Shown here one piece after another: positions 1 to 64,000 of a stretch of 64,000 nt of DNA. Each line of letters starts with the position of its first letter. Position 1 is the stretch's first letter. This DNA comes from Streptomyces sp. NBC_01803 (GTDB lineage: Bacteria > Actinomycetota > Actinomycetes > Streptomycetales > Streptomycetaceae). Made by a program: the position numbers and the translations under genes. The stretch covers positions 2,515,501-2,579,500 of the forward strand of contig NZ_CP109073.1 of NCBI RefSeq assembly GCF_035917415.1. The letters are read 5' to 3'. A model generated the notes under the pieces. It did no database searches, was not told where the DNA came from, and saw only the letters and a list, made by a program, of their open reading frames with translations.

Positions 1-385
1 GACAGCCGCGACGGCGGCACGGACAGGCTTCCTCAACGAAATCTCCCCACATGTAACGAGACCGCGCACCATCCGTGTGCGGCGGAGGCAAAGGCTACCG
101 GGGGAGTGACCACACCCCTACGGTGGGTTGCCAATCCGTTATCGAGGCTGGTCTCACGCGTCCCTGAGCGTGCGGGACCACGGCGCCGGTGGCGGCGAAG
201 CCGGTCGCGCGGTGGTGGGGTTGACGCCTGACTGGGACAACGCGGCGCAGACGCCCCGGTCGATGCGGGCCGGGTCGGCGGGCGTCCCGTCGCCGGAACC
301 AGTTCCCCGCGAAGTCGTCGCGCGGGGATGGTGAGGACGCACACGCGACGCCCCGGACCTCGTGCGGTCCGGGGCATTCGGGGAG
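1..385. other. Non-coding lead region before tRNA-Arg
   Basis: I find no convincing gene here. The open frames on both strands are short, rich in Arg and Pro, have no good ribosome binding site and resemble no family I know. The only structured feature is the hairpin at 350-375. The left edge of the window may cut the regulatory region of a gene lying further left. Confidence 0.5.
350..375 (-). terminator. Hairpin terminator after tRNA-Arg
   Basis: A 9-bp perfect inverted repeat (GCCCCGGAC at 350-358, GTCCGGGGC at 367-375) with an 8-nt loop lies just 3' of the minus-strand tRNA-Arg. There is no T run, as is usual in Streptomyces. It probably ends the tRNA transcript. Confidence 0.6.
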
Positions 386-458
386 TGCCCCAGGGCAGAT
401 TCGAACTGCCGACACCCGCTTTAGGAGAGCGGTGCTCTATCCCCTGAGCTACTGAGGC
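386..458 (-). tRNA. tRNA-Arg (anticodon CCT)
   Basis: Read on the minus strand, the segment folds as a cloverleaf. The acceptor GCCTCAG pairs with CTGGGGC. The D arm contains AGCTCAGGGGATAGAGC. The anticodon stem CCGCT/AGCGG holds loop CTCCTAA, so the anticodon is CCT. The T arm is GGCAG-TTCGAAT-CTGCC. The discriminator is A and no CCA is encoded. Length is 73 nt. It decodes the rare AGG codon. No integrase or att duplication is seen next to it. Confidence 0.95.
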
Positions 459-518
459 GGGGCATGTCTGGCTCAGTGTAGCGGGTGGTCTCCGACCGTT
501 GCCGTCGCCGGTGGGGGG

Positions 519-1493
519 TCAGGCAGGGGTGGCGAGGAGGATCGCGAAGCGGGATTGGGGGTCCGGCCACCAGTGGGTGAGGGTGAAGCCGGAGGCCGTC
601 AGTTCTTCCATCATCCGCTCGTGGCGGAACTTGACGGAGATCTCCGTGCACAGGTCCTCGCCGCGGGTGAAGTCGACCGTCAGGTCCAGGGGCGGAATCT
701 TGGCCGTGTGGGTGACGCGGGCGCGCAGGCGCATCTCCATCTGTTCGGCTTCCGCGTTCCACACCGCTCGGTGGTCGAAGGCGCCGGCGTCGAAGTCGGC
801 GTCGAGTTCGCGGTTCAGCACGCGCAGCAGGTTCTTGTTGAACGCCGCCGTCACGCCCTGGTCGTCGTCGTAGGCGCGGATCAGGGTCTTGGGGTCCTTG
901 ACCAGGTCGACGCCGAGCAGCAGCGCGTCGTCCTCCCGGGTCAGGGTGGCGCGCGTCCTGTTGAGGAACGCGGCGCGCTGGTCCGTGTCGAAGTTGCCGA
1001 TGGTGGAGCCGAGGAAGGCCACCAGGCGGGGACCTGAGTCGGGGAGTTGGAGGTCCGTCTCGAAGTCGGCGACCGTCGCCGCGACGCGCAGGTCGGGGTA
1101 GTCGCGGCACAGTGACTCGGCGGCGTTCTCCAGGGCCGACGCGCTGACGTCCAGGGGCGCGTAGAGCTTCAGTGTGCCGCCGGCGGTCAGGGCGTCGATC
1201 AGCAAGCGAGTCTTCTCGGAGGAGCCCGAGCCGAGTTCGATCAAGGTGCGGGCGCCGGTGAGCTGGGCGATCTCGTCGGCGCGGGCGCGCAGGACCATCC
1301 GTTCGGCGCGGGTGGGGTAGTACTCGGGCAGGCGCGTGATGCGGTCGAACAGGACGCTGCCGTGGGCATCGTAGAACCACTTCGGTGGCAGCTTCTTGGG
1401 CTGCGCGGTCAGTCCCTCGGCCACGTCGGCGCGCAGGGTGCGGGCGAAGTGGTCGGCGGGCAGGCGGTTTTCGACCGAGATGCGATTCGGCAT
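519..1493 (-). CDS. egtD: L-histidine N-alpha-methyltransferase EgtD
   Basis: EgtD makes hercynine (N-alpha-trimethylhistidine) from histidine and three SAM molecules, the first step on the histidine side of ergothioneine synthesis in the cytoplasm. The 324 residues match the family length of about 320. Visible family features are LPPKWFYDAHGS near residues 35-46, LPEYYPTRAE near 55-64, and the SAM-binding ELGSGSSEKT near 86-95. The ATG at 1493 has a strong AGGAGAG site. It lies 12 nt after the egtC stop and is the last gene of egtABCD. No EgtE-type lyase gene follows; it may lie elsewhere. Confidence 0.95.
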   Translation of the reverse strand: MPNRISVENRLPADHFARTLRADVAEGLTAQPKKLPPKWFYDAHGSVLFDRITRLPEYYPTRAERMVLRARADEIAQLTGARTLIELGSGSSEKTRLLIDALTAGGTLKLYAPLDVSASALENAAESLCRDYPDLRVAATVADFETDLQLPDSGPRLVAFLGSTIGNFDTDQRAAFLNRTRATLTREDDALLLGVDLVKDPKTLIRAYDDDQGVTAAFNKNLLRVLNRELDADFDAGAFDHRAVWNAEAEQMEMRLRARVTHTAKIPPLDLTVDFTRGEDLCTEISVKFRHERMMEELTASGFTLTHWWPDPQSRFAILLATPA

Positions 1494-1505
1494 GAGGTCT
1501 CTCCT

Positions 1506-2228
1506 TCAGAGGGGTTCGATTTCGGTCGTGCGCTCGGTGGCCAACAGCAGGGAGTGGTCGGGGACTTCCCGCCAGCCGTCGTCGTCCGAGGTGGGGGCGG
1601 TGGCGACGGTCAACTCGCCGGGGGCCGGGTGGTACCAGAGCGGGCCGCCGTGGCGGGTGGCGGCGATGGTATGCCCGTCGGTGAGGAGGAAGTTGAGGCG
1701 GGCGCCGGGCCGGGCGCCGGCCGTCTGGCGGACCACGTCGGCCAGGGCGTCGCCCGGCGACGTGCCGTCGGCCAGGCGTCTGATCGTCATGATCCACAGC
1801 AGAGCGGCGTCGCAACGGGCCTCCGCGTCGAGGAGTTCGGCGGAGGACAGCGGCTCGCCCGCGTCCTCGGGCAGCAACTCCCAGTCGTCGACCCGGCCGT
1901 GGTGGCTGAACAGCCAGTGGCCCAGGGCGTAGGGCGCGACGGCGGACTCCTCGTAGCTGTTGCCCGGCGTGGCGGAACGGACCGCCGCCAGGACGGCGCC
2001 GCTGCTGATGGCGGCGGCCAGGCCGGGCAGGTTGGCATCGGCCCAGATCGGCACGGCACGGCGGTAACGCACCGGCCCAGCACCATCGTTCACCGGATAC
2101 CAGCCGACGCCGAAGCCATCCGCGTTGACCGTCGGGGTGTAGGACTGTTCGTAGAGGCTGTGCGGCGCGCCGCTGATCAGCTCCGCGAGCGGGCGCGGCG
2201 GCCCGATGTACGCGAGGTGGCGGCACAT
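1506..2228 (-). CDS. egtC: Gamma-glutamyl hercynylcysteine S-oxide hydrolase EgtC
   Basis: EgtC is a class II glutamine-amidotransferase-fold Ntn hydrolase that removes the gamma-glutamyl group from the EgtB product. The protein starts MCRHLAYIGPP, so Cys2 becomes the N-terminal nucleophile after Met removal, which fixes the start at 2228. The family pattern continues with NADGFGVGWY and a HHGRVDDW-type segment. Length is 240 aa, normal for EgtC. Its ATG overlaps the egtB stop as ATGA, suggesting translational coupling. Confidence 0.93.
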   Translation of the reverse strand: MCRHLAYIGPPRPLAELISGAPHSLYEQSYTPTVNADGFGVGWYPVNDGAGPVRYRRAVPIWADANLPGLAAAISSGAVLAAVRSATPGNSYEESAVAPYALGHWLFSHHGRVDDWELLPEDAGEPLSSAELLDAEARCDAALLWIMTIRRLADGTSPGDALADVVRQTAGARPGARLNFLLTDGHTIAATRHGGPLWYHPAPGELTVATAPTSDDDGWREVPDHSLLLATERTTEIEPL

Positions 2229-3553
2229 CAGCGCGCCTCCTCCGCCGTGCGGCAGGTGCGGAAGCCGCAGAAGATCTGGCGGCGGATGGGGCGGTCCCAG
2301 TTGCGGAACGTCCCCCGGCAGGCGACCGGGTCGGTGCCGAACGAGCCGCCGCGCAGCACCTTGTGGGAGGAGCCGAAGAACACCTCGCTGTACTCGCGAT
2401 ACGGGTGCGCCGCGAATCCCGGGTACGGCTGGAAGTCGCTGGCGGTCCACTCCCATACGTCGCCCAGGAGTTGGCGCGCGCCGCAGGGCGCGGCGCCCTC
2501 GGGGTAGGAGCCGGCGGGGGCGGGCTGGAGGTGGTGCTGGCCGAGGTTGGCGTGCTCGGGGCCGGGTGGGGTGTCGCCCCAGGGGTGGCGCCTGGACTCA
2601 CCGGTGGCGGGGTCGTGGCGGGCGGCCTTCTCCCACTCGGCCTCGGTCGGCAGCCGCCGGCCGGCCCATCGGGCGTAGGCGTCCGCCTCGTACCAGCACA
2701 CATGCAGCACCGGCTCGTCCGCCGGCACCTCCTCCACCTGCCCGAACCGCCGCCGCAACCACGCCGGTCCACCGTCACGGAACCAGAACCCCGGCGCGGC
2801 CAGCTCCGCCGACCGCCGGTGCTCCCAGCCCCCGGGTGTCCACCAGCGCGGGTCGTCGTAGCCGCCGTCCGCGATGAACTCCTCGTACGCGGCGTTGGTC
2901 ACCGGCACGGTGTCCAGCCAGAACGCCGGAACGTCCACCGCGTGCGCGGGCCGCTCGTTGTCCAGCGCCCACGGATCCGTCGAGGTGCCCATCGTGAACG
3001 GGCCGCCGGGCACAAGGACTTCGCGCGGCAGCCGCTCGGCGGCGGACGCCCGAGGCGGCGCCGGCGCACTCAGCACCGGGCACCCGGCGCGCAGTTGGTG
3101 CGTGGCGAGCATCGTCTCGTCGTGCTGCTGCTCATGCTGCGCGACCATGCCGAAGACGAAGCCGTCGCCCGGCGGGAGCGCCGCCAGCACGTCGAGCGCC
3201 TGGTCGCGGGTGACGGCGAGGTAGCGACGGGCGCGCACCGGGTCGAGGAGCGGCAACGCCGGGCGGTCGGCGCGGGGATGGCGGAAGGCGTCGTACAGGT
3301 CGTCGAGATCGGGCCGCACGGCCGGCCGGCTGCCCACGCGGCGGACCAGCCAGATGTCCTCCTGGTTGGCAATGTGGGCGAGGTCCCAGACCAGCGGTGA
3401 CATCAACGAGGAGTGCTGGGCGATCAGTTCGGCGTCGCTCAGGCAGTCGGCGAGTGCCAGCGTGCGGCGGCGCGCGGTGGACAGGGCGATCCGGGCCCGT
3501 TCGCGGGGGCTGGGCGCGGCGGTCACTTCGGGGATGAGGGTGTCTTCGGTCAT
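2228..3553 (-). CDS. egtB: Hercynine oxygenase EgtB
   Basis: EgtB is a non-heme iron enzyme that joins hercynine to gamma-glutamylcysteine and oxidises the sulfur. The N-terminal DinB-like part contains WDLAHIANQEDIWL and the metal-ligand segment QHEQQHDET. The C-terminal half is a formylglycine-generating-enzyme-like sulfatase-modifying domain, with GGPFTMGT, RLPTEAEWEKAAR and VLRGGSFGTD near the end. I chose the ATG at 3553 (MTEDTLIPE, 441 aa) over an upstream codon because it overlaps the egtA stop as ATGA. Confidence 0.94.
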   Translation of the reverse strand: MTEDTLIPEVTAAPSPRERARIALSTARRRTLALADCLSDAELIAQHSSLMSPLVWDLAHIANQEDIWLVRRVGSRPAVRPDLDDLYDAFRHPRADRPALPLLDPVRARRYLAVTRDQALDVLAALPPGDGFVFGMVAQHEQQHDETMLATHQLRAGCPVLSAPAPPRASAAERLPREVLVPGGPFTMGTSTDPWALDNERPAHAVDVPAFWLDTVPVTNAAYEEFIADGGYDDPRWWTPGGWEHRRSAELAAPGFWFRDGGPAWLRRRFGQVEEVPADEPVLHVCWYEADAYARWAGRRLPTEAEWEKAARHDPATGESRRHPWGDTPPGPEHANLGQHHLQPAPAGSYPEGAAPCGARQLLGDVWEWTASDFQPYPGFAAHPYREYSEVFFGSSHKVLRGGSFGTDPVACRGTFRNWDRPIRRQIFCGFRTCRTAEEAR

Positions 3554-4947
3554 CGCCTCACTCCTTGGGGGAACCGGTCGAGCAGATCGTCGGCGGGACA
3601 ACGGCCGCGCGCGGCGTACCGGTCGGCGAAGTCACCGACCGCGCGCCGAACTTCCGCGCAGGCCGGGTCACGGGCGAGGGCGGCCTCGGCGGCGGCGAGG
3701 CACGTGCGGACCGCCGGGCCCAGCGCGGGGTCGGCGGGACCGGCGCGGGCGGCACGCAGCCACAGGTCCGGGCGGGGGAACGGCCCGCCGCGCCCGGTCA
3801 ACGGCTCGGTCGCGTCGAACGCGGCCCCGGCCGCCACCGGATCGTCCATCAGGGCGGCGGCGACGGCGAGCGGAACGATCCAGCCGTCGTCGCCCGGCTG
3901 GGCGTCGATCATCCTCAACTCCAGCCAGCCGCGCGGCCGTACGGGCGGGAAGAGGGTGCCGAGGTGGTAGTCGAGGTCGTCGGGCCCCGGCGGGCGTTCG
4001 CGGGGCGCGTCCCCGGCCGCGTCGCGCAGCCAGGACCGGAACGTCCAGCCGGCCGGCGCGGTCCAGGCGGCGGGAGCGGGGCGGCGCACGCACAGCAGCG
4101 GCGCGTCGAGAGCATAACGGGCCCAGGCGTCGCGCGGATCGTCCACCGGCTGGAGCGGGCCGTGCCCCTCGGGCGGCCGGGTGCGGCCGGGGTCGACACG
4201 CGCCCACAGGGCCTGCCGGGTGGAGACCCAGCCGGTGGGACGGCCGTGCCACAGCGGCGAGTTGGCGAAGGCCGCGATCAGCACCGGGCCGAGGCGGTGG
4301 GCCAGGAGCCAGCGGAAGCGGTAGCCGGCGGGACCGTCGGTGTCGTCGCCCGCGTCCAGGCAGACCTGGACGGAGGCGGTGGCGCACATCACGGCCCGTC
4401 CGCCCGGCGAGAAACGGTCGAAGTGCGCCGCCATCGCCCGGTAGCGCGGCTGGCCGGCCACCGGGGGCGGTGCGCGGTACGGGTCGAGGCCGTAGCCGGC
4501 GAGGACGAGGCCGACGGCGGCCAGGGCCGCCCGGATCGCGGCGAGGTCGGCGGTCGCGGCGGCGACGCACCGGGCCAGGGAGGGCGCGGGCAGGCTGCTC
4601 AGCTCGACCTGGCCGCCCGGCTCCCGGGTGAGGCGCCCGCCCCCCGGCAGCGGCCCGAGCGAGGCCAGCGCGGCGTCCACGCTCCCGGCCGGAACGGCCC
4701 GCCCGGGAGCAGAAGCGTCACGAGCATCGCGGGCGTCACGGCTGCCAGGGGCGTCACGGCCGTAGTGGCCGTCACGGGCCTCGCGGACCAGCCACTCCAG
4801 CTCCACTCCGGTGAGCGCGGGGGCCCCGAGGGCGAAGCCGGAGCGCGCGACGTGGGCTTCGGCCGCCCGCTCCCCCAGTGGTCCGGTGCGCGCGCCCGGG
4901 TCCTCCGGCTCCCCGGGCTCCTGGGCTATGACCGCCTTCACCGTCAT
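3550..4947 (-). CDS. egtA: Glutamate-cysteine ligase EgtA
   Basis: EgtA makes gamma-glutamylcysteine from glutamate, cysteine and ATP and supplies the sulfur donor used by EgtB. Family traits visible are YRAMAAHFDRF, VMCATASVQVCLD, FANSPLWHGRPTGW and RGWLELRMIDAQPG, all typical of the actinobacterial GCS2-like EgtA group. I chose the ATG at 4947 (MTVKAVIAQ, 465 aa). A longer in-frame start at 5019 would read through the palindrome at 4993-5006 and is less likely. It heads the egtABCD unit. Confidence 0.9.
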   Translation of the reverse strand: MTVKAVIAQEPGEPEDPGARTGPLGERAAEAHVARSGFALGAPALTGVELEWLVREARDGHYGRDAPGSRDARDARDASAPGRAVPAGSVDAALASLGPLPGGGRLTREPGGQVELSSLPAPSLARCVAAATADLAAIRAALAAVGLVLAGYGLDPYRAPPPVAGQPRYRAMAAHFDRFSPGGRAVMCATASVQVCLDAGDDTDGPAGYRFRWLLAHRLGPVLIAAFANSPLWHGRPTGWVSTRQALWARVDPGRTRPPEGHGPLQPVDDPRDAWARYALDAPLLCVRRPAPAAWTAPAGWTFRSWLRDAAGDAPRERPPGPDDLDYHLGTLFPPVRPRGWLELRMIDAQPGDDGWIVPLAVAAALMDDPVAAGAAFDATEPLTGRGGPFPRPDLWLRAARAGPADPALGPAVRTCLAAAEAALARDPACAEVRRAVGDFADRYAARGRCPADDLLDRFPQGVRR

Positions 4948-4992
4948 CGTCGCCACCACCCTCCTCACGACGCGCTCACGAATCCGATTCAG

Positions 4993-5006
4993 CCGGATAT
5001 ATCCGG
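4993..5006. promoter_or_regulatory. 14-bp palindrome upstream of egtA
   Basis: CCGGATATATCCGG is a perfect palindrome 46 bp upstream of the chosen egtA start, in the 102-bp gap after the amidohydrolase gene. Its A/T core stands out in a G+C-rich setting and contains a possible -10-like TATAT. It could be an operator or part of the egt promoter. No known regulator is assigned. Confidence 0.45.
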
Positions 5007-5049
5007 CCGATGGGATCACCGTAAGGCGGCGGGCGGCGGCGCGCTCCGG

Positions 5050-6237
5050 CTATGCCGCCAGTCGGCGCACGGCCAGCTCCGCGTAGAGCGCGGCGCCATC
5101 GGGCAACACCGCCTCGTCGAACGCGGCCAGCGGGGAGTGGTTCGCCGGGGCGGTGTCGGGGTCCAGGCCGGGCATCGTGGCGCCGAGGAAGAGCATCGCG
5201 CCCGGCACCGCGTCGATCACCCGGGAGAAGTCCTCGGACCCGAGGATCGGGTTCTCCATCGGGGCGTACCGCTCCTCGCCGTGCAGCTCGCGCACCGCGT
5301 CGGCGGCGAACGCGGTCTCGGCGCCGTCGTTGACCGTGACCGGGTACTGCTCGACGAACTCGGCGTCCACCGCCAGCCCGTGCGCCGCCGCGATCCCCTC
5401 GCACACGGCGACCGTGCCCTCGCGCAGCCGGGCGCGGACCTCGGCGGAGAAGCTGCGGACGGTTGCGTGGAACGTCGCCGTGTCCGGGATGATGTTCGAC
5501 TGGGTGCCCGCGTGGAAGCTGCCGACGGTCAGGACCACGGGGTCGAAGACATCGAACGAGCGCGTGATCCATGTCTGGAGCGCGGTCACCATCTCGCACG
5601 CCGCCGGAATCGGGTCCTTCGCGCGGTGCGGGGCCGAGCCGTGGCCGCCCGCGCCCCTGACAGTCACCTCCAGCACGTTGGAGGCGGCCATCATCGGGCC
5701 GCCGCGCGTCGAGAACACGCCGGACGGCCAGGTGTGCGAGCTCACGTGGAGGGCGTACGCGGCGACCGGGCGCTCCCCCGCCGCGTCGAGCAGGCCCTCG
5801 GCGAGCATGTGCCCGGCGCCGTCCCAGCCCTCCTCGCCGGGCTGGAACATGAACAGCACGTTCCCCGCCAGCCGGTCGCGGTGCGCGGCCAGCAGCCGGG
5901 CGGCGCCGACCAGCATCGCGGTGTGCAGGTCGTGGCCGCAGGCGTGCATCCGTTCCGCCCCGGCGGCGAACGGCAGGCCGGTGCGCTCGGCGACCGGCAG
6001 CGCGTCCATGTCACCGCGCAGCAGCACGGTGCGGCCGGGGCGGGCGCCGCGCAGGACGGCGGTGACGGAGGTGAGACCGTGGCCGGTCGACACCTCCAGT
6101 GGCAGGCCGTCGAGGGCGGTGAGGACGGCTTCCTGGGTGCGCGGCAGGTCGAGCCCCACCTCGGGGATGGCGTGCAGCCGGCGGCGGAGGCGCATGAGGT
6201 CGTCGGCGAGGGTGTGGGCGTCGTCGAGAAGGTTCAT
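5050..6237 (-). CDS. M20 family amidohydrolase (hippurate/N-acyl-amino-acid hydrolase type)
   Basis: Predicted zinc-dependent hydrolase that removes acyl groups from N-acyl amino acids or related amides in the cytoplasm. Metal-site and catalytic motifs are RGDMDALP, HACGHDLHTAM, QPGEEG, LGSEDFS and NHSP in the expected order. At 395 aa it is the normal size, with no signal peptide. The ATG at 6237 has a GGGAGCG site and lies 19 nt after the stop of the FtsW-like gene, so the two are probably co-transcribed. Whether it serves ergothioneine metabolism is not shown; the palindrome before egtA suggests a separate promoter there. Confidence 0.85.
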   Translation of the reverse strand: MNLLDDAHTLADDLMRLRRRLHAIPEVGLDLPRTQEAVLTALDGLPLEVSTGHGLTSVTAVLRGARPGRTVLLRGDMDALPVAERTGLPFAAGAERMHACGHDLHTAMLVGAARLLAAHRDRLAGNVLFMFQPGEEGWDGAGHMLAEGLLDAAGERPVAAYALHVSSHTWPSGVFSTRGGPMMAASNVLEVTVRGAGGHGSAPHRAKDPIPAACEMVTALQTWITRSFDVFDPVVLTVGSFHAGTQSNIIPDTATFHATVRSFSAEVRARLREGTVAVCEGIAAAHGLAVDAEFVEQYPVTVNDGAETAFAADAVRELHGEERYAPMENPILGSEDFSRVIDAVPGAMLFLGATMPGLDPDTAPANHSPLAAFDEAVLPDGAALYAELAVRRLAA

Positions 6238-6256
6238 CGTGGAGCGCTCCCTTCAC

Positions 6257-7915
6257 TCAGGGGGTGCGGCGCACCGGCGCGCCCGGCGAGTCGCCCAGGT
6301 CCGGGCCGGGGCGACCGGCGCCAGGGTCCGGATCCGTGCCGGAACGCCGATCCGGGTACGTGTCGGAGCGCCGATCCGGATACGTGCCGGCACGCCGATC
6401 CGGGTACGTGGCCGAGCGCCGATCCGGATACGTGCCGGCACGCCGATCCGGCCCGCTGAGCGGGTCGGGGGCCGGGGCCGTGTCCCGGATCACGGGGACG
6501 AGGATCGTGGCGTTCCCCTCGGGCTCGGTGGCGGCCTTGCCGGCGCCGTCGCTGACCCGGATCAGCAGGGCGACCAGCAGCCAGTTGGCGACGGTGGACG
6601 AGCCGCCCTGGGCGAGGAACGGCAACGCCTTGCCCGTCAGCGGGATCAGCCCGGTCACGCCGCCGGAGACGATGAACACCTGGATCGCGAGCACCGTCGA
6701 CAGCCCGGCGGCAAGCAGCTTCCCGAACGGGTCGGTGGCCGCCATGGCGGCGCTCAGCCCGCGCTGGATGAGCAGCACGTACAGCAGGATGACGAGCGTC
6801 ACCCCGGCCAGGCCCAGCTCCTCCCCCACCGTGGCGAGGATGAAGTCGCTGCGCCCGGCGAAGCCGACCAGGTACGAATGGCCCTCGCCCAGGCCCGTAC
6901 CGGTGAGGCCGCCGGCGCCGAAGCTGAACAGCGCCTGCGCCGACTGGTCCGAGATCAGCCCCGGCGGGCGCTGGTCGGGCGGAAGGAAGATCGCCATCGG
7001 GTCCAGCCACGCCTGGACGCGGCCCTTGACGTGCTGCTGGGTGGAGGCGACGACGACCGTGCCGAGCGCCGCCATCAGGCCGCCGAGGACGACCCAACTC
7101 GTGCGCTCGGTGGCGATGTAGAGCATCACGATGAAGACGCAGAAGAAGAGGAGCGAGGTGCCGAGGTCGCGCTCGTAGAAGAGGACGACGAGGCTGACGG
7201 CCCACACCAGCAGCACCGGGCCCGCGTTCCGGCCGCGCGGCAGGGCCAGGCCGAGGATGCGGCGGCCGACGAGGGCGAGGGCGTCCCGGTTCGTCATCAG
7301 ATAGCTGGCGAAGAAGACGACGATCATGACCTTGACGAACTCGCCCGGCTGCACGGACAGCGGCCCGAGCGTGATCCACCGCTTCGCGCCGAACTGGTCG
7401 GCGCCGAAGAACGCCGGGGCCATCAGCAGCAGCATCGCCACGGCCATGCCGAGGTAGGTGTAGCGCTGGAGCACCCGGTGGTGGCGGAGCAGGACGATGG
7501 TGGCGACGAAGAGCCCGACGCCGACGACGCTCCAGATCACCTGATCGGGTGCGGCGGCGGCCGACTGGTAGTTGTCCGGCGGGTAGTGCTCGGCGTAGGC
7601 GTGGTCGAGCCGGTCGAGGAGGACCAGCCCGATGCCGCTGAGCAGAACGGTGACGGGCAGGATCAACGGGTCGGCGTGGCGGGCGAAACGGCGCACGGCC
7701 AGATGGGCGGTGAGGGCCAGGGCGCCGAGGCCGGCGACGTGGGTGAGGAGGCCGGACGGCACGTCGTCGTCCATGGCGAGACCGGCGGCGGCGTGACCGA
7801 ACGCGGCGATGGCGACGGCGAAGACGATCAGGGCCAGCTCGGTGTTGCGGCGGTGCGCGATCCAGCTTCTCACCGCTGGCGGGAGCTGAGCGCCGCCCTG
7901 CCTGCCCCTGATCAT
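6257..7915 (-). CDS. FtsW/RodA/SpoVE family membrane protein (SEDS) with repetitive C-terminal tail
   Basis: SEDS-family integral membrane protein, a class of peptidoglycan glycan-chain polymerases that pair with class B PBPs. About ten hydrophobic segments are visible. The family signatures LTGTGLGEG and the late loop GLIPLTGKALPFLAQGGSST are present. The C-terminal 65 or so residues are not family-like: they are charged repeats of the type PDRRAGTY/PDRRSATY (8 residues, 24 bp in DNA). No penicillin-binding protein gene is adjacent. It is one of several SEDS paralogues usual in Streptomyces, so a specific symbol is not justified. Confidence 0.85.
   Translation of the reverse strand: MIRGRQGGAQLPPAVRSWIAHRRNTELALIVFAVAIAAFGHAAAGLAMDDDVPSGLLTHVAGLGALALTAHLAVRRFARHADPLILPVTVLLSGIGLVLLDRLDHAYAEHYPPDNYQSAAAAPDQVIWSVVGVGLFVATIVLLRHHRVLQRYTYLGMAVAMLLLMAPAFFGADQFGAKRWITLGPLSVQPGEFVKVMIVVFFASYLMTNRDALALVGRRILGLALPRGRNAGPVLLVWAVSLVVLFYERDLGTSLLFFCVFIVMLYIATERTSWVVLGGLMAALGTVVVASTQQHVKGRVQAWLDPMAIFLPPDQRPPGLISDQSAQALFSFGAGGLTGTGLGEGHSYLVGFAGRSDFILATVGEELGLAGVTLVILLYVLLIQRGLSAAMAATDPFGKLLAAGLSTVLAIQVFIVSGGVTGLIPLTGKALPFLAQGGSSTVANWLLVALLIRVSDGAGKAATEPEGNATILVPVIRDTAPAPDPLSGPDRRAGTYPDRRSATYPDRRAGTYPDRRSDTYPDRRSGTDPDPGAGRPGPDLGDSPGAPVRRTP
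6333..6455 (-). repeat. In-frame 24-bp tandem repeats in the FtsW-like gene
   Basis: About five consecutive 24-bp units built on CGCCGATCCGG(G/A)TACGTG encode the PDRR(A/S)xTY repeats of the cytoplasmic tail. The period is a multiple of three and units differ at silent and conservative positions, so the array is read as protein and can vary in copy number without a frameshift. Confidence 0.8.
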
Positions 7916-8328
7916 GCGTGCCCCGCCCCCCTGTCCCGACGCGCTGTCCGCGCTGCGGGCAACCTACCCGTGCCCGGGTCCGTGCGTCATCAGGGTGTTC
8001 CCGGGCGGGCGGGACATCGAGGGCGGTCGCGGCGGGTCCGGCGCGGCCGGTCCGACCGCGCCCGCCGCGCCCGCCGCGCCCCCGGCGGACCTTGCCGGGG
8101 CCCTGCCGGGGCCCCGCCGGACCCGGCGAAGGCGGTCGAATGGCGCGCGGGGGTCGGGGGTACCCGGAGGCAACTAACCGAGCGTCTTGTTCGTCTTCAG
8201 GGATGTGGGAGAGATGTGGAAGAGATGTCGCGCGCACGAGGCGCACCAGGCGCACGACGCGAGCGACGCCGCCGTCTCGTATGCGACCGCGCAGGGTACC
8301 GCACCACTGGGAAAAAGATGAGCTGTCT
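7916..8328. other. Divergent intergenic region between the FtsW-like gene and hrdD
   Basis: No supported gene. The left part is very G+C rich with runs of alternating CGCCGC. It should hold the promoter for the minus-strand FtsW-like operon and sequences upstream of the hrdD promoter. I could not pick out a convincing -35/-10 pair for the minus strand. Confidence 0.4.
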
Positions 8329-8355
8329 GGGAATTCTGTCCGGATTCCCGTCGTT
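8329..8355 (+). promoter_or_regulatory. SigR-type promoter of hrdD
   Basis: GGGAAT at 8329-8334 is followed after exactly 18 nt by GTT at 8353-8355, a full match to the GGGAAT-N18-GTT consensus of the disulfide-stress sigma factor SigR. Transcription would start near 8362, giving a leader of about 100 nt before hrdD. In S. coelicolor hrdD is known to have a SigR-dependent promoter, which agrees with the gene call. Confidence 0.85.
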
Positions 8356-8459
8356 GATTCGTTACGGATGCGGGAGGCAAGGGGGCAGCCCGGTCCGGGC
8401 CCAGAGGGCCAAGTTGATCAGTTCGATCAGTTTTGATCATGTCGAAGGGGAGTGCACGC

Positions 8460-9473
8460 ATGGCCACCCGTGCCGTCGCCCGGCGTCCGGACACCGATGA
8501 CAGTGTCGCAGCGACGGGCAGTGTCCGGTCCAGCGCGAGCAGCGATGCCACGGAGCGCGACCTCGTCGGGATGTACCTCGACGAGATAGCGCGGACCCCG
8601 CTGCTGGACGCGGCGAAGGAAGTCGAGCTGTCTCTCGCGATCGAGGCGGGGCTGTACGCGGAGCGCATCCTGGAGGGCGAGGAGGAGCCGGCCGCGGACG
8701 GCGCCGCGGCCTCGGCCACGCCCGAGGAGCTGCGGGCGCTCGTCGCCGCCGGGGAGCGGGCGAAGGACATCTTCATCCGGTCCAACCTGCGGCTGGTCGT
8801 CGCCGTCGCCCGGAGGTATCCGCGCAGCGGTCTGCCGCTGCTGGACCTGATCCAGGAGGGGAACGCCGGCCTGGTCCGGGCGGTCGAGAAGTTCGACTAC
8901 ACCAAGGGCTTCAAGTTCTCGACGTACGCGACCTGGTGGATCCGGCAGGCCATCACCCGGTCCATCGCCGACCAGTCGCGCACCATCCGGCTGCCCGTCC
9001 ACCTCGTGGAGGAGCTGGGCCGGATCCGGCGCGTGCAGCGCGAGTTCAACCGGGAGAACGGCCGGGACCCCGAGCCCGGCGAGATCGCGGGGGAGCTCGG
9101 TTCGAGCCCGGAGCGGATCCAGGACGTGCTCGACTGGGCGCGCGACCCGGTCAGTCTGAACATGGCGGTCGACGACGAGGGCGAGACGCAGTTCGGCGAC
9201 CTGCTGGAGGACACCTCGGCCGCGTCGCCCGAGCAGTCGGTGCTGGTGATGCTGCGCCGCGAGGGTCTGGAGGACCTGATCGGCCGCCTCGACCAGCGCA
9301 CCGCGGCGATCATCCGCGCGCGCTACGGCATCGAGGACGGCCGTGAGCGCACGCTCACCGAGGTGGGCAAGCAGCACGGGCTGACCCGTGAGCGGATCCG
9401 GCAGATCGAGAAGCACGCGCTGCTGGAGCTGAAGCGGATGGCGAGCGATTCGGGCTTCGACGCCGCCGCCTGA
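8460..9473 (+). CDS. hrdD: Group 2 RNA polymerase sigma factor HrdD
   Basis: Primary-like (SigA-type) sigma factor that directs core RNA polymerase to housekeeping-like promoters and is non-essential in Streptomyces. Region 1.2 is RDLVGMYLDEIARTPLL, region 2 has NLRLVVAVARRY and the melting segment YATWWIRQAITRSI, and region 4 has LTRERIRQIEKHALLELK. The start MATRAVARRPD at 8460 follows the strong site GAAGGGGAG, and this N-terminus matches HrdD as I remember it. Length is 337 aa. The TetR-MFS-DeoR-fruK-fruA order downstream supports the assignment. Confidence 0.93.
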   Translation: MATRAVARRPDTDDSVAATGSVRSSASSDATERDLVGMYLDEIARTPLLDAAKEVELSLAIEAGLYAERILEGEEEPAADGAAASATPEELRALVAAGERAKDIFIRSNLRLVVAVARRYPRSGLPLLDLIQEGNAGLVRAVEKFDYTKGFKFSTYATWWIRQAITRSIADQSRTIRLPVHLVEELGRIRRVQREFNRENGRDPEPGEIAGELGSSPERIQDVLDWARDPVSLNMAVDDEGETQFGDLLEDTSAASPEQSVLVMLRREGLEDLIGRLDQRTAAIIRARYGIEDGRERTLTEVGKQHGLTRERIRQIEKHALLELKRMASDSGFDAAA

Positions 9474-9500
9474 CCGGTCGGTCGGCCCCTGTGAAGAAGC

Positions 9501-9536
9501 CGAGCCCCGGCGCCCGTTGGCGGGCCCCGGGGCTCG
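9501..9536 (+). terminator. Terminator of hrdD
   Basis: A 10-bp perfect inverted repeat (CGAGCCCCGG, 9501-9510; CCGGGGCTCG, 9527-9536) starts 28 bp after the hrdD stop, with a 16-nt spacer that can itself pair in part. It is a typical G+C-rich Streptomyces terminator. Confidence 0.8.
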
Positions 9537-9717
9537 CCCCTGTCCGGGGCGGGGAGGGTTTGGGTGAACCCCGGGCGGCTTGTGACGCAGAACACAGGAT
9601 GTCGCGAAATAAGTGGGGACGGTTTCTCCGTTTTGATGACTGTCCACGCAAGCGGGGAGGGAGTCCCCGGTTGTTCATCCGGGCGTCGTGAGGCGTCCAG
9701 ACAAGGGGAGCGGCATC

Positions 9718-10395
9718 GTGAGCACCACCTCCACGACGACCCGTCCGCGGCTGCGCGCCGACGCCGTGCGTAATCGCGAGCGGATCCTCGCCGCTGCCCG
9801 TGAAGCGCTCGTTGAGTACGGGGCGGACGCGCCCCTGGATGAAATCGCTCGACGGGCCGGGGTCGGAAATGCCACGCTGTACCGGCACTTTCCCGATCGC
9901 AAGTCCTTGCTGTTCCACGTGCTGCTCTATGTGAACCAGCGGATCATCGAGCGGGCCCGACAGGCACTGGAGACGGAGCATGATCCCTTCGAAGCCCTGC
10001 GCCGCGTCGTCCTCGACAGCGCGGACGAGCGGGTGGGCGCTCTCTGTCCCATGCTGGGTTCCGACATCGATCCGGAAGATCCGCAGCTCGTAGCCAGCCG
10101 TGGGCGCATGCAGAAGGTGACACAGAAGCTGGTCGACCGGGCGCACGAGTCCGGTCAGCTCCGCCGGGATGTCGGTGCCGGGGACCTGCTTGTCGCCATC
10201 GCCAGGCTCACTCTCCCGATGCCGGGGGTGCGTCGCCGGAATGACGTGCTTCTCGCCCGGCGTCATCTGCAGATTTTCCTCGATGGCCTGCGGACGCCGG
10301 CCCACAGCGAACTACCGGGTCACGCGACCAGTTTGGCAGAGCTCAAAGACGAGCTCTTCCAACTGCCGCCGCCAGCCGGACGAGAGCGGCGCTGA
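9718..10395 (+). CDS. TetR family transcriptional regulator (probable repressor of the adjacent MFS gene)
   Basis: One-component repressor. The N-terminal helix-turn-helix is clear: RERILAAAREALVEYG followed by IARRAGVGNATLYRHFPDR. The C-terminal ligand-binding part is variable, as usual. I chose the GTG at 9718 (225 aa) because AAGGGGAG lies 7 nt upstream. It is followed after 83 bp by an EmrB/QacA-type efflux gene, the classic regulator-pump pair. An inverted repeat GAGCGA-N7-TCGCTT in the gap (about 10424-10442) is a possible operator. Confidence 0.88.
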   Translation: MSTTSTTTRPRLRADAVRNRERILAAAREALVEYGADAPLDEIARRAGVGNATLYRHFPDRKSLLFHVLLYVNQRIIERARQALETEHDPFEALRRVVLDSADERVGALCPMLGSDIDPEDPQLVASRGRMQKVTQKLVDRAHESGQLRRDVGAGDLLVAIARLTLPMPGVRRRNDVLLARRHLQIFLDGLRTPAHSELPGHATSLAELKDELFQLPPPAGRERR

Positions 10396-10478
10396 GTTTC
10401 CCCGCTCTCCCGAGTCTTACTCCGAGCGAACCCCAATCGCTTACTCAGCCCGAAATGCAACGTGAGGTAGTCACACCT

Positions 10479-12008
10479 ATGCCAGCGGAACATGCCGTGA
10501 GCCAGGCTCAGGGCACCCCGGACCCCAAGCGCTGGACAGCGCTTGCCTTCATCGCCATCGCCCAGTTGATGGTGGTGCTCGACGCCACCATCGTGAACAT
10601 CGCGCTGCCCTCGGCCCAGACCGACCTCGGCATATCCGACGGCAACCGGCAGTGGGTCATCACCGCCTATGCCCTGGCCTTCGGTGGCCTGCTCCTCTTC
10701 GGTGGCCGGGTGGCCGACCTGTGGGGGCGGAACCGGGCCTTCGTCATCGGCCTGATCGGCTTCGCCGCCGCCTCCGCCCTCGGTGGTGCCGCGCAGAACG
10801 AGGCGATGCTCTTCGCCTCCCGCGGCCTCCAGGGCGTCTTCGGCGCGCTGCTGGCCCCGGCCGCGCTGTCCCTGCTGACCGTTCTGTTCACCGACGTCAA
10901 GGAGCGGGCGAAGGCGTTCGGCGTCTACGGCGCCATCGCCGGTGCCGGTGCCGCCGTGGGGCTGCTGCTCGGCGGCGCCCTGACGGACTACCTCGACTGG
11001 CGCTGGACCTTCTTCGTCAACATCCCGTTCGCCGCCGTGGCCGCCGTCGGCGCCATCCTGGTGATCAAGGAGCCCGAGAACGCCCGTAACCGCTCGACCC
11101 TGGATGTCCCGGGCGTGCTGCTCGCGTCCTCGGGTCTGGTCGCCCTGGTCTACGGCTTCGCCCGTGCCGAGCAGGAGGACTGGACCGAGCCGGTGACCGT
11201 GGCCATGTTCGTCTCGGCCGTGGTGCTGCTGGGGCTGTTCGGCTTCGTCGAGTCCCGCGTGAAGTCGCCGCTGCTGCCGCTGCGCGTGATCACCGACCGG
11301 AACCGCGGCGGGTCCTACGCCTCGCTGGGCGTGGCGATCATCGCGATGTTCGGTCTGTTCCTCTTCCTGACCTACTACTTCCAGATCATCCGCGGATACT
11401 CGCCGGTGAAGACCGGCCTGGCCTTCCTGCCGATGGTGGCGGGCATGATCACCGGCTCGACCCAGATCGGCACCCGCCTGGTGACCCGGGTCGCGCCCCG
11501 GACGCTGATGGTGCCGGGCTTCCTGATCGGCGCGGTCGGCATGCTGATGCTGACCCAGCTGAGCGTGGACTCCTCCTACCTCGGGCTGATCCTGCCGGCG
11601 CAGGTGCTGCTCGGCCTCGGTATGGGCACCGCGTTCATGCCGGCGATGAGCGTGGCCACCGAGCGGGTCCGTCCGACCGACGCGGGCGTCGCCTCCGCCA
11701 TGGTGAACGTGTCGCAGCAGGTCGGCGGCGCCATCGGCACGGCCCTGCTGAACACGATCGCGGCGGGCGCCACCACCTCGTACTTCAACTCCCACTCCGG
11801 GTCGCTCTCCGGTGTGCAGCTGGAGTTCGAGTCGATGGTGCACGGCTACACCACCGCCATCTGGTGGGGCTTCGCCGCCCTGCTGATCTCGGCGGCCCTC
11901 GCCTTCTTCCTGATCACCAGCAAGGGCAGCCACGTCGGCCAGTCCCTCGCGGACGGTGAGGACGGCGACCTGGAGAAGGGCGCGCCGGTCCCGGCGTTCG
12001 CCCACTGA
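10479..12008 (+). CDS. MFS multidrug efflux transporter, DHA2 (EmrB/QacA) type
   Basis: Proton-driven export of drugs or toxic metabolites across the membrane. At 509 aa with about 14 hydrophobic segments it fits the 14-TMS DHA2 group. Motif A-like GGRVADLWGRNRAF is in the loop between helices 2 and 3. Motif D1-like LDATIVNIALPS is in helix 1. Motif C-like GPAAG variants lie in helix 5. The ATG at 10479 is preferred over 10455 for its GTGAGG site. The final 25 or so residues are acidic and cytoplasmic. Control by the upstream TetR protein is inferred from position. Confidence 0.88.
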   Translation: MPAEHAVSQAQGTPDPKRWTALAFIAIAQLMVVLDATIVNIALPSAQTDLGISDGNRQWVITAYALAFGGLLLFGGRVADLWGRNRAFVIGLIGFAAASALGGAAQNEAMLFASRGLQGVFGALLAPAALSLLTVLFTDVKERAKAFGVYGAIAGAGAAVGLLLGGALTDYLDWRWTFFVNIPFAAVAAVGAILVIKEPENARNRSTLDVPGVLLASSGLVALVYGFARAEQEDWTEPVTVAMFVSAVVLLGLFGFVESRVKSPLLPLRVITDRNRGGSYASLGVAIIAMFGLFLFLTYYFQIIRGYSPVKTGLAFLPMVAGMITGSTQIGTRLVTRVAPRTLMVPGFLIGAVGMLMLTQLSVDSSYLGLILPAQVLLGLGMGTAFMPAMSVATERVRPTDAGVASAMVNVSQQVGGAIGTALLNTIAAGATTSYFNSHSGSLSGVQLEFESMVHGYTTAIWWGFAALLISAALAFFLITSKGSHVGQSLADGEDGDLEKGAPVPAFAH

Positions 12009-12088
12009 CCCCGGGCGGCCGGCGCCCCGGCGCCGCGCCTCCGGCCTTCCGGCCCCCGCTGCTTCACGGCTGCGGGGGCCGAAGTGTT

Positions 12089-12132
12089 TCCGGATGTGTT
12101 TACTTATCCGCCACACGGTCGTAGCATCCGGA
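12089..12132. promoter_or_regulatory. Inverted repeat upstream of the DeoR-fruK-fruA operon
   Basis: TCCGGATG at 12089-12096 and its exact complement CATCCGGA at 12125-12132 are separated by 28 bp. CGGAT-N10-ATCCG overlaps the left arm. The element sits just upstream of the regulator gene, the usual place for an autoregulatory DeoR operator. A possible -10 TAGCAT overlaps the right arm. Confidence 0.45.
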
Positions 12133-12173
12133 CTGGAATCACAGATTCGGGCATGGAACGGGCTGAAACACAG

Positions 12174-12935
12174 ATGTACGCACCTGAGCGGCAGCAGACG
12201 ATCCTCCGGCTCGCCCGCGAGCGGGGGCGCGTCGAGGTCCTCGCGCTCGCCGACGAGTTCGCGGTCACGGCCGAGACCGTCCGCCGCGACCTGAAGGCGC
12301 TGGCCAGGGCCGGCGTCCTGCGCCGGGTGCACGGCGGCGGCATCCCGGTGGGCCGCCTCGACTTCGAGCCCGACCTCAGCGAGCGCGAGGGCACCGCCGT
12401 CGCGCAGAAGGAGCGGATCGCGCGCGCCGCGCTCACCCAGCTCCCCGAGGAGGGCAGCGTCATCCTCGACGCCGGCACCACCACGGCCGCCCTCGCCGCC
12501 GCGCTGCCCCTGGACGCCCGGCTGACCGTGCTCACCCACGCCCTGCCGCTGGCCGCGCGGCTGGTCGACCGCCCCGGCATCGAGCTGCACGTCATCGGCG
12601 GCCGGGTCCGGCACCGGACCCGGGCCGCCGTGGACGCCTGGGCGCTGCGCACCTACGGCGAGATCACCGCCGACGTCGTCTTCCTCGCCACCAACGGATT
12701 CGGTCCCGGCTCCGGGCTGACCACCCCCGACCTGGCCGAGGCGGCGGTCAAGCGCGCGCTGATCTCCGCCGCCCGCCGGGTGGTGCTGCTGGCCGACTCC
12801 CGCAAGTTCGAGCAGGAGCACTTCGCCCGCTTCGGCTCCCTGTCCCAGGTGGACCTGCTGATCACCGACGACGGGCTCACCGCCGCCGACGCCCGCGCGG
12901 TGGAGGCGGCCGGCACGGAGGTAGAACGCGCGTGA
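12174..12935 (+). CDS. DeoR family regulator of the fructose operon
   Basis: The N-terminal winged HTH is typical of DeoR proteins: ERQQTILRLARERGRV, then FAVTAETVRRDLKALARAGVLRRVHGG. The C-terminal sugar-phosphate sensor domain (DeoRC) has ILDAGTTTAALAAAL and ADSRKFEQEHFARFG. Fructose 1-phosphate is the likely effector, inferred from the fruK-fruA neighbours. The stop overlaps the fruK start as GTGA. Two starts are possible, ATG 12153 and ATG 12174. I prefer 12174 (253 aa), where the family N-terminus MYAPERQQ begins, but no strong ribosome binding site decides it. Confidence 0.88.
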   Translation: MYAPERQQTILRLARERGRVEVLALADEFAVTAETVRRDLKALARAGVLRRVHGGGIPVGRLDFEPDLSEREGTAVAQKERIARAALTQLPEEGSVILDAGTTTAALAAALPLDARLTVLTHALPLAARLVDRPGIELHVIGGRVRHRTRAAVDAWALRTYGEITADVVFLATNGFGPGSGLTTPDLAEAAVKRALISAARRVVLLADSRKFEQEHFARFGSLSQVDLLITDDGLTAADARAVEAAGTEVERA

Positions 12936-13927
12936 TCCTCACTGTGACGCCCAACCCCAGCCTCGACCGCACCTACGAGATCCCCGCGCTGGAGCGCGGC
13001 GCCGTGCTGCGGGCGGGCGCCGACCGCGTCGACCCCGGCGGCAAGGGGGTCAACGTCTCCCGCGCGGTCGCCGCCGCCGGACACCGCACGACGGCCGTGC
13101 TGCCGCTGGGCGGTCCCGAGGGCGCGCTGCTGTCGCGGCTGCTGACCGGGCAGGGCATCGAGGTGGCCGCCGTCCCGGTGGCGGGCCGCACCCGGGTCAA
13201 CATCTCGGCCGTCGAACCGGACGGCACCCTCACCAAGCTCAACGCCGCCGGTCCCGAGCTGACCGCCGCCGAGTCCGAGGCGCTGCTGACCGCGGCGGGA
13301 CGGCACGCGGCGGCGGGCGCCGCGTGGACGGTGTGCTGCGGCAGCCTGCCGCGCGGGCTGGGCGACGACTGGTACGCCGAGCTGGTCGCGCGCACCCACC
13401 GGGCGGGCGCCCGGATCGCCCTGGACACCTCGGGGCCCGCGCTGATCAGGGCGCTGGCCGAGCGGCCCGACGTGATCAAGCCGAACGCCGACGAGCTCGC
13501 CGATGCCGTGGGCCGCGCCCTCGTCACGGTCCGCGACGCCGCCGAGGCGGCCGAGGAGCTGCGGGCGGCCGGGGCCCAGGCCGTGCTGGCCAGCCTCGGC
13601 CCGGCCGGGCAGCTGCTCGTGGACCGCACCGGGATGTACTTCGGCAGCGCGCCGGTCGCGGCCGTGCGCAGCGACGTCGGGGCGGGCGACGCGTCCCTCG
13701 CGGGCTTCGTCACCGCGGGCGGCACGGGGCCGGGGGCCCTGGCCGCCGCCCTCGCCCACGGCGCCGCCGCCGTGCAACTGCCGGGCAGCGCCATGCCCAC
13801 CCCCGCCGACCTGCGGCCGGAGGCGGTCACTGTGACCCCCGACGTGCCGCTCGACCAACCCCTCCACCTCCCTCCCTCTCCCCGATCCCGTCCCCACCCC
13901 CGTACCGCCGATGGAGCCGTGCGATGA
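12932..13927 (+). CDS. fruK: 1-phosphofructokinase
   Basis: FruK phosphorylates fructose 1-phosphate, made by the PTS, to fructose 1,6-bisphosphate. It is a PfkB/ribokinase-fold kinase: the N-terminal pattern TPNPSLDRTYEI, the substrate segment DPGGKGVNVSRA and the catalytic anion-hole/Asp segment VGAGDASLAGF are all present. Length 331 aa is normal apart from a Pro-rich C-terminal tail of about 25 residues. The GTG start overlaps the DeoR stop and the TGA stop overlaps the fruA ATG, so all three are translationally coupled. Confidence 0.93.
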   Translation: MILTVTPNPSLDRTYEIPALERGAVLRAGADRVDPGGKGVNVSRAVAAAGHRTTAVLPLGGPEGALLSRLLTGQGIEVAAVPVAGRTRVNISAVEPDGTLTKLNAAGPELTAAESEALLTAAGRHAAAGAAWTVCCGSLPRGLGDDWYAELVARTHRAGARIALDTSGPALIRALAERPDVIKPNADELADAVGRALVTVRDAAEAAEELRAAGAQAVLASLGPAGQLLVDRTGMYFGSAPVAAVRSDVGAGDASLAGFVTAGGTGPGALAAALAHGAAAVQLPGSAMPTPADLRPEAVTVTPDVPLDQPLHLPPSPRSRPHPRTADGAVR

Positions 13928-15951
13928 GCCAGTTGATCACCGCGGACCTGGTCGACCTCGACCTGGCCGCCACCACCAAGGAAACGGCGGCCCGTTCGCT
14001 GGCCGAACGGATGGCCGCCGCCGACCGCGTCACCGACCTCGACGGGTTCCTCGCCGATGTGGCGGCCCGTGAGGCGCAGATGCCCACCGGCCTGGAGGGC
14101 GGGATCGGTATTCCGCACTGCCGTAGCGCGCATGTCACCGAGCCGACGCTCGCCTTCGGGCGCAGCGCGGCGGGCATCGACTTCGGCGCCGCCGACGGGC
14201 CGGCCGATCTGATCTTCCTGATAGCCGCCCCGGCGGGCGCGGACGACGACCATCTGACGATCCTCTCCAGGCTGGCCCGGAGCCTGATGGACCCCGAGTT
14301 CGCCCAGGCCCTGCGCACGGCGACGGATCCGGGCCGCACGGCCGCCCTGATCCGGGGCGAACAACCGGACGAGGGCGAACAGCCGGACGTGACCGCGGAG
14401 ACCGGCAAGGGCGCGGACCCGGGCGGGGCGCCGGCCGGACCGTTCCGCGTCGTCGCCGTCACCTCCTGTCCCACCGGCATCGCGCACACCTATATGGCGG
14501 CCGAGTCGCTGGAGCGGGCGGCGCGCGACGAAGGCGTCGAGATCACGGTCGAGACCCAGGGGTCGGCCGGGTTCGAACGGCTGCGCCCGGAGCTGATCGC
14601 CGCGGCGGACGCGGTGATCCTCGCGCACGACGTGGAGGTCCGGGAGAAGGACAGGTTCGGCGGCAAGCCGACGGTGGACGTCGGGGTGAAGGCCGCCATC
14701 AACCGGCCCGCCGAGCTGATCGCGGAGGCGCGCGGCAAGGCGGAGCGCGGCGAGGTCGCGGGCACGGCCCCGGCCGGCGCCGGGGCGCCGATGAACCGCG
14801 CCGGCCAGCCCGGTGACCACTTCGGCACGCGGCTGCGCACCTGGCTGATGACGGGTGTCAGCTACATGGTCCCGTTCGTCGCGGCCGGCGGCCTGCTCAT
14901 CGCGCTCGCCTTCGCGATCGGCGGCTACGAGATCAACCAGGCCACGCCCGTCGCCGATCACTTCGTGTGGACAGAGGGCGACAGCTGGGCCGCGCTGATG
15001 TTCCAGATCGGCGGCACCTCCTTCGGCTTCCTGATCCCCGTCCTGGCCGGCTACATCGCCTACGGCATGGCCGACCGGCCCGGTCTGGTGCCCGGCTTCG
15101 TGGGCGGCGCCATCGCCGTGACCATCGAAGCCGGCTTCCTCGGCGGCCTGGTGGCCGGCCTGCTGGCGGGCGCGGTGGTGATGGCCGTCCAGCGGGTGGC
15201 CATCCCGCCGGTGCTGCGCGGCATCATGCCGGTCCTGGTGATCCCGCTGCTGTCGGCCACCGTCGTCGGCTTCCTGATGTACATCGTGGTCGGGAAGCCG
15301 ATCGCGGAGGCGCAGTCCGGGCTGACGGACTGGCTCAGCGGCCTGAGCGGCTCCAACGCCATCCTGCTCGGCATGCTGCTCGGCCTGATGATGTGCTTCG
15401 ACCTGGGCGGTCCGGTGAACAAGGTCGCCTATGCCTTCGCCACCGGCGGCATCGCCGTGGCGGACCCCAACGGGACCAGCCTGGAGATCATGGCCACGGT
15501 GATGGCCGCGGGCATGGTGCCGCCGCTGGGCATGGCACTCGCCACGACCGTGCGCGGCAGGCTCTTCACGCCGACCGAGAAGGAGAACGGCAAGGCGGCC
15601 TGGGTGCTGGGCGCCTCGTTCATCACCGAGGGCGCCATCCCGTTCGCCGCCGCCGACCCGCTGCGCGTCATCCCCTCCGCCATGGCGGGCGGCGCGGTGA
15701 CCGGCGCGCTGACCATGGCGTTCGGCAGCACGCTGCGCGCGCCGCACGGCGGGGTGTTCGTGGTGCCGCTCATCGGCGGGGCGCTGCCGTACCTCCTCGC
15801 GATCGCGGCCGGGACGGTCGTCACCGCCGGCTTGGTCGTGGCCCTCAAGGGCAGCCGCGAGGCCGTGCCCGCCGCGTCCGGCGAGACCGGTGAGCCGGGC
15901 GGGTCCGGCGGGCGGGCCGCGCGGCGCGCACCGACGGCTGCCGCCGCCTGA
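13924..15951 (+). CDS. fruA: Fructose-specific PTS transporter, EIIABC
   Basis: A single 675-residue protein carries all three permease functions and imports fructose as fructose 1-phosphate. EIIA (about 1-150) has the phosphorylated histidine His65 in GIGIPHCRS. EIIB (about 173-275) has Cys182 in VTSCPTGIAHT. EIIC (about 300-650) has many hydrophobic segments and FDLGGPVNKVAYAFA. The A-B-C order is that of actinobacterial FruA. General PTS proteins EI and HPr are not in the window. It ends the operon, followed by a hairpin at 15961-16004. Confidence 0.95.
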   Translation: MSQLITADLVDLDLAATTKETAARSLAERMAAADRVTDLDGFLADVAAREAQMPTGLEGGIGIPHCRSAHVTEPTLAFGRSAAGIDFGAADGPADLIFLIAAPAGADDDHLTILSRLARSLMDPEFAQALRTATDPGRTAALIRGEQPDEGEQPDVTAETGKGADPGGAPAGPFRVVAVTSCPTGIAHTYMAAESLERAARDEGVEITVETQGSAGFERLRPELIAAADAVILAHDVEVREKDRFGGKPTVDVGVKAAINRPAELIAEARGKAERGEVAGTAPAGAGAPMNRAGQPGDHFGTRLRTWLMTGVSYMVPFVAAGGLLIALAFAIGGYEINQATPVADHFVWTEGDSWAALMFQIGGTSFGFLIPVLAGYIAYGMADRPGLVPGFVGGAIAVTIEAGFLGGLVAGLLAGAVVMAVQRVAIPPVLRGIMPVLVIPLLSATVVGFLMYIVVGKPIAEAQSGLTDWLSGLSGSNAILLGMLLGLMMCFDLGGPVNKVAYAFATGGIAVADPNGTSLEIMATVMAAGMVPPLGMALATTVRGRLFTPTEKENGKAAWVLGASFITEGAIPFAAADPLRVIPSAMAGGAVTGALTMAFGSTLRAPHGGVFVVPLIGGALPYLLAIAAGTVVTAGLVVALKGSREAVPAASGETGEPGGSGGRAARRAPTAAAA

Positions 15952-15960
15952 GAAAAGCCG

Positions 15961-16004
15961 CCGGTGCCCTCGGGTACTCCCCCATTTGCCCCCGGGGGCA
16001 CCGG
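15961..16004 (+). terminator. Terminator of the fru operon
   Basis: A 9-bp stem (CCGGTGCCC, 15961-15969; GGGCACCGG, 15996-16004) encloses a 26-nt loop that contains a CCCCC/GGGGG mini-stem. It begins 9 bp after the fruA stop. Confidence 0.65.
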
Positions 16005-16019
16005 CTTCCATCCCACCCG

Positions 16020-16306
16020 GCCACCGGTTGAGGGTCACCGATCGAGGGCCCACCCGGTCGGGAGTCACCGATCAGGGCCACCGGCCGAGGCCGCCTGTCG
16101 AGGGTCACCGATCGGGTGGCCACCGGCCGAGAGTCACCGATCGGGTGGCCACCCGTCGAGGACCCACCGATCCGGTGGCCACCCGTCGAGGACCACCGGC
16201 CGAGAGTCACCGGCCGAGAGTCCACCGGCCGAGGACCACCCGTCGAGGACCACCGGCCGAGAGTCCACCCGTCGAGGACCACCGATCGGGAATCACCGAT
16301 CGGGAA
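16020..16306. repeat. Degenerate short-repeat cluster between fruA and the P1 peptidase gene
   Basis: Roughly 290 bp consist almost entirely of imperfect iterations of two alternating motifs, CACCGATCGGG/CACCGGCCGAG and GAGTCACC/GAGGACCACC, with units of about 13-18 bp. The motifs CACCGATCGG and CCGGCCGAG are partly palindromic. There is no fixed repeat-spacer structure. The cluster is between convergent genes, and the last repeats run up to the stop of the minus-strand gene. Confidence 0.75.
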
Positions 16307-17404
16307 TCACCGGTCGGCGGCGGCGCTCCGCGGTCCGTACAGGTCGGAGTACGACGGGAAGAGCCCGCCCGGCGCGTCCACGCTGTCCGCCGCCAGCACG
16401 GCCTTGACCACTGCCCGGCTGAGCACGTCGGCACCCGCCGCGAGCACCTCGTTGAACGCCACGGCCGCCTCGATCGGCGTGGCCCCGGACGGCGCCGGCC
16501 GTTCGCCGGTGGCCAGGGCGAACACCGTGTCGCCATCCGTCATCAGATGCACCGGCCGCACCGCGCGGGCCAACCCGTCGTGCGCCGTCCCGGCGAGCTT
16601 CTGGGTCTGCGCCGGGACGAGCGCGGCATCCGTGGCCACCACGGCGATCGTGGTGTTCAGCGGGACCCGCTCCCCGCCGCCGAACCTCCGCACCGTCTCC
16701 CGCCGCGCGGCGGCCAGCCGCCCGGCGGCCTCGGCGTGCCGCGCCGGGTCGGGCACCCGCCCCGGCTCCCCGAACAGCGCGCCGGTGGCCGGATCGGCGG
16801 GCGAGCCGCTCGCGTTCACCGCCGCCAGCGCCGCCACCGTGACGCCGGAGGACAGCACCAGGCTGGCCGTGCCCATACCGCCCTTGAGCCCGCCGATCAC
16901 CGCGCCCGCGCCCGCGCCGACGTTCCCCTCGGGAACGGCCGCCCCCGGGCCGCGACGGGCCGCGTCCTCGGCCGCCGCCCGCCCGAGGCCGGCCCCCGGG
17001 CGCGCCCGCCAGTCACCGCCACGGCCCAGGTCGAACAGGACGGCGGCCGGCACGATCGGCACCACCTGGGAGGGATCGGGTCCCGGCTGGAAGCCGCGCC
17101 CCCGGTCCTCCAGCCAGCCCACCACGCCGCCGGCCGCGTCCAGCCCGAACGCGCTCCCGCCGCTCAGCAGGATGGCGTCGACGCGCTCCACCAGATTCCT
17201 CGGGTCGAGCACGTCCGTCTCCCGGGTGCCGGGGCCTCCGCCGCGCACGTCGACCGCTCCCACCGCCCCGCCCGCCGGGGTCAGCACCACAGTCGCCCCG
17301 GTCAGCCAGCCGTCCCCGATCCGCTGCGCGTGGCCGACCGCGAGCCCGGCCACATCCGTCAAGGCGTCCAGCGGCCCGGGTATGGCCGTCATCTCCTCGT
17401 CCAT
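16307..17404 (-). CDS. P1 family peptidase (DmpA-like, self-processing)
   Basis: Ntn-hydrolase-like aminopeptidase of the DmpA/BapA type, which self-cleaves into two chains and hydrolyses D-amino-acid or beta-peptide amides. Family features include LTDVAGLAVGHAQ near the N-terminus, LSGGSAFGLDAAGGV, GNVGAGAGAV and the predicted processing site at PLNTTIAVVATDA, where the residue after Asn becomes the nucleophile. Length is 365 aa. The ATG at 17404 is used; an alternative is 17392. It is divergent from the AMP-binding gene at 17495. Confidence 0.85.
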   Translation of the reverse strand: MDEEMTAIPGPLDALTDVAGLAVGHAQRIGDGWLTGATVVLTPAGGAVGAVDVRGGGPGTRETDVLDPRNLVERVDAILLSGGSAFGLDAAGGVVGWLEDRGRGFQPGPDPSQVVPIVPAAVLFDLGRGGDWRARPGAGLGRAAAEDAARRGPGAAVPEGNVGAGAGAVIGGLKGGMGTASLVLSSGVTVAALAAVNASGSPADPATGALFGEPGRVPDPARHAEAAGRLAAARRETVRRFGGGERVPLNTTIAVVATDAALVPAQTQKLAGTAHDGLARAVRPVHLMTDGDTVFALATGERPAPSGATPIEAAVAFNEVLAAGADVLSRAVVKAVLAADSVDAPGGLFPSYSDLYGPRSAAADR

Positions 17405-17494
17405 GCCCCATGCGTATCACGCGCGGCACCCCTGGCCTGCGGCGTCCAGCGGACGTTTATCCGTTGTCAATCGCCAGCGGCAAGAGTGCACGGC

Positions 17495-18184
17495 ATGTCC
17501 GAACAACGCGGCTGGGGAAGCGGCTACGGCAGCCCGGCCGATGTGCTCAGCCACACGCAACTGCTGCGCCAGTCCGACCGCGCGAGCGAGGTCCTGGCCA
17601 GGCTCGGCGTGCGTCCCGGCGACTCGGTGCCCGTGCTGCTGCCGATGTCCCTGGAGTCCGTGGTCGTGACGCTCGCCTGCCTCCGGCTGTCGGCGACACG
17701 GATCACTCTGCCCCTGGGCAACCACCGAGCCTTCGTCCGCCAGTGTGTCAACGAATCCGGCGCGACCGTGGTCGTCACCGCCGACGCCTGCCGCCTCGAC
17801 GGGCAGACGTACGCCGCCAAGTCCGTACTCGACCGGGCGCTGGCCGACTGCCCGGCGGTGCGTGACGTGCTCGTGATACGGCAGCTGCCCCGGCCCGTGC
17901 CCTGGGTGCCCGGCCGGGACCGCTGGTGGCACGAGGTGCTGGCCCCGCTGACTCCGCTCGCCCCGCTCGCGCCCCCGGCCCGGCCGTATCCTGACTCTAT
18001 GAGCGACACCGCGCAGCCCGGCCCAGAGCGGCCGGATCTCCTCGCCCGGCTGGTCTTCGACGACCCGCTGGAGCGCCGGTCGGCGGACGACGCCGACCAC
18101 GGCTGGGGTGAGCGGCCCGCCGACGACGGAAGCGTCGGTGACCTGGCCCGCTTCATCAGCGAGAAGCCGCCGCACCACCTCTGA
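17495..18184 (+). CDS. Short AMP-binding-like protein (N-terminal acyl-CoA-synthetase fragment)
   Basis: The first 155 or so residues resemble the N-terminal lobe of acetyl-CoA synthetase-type enzymes: LGVRPGDSVPVLLPMSLE, NESGATVVVTADACR and an ADCPAVRDVLVIR-like segment ending in RDRWWHEV. The ATP-binding P-loop and the C-terminal catalytic lobe are absent, so it cannot adenylate by itself. The remaining 70 residues are Pro/Asp-rich. The frame is intact with clean codon bias, which suggests a real small gene, possibly regulatory or structural, and not a recent fragment. Length is 229 aa. Confidence 0.7.
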   Translation: MSEQRGWGSGYGSPADVLSHTQLLRQSDRASEVLARLGVRPGDSVPVLLPMSLESVVVTLACLRLSATRITLPLGNHRAFVRQCVNESGATVVVTADACRLDGQTYAAKSVLDRALADCPAVRDVLVIRQLPRPVPWVPGRDRWWHEVLAPLTPLAPLAPPARPYPDSMSDTAQPGPERPDLLARLVFDDPLERRSADDADHGWGERPADDGSVGDLARFISEKPPHHL

Positions 18185-18194
18185 GCCCGCGCGT

Positions 18195-18773
18195 CTAGCC
18201 GCTGTCGCGCTCCTTGTCGAGCCGCCGCCCGTCCGCCTCCGCGTCCCCGGAGCGCGGCGCCCCGACGGTCGCCGCTTCCCCGGCACGACCGGCCCGGTCC
18301 GCCCGGTCGGCACGCTGGGCGATCAGCTCGTCGCGGATCTCGGCCAGCACGTCCAGCTCGGTCTTGGCGGGCGGCTGCGGCTCCACAGCGTCCTTGGCCC
18401 GGCGCCGGGCCATATACCGGGTCAGGGGCAGGATCATCAGGAAATACACCACGCCCGCGGTGATCAGGAAGGTCAGCGTGGCGCTCAGCACCGAGCCCCA
18501 GTGGAGCAGGATGCCGAGGTCCGCCTCGCCGTCGGGGTTGTCCTTGCAGGGGCCGCGCAGGCAGGACGAGTAGGCGTCCAGGTTCTGTGTGCCGAAGGCG
18601 CCCACCACCGGGTTGATCATGCCCTGCACCACCGAGTTCACGATGTTGGTGAAGGCTGTGCCGACCACCACCGCGACGGCCAGCTCCACCACGTTCCCCC
18701 GGGTCAGGAACTCCCTGAATCCGGCCAGCGTCTCCCTGGCTCCCGCCACGACGCCCTTGCTCTCCACACTCAC
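18195..18773 (-). CDS. mscL: Large-conductance mechanosensitive channel MscL
   Basis: MscL opens under membrane tension and releases solutes during osmotic downshock. The first amphipathic and transmembrane segment is REFLTRGNVVELAVAVVVG, followed by the VVQGMINPVVGAF region, and the second transmembrane helix is in LTFLITAGVVYFLMILP. The C-terminus is extended with a long charged coil-like tail (192 aa against about 136 in E. coli). I chose the GTG at 18773, giving VSVESKGVV. Convergent with the AMP-binding gene, 10 bp apart. Confidence 0.92.
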   Translation of the reverse strand: MSVESKGVVAGARETLAGFREFLTRGNVVELAVAVVVGTAFTNIVNSVVQGMINPVVGAFGTQNLDAYSSCLRGPCKDNPDGEADLGILLHWGSVLSATLTFLITAGVVYFLMILPLTRYMARRRAKDAVEPQPPAKTELDVLAEIRDELIAQRADRADRAGRAGEAATVGAPRSGDAEADGRRLDKERDSG

Positions 18774-18926
18774 CGCTCCGCCTCTCGCTGCCGCAGTCGC
18801 GGCACTCTCTGAGCCGCCCACGCTGCAACAGGGCACGGCGGGCTGTCCAATCCGATGGCCCCTCTGCGGTGGACTTTCCGCCCGGCTTCTCGCCCGACTT
18901 CCCGGTGGGCGCCGCGAGGGCGCCGG

Positions 18927-19538
18927 TCACCATCGGACGACCGCCAGGTCCGCGACGGCGGCGGCACCGGCCAGCTCGGCGGCGGTGGCAGGGGAGACAG
19001 TCAGCACGAGCAGGGCGCCGCCGCCATCCTCCGGGCCGACGGCACCAGACACCTCGGAGGCACCGGACGTGCCGGGCACCTCGGCCACCCGCGCCCGCCG
19101 CGCGACGACCCGGGCGGGCCCGGCGGCCTCACCGCCCGGCGGCGCGGCGGCGGCCAGGACGTCCACCCGGTCCCCGGGACGCAGCAGCCGCACGGCCGCC
19201 GCGTCGGCGATCCGGACCGGCGCCGAGACGGTCTCGCCGGAACCGGCCGCCGCCTCTGCCGTCCCGGGCCCCTCCCGCGCGCCGGCCGCGACGGCCGTCT
19301 CGACGCGCTCCGTCCGCCCGGGACCGGGCTCGCCCGCCGACCCGCCGCCGGGCACGGCGAGGGCCAGGGCGAGCGCGGCGGCGGCGAGCGCGACGGCCAA
19401 GCCCCGGCGCCGTCGACGCACGAAGCGGCGCAGCCGGAACCGCCCGCCGCGTGGGCACACCGGGGAGAAGTCGGGAACGGAGGGATGGGACGGCGGTCGG
19501 GACCGCGAGCCGATGGGGGCGGAGGAGGCGACGTTCAT
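18927..19538 (-). CDS. SAF-domain (RcpC/CpaB-like) membrane-anchored protein
   Basis: A basic N-terminus (RLRRFVRRRRRG) is followed by one hydrophobic segment near residues 47-62, then an external region of low complexity. The part around PVRIADAAAVRLLRPGDRVDV is the SAF/RcpC pattern found in CpaB, a Flp pilus assembly protein. No other pilus gene is nearby, so the role is not shown. It lies 153 bp upstream of mscL on the same strand. Length 203 aa; the ATG at 19538 is used. Confidence 0.7.
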   Translation of the reverse strand: MNVASSAPIGSRSRPPSHPSVPDFSPVCPRGGRFRLRRFVRRRRRGLAVALAAAALALALAVPGGGSAGEPGPGRTERVETAVAAGAREGPGTAEAAAGSGETVSAPVRIADAAAVRLLRPGDRVDVLAAAAPPGGEAAGPARVVARRARVAEVPGTSGASEVSGAVGPEDGGGALLVLTVSPATAAELAGAAAVADLAVVRW

Positions 19539-19718
19539 GGCACCACCGTGCCCGTTCTCGCGGAATCCCGCCCGGGCCTGTGGACAACCCGGCGCCTGTG
19601 GACAACGCGGTCACCCGGACGCGCCGGGCACCCTCCCCGACGCACCTGCCACGGCACACCCGCGACGGCACACCGGCCACAACGCACCCTCCCCGACGCA
19701 CCGGCCACGGCACACCGG

Positions 19719-20567
19719 CTACGGCAGCTCGATCCCCAGCGCCTGCCCGGCCAGCGCGGTCGCGCACAGGCAGTCGCGGTCCTCGGGCAGCCCACGCACC
19801 ACGTCGAAGAGCACGTCGCGCAGTCGGCCGATGTTCTCCGCGAAGACCTTGAGCACCTCGGCGTGCGAGACGCCCTCGCCCACCTCGGCCCCCGCGTCCA
19901 GGTCCGTGACCAGGGCCAGCGAGGTGTAGCAGAGCTCCAGCTCACGGGCGAGGATCGCCTCCGGGTGCCCGGTCATGCCGACCACGGCCCAGCCCTGCGC
20001 GGCGTGCCACCGGGACTCGGCGCGGGTGGAGAAGCGCGGTCCCTCAATGACGCACATCGTGCCGCCGTCCACCGCGTCCCAACCGCGCTCCCGCGCGGTG
20101 GCCAGCGCGACGGCGCGCCCGGCCGGGCAGTACGGATCGGCGAACGAGACATGCACGACCTTGGGCTGCCGCCCGTCCGGCAGGGGCACGCCGTCGAAGA
20201 AGCTCTGCGGCCTGCTCTTGGTGCGGTCCACGAGCTGGTCGGGAATCACCAGCGTGCCCGGCCCGTAGTCGGGACGCAGCCCGCCGACCGCGCACGGGCC
20301 CAGGACCTGGCGCACGCCGAGGGAGCGCAGCGCCCAGAGGTTGGCGCGGTAGTTGATGCGGTGCGGTGGCAGGTGGTGTCCACGGCCGTGCCGGGGGACG
20401 AACGCGACGCGCCGTCCGCCCATCTCACCGAGGAACAGCGAATCGCTGGGCGAACCGTAGGGCGTAGTGACAGTGATCTCCGTCACATCGTCCAGGAACG
20501 AGTAGAACCCGGACCCGCCGATCACGCCTATCTCGGCCCGCCCGGCGGGCGCGCCGCTCACGCTCAT
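19719..20567 (-). CDS. mtnP: S-methyl-5'-thioadenosine phosphorylase
   Basis: Phosphorolysis of methylthioadenosine to adenine and methylthioribose 1-phosphate in purine and methionine salvage. MTAP-type PNP fold: GVIGGSGFYSF at the N-terminus, PRHGRGHHLPPHRINYRAN, CVIEGPRFSTRAES and GMTGHPEAILARELE. Length 282 aa is normal. The ATG overlaps the stop of the FmdB-like gene upstream (ATGA), so the two are translationally coupled. Related actinobacterial paralogues act on inosine, so substrate preference is an inference. Confidence 0.9.
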   Translation of the reverse strand: MSVSGAPAGRAEIGVIGGSGFYSFLDDVTEITVTTPYGSPSDSLFLGEMGGRRVAFVPRHGRGHHLPPHRINYRANLWALRSLGVRQVLGPCAVGGLRPDYGPGTLVIPDQLVDRTKSRPQSFFDGVPLPDGRQPKVVHVSFADPYCPAGRAVALATARERGWDAVDGGTMCVIEGPRFSTRAESRWHAAQGWAVVGMTGHPEAILARELELCYTSLALVTDLDAGAEVGEGVSHAEVLKVFAENIGRLRDVLFDVVRGLPEDRDCLCATALAGQALGIELP

Positions 20568-20941
20568 GCGGCGGACGCGGCCGAACCGGTGCTCGCCGAG
20601 GAGGACGAGGAGGACCCCGAGGGCGACGAGGACGACGAGGACCCGGAGGAGGAGGCCGCGGACGAGGACGACGAGCCCGCGTCGCTCTTCTTCTCGCTCT
20701 TCCCGCTCTTCTCACCCGCCTTGCCGGACGAGGAGGACCCCGCCGGGCTGGTGGAGGTCGAGGTGCTCCGGCTGTCGTTGCGGTAGAACCCGGAGCCCTT
20801 GAAGACGATGCCGACCGCCGAGAAGACCTTCTTCAGGCGCCCATCGCAGCTGGGGCACACCGTCAGCGCGTCGTCGGTGAACTTCTGCACCACTTCGAGG
20901 CCCTCGTGGCACGCGGTGCACTGATACTGATACGTCGGCAC
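20564..20941 (-). CDS. FmdB family zinc-ribbon protein with Ser-rich tail
   Basis: The N-terminal 50 residues form a zinc ribbon with two Cys pairs, CTAC and CPSC, starting PTYQYQCTACHEG. The C-terminal 70 residues are almost only Ser, Gly, Lys and Ala and should be disordered. The start is the GTG at 20941, supported by the perfect AGGAGG just upstream (125 aa). A mycobacterial homologue of this layout (Rv0991c) has been described as a redox-regulated chaperone, and it too sits near 5-formyl-THF cyclo-ligase and galU. A similar role here is inference. Confidence 0.82.
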   Translation of the reverse strand: MPTYQYQCTACHEGLEVVQKFTDDALTVCPSCDGRLKKVFSAVGIVFKGSGFYRNDSRSTSTSTSPAGSSSSGKAGEKSGKSEKKSDAGSSSSSAASSSGSSSSSSPSGSSSSSSASTGSAASAA

Positions 20942-21038
20942 GACATCCTCCTGGCACTCATCGTCATGGAGTGCTAACGACGGTCCATCGTGCAACATTC
21001 CGGGGCCGGAAGTCCACTGCTCCCCCCCACCCACCGCG

Positions 21039-22592
21039 TCACGTACGTCCGCCCCGGGCATGCGGCCGGAGCCATTCCGCCAGCTTCCCGCCCCGCCCGA
21101 TGGCGATCAGCCGCCGTTCCACCGCGTCCCGCACCTCGTCCGTCGTCACCACCAGCAGCTCGTCCCCGCGCCGCAGCACCGTGGCGGGATCGGGCACGAA
21201 GCTGGTGCCGTCCCTAACCACCAGTGTGACGGCGGCCTGCGGCGGCAGCCGCAGCTCGCGCACCTCCACGCCGTGCATCCGCGACGCCGCCGGGATCGAC
21301 ACGGACAGCAGGTGTCCGCGCAGCCGGTCGAGCGGCGCGGACTCGATGTCCACGTCGACGGCCTTCTCCCCGTCCCCGAGCCGCAGCCGTCCGGCCAGCC
21401 AGGGCAGGGTCGGGCCCTGCGCCAGCGTGAAGACGACGACGAGCACGAAGACGACGCTGAAGATGCGGTCACTGTCCTCGATGTCGGCCACCACCGGGAT
21501 GATGGCCAGCACGATCGGCACGGCGCCGCGCAGCCCCGCCCAGGACAGCAGCACGTGCTCCCGCCAGGGCCGGCGGAACGGCAGCAGGCACAGCACCACC
21601 GCCAGTGGCCTGGCCACCAGCGTGAGCGCGCCGCCCACGACCAGTGCCGGCCCGAGGTCGTTCCACAGGTCGCCCGGGTCCACCAGCAGCCCGAGCAGCA
21701 CGAACAGGCCGATCTGCGCCAGCCACGCCACCGCGTCCGCGAAGCCGCGCGTCGCGGGCCGGTGCGGCAACCGGGCGTTGCCGAGGACGACGGCCGCCAC
21801 GTAGACCGCGAGGAAGCCGCTGCCGTGCAGCAGCGCGCCCCCGGCGTACGCCAGCACCGCCAGCGCCAGGACCGCGATCGGGTAGAGGCCGGAGGCGGGC
21901 AGCGCGACGTGCCGCAGCGCCAGCGCGCCGAGCTTGCCGACGGCGAGCCCGACGGCCAGCCCGATGGCGAGTTCGAGCGCCATCTCGCCGAGCAGCGTGT
22001 ACCAGTGCTCCATCGGGTGGGCGGTCTCGGAGAAGGCGACGACGAGGATGACCACGGGCGCGTCGTTGAAGCCGGACTCCGCCTCCAGCACCCCGCTCAG
22101 CCGACGCGGCAGCGGCACCCGGCGCAGCACCGAGAAGACGGCCGCCGCGTCGGTCGAGGACAGCACCGCGCCCATCACCAGGGCCGACTGCCAGGAGAGC
22201 CCGACCAGGTAGTGGGCCGCCGTCGCGGTGACCCCGACGCTGATGGCGACGCCCACGGTGGCCAGGACGGCCGCGGTCGGGATGGCCGGGCGGATCTCCC
22301 GCCATCGCGTGCCGAGACCGCCTTCGGCGAGAATGACGACCAGGGCCGCGTAACCCAGCACCTGCGTCAGCTCCACGTCGCTGAACTCGATGCCGAGTCC
22401 GTCCCGGCCCAGCACCATGCCGATGGCCAGGTAGAGCAGCAGCGACGGCAGCCCGGTGCGCGAGGTCAGCCGGACGGCGGCGACCGCCACCAGCAGGACG
22501 AGGGCGCCGGCGAGCATCAGCTCGTTGAGACGGTCGACAGTCAGCGAGGGGTCCTCTCCGGGGGAAATTGTTGCAGCGTACAGGTAGGGCAA
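21039..22592 (-). CDS. Potassium(or sodium)/proton antiporter, CPA1 type with C-terminal TrkA-C domain
   Basis: About twelve hydrophobic segments occupy residues 25-395. The CPA1 core is visible in VLSSTDAAAVFSVLR and ESGFNDAPVVILV, the ion-site ND motif. The cytoplasmic part (about 420-500) is a TrkA-C/RCK-C ligand domain with RRGDELLVVTT. The protein probably exports K+ or Na+ in exchange for protons. The TTG at 22592 gives 517 aa but has a weak ribosome binding site. A CTG at 22544 preceded by GGAGAGG is a credible true start. Confidence 0.85.
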   Translation of the reverse strand: MPYLYAATISPGEDPSLTVDRLNELMLAGALVLLVAVAAVRLTSRTGLPSLLLYLAIGMVLGRDGLGIEFSDVELTQVLGYAALVVILAEGGLGTRWREIRPAIPTAAVLATVGVAISVGVTATAAHYLVGLSWQSALVMGAVLSSTDAAAVFSVLRRVPLPRRLSGVLEAESGFNDAPVVILVVAFSETAHPMEHWYTLLGEMALELAIGLAVGLAVGKLGALALRHVALPASGLYPIAVLALAVLAYAGGALLHGSGFLAVYVAAVVLGNARLPHRPATRGFADAVAWLAQIGLFVLLGLLVDPGDLWNDLGPALVVGGALTLVARPLAVVLCLLPFRRPWREHVLLSWAGLRGAVPIVLAIIPVVADIEDSDRIFSVVFVLVVVFTLAQGPTLPWLAGRLRLGDGEKAVDVDIESAPLDRLRGHLLSVSIPAASRMHGVEVRELRLPPQAAVTLVVRDGTSFVPDPATVLRRGDELLVVTTDEVRDAVERRLIAIGRGGKLAEWLRPHARGGRT

Positions 22593-22725
22593 TTCACGGC
22601 GTTTGCGGCGAATTTACCATCATATGAACGCTGCGGCCCGGGCGCGTGACTCCCCGTAGGCTCACCTCAGTGGCCGTATGTCTATGGTTGCCTCCAACCT
22701 CCAAGCTGCCCTGTGAAGGACGCAG

Positions 22726-25512
22726 ATGCCCGCCAAGAAGACCAGGCGACGCGGTCGTCTGATCGTGATCTCGCTCGTATTGCTGCTCGTGGCCGGTCTC
22801 GGCTACGGCGCCTACTGGAGCATCAGCACCGTGCGGGCCTCCTTCCCGCAGGTCTCCGGGGAGATCGCGGTCGCGGGCATGTCCGCGCCGGTCACCGTCC
22901 TGCGGGACGGCAACGGGATCCCGCAGCTCTACGCGGACTCGGCGGAGGACCTCTTCCGCGCCCAGGGCTATGTGCAGGCCCAGGACCGCTTCTGGGAGAT
23001 GGACGTGCGCCGGCACATGACGGCCGGCCGGCTGTCGGAGATGTTCGGCGAGGACCACGTCGAGACCGACGCCTTCCTGCGCACCCTCGGCTGGCACGAC
23101 GTGGCCCAGGAGGAGTACGACGAGCTGCTGTCCGACGAGACCAGGGCGTACCTCCAGGCGTACACCGACGGCGTCAACGCCTACCTCGCCGACCACAGCG
23201 GCGAGGAGCTGTCGGTCGAGTACGCCGCGCTCGGCTTCGCCAACGACTACGAGCCGGAGGAGTGGCACCCGGTCGACTCCGTGGCCTGGCTGAAGGCCAT
23301 GGCCTGGGACCTGCGCGGCAACATGCAGGAGGAGATCGACCGTTCGCTGCTCGCCGAGCGGCTGAGCGCGGAGGAGATCGAGGCGCTGTACCCGCCGTAC
23401 CCCTACGACCGCAACGCGCCGATCGTGCGGGAGAACGGCACCGGCACCCTGCTGCCACCCGGCCAGGCCATGGCGGGCGAGAGCGGTGAAACGGACGGCA
23501 CCGGCGAAACGGGGGGCACCGGCGAAACGGGCGGCACCGCGGAGACCGGGGAGACCGGCGGCACCGGAACGGCGGCAACGGAAGGCGTCGAGGGCGCGTT
23601 CGACGACGTCTCGTCCCACCTCGCCTCCGTCGCCGAGACCCTGGACGAGATCCCCGCCCTGCTCGGCACCAACGGCAGCGGCATCGGCTCCAACTCCTGG
23701 GTGATCTCCGGCGACTACACGACCACCGGCGAGCCGCTGCTGGCCAACGACCCACATCTGTCGCCCTCGTTGCCCGGCGTCTGGTACCAGATGGGCCTGC
23801 ACTGCAACGAGGTCACCGCGGCCTGCCCGTTCGACGTCTCCGGATTCACGTTCTCCGGAGTGCCCGGCGTCGTCATCGGCCACAACCAGGACATCGCCTG
23901 GGGCCTGACCAACCTCGGCGCCGACGTGACCGACCTGCGGCTGGAGAAGCTGGACGACGGCAACTATCTCCGCGACGGCGAGCAAGTGCCGTACGAGACA
24001 CGGACGGAGACCATCGACGTCGCGGGCGGCGAGCCGCGCGAGATCACCGTGCGCGCGACCGGGAACGGCCCGATCATCTCTGACCGCGAGGAGGAGTTCG
24101 CCAACGTCGGCGACAGCGCCCCGGTCGACTCCTCCGCCCCGGACCGGGGCGAGGGCTATGCCGTCTCACTCACCTGGACCGCGCTGGAGCCGTCCCGCAC
24201 CATGGACGCCATCTTCGGCATCGGCGCGGCCGACGGCTGGGAGGAATTCCGCGCGGCGGCCCAGGACTTCGCCGTCCCCTCGCAGAACCTGATCTACGCC
24301 GACACCGCGGGCAACATCGGCTACCAGGCCCCCGGCCTCATCCCCATCCGCGGCGAGGGCGACGGCCGATACCCCGCCCCCGGCTGGGACTCGGCCTACG
24401 ACTGGACCGGTTACATCCCGCAGGACCAGCTCCCCTGGGAGCTCAACCCCGAGCGCGGTTATATCGTGACGGCCAATCAGGCCGTTATCGAGGAGGGCCA
24501 GTACCCGTACACCCTCACCGACGACTGGAGTTACGGCACGCGCAGCGCACGCATCGAGGAGCTGATCCAGGGCACGATCGAGGACGGCGGCAAGATCTCG
24601 ATGGGCGACATGCAGTCCATCCAGCTCGACAACCGCAACGAGATGGCCGAGGTCCTCGTCCCGCACCTGCTCAATATCGAGGTCTCCGACCCCTACGTCC
24701 GCGAGGCCCAGGAGCTGCTGGTGGGCTGGGACTACAGCCAGGACGCCGACTCCCCGGCCGCCGCCTACTACAACGCGGTCTGGCGCAACCTGCTCCAGCT
24801 CGCGTTCGGCAACAAGATGCCCAAGGAACTGCGCGTCGAGGGCCAGTGCCTGCGGGTGCGCCCGGCCGATGACTCGCAGCCGCTGGAGAACCCGGACGGT
24901 GAGGACCGGCTGATCACCGAGTGCGGCGAGCGCTCTCCCGACACCGCGCAGCCCGACGGCGGCGACCGGTGGTTCGAGGTGGTGAGGGGGCTGCTGGAGG
25001 ACCCGGACAACGAGTGGTGGTCCACGCCCGCCGCCGACGCCCAGGCCGCCGCCGACACCCGCGACGAGCTGCTCGCCCGCGCCCTGCGGGACGCCCGCTG
25101 GGAGCTGACCGCCGAGCTGGGCAAGGACATCGACACCTGGAGCTGGGGCCGCCTGCACCGGCTGATGCTCAACAACGAGACGCTCGGCACGGAGGGCCCC
25201 GGCCCCGTCCAGTGGCTGCTCAACCGCGGCCCGTGGAATCTGGCCGGCGGCAGCGACGCCGTCGACGCCACCGGATGGAACGCGGCCGGCGGCTATGACA
25301 TCACCTGGGTGCCGTCCATGCGGATGATCGTCAGCCTGGCGGACTTCGAGGAGTCGCTGTGGATCAACCTCACCGGCGCCTCCGGCCACACCTACCACGC
25401 CAACTACACCGACCAGACCGATCTGTGGGCCGCCGGTGAGTACCTGCCGTGGGCGCACGGCGAGGAGGCGGTCCGGGAGCGGGCCGAGCACACGCTCACG
25501 CTCACGCCGTAG
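22726..25512 (+). CDS. Penicillin acylase family Ntn hydrolase (S45), membrane anchored
   Basis: Amide hydrolase of the penicillin G acylase/acyl-homoserine-lactone acylase group. Residues 11-30 form an N-terminal membrane anchor or uncleaved signal. The alpha-chain motif DLFRAQGYVQAQDRFWEMD is at about 66-84. The spacer is low complexity (Gly/Glu/Thr repeats, about 253-285). Autocleavage should expose Ser322 in GSGIGSNSW as the catalytic N-terminal residue. The beta chain follows with ANDPHL and GVPGVVIGHNQDIAWGLTN. Length 928 aa is normal. Its natural substrate is unknown; S. coelicolor has the orthologous gene beside the same neighbours, from memory. Confidence 0.9.
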   Translation: MPAKKTRRRGRLIVISLVLLLVAGLGYGAYWSISTVRASFPQVSGEIAVAGMSAPVTVLRDGNGIPQLYADSAEDLFRAQGYVQAQDRFWEMDVRRHMTAGRLSEMFGEDHVETDAFLRTLGWHDVAQEEYDELLSDETRAYLQAYTDGVNAYLADHSGEELSVEYAALGFANDYEPEEWHPVDSVAWLKAMAWDLRGNMQEEIDRSLLAERLSAEEIEALYPPYPYDRNAPIVRENGTGTLLPPGQAMAGESGETDGTGETGGTGETGGTAETGETGGTGTAATEGVEGAFDDVSSHLASVAETLDEIPALLGTNGSGIGSNSWVISGDYTTTGEPLLANDPHLSPSLPGVWYQMGLHCNEVTAACPFDVSGFTFSGVPGVVIGHNQDIAWGLTNLGADVTDLRLEKLDDGNYLRDGEQVPYETRTETIDVAGGEPREITVRATGNGPIISDREEEFANVGDSAPVDSSAPDRGEGYAVSLTWTALEPSRTMDAIFGIGAADGWEEFRAAAQDFAVPSQNLIYADTAGNIGYQAPGLIPIRGEGDGRYPAPGWDSAYDWTGYIPQDQLPWELNPERGYIVTANQAVIEEGQYPYTLTDDWSYGTRSARIEELIQGTIEDGGKISMGDMQSIQLDNRNEMAEVLVPHLLNIEVSDPYVREAQELLVGWDYSQDADSPAAAYYNAVWRNLLQLAFGNKMPKELRVEGQCLRVRPADDSQPLENPDGEDRLITECGERSPDTAQPDGGDRWFEVVRGLLEDPDNEWWSTPAADAQAAADTRDELLARALRDARWELTAELGKDIDTWSWGRLHRLMLNNETLGTEGPGPVQWLLNRGPWNLAGGSDAVDATGWNAAGGYDITWVPSMRMIVSLADFEESLWINLTGASGHTYHANYTDQTDLWAAGEYLPWAHGEEAVRERAEHTLTLTP

Positions 25513-25637
25513 CCCCGGGCGGCCCGGCCCCGGCCCGCGGCCCGCCGCGTGGTGGCCCGGCCCCGGCCCGGGACTGTACGGCTCGCCACCGGGACTGAGC
25601 CGCGCGGCCGACCGCGCGGCTCAGTCGGCCGCGCGGC

Positions 25638-26249
25638 TCAATCCCGGGAGAACCGGCGCACGTCCTCCGGCGTCACGACGGCGTGCACCGGCCGGTCGTG
25701 CGGCTCGCGCGGCAGCTCCTCCACCACCTCGTGCCCGTACACCAGCGCCACCAGCGCCGACTGGGCGCCCGAGGCCGCCAGCCGGGCCAGCACCCGGTCG
25801 AAGCTGCCGCCGCCCCGGCCCATCCGCACCCCGCGCCGGTCCACCGCCAGCCCCGGCAGCAGCACCACGTCCGCCTCGGTCACCGCCGCCGGGCCCAGCC
25901 GCGGCCCGGCGGGCTCCAGCAGCCGGATCCGCCCGCCGCCGTGCTCGGCCTCGACCAGCCGACCCGGCCCCTCGTACTCCGCCCAGTCCAGGTCGTCGTC
26001 CGCCAGCAGCACCGGCAGCAGCACGCGCGTGCCGCGCTCGCGCAGCGCGCTCAGCAGGCCGGTGGTGCCCGGCTCGTGCCCCATCGACACGTACGCCGCG
26101 ACCGTCCCCGCCGCGGCCAGCTCCGGCAGCTCCAGCGCGCGCCGGGCGAGCGCCTCGGCCGCCTGGGCCACCTCGTCGTCCGCCATGGCGGCCCGCACCG
26201 CCAGCAAATCCCGCCTGACCTCGCGCTTCAGCGCCGTTCCGTCCTCCAC
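25638..26249 (-). CDS. 5-formyltetrahydrofolate cyclo-ligase
   Basis: Converts 5-formyl-THF to 5,10-methenyl-THF with ATP, clearing a stored folate form. The family C-terminal signature is present in VDRRGVRMGRGGGSFDRVLA, and the N-terminal helix TALKREVRRDLLAVRAAM is typical. Length 203 aa. It is divergent from galU with 131 bp between starts, as in mycobacteria. Convergent with the penicillin acylase gene; the C-rich 125 bp between them hold no clear gene. Confidence 0.9.
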   Translation of the reverse strand: MEDGTALKREVRRDLLAVRAAMADDEVAQAAEALARRALELPELAAAGTVAAYVSMGHEPGTTGLLSALRERGTRVLLPVLLADDDLDWAEYEGPGRLVEAEHGGGRIRLLEPAGPRLGPAAVTEADVVLLPGLAVDRRGVRMGRGGGSFDRVLARLAASGAQSALVALVYGHEVVEELPREPHDRPVHAVVTPEDVRRFSRD

Positions 26250-26380
26250 GCCGCCCGCCCGCTCCCTTCACACACACGCACACGCAGGGTCATACCCTCC
26301 GCCAGATCAAACCCGCTCATAACGCGACGCACAACTCCAAAGTGCTCCGTCGCCGCAGATCAGGTGGATAAAGTGACCGC

Positions 26381-27292
26381 ATGACGACACCTCGCCCCCG
26401 GATCAGCAAGGCTGTCATTCCCGCAGCCGGGCTCGGCACACGGTTTCTGCCCGCCACGAAGGCCACTCCCAAGGAGATGCTGCCGGTTGTCGACCAACCC
26501 GCGATCCAGTATGTGGTGGAGGAAGCCACCGCAGCGGGGCTCACCGACGTGCTCATGATCACCGGGCGCAACAAGCGTCCCCTCGAAGACCACTTCGACC
26601 GCAACTACGAGCTGGAGGACGCCCTGCGCCGCAAGGGCGACTCGGAGCGGCTCTCCCGCGTCCAGCAGTCGACCGCCCTGGCCACCATGCACTACGTCCG
26701 CCAGGGCGACCCCAGGGGCCTGGGCCACGCCGTCCTGTGCGCGGCGCCGCACGTCGGCGACCAGCCGTTCGCCGTCCTGCTCGGCGACGACCTGATCGAC
26801 CCCCGCGACCCGCTGCTCACCAAGATGATCGACGTCCAGACCGAGCAGGGCGGCTCCGTCATCGCGCTGATGGAGGTCGACCCCGAGCAGATCCACCTCT
26901 ACGGCGCCGCCTCCGTCGCCCCGGTCACGGACGGCGTGTTCCGGGTGACCGGCCTGGTCGAGAAGCCGGACCCCGCCGACGCCCCCAGCAACCTGGCCAT
27001 CATCGGCCGCTATGTCCTGGACGCCGGGATCTTCGAGGTGCTCGGCAAGACCCCGCCCGGCCGCGGCGGCGAGATCCAGCTCACCGACGCCCTCCAGGCC
27101 ATGGCGGGCGACTCCGCCCTCGGCGGCCCGGTGCACGGCGTGGTCTTCAAGGGCCGCCGGTACGACACCGGCGACCGCGCCGACTACCTGCGCTCGATCG
27201 TCCGGCTCGCCTGCGAACGCCCAGACCTCGGCCCGGAGTTCAGGTCCTGGCTGCGACAGTACGTCGCCGAGGAGATGCCGCACGTTGACTGA
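26381..27292 (+). CDS. galU: UTP-glucose-1-phosphate uridylyltransferase
   Basis: Makes UDP-glucose for trehalose, wall and exopolysaccharide synthesis. The nucleotidyltransferase signature GLGTRFLPATKATPKEMLP is at about residues 17-35, followed by VDQPAIQYVVEEA. The uridine-binding and metal parts FAVLLGDDLID and VEKPDPADAPSN are present. Length 303 aa. The stop overlaps the TTG start of moeA/glp, so galU leads the galU-glp-moaC-mogA-rimJ unit. Confidence 0.95.
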   Translation: MTTPRPRISKAVIPAAGLGTRFLPATKATPKEMLPVVDQPAIQYVVEEATAAGLTDVLMITGRNKRPLEDHFDRNYELEDALRRKGDSERLSRVQQSTALATMHYVRQGDPRGLGHAVLCAAPHVGDQPFAVLLGDDLIDPRDPLLTKMIDVQTEQGGSVIALMEVDPEQIHLYGAASVAPVTDGVFRVTGLVEKPDPADAPSNLAIIGRYVLDAGIFEVLGKTPPGRGGEIQLTDALQAMAGDSALGGPVHGVVFKGRRYDTGDRADYLRSIVRLACERPDLGPEFRSWLRQYVAEEMPHVD

Positions 27293-28559
27293 CATCTGGT
27301 CGGTGGACGAGCACCTCGCCGACATCCTGCGGACGGTCCGGCCGCTGGACGCCATCGAGCTCCCGCTGCTCGACGCGACCGGCTGCGTGCTCACCGAGGA
27401 CGTGATCGTGCCCGCCCCGCTGCCGCCGTTCGACAACAGCTCGATGGACGGCTACGCGGTGCGGGCGGCGGACGTCGACGGCGCCACCCGCACCTACCCG
27501 TCCGTGCTGAGCGTCGTCGCGGACATCGCGGCGGGCAGCGGCGACCTGCCCACCCTCTTCCCCGGGCAGGCCGCCCGCATCATGACCGGCGCGCCGCTGC
27601 CGCCCGGCGCCCAGGCCGTCGTTCCGGTCGAGTGGACCGACGGCGGCACGGGCGGCGGGCCCGTCGACTCGATGCACGCCGCCTCCGCCGTCCGGGGCGG
27701 CGGCGGTGAGGTGCGCGTCTTCCGGCCGGCCGCCGAGGGCGCGCACATCCGGGGGCGCGGCAGCGACGCGCTCGCCGGAGGTGTCGCGCTCCCGGCCGGC
27801 ACGTTCCTCGGCCCGCCCCAGACCGGCCTGCTCGCGGCCCTGGGGCGCGCGACCGTTCCGGTACGCCCCCGGCCGCGGGTCGTCGTGCTGTCCACGGGCA
27901 GCGAGCTGGCCGCCCCCGGCGAGCCGCTCCGCCCGGGCCAGATCCACGACTCCAACAGCTACATGCTCACCGCCGCCGCCCAGGCCGCCGGCGCGGACGC
28001 CTTCCGCGGCGCGGCGGTCGCGGACGACGCGCCGACGCTGCGGGCGGCGCTGGAGGACCAGTTGATCCGCGCCGACCTCGTCGTCACCAGCGGCGGCGTC
28101 AGCGTCGGCGCGTACGACGTGGTCAAGGAGGCGCTGACCGGGGAGGTCGACTTCCGCCGGCTGGCCATGCAGCCGGGCAAGCCGCAGGGCTTCGGTCTGA
28201 TCGGTGCCGCCCGCACGCCGCTCTTCGCCCTGCCGGGCAACCCGGTCAGCGCGTACGTCTCGTTCGAGCTGTTCGTCCGCCCGGCGTTGCGCGTGATGGC
28301 CGGTCACGACGAGAGCACGCTGCACCGGCCGCGCGTGACGGCCCGGCTGATCACGGACGCGCCGCTGTCCTCGCCCGCCGGGCGGCGGCAGTTCCTGCGC
28401 GGCGCGTACACGGCCGGGGACGGCACCGTCCGGCCGGTCGGCGGCGCCGGCTCCCATCTGATCGCGGCGCTCGCCACGGCCGACGCGCTGATCGAGATCC
28501 CGGAGAACGTGACGGAGGCCGCCTCGGGCGTGGAGCTGACGGTGGTGCTGCTCGGCTGA
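27285..28559 (+). CDS. glp: Molybdopterin molybdenumtransferase MoeA / gephyrin-like Glp
   Basis: MoeA inserts molybdate into adenylylated molybdopterin. Domains: N-terminal MoeA part with LPPFDNSSMDGYAVRAADVD split around residue 50, MTGAPLPPGAQAVVPVEW, then the MPT-binding fold with STGSELAAPGEPL and SGGVSVGAYDVVKEAL. The TTG at 27285 is used: it keeps the family N-terminus TDIWSVDEHL, has GAGGAG upstream and overlaps galU. In Corynebacterium, the MoeA homologue in the galU-moeA-rimJ context, Glp, binds FtsZ and the membrane receptor GLPR. The GLPR/SepX-like gene at 30297 makes the same role likely here. Confidence 0.88.
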   Translation: MTDIWSVDEHLADILRTVRPLDAIELPLLDATGCVLTEDVIVPAPLPPFDNSSMDGYAVRAADVDGATRTYPSVLSVVADIAAGSGDLPTLFPGQAARIMTGAPLPPGAQAVVPVEWTDGGTGGGPVDSMHAASAVRGGGGEVRVFRPAAEGAHIRGRGSDALAGGVALPAGTFLGPPQTGLLAALGRATVPVRPRPRVVVLSTGSELAAPGEPLRPGQIHDSNSYMLTAAAQAAGADAFRGAAVADDAPTLRAALEDQLIRADLVVTSGGVSVGAYDVVKEALTGEVDFRRLAMQPGKPQGFGLIGAARTPLFALPGNPVSAYVSFELFVRPALRVMAGHDESTLHRPRVTARLITDAPLSSPAGRRQFLRGAYTAGDGTVRPVGGAGSHLIAALATADALIEIPENVTEAASGVELTVVLLG

Positions 28560-28581
28560 GCGAGGGGTACCGTAGCTGCTC

Positions 28582-29061
28582 ATGAGCACCCCGCACCTCA
28601 CCCATCTCGACGGCTCGGGAGCCGCCCGCATGGTCGACGTGTCCGGCAAGGACGTCACCACGCGCACCGCCACGGCCAGCGGCCGGGTGCTCGTCGCCCC
28701 GGCCGTGGTCGCGCTGCTGCGCGGCGAGGGCGTACCGAAGGGCGACGCGCTGGCGACGGCCAGGATCGCCGGGATCATGGGCGCCAAGCGCACTCCGGAT
28801 CTCATCCCGCTCTGCCATCCGCTGGCCGTCTCGGGGGTGACGGTGGATCTGTCGGTCGCCGACGACGCGGTGGAGATCACGGCCACGGTGCGGACCACGG
28901 ACCGCACGGGTGTGGAGATGGAGGCGCTGACGGCCGTGAGCGTCGCCGCGCTGACCGTGGTCGACATGGTGAAGGCCGTGGACAAGGGCGCGGTCATCTC
29001 CGATGTGCGGGTGGAGGAGAAGACCGGGGGCAAGTCCGGCACGTGGAGCCGCGGCCGATGA
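28582..29061 (+). CDS. moaC: Cyclic pyranopterin monophosphate synthase MoaC
   Basis: Acts with MoaA to convert GTP to cyclic pyranopterin monophosphate, the first step of molybdenum cofactor synthesis. The family signature runs from [14 protein letters not shown] through [18 protein letters not shown] to [17 protein letters not shown] and [14 protein letters not shown]. Length 159 aa is normal. It starts 22 bp after glp, and its stop overlaps the next gene as ATGA. Confidence 0.95.
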
Positions 29062-29561
29062 GTTCGCCTCCGCCTTCCCGTCCCGTCTATCGCGCGCTGG
29101 CGATCACCGCCTCGAACCGCGCCGCCGCCGGTGTCTACGACGACACCACCGGCCCGCTGCTCGTCGAAGCGCTCGCCTCACTGGACTTCGCGGCCTCCGG
29201 CCCGGAGGTGGTGCCGGACGGCGAGCCGGTCGAGGCGGCGCTGCGGGCGGCCGTCGCCGCCCGCTACGACATAGTCCTGACAACGGGCGGCACCGGCATC
29301 TCCCCCACCGATCGCACGCCCGAGATGACGCGCCGGGTCCTCGACTACGAGGTGCCCGGCATCCCGGAGGCGATCCGCGCGGCCGGCCAGGCGAAGGTGC
29401 CGACGGCCGCGCTCTCGCGCGGTGTGGCGGGCGTCGCGGGGCGCACTCTCATCGTCAACCTCCCCGGTTCGCGCGGCGGCGTCAAGGACGGCCTCGCCGT
29501 GCTGAGACCGCTGCTGCGACACGCGGTGGACCAGCTCAGGGGCGGCGACCACCCGCAGTGA
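29058..29561 (+). CDS. Molybdopterin adenylyltransferase, MogA/MoaB type
   Basis: Adenylylates molybdopterin before molybdate insertion. The MoCF-biosynthesis fold shows [20 protein letters not shown], the [15 protein letters not shown] active-site loop, and [16 protein letters not shown] near the C-terminus. The ATG at 29058 (167 aa) overlaps the moaC stop. The GTG of the following acetyltransferase overlaps its own stop. Whether it should be called mogA or moaB cannot be settled from sequence alone. Confidence 0.9.
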
Positions 29562-30184
29562 ACGCGAACACCTGGTCCGTCGAGCTCGTCGACGGGGACA
29601 TCGGCCTCCGCCCCATCCGGCAGCGCGACCACCGCGCCTGGCGGGAGGTCAACCAGCGCAATCGCGACTGGCTCCGTCCCTGGGAGGCCACCATCCCGCC
29701 GACTCCACCGGGTCATCTGGCGCCCCGTCGGCCGACGTTCCGGCAGATGGTCAGACATCTGCGGGGCGAGGCGCAGGCCGGGCGGATGCTGCCGCTGGTG
29801 ATCACGTATCAGGGGCGGCTGGCAGGGCAGTTGACGGTCGCGGGGATCACGTGGGGGTCCATGTGCTCGGCGCACATCGGGTATTGGGTGGACCGCGCGG
29901 TGGCGGGGCGCGGGGTGATGCCGACGGCGGTGGCGCTGGCCGTCGACCACTGCTTCGGCGCGCTGGGGCTGCACCGGATCGAGATCTGCATCCGTCCGGA
30001 GAACGGTCCGAGCCGGCGGGTGGTCGAGAAACTGGGTTTCCGCGAGGAAGGCGTCCGGCCACGTTATCTCCACATCGACGGCGCCTGGCGGGACCATCTC
30101 GTGTTCGCCATGACGTCCGAGGAGGTGCCGCAGGGGCTGCTGACGCGATGGCACCGGCAGCGGACGCCCCCGAAAATAAAATAG
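29558..30184 (+). CDS. GNAT family N-acetyltransferase, RimJ/RimL type
   Basis: Transfers acetyl from acetyl-CoA, in this subgroup often to protein N-termini. The fold is visible in LRPIRQRDHRAWREVNQRN, the acetyl-CoA loop GRGVMPTAVALAVDHCF, and RPENGPSRRVVEKLGF. Length 208 aa from the GTG at 29558, which overlaps the stop of the mog-like gene. In mycobacteria and corynebacteria the rimJ gene is likewise between moeA/glp and the GLPR-type gene. Its last codons and the 110 bp after it are unusually A/T rich. Confidence 0.88.
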   Translation: MNANTWSVELVDGDIGLRPIRQRDHRAWREVNQRNRDWLRPWEATIPPTPPGHLAPRRPTFRQMVRHLRGEAQAGRMLPLVITYQGRLAGQLTVAGITWGSMCSAHIGYWVDRAVAGRGVMPTAVALAVDHCFGALGLHRIEICIRPENGPSRRVVEKLGFREEGVRPRYLHIDGAWRDHLVFAMTSEEVPQGLLTRWHRQRTPPKIK

Positions 30185-30263
30185 GTGTTCGAATTTAGAT
30201 AACAATCCGAAGAAATGCCCAGGAGGACGTCCTGAACGCGCGACACGCCGCTCGATTTGGCAG

Positions 30264-30290
30264 TTGGACTCTCACAAACCCCTCTACGGT
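30264..30290 (+). promoter_or_regulatory. Possible promoter for a leaderless sepX transcript
   Basis: TTGGAC (30264-30269) and TACGGT (30285-30290) are spaced by 15 nt. A start of transcription about 7 nt after the -10 would fall on the GTG at 30297. There is no ribosome binding site before that codon, which fits a leaderless mRNA. The short spacer keeps confidence modest. Confidence 0.4.
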
Positions 30291-30296
30291 GTGAGC

Positions 30297-31211
30297 GTGA
30301 GCAGCAGTGGCCTCATCTTCGCAATGATCGTCGGGGCCTGGGCCGCGTATCTGGTGCCGATGTGGCTCCGCCGGCAGGACGAGCTCAACGAAGCCCGCCC
30401 CACGGAGCGCTTCAGCACCGCCCTCCGGCTGCTGACGCGCGGCAGACGCGGCGCGCCGGCGACCGAGACGGCCGCCCCGGTTCCGGCCCCGGACCCCGCC
30501 GCCGACCTCCGTGCCTTCGCCGAGCCCGTCGTGCCCGTGCCTGCACCGGCCTCGCCATCGTCGTCATCACCGTCGTCATCACCGTCATCACCGTCGGCCA
30601 AGGCCGCTCCGCCGTCGAGCGCGCGCGCGAAGGTCCTGATCCGGCGCCGCCGGACCACGATGATCCTCTTCCTGGCCTTCACCCTGGGCGGGATCTACGC
30701 CCTCTCGGCCGGCCCCGGCCACCTGTGGATCCCCCTGCTCCCCGGCGTACTGCTGATCGCGTACCTCGCGCACGTGCGTCGGCACGAGCAGCGCCGCTAC
30801 GCGGTCGCCCTGGACCGCCGCCGCGCCGAGGAGGCCGCCCGCCGCCTGCGCGAGCGCACCGCCAAACCCCCGGTCCCCGAGCAGCCCGCCCAGGCGATCG
30901 TGGAGCAGACCGACCACGCGGAATGGGAGGACCAGCAGCGCCGCCGCACCCCGGCCCCGGAACACGAACCAGAAAGCTGGGACCCGGCCCCGGTCCCCCT
31001 CCCGACGTACGTGAACGCCCCGGTGGCCCCGCGCACGACGCGCGGCGTGAACCTGGACGCCCCCGACACCTGGAGCGCCGCCCGCTCCACCACGGCCGGC
31101 ACCACCCCCCAGTCCCCCCCGGCCCCCCGCACGGAGGCCCAGCCCCCCCAACGAACCCCGCTGTTCGACCAGTACGCGGACGAGGACCACCGCAGGGTGG
31201 CGGGCGAATAG
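30297..31211 (+). CDS. sepX: Septum-associated membrane protein SepX (GLPR-like)
   Basis: SepX is an actinobacterial membrane protein needed for stable FtsZ structures and normal septation in Streptomyces; its corynebacterial relative GLPR is the membrane receptor for Glp. The hallmark N-terminus SSSGLIFAMIVGAWAAYLVP, with MWLRRQDELNE after it, is a transmembrane helix plus conserved cytoplasmic motif. A Pro/Ser-rich linker follows, then two hydrophobic segments near residues 120-155, then a long Arg/Pro-rich tail. The GTG at 30297 gives 304 aa. The order galU-glp-moaC-mogA-rimJ-sepX supports the call. Confidence 0.85.
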   Translation: MSSSGLIFAMIVGAWAAYLVPMWLRRQDELNEARPTERFSTALRLLTRGRRGAPATETAAPVPAPDPAADLRAFAEPVVPVPAPASPSSSSPSSSPSSPSAKAAPPSSARAKVLIRRRRTTMILFLAFTLGGIYALSAGPGHLWIPLLPGVLLIAYLAHVRRHEQRRYAVALDRRRAEEAARRLRERTAKPPVPEQPAQAIVEQTDHAEWEDQQRRRTPAPEHEPESWDPAPVPLPTYVNAPVAPRTTRGVNLDAPDTWSAARSTTAGTTPQSPPAPRTEAQPPQRTPLFDQYADEDHRRVAGE

Positions 31212-31268
31212 CACGACGAACGGATTTCGGTCCGGCGCGGCGTAGGTGCTAGTGTTTCTACGTCGCAA

Positions 31269-31342
31269 GGGCCTGTAGCGCAGCCTGGTAGCGCATCTCG
31301 TTCGCAACGAGGGGGTCAGGGGTTCAAATCCCCTCAGGTCCA
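31269..31342 (+). tRNA. tRNA-Ala (anticodon CGC), AICE integration target
   Basis: Cloverleaf of 74 nt: acceptor GGGCCTG/CAGGTCC, D arm GCGCAGCCTGGTAGCGC, anticodon stem TCTCG/CGAGG with loop TTCGCAA (anticodon CGC), T arm AGGGG-TTCAAAT-CCCCT. CCA is not encoded. Its 3' 43 nt belong to the 60-bp repeat attL, so the element rebuilt a complete tRNA on insertion and the displaced 3' end now lies at 43376. Confidence 0.95.
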
Positions 31343-31359
31343 CCGGCAGGGCCGTTCAC
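31300..31359 (+). repeat. attL of the AICE (60-bp repeat, copy 1)
   Basis: Identical over 60 bp to 43376-43435. It starts in the anticodon loop of tRNA-Ala and runs 17 bp past the tRNA end. Flanking bases differ on both sides (C against A before, T against G after). Confidence 0.95.
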
Positions 31360-31381
31360 TAGACCAGGTAGAACGGACAGA

Positions 31382-31419
31382 CGAAAGCCCCCGCTGATTC
31401 CGATCAGCGGGGGCTTTCG
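31382..31419. terminator. Bidirectional terminator between tRNA-Ala and int
   Basis: A 16-bp perfect stem (31382-31397 with 31404-31419, arms beginning CGAAAGCCCCCGC) and 6-nt loop TTCCGA. It lies 34 bp after the int stop and 40 bp after the tRNA, so it can stop transcription from both sides. Confidence 0.9.
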
Positions 31420-31452
31420 CGTGCGTGCAAGCAGCGAAGTACAGCAACGGGG

Positions 31453-32694
31453 CTACTCGGCGCTGCCGAGATGCTTGCCGAGCCTGCGCAACGCCTTCCG
31501 CGTCGCCTCGGACGGCACGTGCGTGTAGACCTCCATCGTGACCGCGATTTTGCTGTGCCGGAGAATCTGCATGGCCACCCTGGGGTGGACGTCGAGGGCC
31601 GCCAGGAGCGACCCGCAGGTGTGCCGGGTGTCGTGCAGCCGGATACGCCGCACCCCCGCCCTGTCGGCCCGACCGGCGAACTGCCGGTTGAAGTTCCTCG
31701 GCTCGATCGGCGTGCCGTAGCGGGTGGTGAACACGAACCCGGTCTCGGTCCACAGCTCGCCCGCGGACTTCCGCGCGGAGTCCTGCGCCTCCCGCCGGAG
31801 CATCAGCGCGGCCCGGCAGATGTCGGGCAGCGGCAGCACGGCCGTGGACGCCTCGGTCTTGGTCTCGTCGTGCACCAGGCGCCGCTGGATGCGCTGCAAC
31901 GAGTGCTCGACGCTCAGCTCCCCCGCGTCCAAGTCCACGCTGCCCCAGGTCAGCCCGAGCACTTCCCCACGGCGGAGCCCGAGGACCAGCGTCAGCACGT
32001 ACGCCGGGTAGAGCGGATCACCGGCGGCCCTGGCAGCCTCCAGGAAGGTCCGCGCCTCCTCCACGGACCAGGGCTGCGGCTTCGTCCGCCGGACCGACCG
32101 GACCTTGACCAGCCCGGCCACGTTCTTCGAGATCACCTCCTCGGTCATGGCATGCGTGAGCGCCGACCGCAGCACGGTCCGGGCGTCCTGGACGGTCCGC
32201 CGTGACGGGAACTGCCGGCAGCACTGGCCGACCGCGCAGCAGTGCCGCCGCTGGAGCGGGTTCCGGTGCTTCTCCGGCCGCTTGGCGTCCTTGCCCTGGG
32301 CGCAGCATTGGCACTGGGCCATCAGGTCGTTGATCCACTTCCGCACGTCCCGGACGGTCAGCTTGTCGAGCCGCTTCGCTCCGAGCCCGGGAGTGATGTA
32401 GAGCCGGACGTGCATCGCGTACGTCTCGGCGGTCTTCGGCTTCAACTCCGGCTGCACCACTTCCCGCAGCCAGTACGCGAGGTACTGCCCGAGCGTCGGC
32501 ACAGTGGTTGCGACAGGCCCCTTGCTGGCTTCGGCGTGGAGCTTGACCCACTTCTCGTGAACGGCGGCTCTCGTCGGCCCGTAGACGTACTTGCGCTTCC
32601 TGTTCCCCTCCGGGGTGGTGACCCAGACGTAGGCAGCGAAGCCGTTCCGGTAGGGGTAGATGGAGCCTTCTCTGTTCCCGCGTTTGCCGCTCAT
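31453..32694 (-). CDS. int: AICE tyrosine site-specific integrase
   Basis: Catalyses integration at tRNA-Ala and excision with Xis. Catalytic residues are visible: the first Arg in LVLGLRRGEVLGLTW, the HxxR box in RLHDTRHTCGSLL, a His in QILRHSKIAVT and the nucleophile Tyr in EVYTHV. The N-terminal SAM-like arm domain precedes a Cys-rich insertion with CQCC and HCCAVGQCC, common in AICE integrases. The ATG at 32694 gives 413 aa and overlaps the xis stop (ATGA), so a longer upstream frame is rejected. Confidence 0.95.
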   Translation of the reverse strand: MSGKRGNREGSIYPYRNGFAAYVWVTTPEGNRKRKYVYGPTRAAVHEKWVKLHAEASKGPVATTVPTLGQYLAYWLREVVQPELKPKTAETYAMHVRLYITPGLGAKRLDKLTVRDVRKWINDLMAQCQCCAQGKDAKRPEKHRNPLQRRHCCAVGQCCRQFPSRRTVQDARTVLRSALTHAMTEEVISKNVAGLVKVRSVRRTKPQPWSVEEARTFLEAARAAGDPLYPAYVLTLVLGLRRGEVLGLTWGSVDLDAGELSVEHSLQRIQRRLVHDETKTEASTAVLPLPDICRAALMLRREAQDSARKSAGELWTETGFVFTTRYGTPIEPRNFNRQFAGRADRAGVRRIRLHDTRHTCGSLLAALDVHPRVAMQILRHSKIAVTMEVYTHVPSEATRKALRRLGKHLGSAE

Positions 32695-32903
32695 GCCGCA
32701 CGCTCCCCGGCGTCTTCGGTGGTGCAGCGCTCGACGTATTCGTCCACCCAAGCCGGGAGGATGCGGCGGTTGCGGCCGACCTTGACCGAGCGGATCTCGC
32801 CGGTCAGGACGAGCATTTTGGTCTTGGACAGTCCGAAGCCGAGCATGGCGGCGACCTCGGCGGTGGTGTGCCACTTGGGGGTGATGGGGGTCGCCGCGTT
32901 CAT
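32691..32903 (-). CDS. xis: Excisionase (winged-HTH, MerR/HTH_17 type)
   Basis: A 70-residue basic DNA-binding protein with HTTAEVAAMLGFGLSKTKML, a helix-turn-helix of the excisionase type, followed by the wing RSVKVGRNRRILPAWVDEYV. It should bend att DNA and direct Int towards excision. The ATG at 32903 overlaps the original rep stop, and the xis stop overlaps int, so rep, xis and int form one translational unit. Confidence 0.9.
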   Translation of the reverse strand: MNAATPITPKWHTTAEVAAMLGFGLSKTKMLVLTGEIRSVKVGRNRRILPAWVDEYVERCTTEDAGERAA

Positions 32904-34240
32904 GCGGTTGGTTCTCCTTCCGTTCCGGGTGCGGGGGCGAGCGAGGCCGTGAGCCATTCCTCGACCGGGGTGAGTCCGGTTCCGGCGTAGGCCCAGTGGG
33001 CGAGGACGAGCGTGGTTTCTTCCGGGCCGTGCGTCTCTCCGGCTTGTACGCGTCGCTATTCGGTGCGGGCGTCGCGGAGGGCGCCGAGGGTGGTGGAGTA
33101 GGCGCGGGACTTGGTGGAGAAGTGGCCGCGGAAGCCGAGCATGTGTGCCCAGGGGCGCAGTCGGAGGTGTTCGAGGTCTTCGCGGGCGCCGAGGGTCCAG
33201 GCGGTGCGGATCAGTCGGCGTGCGTGGTCGGTGATGTCCAGGGGCGCGAGTTTGGCCAGGAAACGAAGCGGGCGGTCGAGGGTGCCGGTGGCGGTTTCGG
33301 CGCCCTTGGTGGCGTACTTGGCGATGTAGGCGGCAACGGCCCGGTCGGTCAGCTCGGTCCCGCCGTCCAGGTCGGCCGACTTGATGGTGCGGACATCGAG
33401 CTGACGCCCGAAGGCGAAGGCGTGTGCACGCCCGTCGATGACCGGCCCGGCGACGACCGCCGAGGCGGCAGCGGCGCGGATGGCGTCGGTCAGCAGCTCG
33501 GCCGAGGCCCAGCGTGGGGGCGGGGTGTGGGCACCTTCCGGGCCGTCGAGGCGGATGACGGCGTGGAAGTGGACGGCCCCGCGCCGCTGGTACTCCGCGA
33601 CCTTGGCGAACGAGACCCGCGCGTGGCGGCGGAACGTCCGCTGGGTGAGTCCGGCGCGCTTGGCGATCTCGCGACGCAGGTAGATGGTGAAGCGCCGCCA
33701 CAGGGCGCCCGCGTGGGCGTTCCACAGCACGGCCGCGTCGTAGTCGTACGTCTCGGGGTCCAGGGGTGTGCCGAGCCGGGCGTCGTCCTGGTCGTGGGCG
33801 GTGCCGCAGCGGCAGGCCGGGCGCCCGCTGGGCCGGTTGTGAACCGGGCCGAAGCTGGGCGCGGTGAACGTGGCGAACACCCTCGGGTGGTTGGCCACCT
33901 GGTCGGGGACGGTTTTACCACCTCGGAGTCCGGCGGTGATGAGGTGGTAGGTGTCGCGGCGGTAGGTCTCGGCGCAGGCGGGGCAGCGGGTGGCGCGGCG
34001 GTTGTTGCAGCGGGTCAGCAGGTGACCGGCGGGCAGCTCGGCGGAGTCCAGGTGCCGGAGTGCGGCGCCGATCTCGCCGGTTGCGGTGTCGAGGTGGTGT
34101 TCGGTGCGGTGTCCGGCCAGGCGTATGGGTCTGGTGCAGCCCCCGAGCCCGGAGAGTTGCCGGGCCAGGCCGGGAAGAGCGCCCGTCGTGGCGAGTTGGC
34201 CGAGTTCGGGCAGCGGGGGCGGGGTGGTGCGGGGGATGAT
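32900..34240 (-). pseudogene. RepSA-type rolling-circle replication initiator, interrupted by an amber codon
   Basis: The reading frame runs from about 34240 to the TGA at 32900-32902, which overlaps the xis ATG, but is cut by TAG at 33056-33058 (codon 395 of 447). Protein-like sequence with normal codon bias continues in the same frame after the TAG (GETHGPEETTLVLAHWAYAG and WLTASLAPAPGTE). The HUH-type motif GAVHFHAVIRLDG and the Tyr-containing YIAKYATK are upstream and intact. A TGG or CAG codon was probably mutated. No ATG or GTG suits the N-terminus; an ATC at 34240, 7 nt after AAGGAG, may be the start, otherwise GTG 33898 gives a shorter protein. A 394-residue product could be partly active. 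Confidence 0.85.
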
Positions 34241-34352
34241 GGGACTTCTCCTTCGCGGCTGTGGTCGTGGAAGGGGTTGGGTCCCGGGGCGGTGGATGCT
34301 TGGCGGTATCGACGCCGCCCCGGGGCCGTTGGGGACTTGCTCAGCTAGTTGT

Positions 34353-34547
34353 CTAGTCGTGTTGGTTGTTGATGATGTCGACGCCGTTGCGTGTGCCGGA
34401 GTCGATGAGGGGTGCGGCGATGGTGTCGGCGAGGTAGAAGCCGAACAGGGCGATGACGACGACGATCCAGGGGCGGACGCCGAGGAACTTCACGACGGCC
34501 CAGGCGATCAGGCCCAGGACGACGACCAGGGGCAGGCTGACGGTCAC
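34353..34547 (-). CDS. Small two-helix membrane protein of AICEs
   Basis: 64 residues with two hydrophobic stretches, VSLPLVVVLGLIAWAVVKFL and PWIVVVIALFGFYLADTIA, and a polar C-terminus. Proteins of this size and layout are common between rep and the spread genes of Streptomyces AICEs. The exact role is unknown; a help in intramycelial spread is inferred from position. Confidence 0.75.
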   Translation of the reverse strand: MTVSLPLVVVLGLIAWAVVKFLGVRPWIVVVIALFGFYLADTIAAPLIDSGTRNGVDIINNQHD

Positions 34548-34563
34548 GGCGCAGGGCTCCGTT

Positions 34564-34755
34564 TCAGGCGATGGGGCAGCGGTGGGTGCGGGCGGCGAGT
34601 TCGGCGGCGGAGCGGGTGTGGTACTCGGCGGAGAAGCCGCAGCGCGGTGCGGTGCACGCGGCGGTGTGCTTTTCCCGTCCGCGCCGGTCGTTGGCGGTGC
34701 CGACCTTGACCGGGCCGATCCGGGCGAGGTTGCGGAAGCGGCGCAGCAGGGGCAT
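34564..34755 (-). CDS. Small mobile-element transfer protein
   Basis: 63 residues, basic, with two Cys (in AACTAPRCGF) and a His-Cys near the end, possibly a small metal site. It is the kind of protein often labelled mobile element transfer protein in streptomycete AICEs. The stop lies 16 bp before the next gene, and its ATG overlaps the preceding gene by 1 nt. Confidence 0.7.
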   Translation of the reverse strand: MPLLRRFRNLARIGPVKVGTANDRRGREKHTAACTAPRCGFSAEYHTRSAAELAARTHRCPIA

Positions 34756-34946
34756 CAGTCGGTCTCCTTGGTGTTCGTGCCGGTGAAGTCGTCGGTGTGG
34801 TCGGTCAGCCAGCGCCGTATCTCGGCGGCCTCTTCGGTGTCTGCGGTGCGGATGACGGGCTCAGCGACACTGATGGCTTCGCTGAGCCGGTTGGCGCGGG
34901 TGAGCTGGGCGGCGCGCTGGAGTGCGCGGAGGGTGGACGGGCGCAT
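34755..34946 (-). CDS. Small helical AICE protein of unknown function
   Basis: 63 residues, predicted helical and acidic towards the C-terminus (EEAAEIRRWLTDHTDDF). No family recognised beyond its usual occurrence in this cluster. The 1-nt stop/start overlap with the next gene suggests translation coupling. Confidence 0.65.
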   Translation of the reverse strand: MRPSTLRALQRAAQLTRANRLSEAISVAEPVIRTADTEEAAEIRRWLTDHTDDFTGTNTKETD

Positions 34947-34961
34947 GGTCGGTTCTCCATG

Positions 34962-35552
34962 TCAGGTGAGGCGGGCGGCGATGGCTTCGGCCAGCGGTGC
35001 GGGGATGCTGAGCCGGGCGCGGAGGGTGGGGGTGTCGATGGGGGTTCCGGTGCGGGCGTGGTGTTCGGCGGCGACTTTGCGGGCGTGCGCGACCAGGCCA
35101 TCCGGTACGGGCAGCGCGGGCGGGATCGGAGTTGGCACGGCGGCTTGCACCTGGTCCCCGGTCTCTACGGCCCGGGTCTGTTGGGCGGGTTGGGGTGTGT
35201 GGGCGAGGAGGGTGCCGCCGAGGAAGGCGATGGCCGGCCATCCGGCGACGAGGATGCGCAGCCACACCGGCACCGCTTCCAGGTCAAGGAGTCCGGCGGT
35301 GGCGATGTTGGCGCCGAGCGAGGCCGCGAGGGCGATGAGGAACCAGCACCACCCGGCGGCCTTGGTCTCGCCGGTGCGGAGGCGTCGCCAGGCGGCGACC
35401 ATCAGCAGGTCCACCGAGACGGGGTAGGCCCAGGCTTTCCAGCCGTCCTGTCCGGCAGCGGCGGCAAGGTCGTGGATGTGGGCGAAGGACAACGCGGCGG
35501 CGATGACCGCCTGGACCAGCACCGCATCCACACGAGCCAGAAGCATGCGCAC
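34962..35552 (-). CDS. DUF2637/SpdB-like spread membrane protein
   Basis: Likely helps plasmid DNA move between hyphal compartments after transfer. Four hydrophobic segments lie in the first 120 residues (VQAVIAAALSFAHIH, YPVSVDLLMVAAW, FLIALAASLGANIATAG, LRILVAGWPAIAFLGG), and a cytoplasmic helical tail ends in a winged-helix-like region. I chose the GTG at 35552 (196 aa) for the AAGGAGG upstream. The frame is open to 35618. Confidence 0.75.
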   Translation of the reverse strand: MRMLLARVDAVLVQAVIAAALSFAHIHDLAAAAGQDGWKAWAYPVSVDLLMVAAWRRLRTGETKAAGWCWFLIALAASLGANIATAGLLDLEAVPVWLRILVAGWPAIAFLGGTLLAHTPQPAQQTRAVETGDQVQAAVPTPIPPALPVPDGLVAHARKVAAEHHARTGTPIDTPTLRARLSIPAPLAEAIAARLT

Positions 35553-35646
35553 GGCTCGGAGCACCTCCTTCTTGTTGCAGGCATGGCAGGGGTAGGGACA
35601 CGGCGCGAAGACGGTCACGCCGACCGGTGCGAAGGGGGAACGCGGT

Positions 35647-36984
35647 TCAGTCCGCCGAGACGGCCGGGGCCATGGGCTGGAAGGGCTTGAGCGCGGGGAT
35701 GTCCGGCGCGAGGTGGGCGAACTCCCGGCAGCGTGCCGCAGCTTGGGCCAGGGAGAGGTAGGGGGTACGGATGCGGGACCAGCCGCCGGAGGTATCCCCT
35801 GCGACCGCGAGACCGGGTCGTTCGGGTGGGATGGCGCAGGCGGCGGTGACGGCTTCGGGGGCGATGTCGCCCAGGGCCATCTTCGCGGAGGCTTCGTCGT
35901 TGACGCGGTGGCAGACGCGGCCGGTCAACTGGGCGCGGAGCATGGTGGCGCCTTTGCCGAGTTCGGCGCCGAACCGCTGCCCGCACACCTCCAGATAGAT
36001 GCCAGCGGCGCGGCCGAGCTGTGCCAGGCGCACGAGTTGGGTGACCATCTCGTCCCGCTTCTCTTCGTCCTTGCGTGTGGCGGTCAGGAACAGTTCGGCC
36101 ACTTCGTCGATGAACACCACGACCGGCACCGGCCGTTCATCCTCCGGCAGGCCCCACACATCGGAGGTGATCTCGCCGTCCGCCACCTCCGGTGGGATGT
36201 TCTGGCGGGCGCGTATCAGGTCGTAGCGCTCCTCCATCAGCCCGACCAGCACCGGCAGCAGCTCCCCCGCCTGTTGCGGGTCGGTGGCCAGGGCGGACAA
36301 GCGCGGGGCGAACGGCGCCAGCTCCACCCCCCGCTTGCAGTCGATCCCGACCAGGGCCACCCGTTGCCCGGCCAGACCGGAGAGCAGGTGCCGCAGGTAC
36401 ATGGACTTGCCCGACAGCGTCGCCCCCAGCGTCAGTGCATGCGGGACGGTTCGGTAGTCGCGGACGAACGCGGTGGCGTCTTCACGAAGAGCGACCGGTA
36501 CCCGCAGGAACCCGCCACCGGTCTTGCGCGGCATCCGTACGCGGTTGAGGACGTCGAAGCCGACCAACCGCAGCTCCACCACACCCGGCTTCACCTCCGA
36601 CACATACACGGCGTGCACACCCCAGGCATGCCGCAACCGCTCGGTCGAGGCCGCAACGTCCGCGACCTCCTGCCCCGGAGCCAGCCGCAGCCGGACCCGC
36701 AGGCCGGTCGAGGTGGGACGGACCATGCCCCGGCGGGGCGGAACCGGCCGCACCTCACGCCGCGTCGCCGCACGCACGGCCAGCGCCCGCAACCGGGATG
36801 GAGGCACGGTCAGCCCGCACGCCTCCATCACCGACCCGTACGACCCCAGCAGCCGCGCGGCGGACACCGGGAGGCCGACCGCCGACCAGAACACGTTCGG
36901 GTAGCGGTGCCGGGCGTACACGGCGCCGCCTCCCGCAGCGGCCAGTGAACCGCCCGCGCCCAGCAGGTTCAGCAGCTCGGACAT
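35647..36984 (-). CDS. FtsK/SpoIIIE-domain conjugal DNA translocase (TraSA/TraB-like)
   Basis: The main conjugation protein of AICEs: a hexameric ATPase that moves double-stranded DNA between mycelia. Walker A is LGATLSGKSMYL and Walker B is PVVVFIDEVAELF. A sensor-like segment LEVCGQRFGAE follows. The N-terminus has a weak hydrophobic segment and basic residues. The ATG at 36984 (MSELLNLL, 445 aa) begins the family-like sequence. Five bases separate its start from the next gene's stop, so both are probably in one operon under KorSA-type control. Confidence 0.9.
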   Translation of the reverse strand: MSELLNLLGAGGSLAAAGGGAVYARHRYPNVFWSAVGLPVSAARLLGSYGSVMEACGLTVPPSRLRALAVRAATRREVRPVPPRRGMVRPTSTGLRVRLRLAPGQEVADVAASTERLRHAWGVHAVYVSEVKPGVVELRLVGFDVLNRVRMPRKTGGGFLRVPVALREDATAFVRDYRTVPHALTLGATLSGKSMYLRHLLSGLAGQRVALVGIDCKRGVELAPFAPRLSALATDPQQAGELLPVLVGLMEERYDLIRARQNIPPEVADGEITSDVWGLPEDERPVPVVVFIDEVAELFLTATRKDEEKRDEMVTQLVRLAQLGRAAGIYLEVCGQRFGAELGKGATMLRAQLTGRVCHRVNDEASAKMALGDIAPEAVTAACAIPPERPGLAVAGDTSGGWSRIRTPYLSLAQAAARCREFAHLAPDIPALKPFQPMAPAVSAD

Positions 36985-36989
36985 CAGTG

Positions 36990-37340
36990 TCAGGCCCCCG
37001 CCGTGACGGGGAACGCGGCCGTGGTCACGGCAGCGGCCCGGAACGCGATGCCGTGGCGCTGCTGCCCGTTGAACACCGACTCCCACGGCCGGGCGACCAG
37101 GCCCGGCAGGGCCACAGGGGCGCCGAGCACGAGTCCTTCGGAGACGCCGGACTCGGGGATGGTGACCTGGACGAGCGAGGATTCGCCGTCCTGGATGTAG
37201 ACCACGCTGATCCGCATCAGCGCCTCGCCGCTCACGGCATCCTTGGCGATCTCGCCGGTCTGCCGATCACGCACCTTCGGCGCCGGTTCCTCGGTGAGGA
37301 GGATGGTGGCGGTGGAGGTCTCAACTCGAATGGAACGCAA
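36990..37340 (-). CDS. SCO3933-like AICE regulatory protein
   Basis: Small protein (116 aa) that precedes the transfer ATPase in many AICEs. Visible pattern: RSIRVETSTATILLTEEPAPK, then VRDRQTGEIAKDAVSGEALM and a beta-rich C-terminal half. The TTG at 37340, with GAGGGAG upstream, fits the family N-terminus better than the ATG at 37394. The function is not established; a regulatory role is only the customary label. Confidence 0.7.
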   Translation of the reverse strand: MRSIRVETSTATILLTEEPAPKVRDRQTGEIAKDAVSGEALMRISVVYIQDGESSLVQVTIPESGVSEGLVLGAPVALPGLVARPWESVFNGQQRHGIAFRAAAVTTAAFPVTAGA

Positions 37341-37392
37341 CGGAACTTCTCCCTCGGTGAGGTTGCGAACCGCCGCAACGAGCCAGCTAGTC

Positions 37393-37400
37393 ATCTAGAC
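37393..37400. promoter_or_regulatory. Candidate KorSA-type operator O1
   Basis: ATCTAGAC (GTCTAGAT on the minus strand) lies 53 bp upstream of the SCO3933-like gene and the transfer ATPase. It matches the GTnTAnAC half-pattern of HutC-subfamily GntR repressors at seven of eight places. Confidence 0.5.
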
Positions 37401-37462
37401 AAGATTCGTCACGACGGTTCGGCGTGAGTGGTGACGGCTTCAGTGTGCCACACTACTCGAAC

Positions 37463-37478
37463 ACTCGTCTATACGAGT
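37463..37478. promoter_or_regulatory. Candidate KorSA-type operator O2 (palindromic)
   Basis: ACTCGTCTATACGAGT contains GTCTATAC, an exact HutC-type GTnTAnAC, with perfect 6-bp arms. It lies between the transfer operon and gntR, 123 bp from the former's start. A second small palindrome, AGTGTGCCACACT, is at 37442-37454. Confidence 0.6.
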
Positions 37479-37543
37479 AGGAGAGAAGGTGCGTACGAGT
37501 CGCGATCTGGGACACCCGTTCTCACCCGGCCAGGCCCGACCTG

Positions 37544-38332
37544 TCAGGTCGCGGGAAGCTGGTAGGCGAGCACGTAGGCATCGGCCGCCATCACCGTGTC
37601 GCAGACCTCCACCGGCCGCCCCTCCGTGTCATAGGCCGTCCTGATGAGGTGGATCACGGGGACACCGGCGGCGAGCCGCAAGGTCTTGACCTCCAGCGGG
37701 GACGGCATCCGGGCGCGGATCTCCTCCTCGAAGTGGTCGAGCCGGTGCCCCAGCTCTTCCAGCCGGGCGTAGATGCCGCCCGGTCCGGGGTTCGGCTGGG
37801 CGATGGGGGTGTTGCGGGCCAGGTCCAGCGGCAGGAAGGAGGCGGCGAACTCCACCGGCCGGCCGTCCAGCAGGTACCGGCGGCGCCGGGCCAGCACCTT
37901 GCGCGGCCCGCCCAGTCGCGCGGAGATATCCTGTGTGGGCCGCTCCTCCTTCACTTCCAGGCTGTCCACCTCGGGGCGGCTTCCCGCGGCTTCGGCCTCC
38001 ACGGTGAACGCGGACTTGCCCTGCTCGCGGTGGCGCCGGGCGAACCGGTCGGAGGCCAGCCGACGCACTGGCGGGCGCGGCCGGACGAAGACGCCCTTCC
38101 CGTGCTCGGAGTGCACCAGGCCCTCACCCTGGAGGACCGACAGCGCGTTGCGGACGGTCATCCGCGAGACGCCGTAGTGCTCCACCAGCTCCGACTCCGA
38201 GGGCAGCTTGGCACCCTCCTTGAACCGGCCCTTGTCGATCGCCTCGCGCAGTTGGTCCGCGATCTGCCGGAACACCGCCCGGTCACTCGTGGAGTCCAGC
38301 GCGCCCAGCACGCCGGAGGGAAGACCTGCCAT
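37544..38332 (-). CDS. GntR/HutC family repressor of AICE transfer (KorSA-like)
   Basis: The N-terminal winged helix has FRQIADQLREAIDKGRF and the recognition region YGVSRMTVRNALSVLQGEGLV. The C-terminal UTRA domain spans about residues 95-255 (RRRYLLDGRPVEFAASFLPL). In pSAM2 the same position holds KorSA, which represses the activator gene pra and so keeps the element integrated. No pra-like gene is present here. Length 262 aa. A candidate operator at 38353-38360 lies 20 bp upstream, which suggests autoregulation and control of the divergent NUDIX gene. Confidence 0.88.
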   Translation of the reverse strand: MAGLPSGVLGALDSTSDRAVFRQIADQLREAIDKGRFKEGAKLPSESELVEHYGVSRMTVRNALSVLQGEGLVHSEHGKGVFVRPRPPVRRLASDRFARRHREQGKSAFTVEAEAAGSRPEVDSLEVKEERPTQDISARLGGPRKVLARRRRYLLDGRPVEFAASFLPLDLARNTPIAQPNPGPGGIYARLEELGHRLDHFEEEIRARMPSPLEVKTLRLAAGVPVIHLIRTAYDTEGRPVEVCDTVMAADAYVLAYQLPAT

Positions 38333-38352
38333 ATCCGGTTACTCCTTTAGGT

Positions 38353-38360
38353 ATCTAGAC
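38353..38360. promoter_or_regulatory. Candidate KorSA-type operator O3
   Basis: ATCTAGAC in the 90-bp divergent gap between gntR and the NUDIX gene; with flanks GT..GAG it reads CTCGTCTAGATAC on the minus strand, sharing CTCGTCTA with O2. It could control both directions. Confidence 0.5.
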
Positions 38361-38422
38361 GAGAAGCTGACTGGAGTTGCTACGGTGAGAGAGCCTAGCC
38401 ATCCCGAGGGATCGAGAAGCGC

Positions 38423-38854
38423 GTGAGTACCCATCGCCCGCACTCCGTGAGCGTCGCCGGAGTCATCATCGACGGCCAGGGCCGCGCCCTGCTCATCCAG
38501 CGCCGCGACAACGGCCACTGGGAGCCGCCCGGCGGCGTCATCGAACCGGGCGAGACGATCCCCGACGCCCTGGCGCGTGAAGTCCTCGAAGAGACCGGCA
38601 TCAAGATCGCCCAGTCCCCCGTTCTGACCGGGGTCTACAAGAACATGACCGGCCTGATCGTCGCGCTCGTCTTCCGCTGCGAAGCAGCGGACGGCCATCC
38701 CGCCACCGGGCCGGAGACCAAGGCCGTGCGGTGGGTTACCCGCGACGAGGTGAACGAGCTGGCCGACGAGGCGTACGCCGTGCGCGTCCTGGACGCCATG
38801 GACGCAGCCTTTCCGCCGGCCGTCCGCGCCCATGACGGCGTGAAACTCGTCTAA
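38423..38854 (+). CDS. NUDIX hydrolase, Pif-like conjugal immunity protein
   Basis: The NUDIX box is complete: from GGVIEPGET to REVLEETGI the spacing is Gx5Ex7REUxEExGU. In pSAM2 the pif gene, which encodes a NUDIX protein, prevents redundant transfer between donors and is near korSA. The position here, divergent from a KorSA-like gene, makes the same role plausible. A general nucleotide-pool hydrolase is the alternative. The GTG at 38423 gives 143 aa. Confidence 0.85.
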   Translation: MSTHRPHSVSVAGVIIDGQGRALLIQRRDNGHWEPPGGVIEPGETIPDALAREVLEETGIKIAQSPVLTGVYKNMTGLIVALVFRCEAADGHPATGPETKAVRWVTRDEVNELADEAYAVRVLDAMDAAFPPAVRAHDGVKLV

Positions 38855-38900
38855 CACAAGCCGACTGTCCATAGCCGCCTACCAGCAGAAAGGAACTTGT

Positions 38901-39320
38901 ATGCACGAGTATATGAGCAGGGTGCGAGTCTGGGTAGTCACCTGTCCCGGCATCCCCCAAGAACTCGCCCGCGCCCGCCGCTTCGTCCGCGAGATCTTCC
39001 ACAGCGAGCCTTGGGCGGACGACGCGGCCCTGATCGTCACCGAACTCGGCGCCAACGCCATCACCCACACCGACAGCGCCAAGACCACCTTCCGCCTCCA
39101 GATCACCCGCAGCCCCCAGACGGTCACCATCTCCGTCACCGACAACGGAGGCACCGCCACCACACCCCACGTCCAACACCCCGCCCCCGACGCCCAGCAC
39201 GGACGCGGCCTCGCACTCGTCACCGCCCACGCCACCACGGTCCACATCCGCCGCGACCACACCGGCCACACCGTCACCGCCGAACTCGACATCAGCGACA
39301 GGACTCCACCGACGCCATGA
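38901..39320 (+). CDS. HATPase_c (RsbW-like) ATP-binding protein
   Basis: Single-domain GHKL protein of 139 aa. N box ELGANAITHT, G1 box VTDNGG and G2 box GRGLALV are intact. Streptomyces has many such proteins; some are anti-sigma kinases, most are uncharacterised. The ATG at 38901 has AAAGGAA six bases upstream. The stop overlaps the next gene as ATGA, so both are made together. Confidence 0.85.
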   Translation: MHEYMSRVRVWVVTCPGIPQELARARRFVREIFHSEPWADDAALIVTELGANAITHTDSAKTTFRLQITRSPQTVTISVTDNGGTATTPHVQHPAPDAQHGRGLALVTAHATTVHIRRDHTGHTVTAELDISDRTPPTP

Positions 39321-39607
39321 CCGATGACACCCGCCACCTGGCCGACGAAGCCGAACGGCGCTACCGCTACGAGATCACCTCAGCCATGAACACCGTGATC
39401 CGCGCCTGCCGCCACATCCTCAACACCAGCGCCTACGCAAACACCTGGGCCCCACCCGACCGAGGCGCGACCGCGACCCAACTGGTCTCCACCGCCCGCT
39501 ACGACGTACTCAGCAAGCTCCAAACCGCCATAGACCAGGCCGAAGCCATCGCACGAATCATCGACGCCAGCCCCGAACGGCCACGACCACGACGCCGAAG
39601 CGAGTAA
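39317..39607 (+). CDS. Small helical protein coupled to the HATPase
   Basis: 96 residues, mostly alpha-helical, rich in Ala and charged residues (EAERRYRYEITSAMNTVI). No family recognised. The start overlap with the HATPase gene (ATGA) and shared codon style indicate a partner or regulator of that ATP-binding protein; this is inferred from position. Confidence 0.6.
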   Translation: MTDDTRHLADEAERRYRYEITSAMNTVIRACRHILNTSAYANTWAPPDRGATATQLVSTARYDVLSKLQTAIDQAEAIARIIDASPERPRPRRRSE

Positions 39608-40093
39608 CAACCTTCTCTACGACTTCAAGGCGCCGCGCATCCGCGCGGCACGCGCGGCAGCGGCGGCCCCGGGCCGCCGCTCCTGTCTCCGCCCCGCTCC
39701 GCCCCAGGCCCACCGGCCGCGCAGCACTCAGGCGCGCCCCTGGCTGCGGCGAAGGGGGTTCGTCGTGGCTGGGGGTCGGCTCCGCGGCTTTACGCACCTG
39801 TCAGGCCCGGGACCCGCGTCGGGCAAGGCCAGGGGGCCACTCGGGCACAAACGCGGGCAGGACCATCCTGCCCGAGTCGCCGACCAGCGTACGGCCCCCT
39901 GACCATGCCCGACCCCAACCCCGACAGGACACCGCCCAAACCCGCTCCACCGACCTCGTAGATGCCCGCCCACGGAAACATCCCAAAGCTACCCGCCATC
40001 ACGAGCACAGTGCGTAGGATCTGTTCACTGAGCTGGACAGGGTGCGGGAACCTAGTTCCCGTGACCACGCGATCGCTGCGACCAGGGGGATGT
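39608..40093. other. Gap before the cargo genes
   Basis: No supported gene in 485 bp. G+C is high until about 39960 and then falls. A -10-like TAGGAT at 40014-40019 could be the promoter of the cargo operon. In-frame codons extend the large cargo frame back to 39962, but the encoded segment has no conserved look. The junction probably marks the edge of the acquired cargo. Confidence 0.4.
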
Positions 40094-42475
40094 GTGGAGC
40101 ACAACGTTTTTCTCGGTTACTCAAAGAACCCTGCGGAAGTCCGTCAAGAAATTCTGCACGCCTCCGATGTGATCAACAAGTCCGGATTTGCTGAAGCCCA
40201 AACCTGGGAAGCGATTCCAGCAACCGGGCGCCTGATCATCGAAACGGTCCTTCGCGCCATTGATGACAGCACAATCTGCCTTTTCGATGTCACCACCCTC
40301 AGCGAGAATGTGCTCTTTGAAGTGGGCTATGCCTTCAGCCAGCGAAAGCACCTCATGCTTTCCGTCCATAAAACACCCAAAGCCCAGCATACTTGGCGCT
40401 CATTTGACATTTTCTCCACCATTGGCTGTATTTTCTATGAGACAGGCGGCGAGCTCGCCTCTAAGTTCATGACAGGAATGGCAGCCGCCAGCGAAAAGAC
40501 GCTATGGGATGACGTCTCACAAGCACTGGACGGGCATAATCGAAATTCACTATTCTATGTGCCTACCTATCACACGTCGGAAGCCGAACGGAACCTCCGA
40601 AGGATGGTGGGAAAGGAAAGGGATCTAGGAACCAAGGTAACTATTGCAGACCCCGCAGAACAAGGATTTGCACCATTGGCGTGGTACGTAAACGCCGTCT
40701 ATTCATCTTCTGCCACCTTGCTGCAGATTTCGGGTGAGGGACACGATCGGAATCGACTACATAACGCTCGCACCGCATTCATCGCCGGACTGGCGCGAGG
40801 CCTAAACCGCCCCCTCCTAATTATCGTGGACGAGGAGTATCAGGGCCCGGTTGACTATAAGGATATTCTCTACACTTACCACAACAAAAAGAAGCTTTCA
40901 GAAAAATTCAACGAGTGGCTCGGCAAGGCTTTCGAAATCTGGAAACGTGAAAATACGCAGGCCACCTCACTCGAAATCCCTAAGGTGGAGATCGCCACCG
41001 AGCTAAGGGAACTAAAGTTCGGTGACTACGTCGCAGAAAATGAGAGTGATACGCTCGACGAGTATTTCGTAGAGACAGCAGAATACGAAGCAGTATTGCG
41101 TGAAAATAGCGTCGTTTTTGTCGGCCGGAAGGGAATGGGCAAGTCGGCGAACATGATTCGAGCCTCTCAGGTATTGGGGGATGACAGGCGAAATTTGGTT
41201 TGCTTGATACGGCCCACCAACTATGACCTAGATGGCCTGGTCGATGTCTTTCAGTCGATAGGCGGTGACGGAAATCAATCCTTTCTAGTTGACAGTTTTT
41301 GGCGATTCCTGCTCTACTCGGAGATCGCGATTACCGCTGTGGCCGCCGCGGAGAGGCTTCCGGCTGGCATCAGCGCCGGCACCTCTATTGCCCATCTGCG
41401 TGACTATCTGGCCCAGAATGATATCTCCGATGAATTCTCTGTCCGCCTGGAGAAGGTAATCGATGGTGCACTCGCAGAGCTGAAGGAGGAGCCGGGTAGC
41501 ACCATCCAGAAGCAAAGGGAGCGCATCGCTCAAGTCCTACACGGCAATATCGTTGGCAACCTTAGGCGACTCCTCGGAGAAGCTCTAAGGGATCGTCACC
41601 GTGTAGCACTGCTTTTGGATAATCTCGACAGCGCTTGGACGAGGTCAGGACAATTGCAATCTCAAGCAGTGCTGCTAGTTGGATTGCTTGGTGCTGTAAG
41701 TCGCATCGCAGAAGACTTCCGGAAAGAGAATAATCGCCTTCAGTCCGTCAACGTCACGATCAGCGTTTTCCTGCGCTCAGACATTTATGACGAGGTGATT
41801 AGAGAGGCGCGCGAACCGGACAAGATCAACACTAAGAGAATCGACTGGAATCAGCCGGAGCTCCTGAAGCGAGTGATTGATGAGAGGTACCTTTCAGCAA
41901 GGCCTGCGGGTACTTCTCCTGACGAGCTGTGGCAGAGGTTTTTCTGCGCTGAAGTCGATGGCACGCCAACCCTGGAGCATATCCTTGCAACCATCCTGCC
42001 TCGTCCCCGGGATCTAGTCTACTTCTGCAAGGCAGCCGTACAGAATGCCGCCAATGCGCGACATTCTATGGTCGACGAGAGCGATATTCATGAGGCAGAG
42101 AAGACGTACAGCAAATTCGCCGTCGACGCTCTTCTAGTCGAGTATGGCTCTACCATAGGACACCTTGAAGATGTTATCTATGAATTTACTGGCAGCGAAG
42201 ATACCCTGTCTCACTCCACGGTTCTTGAGCTCATCTCTAACGGTCTAGACGGAGGCGACAGCCGAGCTGCAGAGGAGTGCCTAGAAGGTCTCCTGAAGAT
42301 TTCCTTCCTGGGCATCGAAGTTCGCGATGGTGAGATTTGGTACCCGGAAAGAGCCGATCAGTTGCGTAAGGCGAAGATACTGGCAGGCAAAACCTCGCGC
42401 CGCAGAATGAGAGAAGAGCGCTATCAGATCCACCCCGCTTATAGGAACTTCCTGGAGGTGGAACGCTCGGCCTAG
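40094..42475 (+). CDS. Large putative defence ATPase: TIR/deoxyribosyltransferase-like N-terminus plus P-loop ATPase
   Basis: From the GTG at 40094 (793 aa; GTG 40061 is an alternative). Residues 1-130 look like a TIR/nucleoside-deoxyribosyltransferase-like Rossmann domain: EHNVFLGYSKNPAEV, then DVTTLSENVLFEVGYAF, whose Glu is where such enzymes have their catalytic residue. Residues about 150-290 are a second Rossmann-like domain (ARTAFIAGLARGLNRPLLIIV). From about 335 comes an ATPase of the Sll1717-like P-loop group: a conserved lead (DTLDEYFVETAEY), Walker A VFVGRKGMGKSAN, Walker B VALLLDNLDSAW and sensor-like VFLRSDIYDE. A helical C-terminus follows. Codon use is far less G+C-biased than its neighbours, so it was acquired. 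A sensor-effector role in phage defence is inference. Confidence 0.75.
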   Translation: MEHNVFLGYSKNPAEVRQEILHASDVINKSGFAEAQTWEAIPATGRLIIETVLRAIDDSTICLFDVTTLSENVLFEVGYAFSQRKHLMLSVHKTPKAQHTWRSFDIFSTIGCIFYETGGELASKFMTGMAAASEKTLWDDVSQALDGHNRNSLFYVPTYHTSEAERNLRRMVGKERDLGTKVTIADPAEQGFAPLAWYVNAVYSSSATLLQISGEGHDRNRLHNARTAFIAGLARGLNRPLLIIVDEEYQGPVDYKDILYTYHNKKKLSEKFNEWLGKAFEIWKRENTQATSLEIPKVEIATELRELKFGDYVAENESDTLDEYFVETAEYEAVLRENSVVFVGRKGMGKSANMIRASQVLGDDRRNLVCLIRPTNYDLDGLVDVFQSIGGDGNQSFLVDSFWRFLLYSEIAITAVAAAERLPAGISAGTSIAHLRDYLAQNDISDEFSVRLEKVIDGALAELKEEPGSTIQKQRERIAQVLHGNIVGNLRRLLGEALRDRHRVALLLDNLDSAWTRSGQLQSQAVLLVGLLGAVSRIAEDFRKENNRLQSVNVTISVFLRSDIYDEVIREAREPDKINTKRIDWNQPELLKRVIDERYLSARPAGTSPDELWQRFFCAEVDGTPTLEHILATILPRPRDLVYFCKAAVQNAANARHSMVDESDIHEAEKTYSKFAVDALLVEYGSTIGHLEDVIYEFTGSEDTLSHSTVLELISNGLDGGDSRAAEECLEGLLKISFLGIEVRDGEIWYPERADQLRKAKILAGKTSRRRMREERYQIHPAYRNFLEVERSA

Positions 42476-42532
42476 GAAGGGGCTGTTTATTGGACTGTCG
42501 TAGTCGTTAGCGAGCGCGAGCGCGGAGAGAAC

Positions 42533-43060
42533 ATGTCGGACGCCCTTGATGAGCTCCGTAGTGCTGTATGGAACCCGGAATTCCCCCTCGGCTCTCCCCT
42601 GACAGGGAGTCAGGATTTAAGCCACCAGGTCCTGTTGGAGCAGTACAAACTCTACGTGGAAATGACGGACAGGATGAGTGCCCGTCGCGCTTTGACCAAT
42701 TCCTTCTTCCTAACGATTAACTTGGCTGCACTAGGGGCTGTGGGTTCACTAGCCGCCAAGTATCCAAGAGATTGGAGTGAAATCGTTGCGGTTACCGCTG
42801 CACTTGCCCTGATAGCTGAGTGCTTTGTGTGGTTCTATACACTTCGCTCCTACAGGCAGCTAAGCAAGGCTAAGTACACGGTGATTGAAGTTCTTGAGGA
42901 GAAACTTCCCTCTCGCCCATACTCGAAGGGGGAATGGGGCGCATACATCAGATCAGGGAAACAAGGGAAGTACTTTCGCCTGACAAGCGCAGAACAGATG
43001 ATGCCGCTAATCTTCGGTATCAGCTACTTGGCCACCCTTTTTTATTTGTCGAACAAGTGA
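42533..43060 (+). CDS. Small two-helix membrane protein (SLATT/RipA-like), partner of the ATPase
   Basis: 175 residues. A conserved-looking lead, LLEQYKLYVEMTDRMSARR, precedes two adjacent hydrophobic segments (TNSFFLTINLAALGAVGSLA and IVAVTAALALIAECFVWFYT), then a soluble part and a third weaker segment at the end (MPLIFGISYLATLFYL). The lead and helix pair resemble SLATT/RipA-type proteins, predicted pore-forming effectors that pair with nucleotide sensors. The ATG at 42533 has GGAGAG upstream and follows the ATPase stop by 57 bp. It shares the low-G+C codon style, so both genes moved together. Confidence 0.7.
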   Translation: MSDALDELRSAVWNPEFPLGSPLTGSQDLSHQVLLEQYKLYVEMTDRMSARRALTNSFFLTINLAALGAVGSLAAKYPRDWSEIVAVTAALALIAECFVWFYTLRSYRQLSKAKYTVIEVLEEKLPSRPYSKGEWGAYIRSGKQGKYFRLTSAEQMMPLIFGISYLATLFYLSNK

Positions 43061-43375
43061 TGAGCCGTCCATCTCCCTATTGAGCGGGAACCACGGGGGA
43101 ACGGCGGGAACCAGGTCACCGATTCAGGTAGGACCCGTAGCCGCTCCACCTCAGGCGATCCGAGCGCCAGTCCGTCGACAACCCAAGCTTCCCAAGCCCA
43201 GGTCAGCCTGGGAGTCATCGCCGGAGCACACAAGCCGCAAACTCATGATGGCGACCCGACGTGGCTCGCAGTACAGCAGTGGAGTACAGCAACCAGCGCG
43301 ACGGTCACCGTCCCACATCGGCTCCAGGCGGCTCGCTGACCGGTCCGGCAGACCTCAGCGACCGCCACGCCCGTA
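43061..43375. other. Gap between the cargo genes and attR
   Basis: No supported gene in 315 bp. Open frames here lack ribosome binding sites and family likeness. G+C returns to a medium level. Short GGGAACC repeats near 43085-43110 are the only visible pattern. Confidence 0.4.
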
Positions 43376-43435
43376 GTTCGCAACGAGGGGGTCAGGGGTT
43401 CAAATCCCCTCAGGTCCACCGGCAGGGCCGTTCAC
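43376..43435 (+). repeat. attR of the AICE (60-bp repeat, copy 2)
   Basis: Exact copy of 31300-31359: the 3' 43 nt of tRNA-Ala plus 17 bp. The upstream tRNA half is missing here, as expected of the displaced end. Confidence 0.95.
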
Positions 43436-43519
43436 GAATCCAGGTGTGAGCGGTTGACGAGATCCCGTCCGATCGGATTGATCGGGCGGGATCTTGGCGT
43501 TTCCAGGGCGTGTGCGAGG
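43416..43519 (+). repeat. 104-bp direct repeat, copy 1 (post-tRNA sequence with terminator)
   Basis: Matches 44396-44499 with two mismatches (43445 T/G, 43505 A/G). It begins at the tRNA-Ala 3' end and includes a strong hairpin (GATCCCGTCCGATC at 43461-43474 with GATCGGGCGGGATC at 43480-43493), probably the original terminator of the tRNA gene. It overlaps attR. Confidence 0.92.
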
Positions 43520-43547
43520 AGTGGACGGGGCTCGCGTGGGCGCGTGC

Positions 43548-43952
43548 TCAGCGGTGCGGCTCGGTGAAGACCTCGATAGGGCACCGGGCCCGGCCGGCAC
43601 GTTCGATTCTGGCATCGCTGGTGATCAGTGGAACTCCGAGTCCTTCGGCCAGGGCCACATAGGTGGCGTCGTACGGCGACAGGTTGCTCCACAATTCGCG
43701 AACACGCGGCAGCACCGGCATGTGCTCCATCCTTCTGATGGGCAGGAGGGTGAAGGAGTCCCAGGCCACGTCGAGTTGGGTTGCAGTCAGCTTTCCGCCG
43801 CGGTGACGCCCACGCAGCGCCGAGGCGACCTCGACATCCAGCAGGTACGGCGCGGCCAGACGCTCCGATTCGGCACGCTTGCGCACCGCCTCCCCCACGG
43901 GACCGGCGTCTGCCACGAGGTGCACGACAGCGCCCGCGTCCACCACGATCAC
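43548..43952 (-). CDS. vapC: PIN-domain toxin VapC
   Basis: Predicted Mg2+-dependent RNase that cleaves tRNA or rRNA when free of VapB. Acidic PIN residues are visible: the first Asp in MIVVDAGAVVHLV, Glu in LLDVEVASAL, and Asp in LSPYDATYVALAE and LITSDARIERA. Length 134 aa is normal. The start overlaps the vapB stop by 4 nt. The gene lies in the 980-bp segment between the 104-bp repeats. Confidence 0.9.
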   Translation of the reverse strand: MIVVDAGAVVHLVADAGPVGEAVRKRAESERLAAPYLLDVEVASALRGRHRGGKLTATQLDVAWDSFTLLPIRRMEHMPVLPRVRELWSNLSPYDATYVALAEGLGVPLITSDARIERAGRARCPIEVFTEPHR

Positions 43953-44179
43953 GTGCGCTCACGTCCCGACTCGATATCGGCCAGCACCTCGCTCGTAGAC
44001 AGCCGCGCGGTCACCCGCTCCCTGATGCGGGCAATGACGTCCTCGGTAGCCGGGGTGGCCGCCTCCTGCTCCAGCAGTGTCCGGGCGTATGCCTGAAGAG
44101 ACTGCCGGTTCCGGGCGGCTCTTATCTTGAGCTCGGCGAGCGCGTCGTCGGACAGGTCCCGGACGTAGAGAGTAGCCAT
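43949..44179 (-). CDS. vapB: Antitoxin VapB (ribbon-helix-helix, FitA-like)
   Basis: 76 residues; N-terminal RHH DNA-binding part LYVRDLSDDALAELKIRAARN, then a helical region that should wrap around VapC. It blocks VapC and autorepresses the pair. The ATG at 44179 lies 13 bp from a palindromic candidate operator at 44193-44210. Confidence 0.9.
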   Translation of the reverse strand: MATLYVRDLSDDALAELKIRAARNRQSLQAYARTLLEQEAATPATEDVIARIRERVTARLSTSEVLADIESGRERT

Positions 44180-44192
44180 GCGATAAATCTAG

Positions 44193-44210
44193 TCGCATTG
44201 CTTGCAAAAT
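44193..44210. promoter_or_regulatory. Candidate VapB operator
   Basis: GCATTGCTTGCAAAATGC has 5-bp arms GCATT/AATGC around TGCTTGCA-like sequence and lies just upstream of vapB, the usual position for autoregulation of RHH antitoxins. Confidence 0.5.
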
Positions 44211-44395
44211 GCCAGCAAACTACAGCCTGCGCGGCCGTGCCCGCCGAGAAGCAGACAACGGGACCCACGGAGAGCTCATCACACAGCGCCTACCCGATTC
44301 AGGTCGCAGCCGAGCGTGGGAAACGATCAAGGAAGAGATGGGAAGCGATCTTGAAACCCCCGGCATGGCGCTGGTCAGACCCACTCGTGAACACC

Positions 44396-44499
44396 CCACC
44401 GGCAGGGCCGTTCACGAATCCAGGGGTGAGCGGTTGACGAGATCCCGTCCGATCGGATTGATCGGGCGGGATCTTGGCGTTTCCGGGGCGTGTGCGAGG
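44396..44499 (+). repeat. 104-bp direct repeat, copy 2
   Basis: Second copy of 43416-43519, 980 bp downstream, including the hairpin at 44441-44473. Homology stops exactly at the point that corresponds to the tRNA 3' end: upstream of it the sequence is unrelated. The two copies frame vapBC. Confidence 0.92.
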
Positions 44500-44582
44500 T
44501 GGTGTCCCGGTCCGCTGTGGCTGCCCGCCTCGCCTCGCCTCGCTCCTGATGTCAGTTCAGCGGCTTACCGAAGGGATGTACT

Positions 44583-44607
44583 ATTTGCCTATAAGCTTTA
44601 GGCAAAT
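44583..44607. promoter_or_regulatory. Palindromic operator upstream of the TetR gene
   Basis: ATTTGCCTA (44583-44591) and TAGGCAAAT (44599-44607) form a perfect 9-bp inverted repeat with a 7-nt spacer, ending 33 bp before the TetR start. A/T-rich sequence and TATAAG inside it look like the -10 of the same promoter. It is very likely the autoregulatory operator. Confidence 0.75.
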
Positions 44608-44640
44608 CAGAATAGGCTAGGGCAGAGGGAGAGGAAGGGT

Positions 44641-45210
44641 ATGGCACGTGTAGGACTGACCACGCAACGCCTGGCACAGGCGGGAGCCGAACTGGCTGAC
44701 GAGGTCGGCTTCGACCAGGTCACGGTCTCGGCCCTCGCCAGGCGGTTCGATGTCAAGGTCGCGAGTCTGTACTCGCACCTGCGGAACTCCCAGGACCTCA
44801 GGACAAAGATCGCCCTGCTCGCTCTGGAGGAACTCGCCGACCGGGGCGCTGCCGCCCTGGCCGGGCGGGCCGGCAAGGATGCCCTGACCGCCTTCGCGAA
44901 CGTCTACCGCGACTACGCCCGGGAGCACCCCGGCCGCTACGCCGCGGCCCAGATGAGGCTCGCCCCGGAGACGGCCGCCGCCAGCGCCGGCGGCAGGCAC
45001 GCACAGATGACCCGGGCGATCCTGCGCGGCTACGACCTTTCGGAGCCGGACCAGACGCACGCGGTCCGTCTGCTGGGCAGTGTCTTCCATGGCTACGTCA
45101 GCTTGGAAATGGGGGGCGGGTTCAGCCACAGCACCCCGGACACACAGGAAACCTGGTCACGAGTCCTGGACGCCCTCGACATCCTGCTGCGGAAGTGGCC
45201 CGCGCCCTGA
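44641..45210 (+). CDS. TetR family regulator with WHG-type C-terminal domain
   Basis: 189 residues. N-terminal HTH: QRLAQAGAELADEVGFDQVTVSALARRFDVKVASLYSHL, given here as known parts of one 45-residue domain. The C-terminal half contains FANVYRDYAREHPGRYAAAQ and VFHGYVSLEMGGGF, typical of the TetR_C_33/WHG group. The ATG at 44641 has AGGAAGG just before it. It probably controls itself and the SGNH hydrolase gene 100 bp downstream. Confidence 0.88.
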   Translation: MARVGLTTQRLAQAGAELADEVGFDQVTVSALARRFDVKVASLYSHLRNSQDLRTKIALLALEELADRGAAALAGRAGKDALTAFANVYRDYAREHPGRYAAAQMRLAPETAAASAGGRHAQMTRAILRGYDLSEPDQTHAVRLLGSVFHGYVSLEMGGGFSHSTPDTQETWSRVLDALDILLRKWPAP

Positions 45211-45309
45211 CCGGGGCCCTGACCCGCGCCCTGACCGGCCGGAGGCCCCCGCCTGGGCGCGCACCGGCGAAGCCGCACACACCAGACCATTGATCAACAG
45301 GTTGAGACC

Positions 45310-46494
45310 ATGGACACCAAGCACCACTGGATCGCCACACCCGTCACCGAGGACTTCCTGCGCGGTGCCCTCGCACTGGAGCGCACCGAGCGCGGTGTGC
45401 TGCCGCATCGGCTGCCCGCGTGGGCCCGCGCCCAGTGCCCGGACTGGCAGCTGGCCATGGCGGAGTCCCAGCCGTCGGGCGTGCGGCTGGTCTTCCGCAC
45501 CCGGGCCACCGCTGTCGAACTGGACACGCTGCCCACCAAACGGGTCTACGTGGGTGTCCCGCCGCGCCCGGACGGCGTGTACGACCTGCTCGTCGACGGC
45601 CACCTGACCGGCCAGGCCGGCGTGACGGGCGGCAACACCCTGGTCATCGACATGACCACCGGGACCGCCGAGCATCAGCCGGGACCGGTCGGCACCCTCC
45701 GATTCACCGGCCTGCCCGACCGTGTCAAGGACGTTGAGGTCTGGCTGCCGCACAACGAGACCACCGAGCTCGTCGAACTGCGCACCAACGCCCCCGTCGA
45801 GCCCACACCGGCTGGGGGCCGCAGGGTGTGGCTGCACCACGGCAGTTCGATCAGCCACGGCTCCAACGCGGCAAGCCCCACACACACGTGGCCCGCGCTG
45901 GCCGGCGCCCTCGGAGGCGTGGAGCTGATCAACCTGGGCCTGGGCGGCAGCGCCCTGCTCGACCCCTTCACCGCCCGCACCCTGCGTGACACCCCGGCGG
46001 ACCTGATCAGCGTCAAGCTCGGCATCAACCTCGTCAACGCCGACCTGATGCGCCTGCGAGCCTTCACACCGGCCGTGCACGGCTTTCTCGACACCATCCG
46101 CGAGGGACACCCCGCCACGCCGCTCCTGGTCGTCTCACCCCTCCTGTGCCCCATCCATGAGGACACCCCCGGCCCCAGCGCCCCGGATCTCGGCAGCCTC
46201 AGCGCGGGCGAGCTCACGTTCCGCGCGGCGGGCGATCCCGCGGAACGGGCCGCCGGGAAGCTGACCCTCAGCCTCATCCGGGACGAGCTGGCACGCGTCG
46301 TGAAGCAGCGGGCGGCGGACGACCCGAACCTGCACTACCTCGACGGTCGCGACCTCTACGGAGAGGCGGACTTCGCCGAGCTGCCGCTGCCCGACCAGCT
46401 CCACCCGGACGCCGCCGCCCACCGCCGCATCGGCGAACGATTCGCCGCCCTGGCCTTCGCTCCCGGCGGCCCGTTCACTACCGCGTCCGCCTGA
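45310..46494 (+). CDS. SGNH/GDSL-type hydrolase
   Basis: Predicted esterase or lipase-like hydrolase, 394 aa, no signal peptide. The N-terminal 175 residues are a beta-rich domain found before the catalytic part in some SGNH proteins. Catalytic blocks: block I LHHGSSISHG (Ser nucleophile), block II LGLGGSAL (Gly), block III VKLGINLV (Asn), and block V LPDQLHPDAAAH (Asp and His). The ATG at 45310 follows GGTTGAGACC. Natural substrate unknown. Confidence 0.85.
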   Translation: MDTKHHWIATPVTEDFLRGALALERTERGVLPHRLPAWARAQCPDWQLAMAESQPSGVRLVFRTRATAVELDTLPTKRVYVGVPPRPDGVYDLLVDGHLTGQAGVTGGNTLVIDMTTGTAEHQPGPVGTLRFTGLPDRVKDVEVWLPHNETTELVELRTNAPVEPTPAGGRRVWLHHGSSISHGSNAASPTHTWPALAGALGGVELINLGLGGSALLDPFTARTLRDTPADLISVKLGINLVNADLMRLRAFTPAVHGFLDTIREGHPATPLLVVSPLLCPIHEDTPGPSAPDLGSLSAGELTFRAAGDPAERAAGKLTLSLIRDELARVVKQRAADDPNLHYLDGRDLYGEADFAELPLPDQLHPDAAAHRRIGERFAALAFAPGGPFTTASA

Positions 46495-46761
46495 GACACC
46501 CACGTCCTGAGTTGCCCCCGGGAGGAGCGGAGCCGACGGCCGTGGGAGGGGCACACGATCAGCCGTCGGGCGGGCCGCCGTACCGGACGGACGAAGGCGG
46601 CGGACCACGGACGTCCATCAGCGAGGCCGGGTGGCGATGCCGCCCTCGGTGGGTGGACCCGGTTCGGTGTCCGGGTGGGCGGTGTCGCCGGCCCCGGAGG
46701 AGCGGTCGTCCGGATCATCGTGGTGAGGTGCGCGGAGCCGCGTCCGCGGGCGGTGGCGTCC

Positions 46762-46878
46762 TCAGCCCGCCGCCGCCCGGTAGGGGCGGAAGAACGAGCG
46801 CGGCTCCTCCGCGCAGGGCTCGGACTCCTCGAACGGCGCGAAGTGCCCACCGCGCGCGGGCTCGGTCACGCGCACGAC
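46762..46878 (-). pseudogene. Remnant of an alpha/beta hydrolase (epoxide-hydrolase-like) C-terminus
   Basis: The last 38 codons read VVRVTEPARGGHFAPFEESE and then end with FFRPYRAAAG. GGHFAPFEE with FFR is the C-terminal catalytic-His segment of bacterial epoxide hydrolases. Nothing before it on this strand continues the family, so only the tail survives. The rest of 46495-47130 holds no supported gene. Confidence 0.55.
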
Positions 46879-47130
46879 GGCGGATACCGGCGCTCGGGGG
46901 CGGGCCCGCGCTTCGACCCCGCACTCCGCCCGAACTCGCGGTCGCCTTGCCCCGAGGTGTCCCGCCGTCCCCTCCCTGGAGCAGTCGGCGGGCCTCGCTC
47001 GTGCTCCACGGTACGGTGCTCGACAGGGGCGACGGGATCGTGCCGCCGGCGGCGCCTGGTGGCCACCGGGCTGCTGGAATGGGGTCGTTCCCGCATGAGC
47101 GGCGGCGGTCAGCGACAGGGAGGACCCATC

Positions 47131-47598
47131 ATGGCCACCACTCCGTCCGGCCCCCCGCGGGACGATGCCCAGGACCGTGTACGCGGTGCCATCGCGATCC
47201 TCCAGGGCGATCTGGCCCGTTCGGACAGCCAGGCCAGCCTGCTGCTGGCCCTGACCGGGGCCGCGCTCGCGGCGCTGGTCTCGGCGGTCGCGAGCCTCGA
47301 CCTGTCCGCTCCCGCCGTCGTCGCCGGAGCCCTCAGCGCCGTCGCGCTGCTGACCGCGATCGCGATCCTCCTGATCGCGGTGCGCCCGGATCTCAGCGGC
47401 ACCGGCTGGACGACCTGGCCCGGGCTGAGCGACGAGCAACTGCACGACCGGCTGGCGACGGGCCATCTGGTGGAGCACGCACGGCACATGGCCACGCTGG
47501 CGGTGCGGAAGTTCCGCCGCATCCGCGCGGCGGTCGACTGCATGCTCGTCGGGCTCGCGCTGCTCGCCCTCACCTCGTTCCTCGCCGTGACGGACTGA
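47131..47598 (+). CDS. Pycsar-effector-like membrane protein (PycTM family)
   Basis: 155 residues; helical lead with RGAIAILQGDLARSDSQAS, then hydrophobic segments LLLALTGAALAALVSAVA, VVAGALSAVALLTAIAILL and a last one near the C-terminus (VDCMLVGLALLALTSFLAV). The DxQASLLLA pattern before the first helix is the mark of PycTM effectors, which in Pycsar defence respond to cCMP or cUMP and damage the membrane. No pyrimidine cyclase gene is beside it. The ATG at 47131 has GGGAGG upstream; a longer frame from 46675 is not family-like. Confidence 0.75.
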   Translation: MATTPSGPPRDDAQDRVRGAIAILQGDLARSDSQASLLLALTGAALAALVSAVASLDLSAPAVVAGALSAVALLTAIAILLIAVRPDLSGTGWTTWPGLSDEQLHDRLATGHLVEHARHMATLAVRKFRRIRAAVDCMLVGLALLALTSFLAVTD

Positions 47599-47611
47599 CC
47601 GGCGAACGGGA

Positions 47612-48955
47612 CTATGGCGTTCGGAATTTCGTCATCCGGTGGAGAACACGGGCGGTCCGGACCGCCTTTCGGATCGCGCGGTTGCGGCGGAGGGAGGGGG
47701 CCTTGAGGGGGGCGCCGCCGGGCAGGTCGAGGGCGGTGAGGCGGCGTCGTTTGAAGTAGCGGTGGTTCTCGGCGAGATGGGATCGCAGCCAGGCGGTGGC
47801 CTCGGGGCGGAGGGCCGGATAGCGCGTGGGCTGCATGCAGTAGCCCACCGTCCGGATCAGGGAGGTGAATTCCGGCGGGGGCGCGGTGGTGCCGGGGAGT
47901 TCCAGGTCGGGGAGGAGGGCGTCGACGATCGTCAGGGGGACGCGGTTGCTGTTCTCGTAGGGGGCGACGCGCTCAAGGAGCAGTTCGGTGCCGACGCGGG
48001 CCGTCGGGATGCCGAACAGGGCGGACGCGGTCATCAGGGCCGTGGAGAAGCAGCCGACGACCAGGCGGGGGCGCAGGTGGGCGAAGAGGGTCTCGGCGAG
48101 GAGCGGGGTCTCCAGGACGGTCAGGTGGACGCCGAGTTCGTCCGCCGTCCGTTCCAGGGTGTCCGCGATCCGGGCGGGGGCCGTGGGGTGCGGTTTGAAC
48201 AGGACCGATGTGTGGCCGCGGGCGGTGGCGCCGCGCAGCATGCGCGCGTGCAGGTCCTCCTCCTCCGCCTCGGTGATGAGGCCGAGCGCGGAGAGGTACT
48301 GGCCGAGGAGGATCGCGGTGGGCGGCGGGCCGGGGGGCAGGGCCCGGTCGACGGCGGCGGTGCCGGCCTCGCCGATCGCGGTCAGCACGCGCCGGAAGGA
48401 GTCGCCGGGGATGGCGACCGGCTCGACGTCGTACTCGCTCAGCAGCAGCGGGCGCAGTCCGGGCACCAGGACGGGGTGGAGGAGCCGGCGGATCCGGCCG
48501 CTCACGGCGGGCGGAAGCGTGTCGCGGGTCGGCCCGTAGCTCATCAGGCCGTCGGCGTAGATGTCGATCGGGGCGTCGGCGAAGATCGTGGCGAACGCGC
48601 GGGACGGGTTGACCTGGATGGACTCGCAGGCGATGGCGACCGGCTTCTCGCCCAATTCCCAGGCGGAGCGCAGCATCTGTTCCCACATCCCGGCGTCCTC
48701 GGGGCGCGGTGACCAGTCGGCGGGGTGATGGGGGGCGATGATCGCGTTCCAGGAGTGGAGCGCGTCGAACTCGCCGGCTATCGCCTCGAATCCGGTGATC
48801 CGGTCCAGGGGCACGGTCAGTTCGGGGATGCGGGCGGTGTTGCCGACCACCAGCAGGCGGCGGTGGGCGCGGGGGGCGCCGAAAAGTCCGGAACGGATCG
48901 CGGCGGCCAGGGTGGCGGCGCCGTACTGGGTGGTCGCGAGGAAGATCTGCGTCAT
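47612..48955 (-). CDS. Polysialyltransferase family glycosyltransferase
   Basis: Cytoplasmic transferase related to bacterial alpha-2,8-polysialyltransferases. Features are TQIFLATTQYGAATLAAAIRS at the N-terminus, SVLFKPHPTAPARI (the HP motif that binds the CMP phosphate) and VGCFSTALMTASALFGIPT (the S of the second motif). Length 447 aa. In streptomycetes such genes lie in clusters for anionic wall glycopolymers. It overlaps the GT2 gene by 4 nt (ATGA) and is made from the same mRNA. Confidence 0.82.
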   Translation of the reverse strand: MTQIFLATTQYGAATLAAAIRSGLFGAPRAHRRLLVVGNTARIPELTVPLDRITGFEAIAGEFDALHSWNAIIAPHHPADWSPRPEDAGMWEQMLRSAWELGEKPVAIACESIQVNPSRAFATIFADAPIDIYADGLMSYGPTRDTLPPAVSGRIRRLLHPVLVPGLRPLLLSEYDVEPVAIPGDSFRRVLTAIGEAGTAAVDRALPPGPPPTAILLGQYLSALGLITEAEEEDLHARMLRGATARGHTSVLFKPHPTAPARIADTLERTADELGVHLTVLETPLLAETLFAHLRPRLVVGCFSTALMTASALFGIPTARVGTELLLERVAPYENSNRVPLTIVDALLPDLELPGTTAPPPEFTSLIRTVGYCMQPTRYPALRPEATAWLRSHLAENHRYFKRRRLTALDLPGGAPLKAPSLRRNRAIRKAVRTARVLHRMTKFRTP

Positions 48956-49935
48956 CCGATGACGCTCCGCCTGCCGCCGTGCAGCCTGCGCAGGGTGTGG
49001 GCCCGGTCCGCGTTCATGCCGGCGAGAACGGCGTTGAGGTGTTCGTGGGGGATGCGGCGCAGTGCCTGGGCGCTGAGCTCTTTGAGGCTGCGCTTCACGG
49101 ACCGCTCCAGCCGCTGGGTGTTCGCCAGGTGGTGGAGGATCACGGCGCAGTAGTTACGGATGGCCTTGGGGCGCAGCAGGTCGGCCTCGTGGTCGTGCTC
49201 CAGCTCGGCCAGGACCTGGTCGAAGGCCCGGAGGAAGTCGAGCTGCCGCATATCGCCCACCTGGGTGAGGGAGGTGGTGATGCCGCGGCGGTAGAAGACG
49301 CCGTAGAGGCTGGGGACCAGGTAGGAGTCGGCGCGCCGGTGCAGGTTCCAGATCCAGGGGCGGTCCTCGGCGGTGTGCAGCCCGTCGGGGAAACGCAGCA
49401 GGCCGCGGTCGAGCAGTCGGCGGTGGTAGACGCCCGCCCAGGAGTAGGGGTAGTCCACCATGGTGGCTCTGTGCACGGGGAGGATGGACTCGCGCGGGCT
49501 GAGCGGAACGTTGCGCCGCGCGGCCGGGGCACGCCAGAGCTTCCGCCGCAGGCCGGTGACCCGCACGTGGTCGGTGCGCACGAAGTCCACGTCGTGGCGC
49601 TGGATGACGTCGAGCAGCTTCGGCAGGTAGCCGCGGCCCAGCCAGTCGTCCCCGTCGAGGAAGGTGATGTAGCGCCCGCCGGCCTCGTCGAGCCCCCTGT
49701 TCCGGGCCGAGGCGGGGCCCTCGTTGTCCTCCTGCCGGAGCACCGTCGCGCGCTTGCCGAGCCGGTGCGCCGAGGCGCGGAGGGCTTCGGCGGTGCCGTC
49801 CGTGGAGGCGTCGTCGACGAAGAGGAATTCGAAGTCGTCCCGCGCGTTGTTGGCCAGGCTGGTCACCGCGTCGGCCAGGAAGGGGCGGACGTTGCAGCAG
49901 AGGATGATGACGGAAAGCGACAGTTGTGTAGCCAT
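48952..49935 (-). CDS. Glycosyltransferase family 2
   Basis: GT-A fold transferase, 327 aa. N-terminal SLSVIILCCNVRPFLADAV, the nucleotide-sugar Asp in FLFVDDASTDGT, and the metal-binding DxD in ITFLDGDDWLG. The C-terminal half contains HTAEDRPWIWNLHRRAD. It probably adds sugar or glycerol-phosphate-type units to the same polymer as the downstream polysialyltransferase-like enzyme. The ATG at 49935 is used. Confidence 0.88.
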   Translation of the reverse strand: MATQLSLSVIILCCNVRPFLADAVTSLANNARDDFEFLFVDDASTDGTAEALRASAHRLGKRATVLRQEDNEGPASARNRGLDEAGGRYITFLDGDDWLGRGYLPKLLDVIQRHDVDFVRTDHVRVTGLRRKLWRAPAARRNVPLSPRESILPVHRATMVDYPYSWAGVYHRRLLDRGLLRFPDGLHTAEDRPWIWNLHRRADSYLVPSLYGVFYRRGITTSLTQVGDMRQLDFLRAFDQVLAELEHDHEADLLRPKAIRNYCAVILHHLANTQRLERSVKRSLKELSAQALRRIPHEHLNAVLAGMNADRAHTLRRLHGGRRSVIG

Positions 49936-50040
49936 GGGTCACCACTGGGTGTGCGGGAAACTCTCCGGGCTCGCCCTTGTAGCTGACCACGGCCCGCCGT
50001 CCGTCGCCAGCCGGCCGACCCACGGGTGGGGGTCGGCGGG

Positions 50041-50290
50041 GCGCGATGGTGGTGCCGGTGCCGGTGCCGGTGGCGGCGGTGGCGGTGGCCGACGGGGGCG
50101 CCGCGGGCTCGACCGGGGTGCCGGTGATCGATCCCCTGCCCTGGCCGTGCACGGCGGGGGGCAGGGGCGCGATGGTGGTGGCGGCGGTGGCGGTGGCGGT
50201 GGCGGTGGCGGTGGCCGACGGGGGCGCCGCGGGCTCGACCGGGGTGCTGGTGATCGATCCCCTGCCTGGCTGTGCACGGCGGCGGGCGAA
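50041..50290 (+). repeat. 126-bp tandem duplication
   Basis: Two adjacent copies (about 50041-50166 and 50167-50290) begin GCGCGATGGTGGT, contain GGT(G/T)GC iterations and share GGCCGACGGGGGCGCCGCGG and the following ATCGATCCCCTGCC. Copy 2 lacks one base after CCCTGCC. The repeats encode part of the acyltransferase remnant. Confidence 0.8.
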
Positions 50291-50440
50291 TGTCCCGTGG
50301 TCGTGGGGAACACCTTCGTCTACCGCGACGACAACCATGTGAGCGCGGCGTACGCGGAGGCCGTCGCGCCCGTGCTGGGTGACCGGATCTCCGGGCTCCT
50401 CGCCCCGGGGATCGTGAACTCCCGCCCTGGGGACGGTTGA
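50100..50440 (+). pseudogene. Remnant of an acyltransferase SGNH-domain C-terminus
   Basis: Copy 1 encodes VPVIDPLPWPCT. After copy 2 and its 1-base deletion, the frame continues as CPVVVGNTFVYRDDNHVSAAYA and ends near VNSRPGDG. The sequence D..W.C, CPVV..N..YRD and DxxHxS is the end of the SGNH domain of OafA/YrhL-type membrane acyltransferases. The membrane part is missing. The remaining gap (49936-50100 and 50441-50702) shows no gene. Confidence 0.65.
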
Positions 50441-50702
50441 TGGCTTGAGACCGTCGGTGAGGTTCTGGCCAATTCCTGGCGTGCGGGTGACGTGCGGAAT
50501 GGGGTCGGGTCGTGTGGAGAGCGCGAGGTGGGGGCGGTTGGGGCGGCTGGGACAAGTGGCCCCGGACTGGCCGGGAATGACGGGAGACACGCCCGCGCGC
50601 CCGCTCCCCGGCAACCGCGGGGGCGGGTGGGGGGTCGTAGGGGGTGAAGCTGCCGCCGAATTCGGTCGGTGACGGCATGGGGGACTTACACGGGGATCGA
50701 AC

Positions 50703-52586
50703 GTGACCGACATCATCGACCACACGGCTGTCGAAGGACCGGAAACCGGCGAGGAGAGCAGCTCGCCGGAGAGCGGGGCGACCGTTCAGGAAGCGTTAGT
50801 GGACCAGGTGGGCGGACTCACCCCGTTCCTGGACGCGCTGCGGATTCCGCCGACGCTGCGCCCCGGGCGCGAGCAGATGGAGATCGCGCTGCGATCGACC
50901 TGGGTGCGGCTCCACTCGGAAATGGCGCCGACCCATGTCTGGACGTACGAGGGGTACTTCCCCGGGCCGACCATCGAGGTGCGACGCGGGCAGCGGATCC
51001 GGGTCGCCTGGACCAACCTCATCGACGGCCCGTATCCCGCGGCGGCGGGGGTGGCTCCGCTGGTCGACGGCGGGCTGCCGGCCAGCGCCGTGCCCGGCCG
51101 GGGCACCGACTTCACGGAGACGAAGGAGGTCGCCGACCTCCCGGCCTGGATCGTCACCCACCTGCACGGCGCGGTCACGGGCGGGGGCAACGACGGCTGG
51201 ACGGAGAACGGGGTCCCGCGCGGCGACGCGCAGCTGTCGGAGTATCCGAACGACCAGCCCGCCACGGCCCTTTGGTACCACGACCACGTGCTGAACGTGA
51301 CACGCTGGACCGTCTTCGCGGGGCTGGCCGGCATGTACCTGGTCCGGGACGAGGAGGAAGAGGCACTGAACCTGCCGAGCGGGAAGCACGAGATCCCGCT
51401 GGTGCTGGCCGACCGCAACTTCGAGTTGGGCGGCGACGGACAGCCCACCGGCGAGCTGCTCTACAAGGTGCCGAGCCTGCCCTTCCCGGACCCGGAGTCG
51501 GGCGAGAGCATCACCATTCCCTTCACCGGCCCCTACACGCTGGTCAACGGCGTGGTGTGGCCGCATCTGGAGGTCGAGCCGCGCTGGTACCGGTTCCGGC
51601 TGCTGAACGGCGCGAGCGCGCGGACGTTCGACCTCGTGCTGCTCGACGAGACGGGGCAGCCGGTGCGGGGCGCGATCAAGCAGATCGGCTCCGACGGCGG
51701 GCTGTTGCCCCGCGCGGTCCCGGTGGACTTCGACGCCGCCCTCCCCCGGTTGAGCGTGGCGCCGGCCGAACGCATGGATCTGCTCATCGACTTCAGGGCG
51801 CTGCGCGGCAAGACGCTGCGGCTGGTGAACGTCGGCCCGAACGTCGCGCCCGGCGACGCGGACCCGGTGGGCAACGTGCCCTTCCCGCAAGTCATGGAGT
51901 TCCGGGTGGGGGCCAAGGCGGTGCCGGACCGGTTCGTGCTGCCCGGTGTCGTCTCCTCCTCCTTCCGTCGGCTGGCCCACGACACGCCGCACGGACACCG
52001 GCTCGTCGTGCTCACGCCGCCCGGCACCACGGGCGGCCGGGGGCACCAGGAGATGTGGGAGATGGCGGAGGTCCCCGAGGGCTCGGTCGAGGTGCCGTCC
52101 AACGGCGTGATCCAGGTGACGGACGGGGGCGGCCGGACGCGGACCTACCGCCGGATAGCCCGGACGTTCGACGACGCGCTCAACTTCAAGATCGCGCATG
52201 GCGCTTACGAGCAGTGGAGCTTCCTGAACCTGGGCGGTCCGCCGCACCCGATGCACATCCACCTGACCACGTTCCAGCTCATGGGGCGCGACGCCTACCA
52301 GGTGACCGGGTTCGATCCCGTGCTGGGCGGCACGCGCGAGCCGATCGCGTTCGACCCGGGTGTCGCGATCCCGCTCGCGCCGAACGAGCGCGGCGGGAAG
52401 GATGTCGTGCAGGTCCCGGCCGGGCAGATGGTGCGGGTCATGGGCCAGTTCGCGGGGGCGCACGGGCGGTTCATGTACCACTGCCACCTGTTGGAGCACG
52501 AGGACATGGGCATGATGCGACCGTTCGTCGTCATGCCGCGTGAGGTCCTGAAGTTCGACCACAATCCGGGGCACGGCGGGCACTGA
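50703..52586 (+). CDS. Multicopper oxidase, phenoxazinone synthase/bilirubin-oxidase-like
   Basis: Oxidises phenolic or aminophenol substrates with reduction of O2 to water. All four copper-binding segments are present: [22 protein letters not shown] and [13 protein letters not shown], with the type 1 axial Met in the last. Length 627 aa and no signal peptide agree with PhsA-type enzymes of Streptomyces. The GTG at 50703 is preceded by GGGGATC. A repressor of the MarR family is downstream, but no secondary-metabolite cluster is visible. Confidence 0.9.
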
Positions 52587-52957
52587 GCCGCGAGCCCCGG
52601 AACGGGCGGGTCCCGTCCGGTCGTCGCGATCGGGCGGGACCGCATGTGTCAGGGAAGAAGTCGGGGCGCGAGCCGTTCCAGTCGGTCCACGGTGGCGGGC
52701 GGGTCGGCCGCCAGGGGGTGCGGCAGCACGTGGTCGGCTCCGACCGGCCAGGTGCTCGCGCGGGCGGGCGGCCACGGTGGCTCGTCGCCCCAGGCCAGGT
52801 GGCGTCGATGAGCCGGTCACCGCGCGCGGACACCGGCGCCCTTGGCCGGCGTCGCTCGGTTCGGAGAACAGTCCGCCCGTGGCCGTTCACCACACCGACG
52901 TGACGGACTCGTCGGCGGCGGGAATGGCCGGACCGCGCGGGGGGTTGCCATTCCATG
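52587..52957. other. Gap between the multicopper oxidase and MarR genes
   Basis: About 370 bp without a supported gene. A stretch on the minus strand (52647-52800) reads as protein-like sequence ending PATVDRLERLAPRLLP and a stop, and may be the tail of a lost gene, but I cannot name it. An inverted repeat GGCGGGACC-type arm near 52605-52640 may terminate the oxidase transcript. Confidence 0.35.
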
Positions 52958-52984
52958 GCTTGCCACGGACAACATATGGCAAGC
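52958..52984. promoter_or_regulatory. Inverted repeat upstream of the MarR gene
   Basis: GCTTGCCA (52958-52965) and TGGCAAGC (52977-52984) form a perfect 8-bp inverted repeat spaced by 11 bp, 30 bp before the MarR start. A further TTGCCA at 52945 repeats a half site. Position and symmetry fit a MarR operator. Confidence 0.65.
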
Positions 52985-53014
52985 AATGCACAAGCCATAC
53001 AAAGGAGCCGCGCG

Positions 53015-53464
53015 GTGGAGAAGGTGGAAGTCCGACGGGACTTCGAGCGGCGGGAGTCGCTCGGGTATCAGGTCAACCACCTCGCGAGGCTGCTCGCCCA
53101 GGCGCTGCGGGCCCGGATCGAGCCGCACGGGATCGTGCCGGGGCAGTTCGCGCAGCTTCTCGCTCTGTATGAGGAAGACGGGCTCACCCAGCAGGAGTTG
53201 TGCGCGCGGGTGCGCGTCGACCAGTCGACCATGGCACACACGCTCAAGCGCATGGAGCGCGACGGCCTGATCCATCGCGCACCCGATCCGGACGACCGGC
53301 GGCGGGCCATCATCACGCTCTCGGACCGGGCCTGGGAGGTGCGGCCGGCGCTGGTGCGGGCCGCGCTGGAGGTGAACGCCACCGCCACCGAGGGGCTCGG
53401 CGACAGCGAGGTGGCGGCGCTCATGGACGTCGTCGCCCGGCTGATCCGGAATCTTGAGGCGTAG
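53015..53464 (+). CDS. MarR family transcriptional regulator
   Basis: Winged-helix dimer, 149 aa. QVNHLARLLAQALRARIEPHG forms the dimer helix; the DNA-binding part is LTQQELCARVRVDQSTMAH followed by LKRMERDGLIHRAPDPDDRR, the conserved wing. I chose the GTG at 53015 because AAGGAG lies 7 nt upstream; longer frames at 52955 would read through the operator. Targets beyond its own promoter are unknown. Confidence 0.9.
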   Translation: MEKVEVRRDFERRESLGYQVNHLARLLAQALRARIEPHGIVPGQFAQLLALYEEDGLTQQELCARVRVDQSTMAHTLKRMERDGLIHRAPDPDDRRRAIITLSDRAWEVRPALVRAALEVNATATEGLGDSEVAALMDVVARLIRNLEA

Positions 53465-53502
53465 GAGGAGTAGGAGGAGCAGAAGGAGGGAGGCACAGGG
53501 AT

Positions 53503-53950
53503 GTCCCGGCGACTTCTCCCGCGGCGAGCGCATCTCACCGCGGGACTCATCGGCTTTCCGCTCATTCTGACGTTCTGGACCAGCACGGCGCCGTCGAGCT
53601 CTTCGGGTCGGCCGACGACGTGGCGGCGGTGAGGCGAGCCATCGCCTGGGGACTCCTCGCGCTCGTACCGGCGTTGGCCGCCACCGGGGCGATCGGGTTC
53701 CGTCTGACGGGCGTTCGGCCGATCCGCGGGAGGTCGCCACGAAGCGCCGGATGCCCGTGATCACCGGGGCTGGGTCTGCTGGTGCTGACGCCCGCGGTCC
53801 GCTATCCGGCCGCCGCGACGGCGCGTGATGACTTCGACGCCGCTTACACCTTCGTTCAGGCCGTGGAACTTCTCGCCGGGCCCACCGACTTGACGCTCAT
53901 GTCGCTGAACATCGCGACGGGCCGCACCTGTCGAGGAAACCGTCGGCTCA
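53503..53950 (+). pseudogene. Frameshifted small membrane protein
   Basis: Three frames carry successive pieces of one protein of about 140 residues: SRRLLPRRAHLTAGLIGFPL with LILTFW after it, then VELFGSADDVAAVRRAIAWG with LLALVPALAATGAIGF, then LVLTPAVRYPAA followed by YTFVQAVELLAGPTDLTL and MSLNIATG. Each piece matches the layout of a small four-helix membrane protein common in Streptomyces. At least two frameshifts separate them. It may once have been co-expressed with the MarR gene 38 bp upstream. Confidence 0.6.
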
Positions 53951-54380
53951 GCGCGCCAACGCCCGTAATCCACACCGGAGCCGCACGAACGGAAACGCCG
54001 GCCTTGACATCCACATCTGTGGACGAAGGCCGACGCCGCGTTCGGGGGCTTTCCCGACTCAGACGAGGCAGCCGAGGAAGAGGACGGCTTCAGCAAGCAG
54101 TTCGGTGAGCATAACGACTCCCGGAGGGGTAGACGGATGTCACGAGTGTGAACCCATGTGACCGGACGCGACTGGTTTAGCACGCCGCCTACGCCCCCTC
54201 CATCCTCCTCGGGCAGATTCATCAGCGGCTCCGCGTGTCCGCGCCCCTGGCATAAAGATCTGCTCAACCTCCGATGAATAAAACGGTGTTCAGCCTGTTC
54301 ACGCTTGCCCTCGGCACCGGGAATCCCTTTGTGGCCCACTCGTGGCGAGAGTGGGAATACTGTGCCGAAATATCGCGAGG
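53951..54380. other. Gene-poor stretch with lower G+C
   Basis: No supported gene. The part from 54240 to 54380 is A/T rich for this genome (ATAAAGATCTGC, GATGAATAAAACGG), which suggests foreign or decayed sequence. Confidence 0.35.
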
Positions 54381-54600
54381 TCAGGATATCCGGCGCGGAA
54401 CGGCGGGCCCGGATCCATAAGCCGTCACCACAGCCTGGGCGCGGTCGCGCACCTCCAGTTCGCGCGGCAGCCTGCTCACACGGGTCTTGACCGTCTCCCC
54501 GCCGACGACGAGGCGGGCGGCGATCTCGGCGCTGGACAGGCCCCGCCCGATCAGGCGCAGCAGTCCCGCGATCCGCCGGCCCCGTTCCTCGGCCCTGCCT
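54381..54600 (-). pseudogene. Truncated LuxR-type HTH (response-regulator remnant)
   Basis: The end of the frame reads LSSAEIAARLVVGGETVKTR and then VRDRAQAVVTAYGSG, the C-terminal HTH of NarL/LuxR response regulators. The usual H in VKTHVSR is R here, the turn is altered, and no receiver domain precedes it. Upstream codons in the same frame are not family-like. A decayed fragment of a two-component regulator. Confidence 0.6.
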
Positions 54601-54708
54601 GGGTGATCAACGCGACCCGATGCACACAGGTTTGTCGGTTGAAGCGGAAGCCGCACATGGGGGCAGGACGGGCGTCGGCAGGGCGGGGCCGGGATCACGG
54701 GACAGCCT

Positions 54709-54987
54709 TCAGGGCGCGTCCGCGTGGCCGAGGGAGCGGCCGGGGGCGACGCGGTCGCGGACCAGGCGCTTGACCGCCGTGGGTTCGGGGAAGCCCTGCG
54801 TCTTGCGGTCCCATACGGTCTCCCCGTCGACGCGGACCGCGAAGACACCGCCGGTGCCGGGGACGAGGGCGACCTCGGTGAGGTCGGTCTCGAAGGTGCT
54901 CAGCAACTCCTGCGCCAGCCAGGCCGCCCTCGGCAGCCAGCGGCACTGGGTGCAGTACTCGATCCGGACTTCGTGCTTCACGGTCAT
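54709..54987 (-). CDS. SelT/SelW/SelH family (Rdx) thioredoxin-like protein
   Basis: Small redox protein, 92 aa. The family starts with a beta strand and CxxC: RIEYCTQCRWLPRAAWLAQE, then VALVPGTGGVFAVRVDGE and VWDRKTQGFPEPTAVKRLVR. Both Cys are present, while some homologues have selenocysteine. The ATG at 54987 is used over 54996. Biological role not known. Confidence 0.88.
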   Translation of the reverse strand: MTVKHEVRIEYCTQCRWLPRAAWLAQELLSTFETDLTEVALVPGTGGVFAVRVDGETVWDRKTQGFPEPTAVKRLVRDRVAPGRSLGHADAP

Positions 54988-55050
54988 GACGACCATTGTG
55001 TGCCCCCGTCCGCGCGCGCGGACGGGGGCGGGGCCGGGCCGGGGGTCGTG

Positions 55051-55989
55051 TCAGGGGAGCATGACCCCGTACGCCTGTGCCGCTTCGACGACCGGCTGGA
55101 AGAACGTGGTGCCGCCGGAGGTGCAGTTCCCGCTGCCGCCGGAGGTCAGGCCGAGGCCGATGGTGCCGGAGTACAGCGGGCCGCCGCTGTCGCCGGGCTC
55201 GGCGCAGATGTTGGTCCTGATCAGGCCGGAGACGATGTCACCGTTGCCGTAGTCCACGGTGTAGTTGAGCCCGTTGACCGAGCCGCAACGCACGCCGGTG
55301 GTGCTGCCGCTGCGGCAGGCGGACTGCCCGACGAACGGGTTCTGCAGCGAAGTGATCGTCTGCGAGCCGCCGTTGTACAGGTTCACCGTGCTGGGGACGC
55401 CGGCCGGCTGCGGGTCGTACCGCACCAAGCCGTAGTCGTTGCCGGGGAACGAGGACGCCTGCGTGTAGCCGATCCAGTTCACGCCGTCGTTCCACAGCGG
55501 GTACGGGGGCGTGGGGCCGTACGGGTCGTCGGTGCAGTGCCCGGCGGTCAGGAAGTAGAAGACGCCGCCGGCCTTGACGTTGAACCCGAGCGAGCAACGC
55601 CAGCCCAGGTCCGCGTAGATGGCGTCGCCACCCTGCAGGTACTGCTGGAACCTGCCCTCGGTGCGCTCGATGGTGAGGGCGCCGGAGAGGGCACCGGCGC
55701 CGCGCTTGATCCGCGCTGTCTCGGAGCGGGAGACCGACTCGTCGGCCAGCACGACGACCGTGCCGGACTCCGCGTCGACGGCCCACGCCGTCCCGCTGAC
55801 GTCGGCCGCGTCGACGGCCTCGGCCGCGCGGTCGAGCTCCGACGAGCTGTACGTCGTCGCCCCGCCCGCGTCGGCCGCGGCGATGCCCGGCGTGACGAAG
55901 GCCGCCAGGGCCAGCAGGCCCGACGCCACGGCGGTCAGCCGTAAGCCCCGGACGACCCGGTGGTGGGGGTTGGTGCGCTTCGATCTCAC
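55051..55989 (-). CDS. Secreted serine protease of the alpha-lytic/streptogrisin (S1E) family
   Basis: Extracellular chymotrypsin-fold protease, 312 aa as prepropeptide. A basic N-terminus with hydrophobic core ([19 protein letters not shown]) ends at an AxA site near AAADAGG. A short propeptide of about 90 residues follows. The mature chain has catalytic His in [10 protein letters not shown], Asp in GNDYGLVRY and Ser in [11 protein letters not shown], with paired Cys around them. The GTG at 55989 has GGAGGAAAT upstream; longer frames to 56121 are rejected. Similar to streptogrisin B-size enzymes. Confidence 0.92.
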
Positions 55990-56186
55990 GGATTTCCTCC
56001 CGGAGGATTTCTTCGGTCCGTTGGGTGTGCGGACGTGTGAGGCGTGGCCGCGGACACCCAGATGAGTCATGTCCACGACAAGCGCTACACAGAGTGTTCC
56101 CACCGTCGCCGCATTTGCCAAGGAGGTCTTTCAGCCACGCTCAGCACTCGGCCGACCGCGCACCGCCCCCGGGTCGCACCCGGGGG

Positions 56187-56585
56187 TCAGCCGACGGCGT
56201 TGCGCAGCACGACCCACAGCAGCGCCGTGCCGAGCACGGCGGCGATCCCGCGACGCCCGAGGCGCGGGCGGTAACGGCGGCCCCGCAGGCCCTCGTACAG
56301 CCAGCGGCCCCCGAACCACGCGCCCAGCGGCAGACCGAGAAGCAGCAGCGCCGCGTTGTCGTGCAGGGCCGCCGCGAGGTCGCCGTGCAGGAGGTCGTAG
56401 GCCATCCGGGTGCCGCCGCAAGCCGGACAGAGCAGGCCGGTGGCCCAGTTCACCGGGCAGCGCGGCAGGAGCCGGCCGCCCTCGTGCGGGTTGACGCGCC
56501 ACAGATACCCGGCGGCCACCAGCCCCGACGTGAGCGCCGCCAGCGGTGGGGCCGCCGGGTGGGACGGCCACCGGTTCACCCTCAT
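56187..56585 (-). CDS. DUF2752 membrane protein
   Basis: 132 residues. The DUF2752 signature GLLCPACGGTRMAYDLLHGD, with conserved Cys pair CPACG, precedes two hydrophobic segments (ALLLLGLPLGAWFGG and IAAVLGTALLWVVLR). Function not known. It is 10 bp downstream of the TM2-domain gene, a pairing often seen in Streptomyces. Confidence 0.85.
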   Translation of the reverse strand: MRVNRWPSHPAAPPLAALTSGLVAAGYLWRVNPHEGGRLLPRCPVNWATGLLCPACGGTRMAYDLLHGDLAAALHDNAALLLLGLPLGAWFGGRWLYEGLRGRRYRPRLGRRGIAAVLGTALLWVVLRNAVG

Positions 56586-56595
56586 GGCCGACCCG

Positions 56596-57229
56596 TCAGC
56601 TCCGCAGGACGAGGCCGTTGGAGTCGGTCCGGTCCTCGCTCGCCAGGAAGATCGCGCCGTCGACGATGGCCCAGATGCCCAGGCCGCCGCAGGTCAGGAG
56701 CTGGGCGATGGCGATGCCGACGTGGCCGGTGTAGAAGCGCCCCACGCCGAAGGTGCCGAGGAGGAGTTGGAGCACGCCCGCGAGGATCTTGGACTTGGGT
56801 GGAGTACCGCCGGCCGTACCGGTCGTAGCCGTAGGGGGCGGTCGGGTCGAACGGGTACGCCGCCGGATAGGCGCCGGGGAACGGGCCCGGTGGCGGGTAC
56901 GGGCCGGGTGGCGGATAGGCGCCGGGGAACGGGCCCGGTGGCGGGTACGGGCCGGGTGGCGGATAGGCGCCGGGGAACGGGCCCGGTGGCGGGTACGGGC
57001 CGGGCGGGGGCGCGTAACCGCCGGAGTGCGGGCCGGGCGCGGGAGGCGGGGCTGAGGCCCGCCCTGGCCCCGGGGGCTGGCCCTGCTTCCGGTCCTCACC
57101 GTCGTCGGGCCCCCAGGCGTAACCGGAGCCGCCCGGGCCGCCGGGACCGCCGGGACCGCCCGGACCGCCGGGGCGCGGCTGGGAGCCCGGTCGGTAGGCG
57201 AACGGGTCACGCTCCTGCGGATCGGACAT
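56596..57229 (-). pseudogene. TM2-domain protein, interrupted by a +1 frameshift
   Basis: The N-terminal part from ATG 57229 is SDPQERDPFAYRPGSQP then long Gly/Pro repeats (GPYPPPGPFPGAYPPP, three times). The C-terminal TM2 domain (KSKILAGVLQLLLGTFGVGR, then FYTGHVGIAIAQLLTCGGLG and IWAIVDGAIFL) is in another frame. The switch is at a GGG run, 56797-56799: removal of one base joins YGRRYST to KSKILAG. It may be a real mutation or a sequencing error, because everything else is intact. Confidence 0.8.
56865..57008 (-). repeat. Three 48-bp tandem repeats in the TM2 gene
   Basis: Units start at 56865, 56913 and 56961 with GGATAGGCGCCGGGGAACGG and are nearly identical. Each encodes 16 residues of the Pro/Gly/Tyr-rich N-terminal region, so copy number can change without loss of frame. 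Confidence 0.85.
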
Positions 57230-57372
57230 TTTCCCCCCAGGGAACGGATGTACGGGCGAACGGGTGACCGGTCGCGAACCGCACGCCGCACCGGATCGCC
57301 CCCTGCCATACTGCCAGCCGCGCCCGGCGTCCGGCGCGTCCGGCGCCCGGCGTCCGGCACGCCCGGCGCCCG

Positions 57373-57861
57373 TCAGCCGTCGCCGCCCGCGCCCAGGGCC
57401 CGCGCCACGGCTGCCTCCGGGGTCGGCGCGTGGTCGATGCCCGGGACCTCCCGTCCGTCCCCGTCCAGCACCCGCCAGCCGCCGAGGGAGACCACCGGCA
57501 CGACGGCGTCCTCCCGGCGCCTGGCGAGGGCGATCTCGCTGAGCGTGCCCCACGAGCCGCCGACCACGACGACCGCGTCCGCGCTGCCCGCGATGATCGC
57601 GTTGCGGGCCTCGCCCATGCCGGTCACCAGGACGACGGACAGGTCGGGAGAGGCACCCACGCGGGTGGCGTTCGGCCGGACACCGATCACCAGACCGCCG
57701 GCGGCGCGCGCTCCCGCCGCGGCTGCGGCCATCACCCCGCCGCCGCCGCCACAGATCACCAGCGCGCCGCGCTCGGCGAGCAACCGGCCCACCGCGCGGG
57801 CGGCGGCGGCCTCCTCTGGCGTGCACTCCCCCGGGCCGCAGACGGCCACCTGACAGGGCAT
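57373..57861 (-). CDS. LOG/TIGR00725 family Rossmann-fold protein (SLOG superfamily)
   Basis: 162 residues with nucleotide-binding glycine motifs: VAVCGPGECTPEE at the N-terminus, ALVICGGGGGVMAAAAAGA and VVVGGSWGTLSEIALA, the GGxGTxxE motif of the LOG/cytokinin-activating superfamily. Whether it hydrolyses a nucleotide is unknown. The ATG at 57861 has GAGGAGGA upstream; the longer frame to 57894 has no site. Confidence 0.82.
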   Translation of the reverse strand: MPCQVAVCGPGECTPEEAAAARAVGRLLAERGALVICGGGGGVMAAAAAGARAAGGLVIGVRPNATRVGASPDLSVVLVTGMGEARNAIIAGSADAVVVVGGSWGTLSEIALARRREDAVVPVVSLGGWRVLDGDGREVPGIDHAPTPEAAVARALGAGGDG

Positions 57862-57983
57862 CGGTTCCTCCTCGTCGCTCGCCGGACCGGCCACGCCCGC
57901 GTTTGGGGCAATCCGGACGCGGGCCGCCCGGAGCTGTCACGGTGTGGCCGTTCATGTTGCTATCCCATGGATCGGGAGGATTC

Positions 57984-58202
57984 ATGCGCATTCGTACGGT
58001 TCTGGCCGCAGTCGGCCTGGCCACCGCGGGCCTGTTCGCCGGGGCTTCGGGCGCCAGCGCCTACGGCGTCCCGTCGGGTTTCGTGCACGGCGAGTACGCC
58101 GCGCACGGCAAGTACATCGAGATGGGCGAGGAGGAGCTGGAGATCGGAACGTACTCCGTGGAGGCCCTGATCCACGGCGAGATCGGCAAGCACCGCCGCT
58201 GA
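57984..58202 (+). CDS. Small secreted protein
   Basis: 72 residues. A classic signal peptide, MRIRTVLAAVGLATAGLFAG, ends at ASA-Y near residue 26, leaving a mature peptide of about 45 residues rich in Glu, His and Gly (EYAAHGKYIEMGEEELEIG). GGGAGGA lies 3 nt before the ATG. Function unknown; no Cys in the mature part. Confidence 0.75.
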   Translation: MRIRTVLAAVGLATAGLFAGASGASAYGVPSGFVHGEYAAHGKYIEMGEEELEIGTYSVEALIHGEIGKHRR

Positions 58203-58314
58203 CCGCGCCGCATCGGACACATCACCCCCACCGCCCGCTCCGCCCCCGGTGTTCAGCCAGGGGACGGGGCGGGCGGGCGGCGTTCGGGCGGCGTTCGGGC
58301 CTCGTTTCCCGGTG

Positions 58315-58755
<441 letters not shown>

Positions 58756-58876
58756 TACCCGACGCCGGGCGCGGTGCCCGACGCCGGGCCGTGGCGGTGG
58801 AGGCGTGCCGTGGCGGTGGCCGGAGGTGTCCGAACGGGCAGGCGGTGCCCGTTCGGATCCGGGCCACGGGTCCGTC

Positions 58877-59995
58877 CTATCCCCTGGGGTACCGGTCCAG
58901 CCACACCCGCGCCGAATCGGCCGGGCCATGCAGGGCCGGCCCCTGGGTCATCTCCATCGCGAAGTCGTCGGCGAGCTCCAGGATCGTGGACCGGCCCTCC
59001 AGCTCCACCAGCCAGGCCGGTGGCAGGGCCGTCTCGCCGTGCAGGGCGCCCAGCAGATTGCCGCAGACCGAGCCGGTGGAGTCCGAGTCGCCGCCATGGT
59101 TGACCGCCAACAGCAGTCCGTGACGCAGGTCCTGGGCGACCAGCGCGCAATACACGCCGATGGCCAGCGCCTCTTCCGCCGTCCAGCCCTCCCCCAGCGC
59201 CTCGACCCGCTCGGGGGTCGGCATGCCCTGACGGACCATGCCCAGCGCCTTCTTCAACGCCTCGCTCGTCTCCTCGTGCCCCGGCCGGGTCGCGAGCTGG
59301 GCCAGCGCCTTCTGCACGGCCGCGTCCAGCCCGTCCCCGCGCACCAGGCCGTGCACGATCGCCGCGAACGCGCCCGCCGCCAGCACGCCGGTGGGATGGC
59401 CGTGGGTCTGCGCGGCGCACTCGACGCCGAGCTGGAACACCAACTGCGGCTCCCAGCCGACCAGCAGGCCGAACGGTGCCGAACGCATCACCGTGCCGCA
59501 GCCCTTGGAGTCCGGGTTCTTCGGCTTGTCCGCCGTCCCCATCGCCTCGTCGGCCAGGCCGCTCAAGCAGGCCCGCCCGGGCGCACGTTGGGAGTACAGC
59601 CACTCCTGCCTGGCCAACCAGCCGTCGCCCGACCGCCGTTCGTCCGGGCCCCACTCGCGCTGAGTGGTGTACCAGCGGCGGTAGGCGGCGTGCACGTCGG
59701 TGGGCGGGTGCCAGGCGCCGGTGTCGCGCCGGACGTGGGCGCGGATCAGGCCGTCGACGGTGAACAGCGTCATCTGCGTGTCGTCCGTGATGGCCCCGCG
59801 CCGGCCGTACGCGGGTACGTAGTCCGTGACGCCGTCGGGCCCGTGCTTCTCGCGGATCGCGCTCAGCGACTCGAACTCGACGCCCGCGCCGAGCGCGTCG
59901 CCGATCGCGCCGCCGAGCAGGCACCCGCGCACCCGGCTGCGGAAGTCCTGCTGCTCCGGGCGCCCCCACATGGCGCCGCCGACCGGTGTCGTCAC
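58877..59995 (-). CDS. ADP-ribosylglycohydrolase family protein
   Basis: Predicted removal of ADP-ribose from proteins or nucleic acids (DraG/ARH fold). Mg2+ and substrate motifs are [33 protein letters not shown] and [19 protein letters not shown]. Length 372 aa is normal. The GTG at 59995 overlaps the fbiC stop as GTGA, so it is expressed as the second gene after fbiC, an odd functional pairing. Confidence 0.9.
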
Positions 59996-62592
59996 GCCTC
60001 ACCCCCGACGACCGGCAGCAGGCGCGGCAGATGACCGTCGGCGGCCAGGGCCCGTTCCACCCGCTCGGCCGGGACCTCGCCGTAGGTGGTGGTGCGCAGC
60101 CGCGACGGGCGACCCGCCGCCTCCGCGATGGCACGCAGGTCCGCGACCGAGCGGTAGGAGCCGTAGGTCGAGCCCGCCATCCGGGAGATGGTCTCCTCCA
60201 TCAGCGTGCCGCCGAGGTCGTTGGCGCCGGAGCGCAGCATCTCGGCGGCGCCCTCGGTGCCGAGCTTGACCCAGCTGGTCTGGATGTTGGTGATGTGCGG
60301 GTGGAGCAGGAGCCGGGCCATGGCGGTGACCGCGCGGTTGTCGCGGGGGCTGGGGCCGGGGCGGGCGATGCCGGCCAGGTAGACCGGGGCGTTGGTATGG
60401 ATGAACGGGAGCGTGACGAACTCGGTGAAGCCGGGAACGCCCTTCTCCTCGTTGGCTTGCTGGATGCGGGCGAGGGTGCGCAGGTGGCCGAGCCAGTGCC
60501 GGGGCTGGTCCACGTGCCCGTACATCATGGTGGAGGAGGAGCGCAGGCCGAGCTCGTGGGCGGTGGAGATGACCTCGATCCAGGTCTCGGTGGGCAGCTT
60601 GCCCTTGGTGAGAATCCAGCGCACCTCGTCGTCGAGGATCTCGGCGGCGGTGCCGGGGATGGTGTCGAGTCCGGCCTCCTTGGCGGCGATCAGCCAGTCA
60701 CGGATCGACATGCCGGTGCGGGAGGCGCCGTTGACGACCTCCATCGGCGAGAAGGCGTGGACGTGCATGCCCGGGACACGCTCCTTCACCGCGCGGGCGA
60801 TGTCGAAGTAGGCGCTGCCGGGCAGGTCGGGGTGGATGCCGCCCTGCATGCAGACCTCGACCGCGCCGACCTCCCATGCCTGCTCGGCGCGGTCGGCGAC
60901 CTGGTCCAGGGAGAGGGTGTAGGCGTCGGCGTCGGTGCGGCGCTGGGCGAACGCGCAGAACCGGCAGCCGGTGTAACAGACGTTGGTGAAGTTGATGTTG
61001 CGGGTGACGATGTACGTCACCTCGTCCCCGACGGTGTCGCGGCGCAGATCGTCGGCGATGCGGGTGAGCGCGTCCAGGGCGGGGCCGTCTGCGTGCAGCA
61101 GGGCGAGGGCCTGGTCGTCGGTGAGCCTCACCGGGTCGTCGGCCGCGACGGCCAGGGCCGCGCGGACGTCGGTGTCGATCCGCTCCGCCAGCATGCCCGG
61201 CGCGGCCATCTCCTTGAGCTCGGCCCAGTCCCCGTAGACCTCGTCGAAGTCGTCCCGCCGGTCGGCGGTGCGGCCCTCGGTGTCGATGGAACGGTGCAGG
61301 TCCGTGCGCCCGGCGGCGGTCAGCGGCTCGTCCGGCTCCTGCCAGGGCAGGCCGCGCGGGATGGCGTCCTCGCGGGCGAGGCCGGTCTCCGGGTCGGCGA
61401 GGGCGGTCACGTGCGGCAGCAGCCGCGGGTCCAGCCAGGGCTCGCCGCGCTTGACGAACTCGGGGTAGATGGTGAGACGTTCGCGCAGCGTGAAACCGGC
61501 CGTGGCGGTGCGGGCGGCGAGGTCGTCGATGTGCGGCCAGGGGCGCTCGGGGTTGACGTGGTCCGGGGTCAGCGGGGAGACGCCGCCCCAGTCGTCGATG
61601 CCGGCCCGGATGAGCAGCGCGTACTCCTCGTCCACCAGGTTCGGCGGGGCCTGGACGCGGGCGGCCGGGCCCAGGAGCAGCCGGGTCACGGCGACGGTGG
61701 CGGCCAGCTCGGCCAGCTCGGCGTCGGGCATGGCGCGCATCGCCGTGTCGGGCTTGGCCCGGAAGTTCTGGATGATGACTTCCTGGATGCCCCGGTAGGC
61801 GCGGGCGACCTTGCGTATCGCGAACAACGACTCGGCGCGCTCGGTGAAATCCTCCCCGATGCCGATCAACACGCCCGTGGTGAACGGCACGTTGGACCGG
61901 CCGGCGTCTTCCAGCACCCGCAGCCGCACGGCCGGCTCCTTGTCCGGCGAGCCGAAGTGCGGCCCGTCCGGCTCGGACCACAGCCGGGTGGCGGTCGTCT
62001 CCAGCATCATGCCCATCGAGGGCGCGACGGGCTTGAGCCGCTGGAAGTCGGTCCACGACAGCACACCGGGGTTGAGGTGCGGCAGCAGGCCGGTCTCCTC
62101 CAGCACCCGCACGGCCATGGCCCGCACATAGGCGAGGGTGTCGTCGTACCCCTCGGCTTCCAGCCAGGCGCGGGCCTCCGGCCAACGGTCCTCGGGCTTG
62201 TCGCCGAGCGTGAACAGGGCTTCCTTGCAGCCCGTCTCCGCACCCCGGCGGGCGATGTCGAGGACCTCGTCCGGCGACAGGAACATGCCGTGCCCGGCCC
62301 GCCGCAGCTTGCCGGGCACGGTCACGAACGTGCAGTAGTGGCAGCGGTCCCGGCACAGGCGGGTCAGCGGGATGAACACCTTCTTGGAGTAAGTGATCAC
62401 GCCGGGCCGCCCGGCGGCCTCCAGGCCGGCGTCCCTGACCCGGGCCGCCGCCGCGGCCAGCTCCTCCAGGTCGGGGCCCCGGGCCTGGAGCAGCACGGCC
62501 GTCTCGCCCACGTCGAGGGCCACCCCGTCGCGAGCCCGGCGCAGCGCGCGCCGCATCGAGTTCACCGTCGGTACCTGCGCGCTAGTTGTCAT
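59992..62592 (-). CDS. fbiC: 7,8-didemethyl-8-hydroxy-5-deazariboflavin (Fo) synthase FbiC
   Basis: Bifunctional radical-SAM protein that makes Fo, the chromophore of coenzyme F420, from a pyrimidine and tyrosine. Two radical-SAM halves are fused: CofG-like with [10 protein letters not shown] (about 78-87) and CofH-like with [10 protein letters not shown] (about 555). Other blocks are [11 protein letters not shown] and [13 protein letters not shown]. The ATG at 62592 gives 866 aa, as expected for FbiC. Longer frames to 62736 are not family-like. Fusion of CofG and CofH is normal in actinobacteria. Confidence 0.96.
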
Positions 62593-62635
62593 CCTCTGAG
62601 CATAAGAGCGAAAACAGGCGTCGGGCATGGCGCCT

Positions 62636-63565
62636 TTCGGACGGCCGCCGTACCCCCGCCGAGATGGGCGACGGCGGCGCGCGCCGCCGGCCTGGACTTC
62701 ATCGTCACCACCGAGCACAACACCAGCTCGGCGCACGGCGCCTCGCAGGGCCTGCCGGACGACGACCTGCTGATCCTGTGCGGCGAGGAGGTCACCACCC
62801 GCAACGGACCACTACCTGGCGCTCGGCATCGACCCCGGCACATTCATCGACGGGCGCTACCGCGCGCGCGACGGCGCCTACGCCCGGTTCGCGCGCCGTA
62901 TCCACCAGGCGGACGGCCTGGCCGCGCCCGCCTACGCGCACGCCACGTGCATCGGCTGCTCCTGGCGGTTCGGCTTCCACGAGGCCGACGCGGTCGAGCT
63001 GTGGAACGGGCCGTGGACCGCCGACGACGAGCTGACACTGGCCGGTTGGGAGACGCTGCTGCGGGAGAGCGACGAGTGGCTGCCCGCGATGGGCAACAGC
63101 GACGCGCACCGCGAGCCGCAGGTCGTCGGCCTGCCGCAGACCGTGGTGCTGGCCGAGGACCTGACCCGGCACGCCATCCTGGACGGCATCAGGGCCGGGC
63201 GCAGCTATCTCGCGGAATCCTCCGCCGTCCACCTCACGCTGACCGTGAGCGACGAACGCGGGCGCCACTCGGGCATCGGGGAGCGACTCGTCGCGCCCGC
63301 CGACACCCAGGTCACGGTGCGGGCCGAGGCGTCCGGCGTGCCGGCCGGCATCGTGCGGCTGATCACCGATCAGGGATTGATGTGTGGTCACACGCTTCCG
63401 TCGGGTGGCGACGGGGCAGTGACGTGGCAGACCACTGTCGCTAATGTCGGGCACCTGCGCGCGGAGATCCGGCGCGCACCGGCCGACGGCGGTGCTTCCG
63501 GAATTCCCGGACCGATGGCGGCGTTGACCAATCCGGTCTTTCTGCAGAGCGGCACATCCGGATAA
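62636..63565 (+). pseudogene. CehA/McbA family PHP metallohydrolase, 5'-truncated and frameshifted
   Basis: The first frame reads [20 protein letters not shown] and then [17 protein letters not shown]. After an extra C near 62809 the next frame continues [60 protein letters not shown] and LDGIRAGRSYLAESSAV, to the TAA at 63563. Metal-binding EHN, TGEE-like CGEE, HATC and NSDAH blocks are kept. The N-terminal third is missing: only 44 bp separate it from fbiC. A GTG or ATG restart at 63089 would make only a C-terminal fragment. Confidence 0.8.
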
Positions 63566-63612
63566 AGTCTTAGGTTCGCCCCATAAGTTGAGAAGGTAAA
63601 GCAGAGGACGCC

Positions 63613-64000
63613 ATGGTCAAGGCTGAGGGGACCACGGGGGGTCATACGGCTGCCTTGCACTTCGCTGTGCTGGGACCGGTCCACGCACGGCAGGGTGATC
63701 GGCCCCTGCCGTCCGGTTCACCTCAGCAACGGGCTTTGCTGGCCACGCTGTTGCTGCGGCGCGGCCGGACGGCCACCGCGCAGGAGCTGGTGAACGCCCT
63801 GTGGGGCGAGGAGCCGCCGCGCGAGGCCGTGGCCGCGCTGCGCACGTATGCCGCCCGGCTGCGCAAGTCGCTGGTGCCCCGCTCCGGGGTCCTGGTGACC
63901 GAGCTGGGCGGCTACGCCCTGCGGCTGGCCGAGGGGGACGAGCTGGACGTGGACACGGTCGGCAGGCTCACCTCGGCCGCCGAGAAGTGCGCGGCGGCCG
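63613..64000 (+). CDS. SARP/AfsR-type regulator (N-terminal part, runs off the window)
   Basis: The first 129 codons encode HFAVLGPVHARQGDRPLP, then QQRALLATLLLRRGRTATAQ, LVNALWGEEPPREAVAALRT and YAARLRKSL, the OmpR-like winged-helix of Streptomyces antibiotic regulatory proteins; the BTAD part begins at DELDVDTVGRL. Whether a NB-ARC or TPR region follows cannot be seen. The ATG at 63613 has AGAGGA upstream. SARP proteins activate secondary-metabolite or sporulation genes. Confidence 0.85.
   Translation, partial: MVKAEGTTGGHTAALHFAVLGPVHARQGDRPLPSGSPQQRALLATLLLRRGRTATAQELVNALWGEEPPREAVAALRTYAARLRKSLVPRSGVLVTELGGYALRLAEGDELDVDTVGRLTSAAEKCAAA

Follow-up and report, generated by a model that had tools for sequence, protein, structure and literature searches.

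The window analyzed here is a stretch of 64,000 nucleotides from Streptomyces sp. NBC_01803, whose genome of 5.85 Mb is a single contig. It contains an AICE of approximately 12 kb, in which att repeats at the 3' end of a tRNA-Ala gene surround integrase, replication, transfer, and regulator genes whose names were given by eye. The features are as follows.

31269–31344, plus strand: tRNA-Ala (CGC), the integration site, located with ARAGORN
31300–31359, no strand: attL, a 60-bp exact repeat containing the 26-bp core
31453–32742, minus strand: tyrosine integrase of the AICE (ORF, approximate start, named by eye)
33056–33898, minus strand: replication initiator of the AICE (ORF, named by eye)
35647–37086, minus strand: TraB/FtsK-like transfer protein (ORF, approximate start, named by eye)
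37544–38332, minus strand: GntR/KorA-like regulator (ORF, named by eye)
38423–38854, plus strand: Nudix hydrolase of the AICE (ORF, named by eye)
40094–42475, plus strand: gene 1, 793 residues, with a TIR/NDT-like domain (1–131, Glu76), an alpha/beta domain (152–289), and an ORC/NLR-like NTPase with a winged-helix region (302–793)
42533–43060, plus strand: gene 2, 175 residues, a membrane protein of the 8xMP family by PF24838 score and model, 57 bp downstream of gene 1
43376–43435, no strand: attR, a 60-bp exact repeat and copy of the tRNA end region

In a shuffle control, none of 100 shuffles contained the 26-bp att core. The integrase-, replication-, and transfer-like genes lie on the minus strand after tRNA-Ala, and genes 1 and 2 are the last cargo on the attR side. 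The preliminary description had noted two same-strand cargo genes of low G+C bias at this end of the AICE, beside attR; the coordinates and base composition agree with it, and the exact 60-bp repeat encloses both genes. Their GC contents are 0.524 and 0.515, compared with 0.68–0.73 in the six other AICE genes measured, and their GC3 values are 0.584 and 0.602, compared with 0.87–0.92. Because of this difference in GC3, the two genes were probably acquired separately from the rest of the element. Just beyond attR, on the minus strand (43548–44179), is a toxin-antitoxin pair that was judged by eye to be VapBC-like.

The most likely start of gene 1 is the GTG at 40094 rather than the ATG at 39962 of a longer frame, because it is preceded by AGGGGG and several close homologues start at the same alignment column. 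The motifs TTLSENVLFEVGYAF, GRKGMGKS, and LLLDNLD are all found in the protein. In an alignment of the query with 53 of its 99 homologues, Glu76 and the Walker A residue Lys350 are identical in all 54 sequences. The N-terminal domain matched a PDB profile with an E value of 5.6e-6, and its predicted structure is an alpha/beta arrangement of five strands and helices; the single-sequence Pfam scores were under the cut-offs (15.2 versus 28.8 bits and 12.9 versus 24.7 bits). By the Glu in an E(L/V)G motif and the modeled five-stranded alpha/beta fold, the domain is assigned to the NDT/DNPH1/TIR superfamily. The profile search and structure prediction thus agree with the earlier suggestion of a TIR/deoxyribosyltransferase-like domain with a possible catalytic Glu. 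The second Rossmann-like domain proposed in the same description is visible in the model as the alpha/beta domain at 152–289, which is devoid of the Glu of the N-terminal domain. The P-loop ATPase, also noted there, could be assigned to the Sll1717 family, since residues 309–787 matched the whole profile NF047389 with 306.5 bits (cut-off 75). A search of Pfam up to E 10 found no C-terminal repeat family (TPR, LRR, or WD40), and the C-terminal part was modeled as helices and short strands.

Gene 2 scored 123.8 bits against the Pfam family 8xMP (PF24838, cut-off 30) over residues 35–171, and several of its close relatives carry the NCBI name 'RipA family octameric membrane protein'. The protein was modeled as a monomer (pLDDT 79), and the word octameric comes from the family name alone. 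The model contains three hydrophobic helices, at approximately residues 53–77, 80–106, and 155–174, one more than the two adjacent helices that had been described. The earlier likeness to SLATT/RipA proteins holds for a membrane protein of the 8xMP/RipA family; however, membership in SLATT was rejected by score (13 bits versus a cut-off of 41). Our searches found no solved structure related to gene 2.

Full-length gene 1 is rare in the genus, being present in 3 of 392 Streptomyces genomes including its own, and in both of the others an 8xMP gene adjoins it. Moreover, gene 1 has 27 protein clusters that are at least 74% identical over at least 99% of its length, and at least 13 of them seemingly share a genome with an 8xMP match (an indirect pairing, based on the 120 listed of 241 8xMP matches). 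The pairing is conserved among close relatives of gene 1. Farther away, the 80 top-ranking gene-1 loci in GTDB genomes cover approximately 20 phyla by an approximate count, and in 64 of them the fetched sequence extends 800 bp or more in each direction. An 8xMP gene was observed in the fetched flanks of 5 of these 80 loci, all actinobacterial (L031, L035, L038, L039, and L040), and gene 1 therefore probably often acts without 8xMP. One case outside actinobacteria is a Leptolyngbya plasmid (L222), where 8xMP and the gene-1 homologue converge tail to tail. The positions and orientations of 8xMP differ among the loci, suggesting multiple origins of the link. The two-gene system postulated from the window alone is thus kept among close relatives but is not obligatory.

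These counts raise the alternative that gene 1 alone is a complete NADase-type abortive-infection protein resembling TIR-NLR proteins. In that case, 8xMP would be an accessory without nucleotide gating, serving to modulate or localize gene 1 or to supply a second route of killing. Besides the 75 GTDB loci with no 8xMP in the fetched flanks, none of the 33 matches on viral contigs has one in its fetched flanks, and 9 of these matches cover all or almost all of the protein. Among the close neighbors of gene-1 homologues, there is no alternative membrane or effector partner that is seen repeatedly. However, the link to 8xMP changed at least four times on well-supported branches of the 8xMP tree, with varied positions and orientations, and 8xMP is also located beside other TIR/NDT enzymes, suggesting a response to the enzyme product. 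We regard this alternative as unlikely, although it is the most serious of those considered here.

To describe the neighbors of 8xMP itself, 60 of its places in Streptomyces, where it was matched in 74 of 392 genomes, were fetched for context. A same-strand ORF lies upstream at 55 of 57 8xMP loci, and the leading Pfam families were TIR_2 (11), ThsB_TIR (10), NDT (7), and S1 (5), the next family reaching 3; among 49 downstream ORFs, TIR_2 was found 3 times and NDT twice. As a background in the genus, 101 genomes gave 13 matches to ThsB_TIR, which is rare, and 15 to NDT. With our own TIR profile, built from 11 of the 8xMP partners, a same-strand TIR gene was located no more than 350 bp upstream of 8xMP at 22 of 70 loci. 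These comprise 10 of 52 in the Streptomyces scan (including a 66-residue fragment in L159 and a fusion in L158) and 12 of 18 outside it, namely 3/3 in other Actinomycetota, 4/8 on plasmids, and 5/7 in viral contigs. Twelve weaker places (L195–L200 and L206–L211) were kept outside the 70 because they did not match our alignment-based 8xMP profile, although L206 and L207 exceed the Pfam cut-off; none has a TIR/NDT neighbor, and counting them gives 22/82. Duplicates (L003 and L183 of L031, L184 of L002, and L205 of L192) and the window itself (L203) were left out of the counts and the tree.

The partners are diverse. Small ThsB-like TIR proteins adjoin 8xMP by Pfam in L157, L162, L172, L187, L201, L202, and L204, and further small TIRs were found with our own profile in L188–L190. 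In Actinoplanes (L035), the gene order is TIR, 8xMP, and gene-1 homologue. Eleven plasmid records contain 8xMP; eight were opened, and the other three are further Leptolyngbya strains. The TIR-8xMP pair is present on Novosphingobium and Synechococcus plasmids, and on a Polaromonas plasmid it directly follows a type I restriction gene. The small TIR and 8xMP genes overlap by 1–4 bp on the Paenarthrobacter (L212, 4 bp), Polaromonas, and Synechococcus plasmids.

Other arrangements were also observed. Upstream of 8xMP in L153, L174, and L185, an NDT-like domain with weak Pfam scores is fused to S1 RNA-binding domains, an architecture that is not familiar to us from the literature; S1 alone scored in L167 and L191. 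A protein of 1045 residues with ParA-like, weak TIR-like, and NACHT regions is encoded immediately before an 8xMP gene whose product is placed close to gene 2 in the tree (L141, 5074–8765). In L161 (approximately 4650–6759), a CAP12-type TIR is located downstream of 8xMP, and a 44-residue remnant of the gene-1 N-terminal domain (58% identical, with a stop) is found just upstream. The Paenarthrobacter plasmid carries a TIR and caspase-family pair followed, approximately 2 kb on and on the same strand, by its TIR-8xMP pair (L212, 1505–5465). TIR and 8xMP share one open frame of 284 residues in L158 (genome G375, 5125–5976), which is either a natural fusion or a sequencing slip, as this genome is 55% complete.

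The new result is that 8xMP genes recur directly downstream of otherwise unrelated proteins with a TIR/NDT-like domain. The common feature of these partners is the TIR/NDT enzyme and not the NTPase, which argues for a nucleotide-gated effector over a partner dedicated to the gene-1 ATPase. The simplest account is that 8xMP answers to the product of the enzyme. The roles could also be reversed, with the TIR/NDT protein as the effector and 8xMP either acting upstream of it as a sensor in the envelope or inhibiting the enzyme. The short overlaps of the small TIR and 8xMP genes would be expected of such a tight complex. However, the small single-domain TIRs match the profile of ThsB, which is described as the signal maker in Thoeris (PMC11204291), and the membrane protein is the predicted effector in the phage TIR-SLATT neighborhoods described in PMC9503650. 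Such a reversal is improbable.

Of the 241 8xMP homologues found, 120 were listed and 47 were aligned. In a tree built from 78 8xMP proteins, 11 changes are needed to explain the TIR label, which is carried by 23 rows, whereas shuffled labels required 20.1 on average and none of 500 shuffles was as low; a change here can be a gain as well as a loss, genomes that are related do not count as independent, and some of the deep branches are long or open. For the gene-1 label, carried by 7 rows, 5 changes are needed, at least four of them forced by well-supported branches, and 7 of 500 shuffles were as low. The 8xMP proteins paired with gene 1 are located in a Streptomyces-Micromonosporaceae branch that includes gene 2, while that of Nonomuraea (L040) is placed inside a branch rich in TIR pairs. 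The Leptolyngbya protein (L222), a partner of a gene-1 homologue, is placed beside the TIR-paired L201 with support of 85/61. Because a branch of 28 rows, 25 of them from the Streptomyces scan, is without a TIR/NDT neighbor, 8xMP has other roles besides this pairing. Many loci of the TIR-less branch (e.g., L149, L150, L156, L164, and L173) share a downstream gene of approximately 165–210 residues; the one product that was scanned (L113) has no Pfam or NCBIfam match.

The surroundings of gene-1 homologues were sampled by drawing 133 of 188 neighboring ORFs at random, and 129 were used after removal of three 8xMP genes and one further neighbor in L039. PADLOC matches with E 1e-8 or better included restriction proteins of types IIG, III, IV, and I, a GajB helicase, and DRT-, Mads-, and HEC-type models; these are raw matches without a random background among the best 25 of 166 profiles, counted as profiles and not as ORFs. 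On a Rhodococcus plasmid, a TIR protein and a DUF4062 protein are encoded close to a gene-1 homologue that is annotated in two pieces.

AICE-like genes are also present near some gene-1 homologues. In Jiangella (L036), the neighbors include a protein 43% identical to the replication initiator and relatives of the transfer protein and the regulator. The transfer protein has further relatives in L038 and L040, the Nudix hydrolase in L038, and the regulator in L031. The pair might accordingly serve the AICE itself, for example in the exclusion of related elements or in a response to transfer stress, rather than defence. AICEs are known from actinobacteria, while gene-1 homologues range over approximately 20 phyla and also occur on plasmids and in viral contigs; therefore, this role is disfavoured. 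The restriction genes among the neighbors also argue against it, and we consider it very improbable.

From the observed domains, invariant residues, and recurrent pairing, we infer the following course of events. In gene 1, the region that comprises the NTPase and the winged helix would detect a phage cue and change its assembly state, and this change would switch on the N-terminal TIR/NDT-like enzyme. Judging from the fold and the invariant residue, Glu76 may serve to cleave an N-glycosidic bond, with NAD+ as the most likely substrate, and the product may be an ADP-ribose-type nucleotide. Gene 2 would respond to that nucleotide and make the membrane leaky, as the recurrent pairing of 8xMP with unrelated TIR/NDT enzymes suggests. 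At loci without 8xMP, the gene-1 enzyme may act alone by depletion of its substrate. The chances appear evenly balanced that the pair is an abortive-infection-type defence module carried by the AICE, with the NTPase as the sensor, the TIR/NDT product as the signal, and 8xMP as the membrane effector.

Somewhat more tentatively, 8xMP may be a general membrane effector of TIR/NDT immune enzymes. The enzyme would vary (a lone TIR, NDT-S1, TIR-NACHT, or the NDT-second domain-NTPase fusion), the nucleotide-opened 8xMP would be constant in a Thoeris-like manner, and in the window the sensor, the signal maker, and the switch NTPase would be one protein. If this is true, the TIR-linked branches of the large uncharacterized 8xMP family acquire a function that can be tested, and 8xMP joins SLATT and TM-macro among the membrane-effector families that answer to ADP-ribose-type immune signals. 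A fused sensor-enzyme architecture present in approximately 20 phyla would also be added. The overlapping TIR-8xMP pairs on plasmids and viral contigs are small enough for direct tests of the signal and the channel.

The preliminary description knew of no named system with this domain order, and PADLOC likewise gave one weak match for each protein and no named system. Gene 1 resembles the NCBIfam anti-phage protein DS41_1 (NF053860) at the P-loop, its best stretch, but the score of 49.6 bits did not reach the cut-off of 370. Swarozyc (DUF4062), found in defence islands, is described as having a TIR/NDT-like NADase domain with a conserved Glu, similar to that of gene 1, and an auxiliary HTH/winged domain (PMC13174449). 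However, gene 1 has no DUF4062 match in Pfam, and the auxiliary domain reported for Swarozyc is not an ATPase (PMC13174449). TIR-NLR or TIR-STAND proteins, such as the TIR-NLR of a P4 satellite described in PMC9122126, have a TIR-type domain at the N terminus ahead of a STAND/NLR-like NTPase, an order that gene 1 may share. Gene 1 differs from them in the intervening second alpha/beta domain and in its membrane partner; Pfam showed no C-terminal repeats in it. In the TIR-SLATT neighborhoods of firmicute phages, a TIR is similarly placed beside a small transmembrane protein, which was predicted to be a membrane effector regulated by ADPr derivatives (PMC9503650); 8xMP differs in its score below the SLATT cut-off. 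In Thoeris, as described in PMC11204291, the TIR protein ThsB makes a signal for a separate effector, ThsA, which is a membrane protein in the TM-macro variant. The two genes of the window do not constitute a Thoeris system of separate ThsB and ThsA, since the TIR/NDT domain and an NTPase form a single protein, and the SIR2-SLOG or TM-macro domains of ThsA were absent from both proteins in Pfam up to E 10, gene 2 being without macro, SLOG, or SIR2. Nevertheless, a TIR-type enzyme gene adjoins a separate effector gene in that account as in the window, and TM-macro ThsA is membrane-bound like gene 2 (PMC11204291). The best reading is that genes 1 and 2 follow a Thoeris-like logic with a fused sensor.
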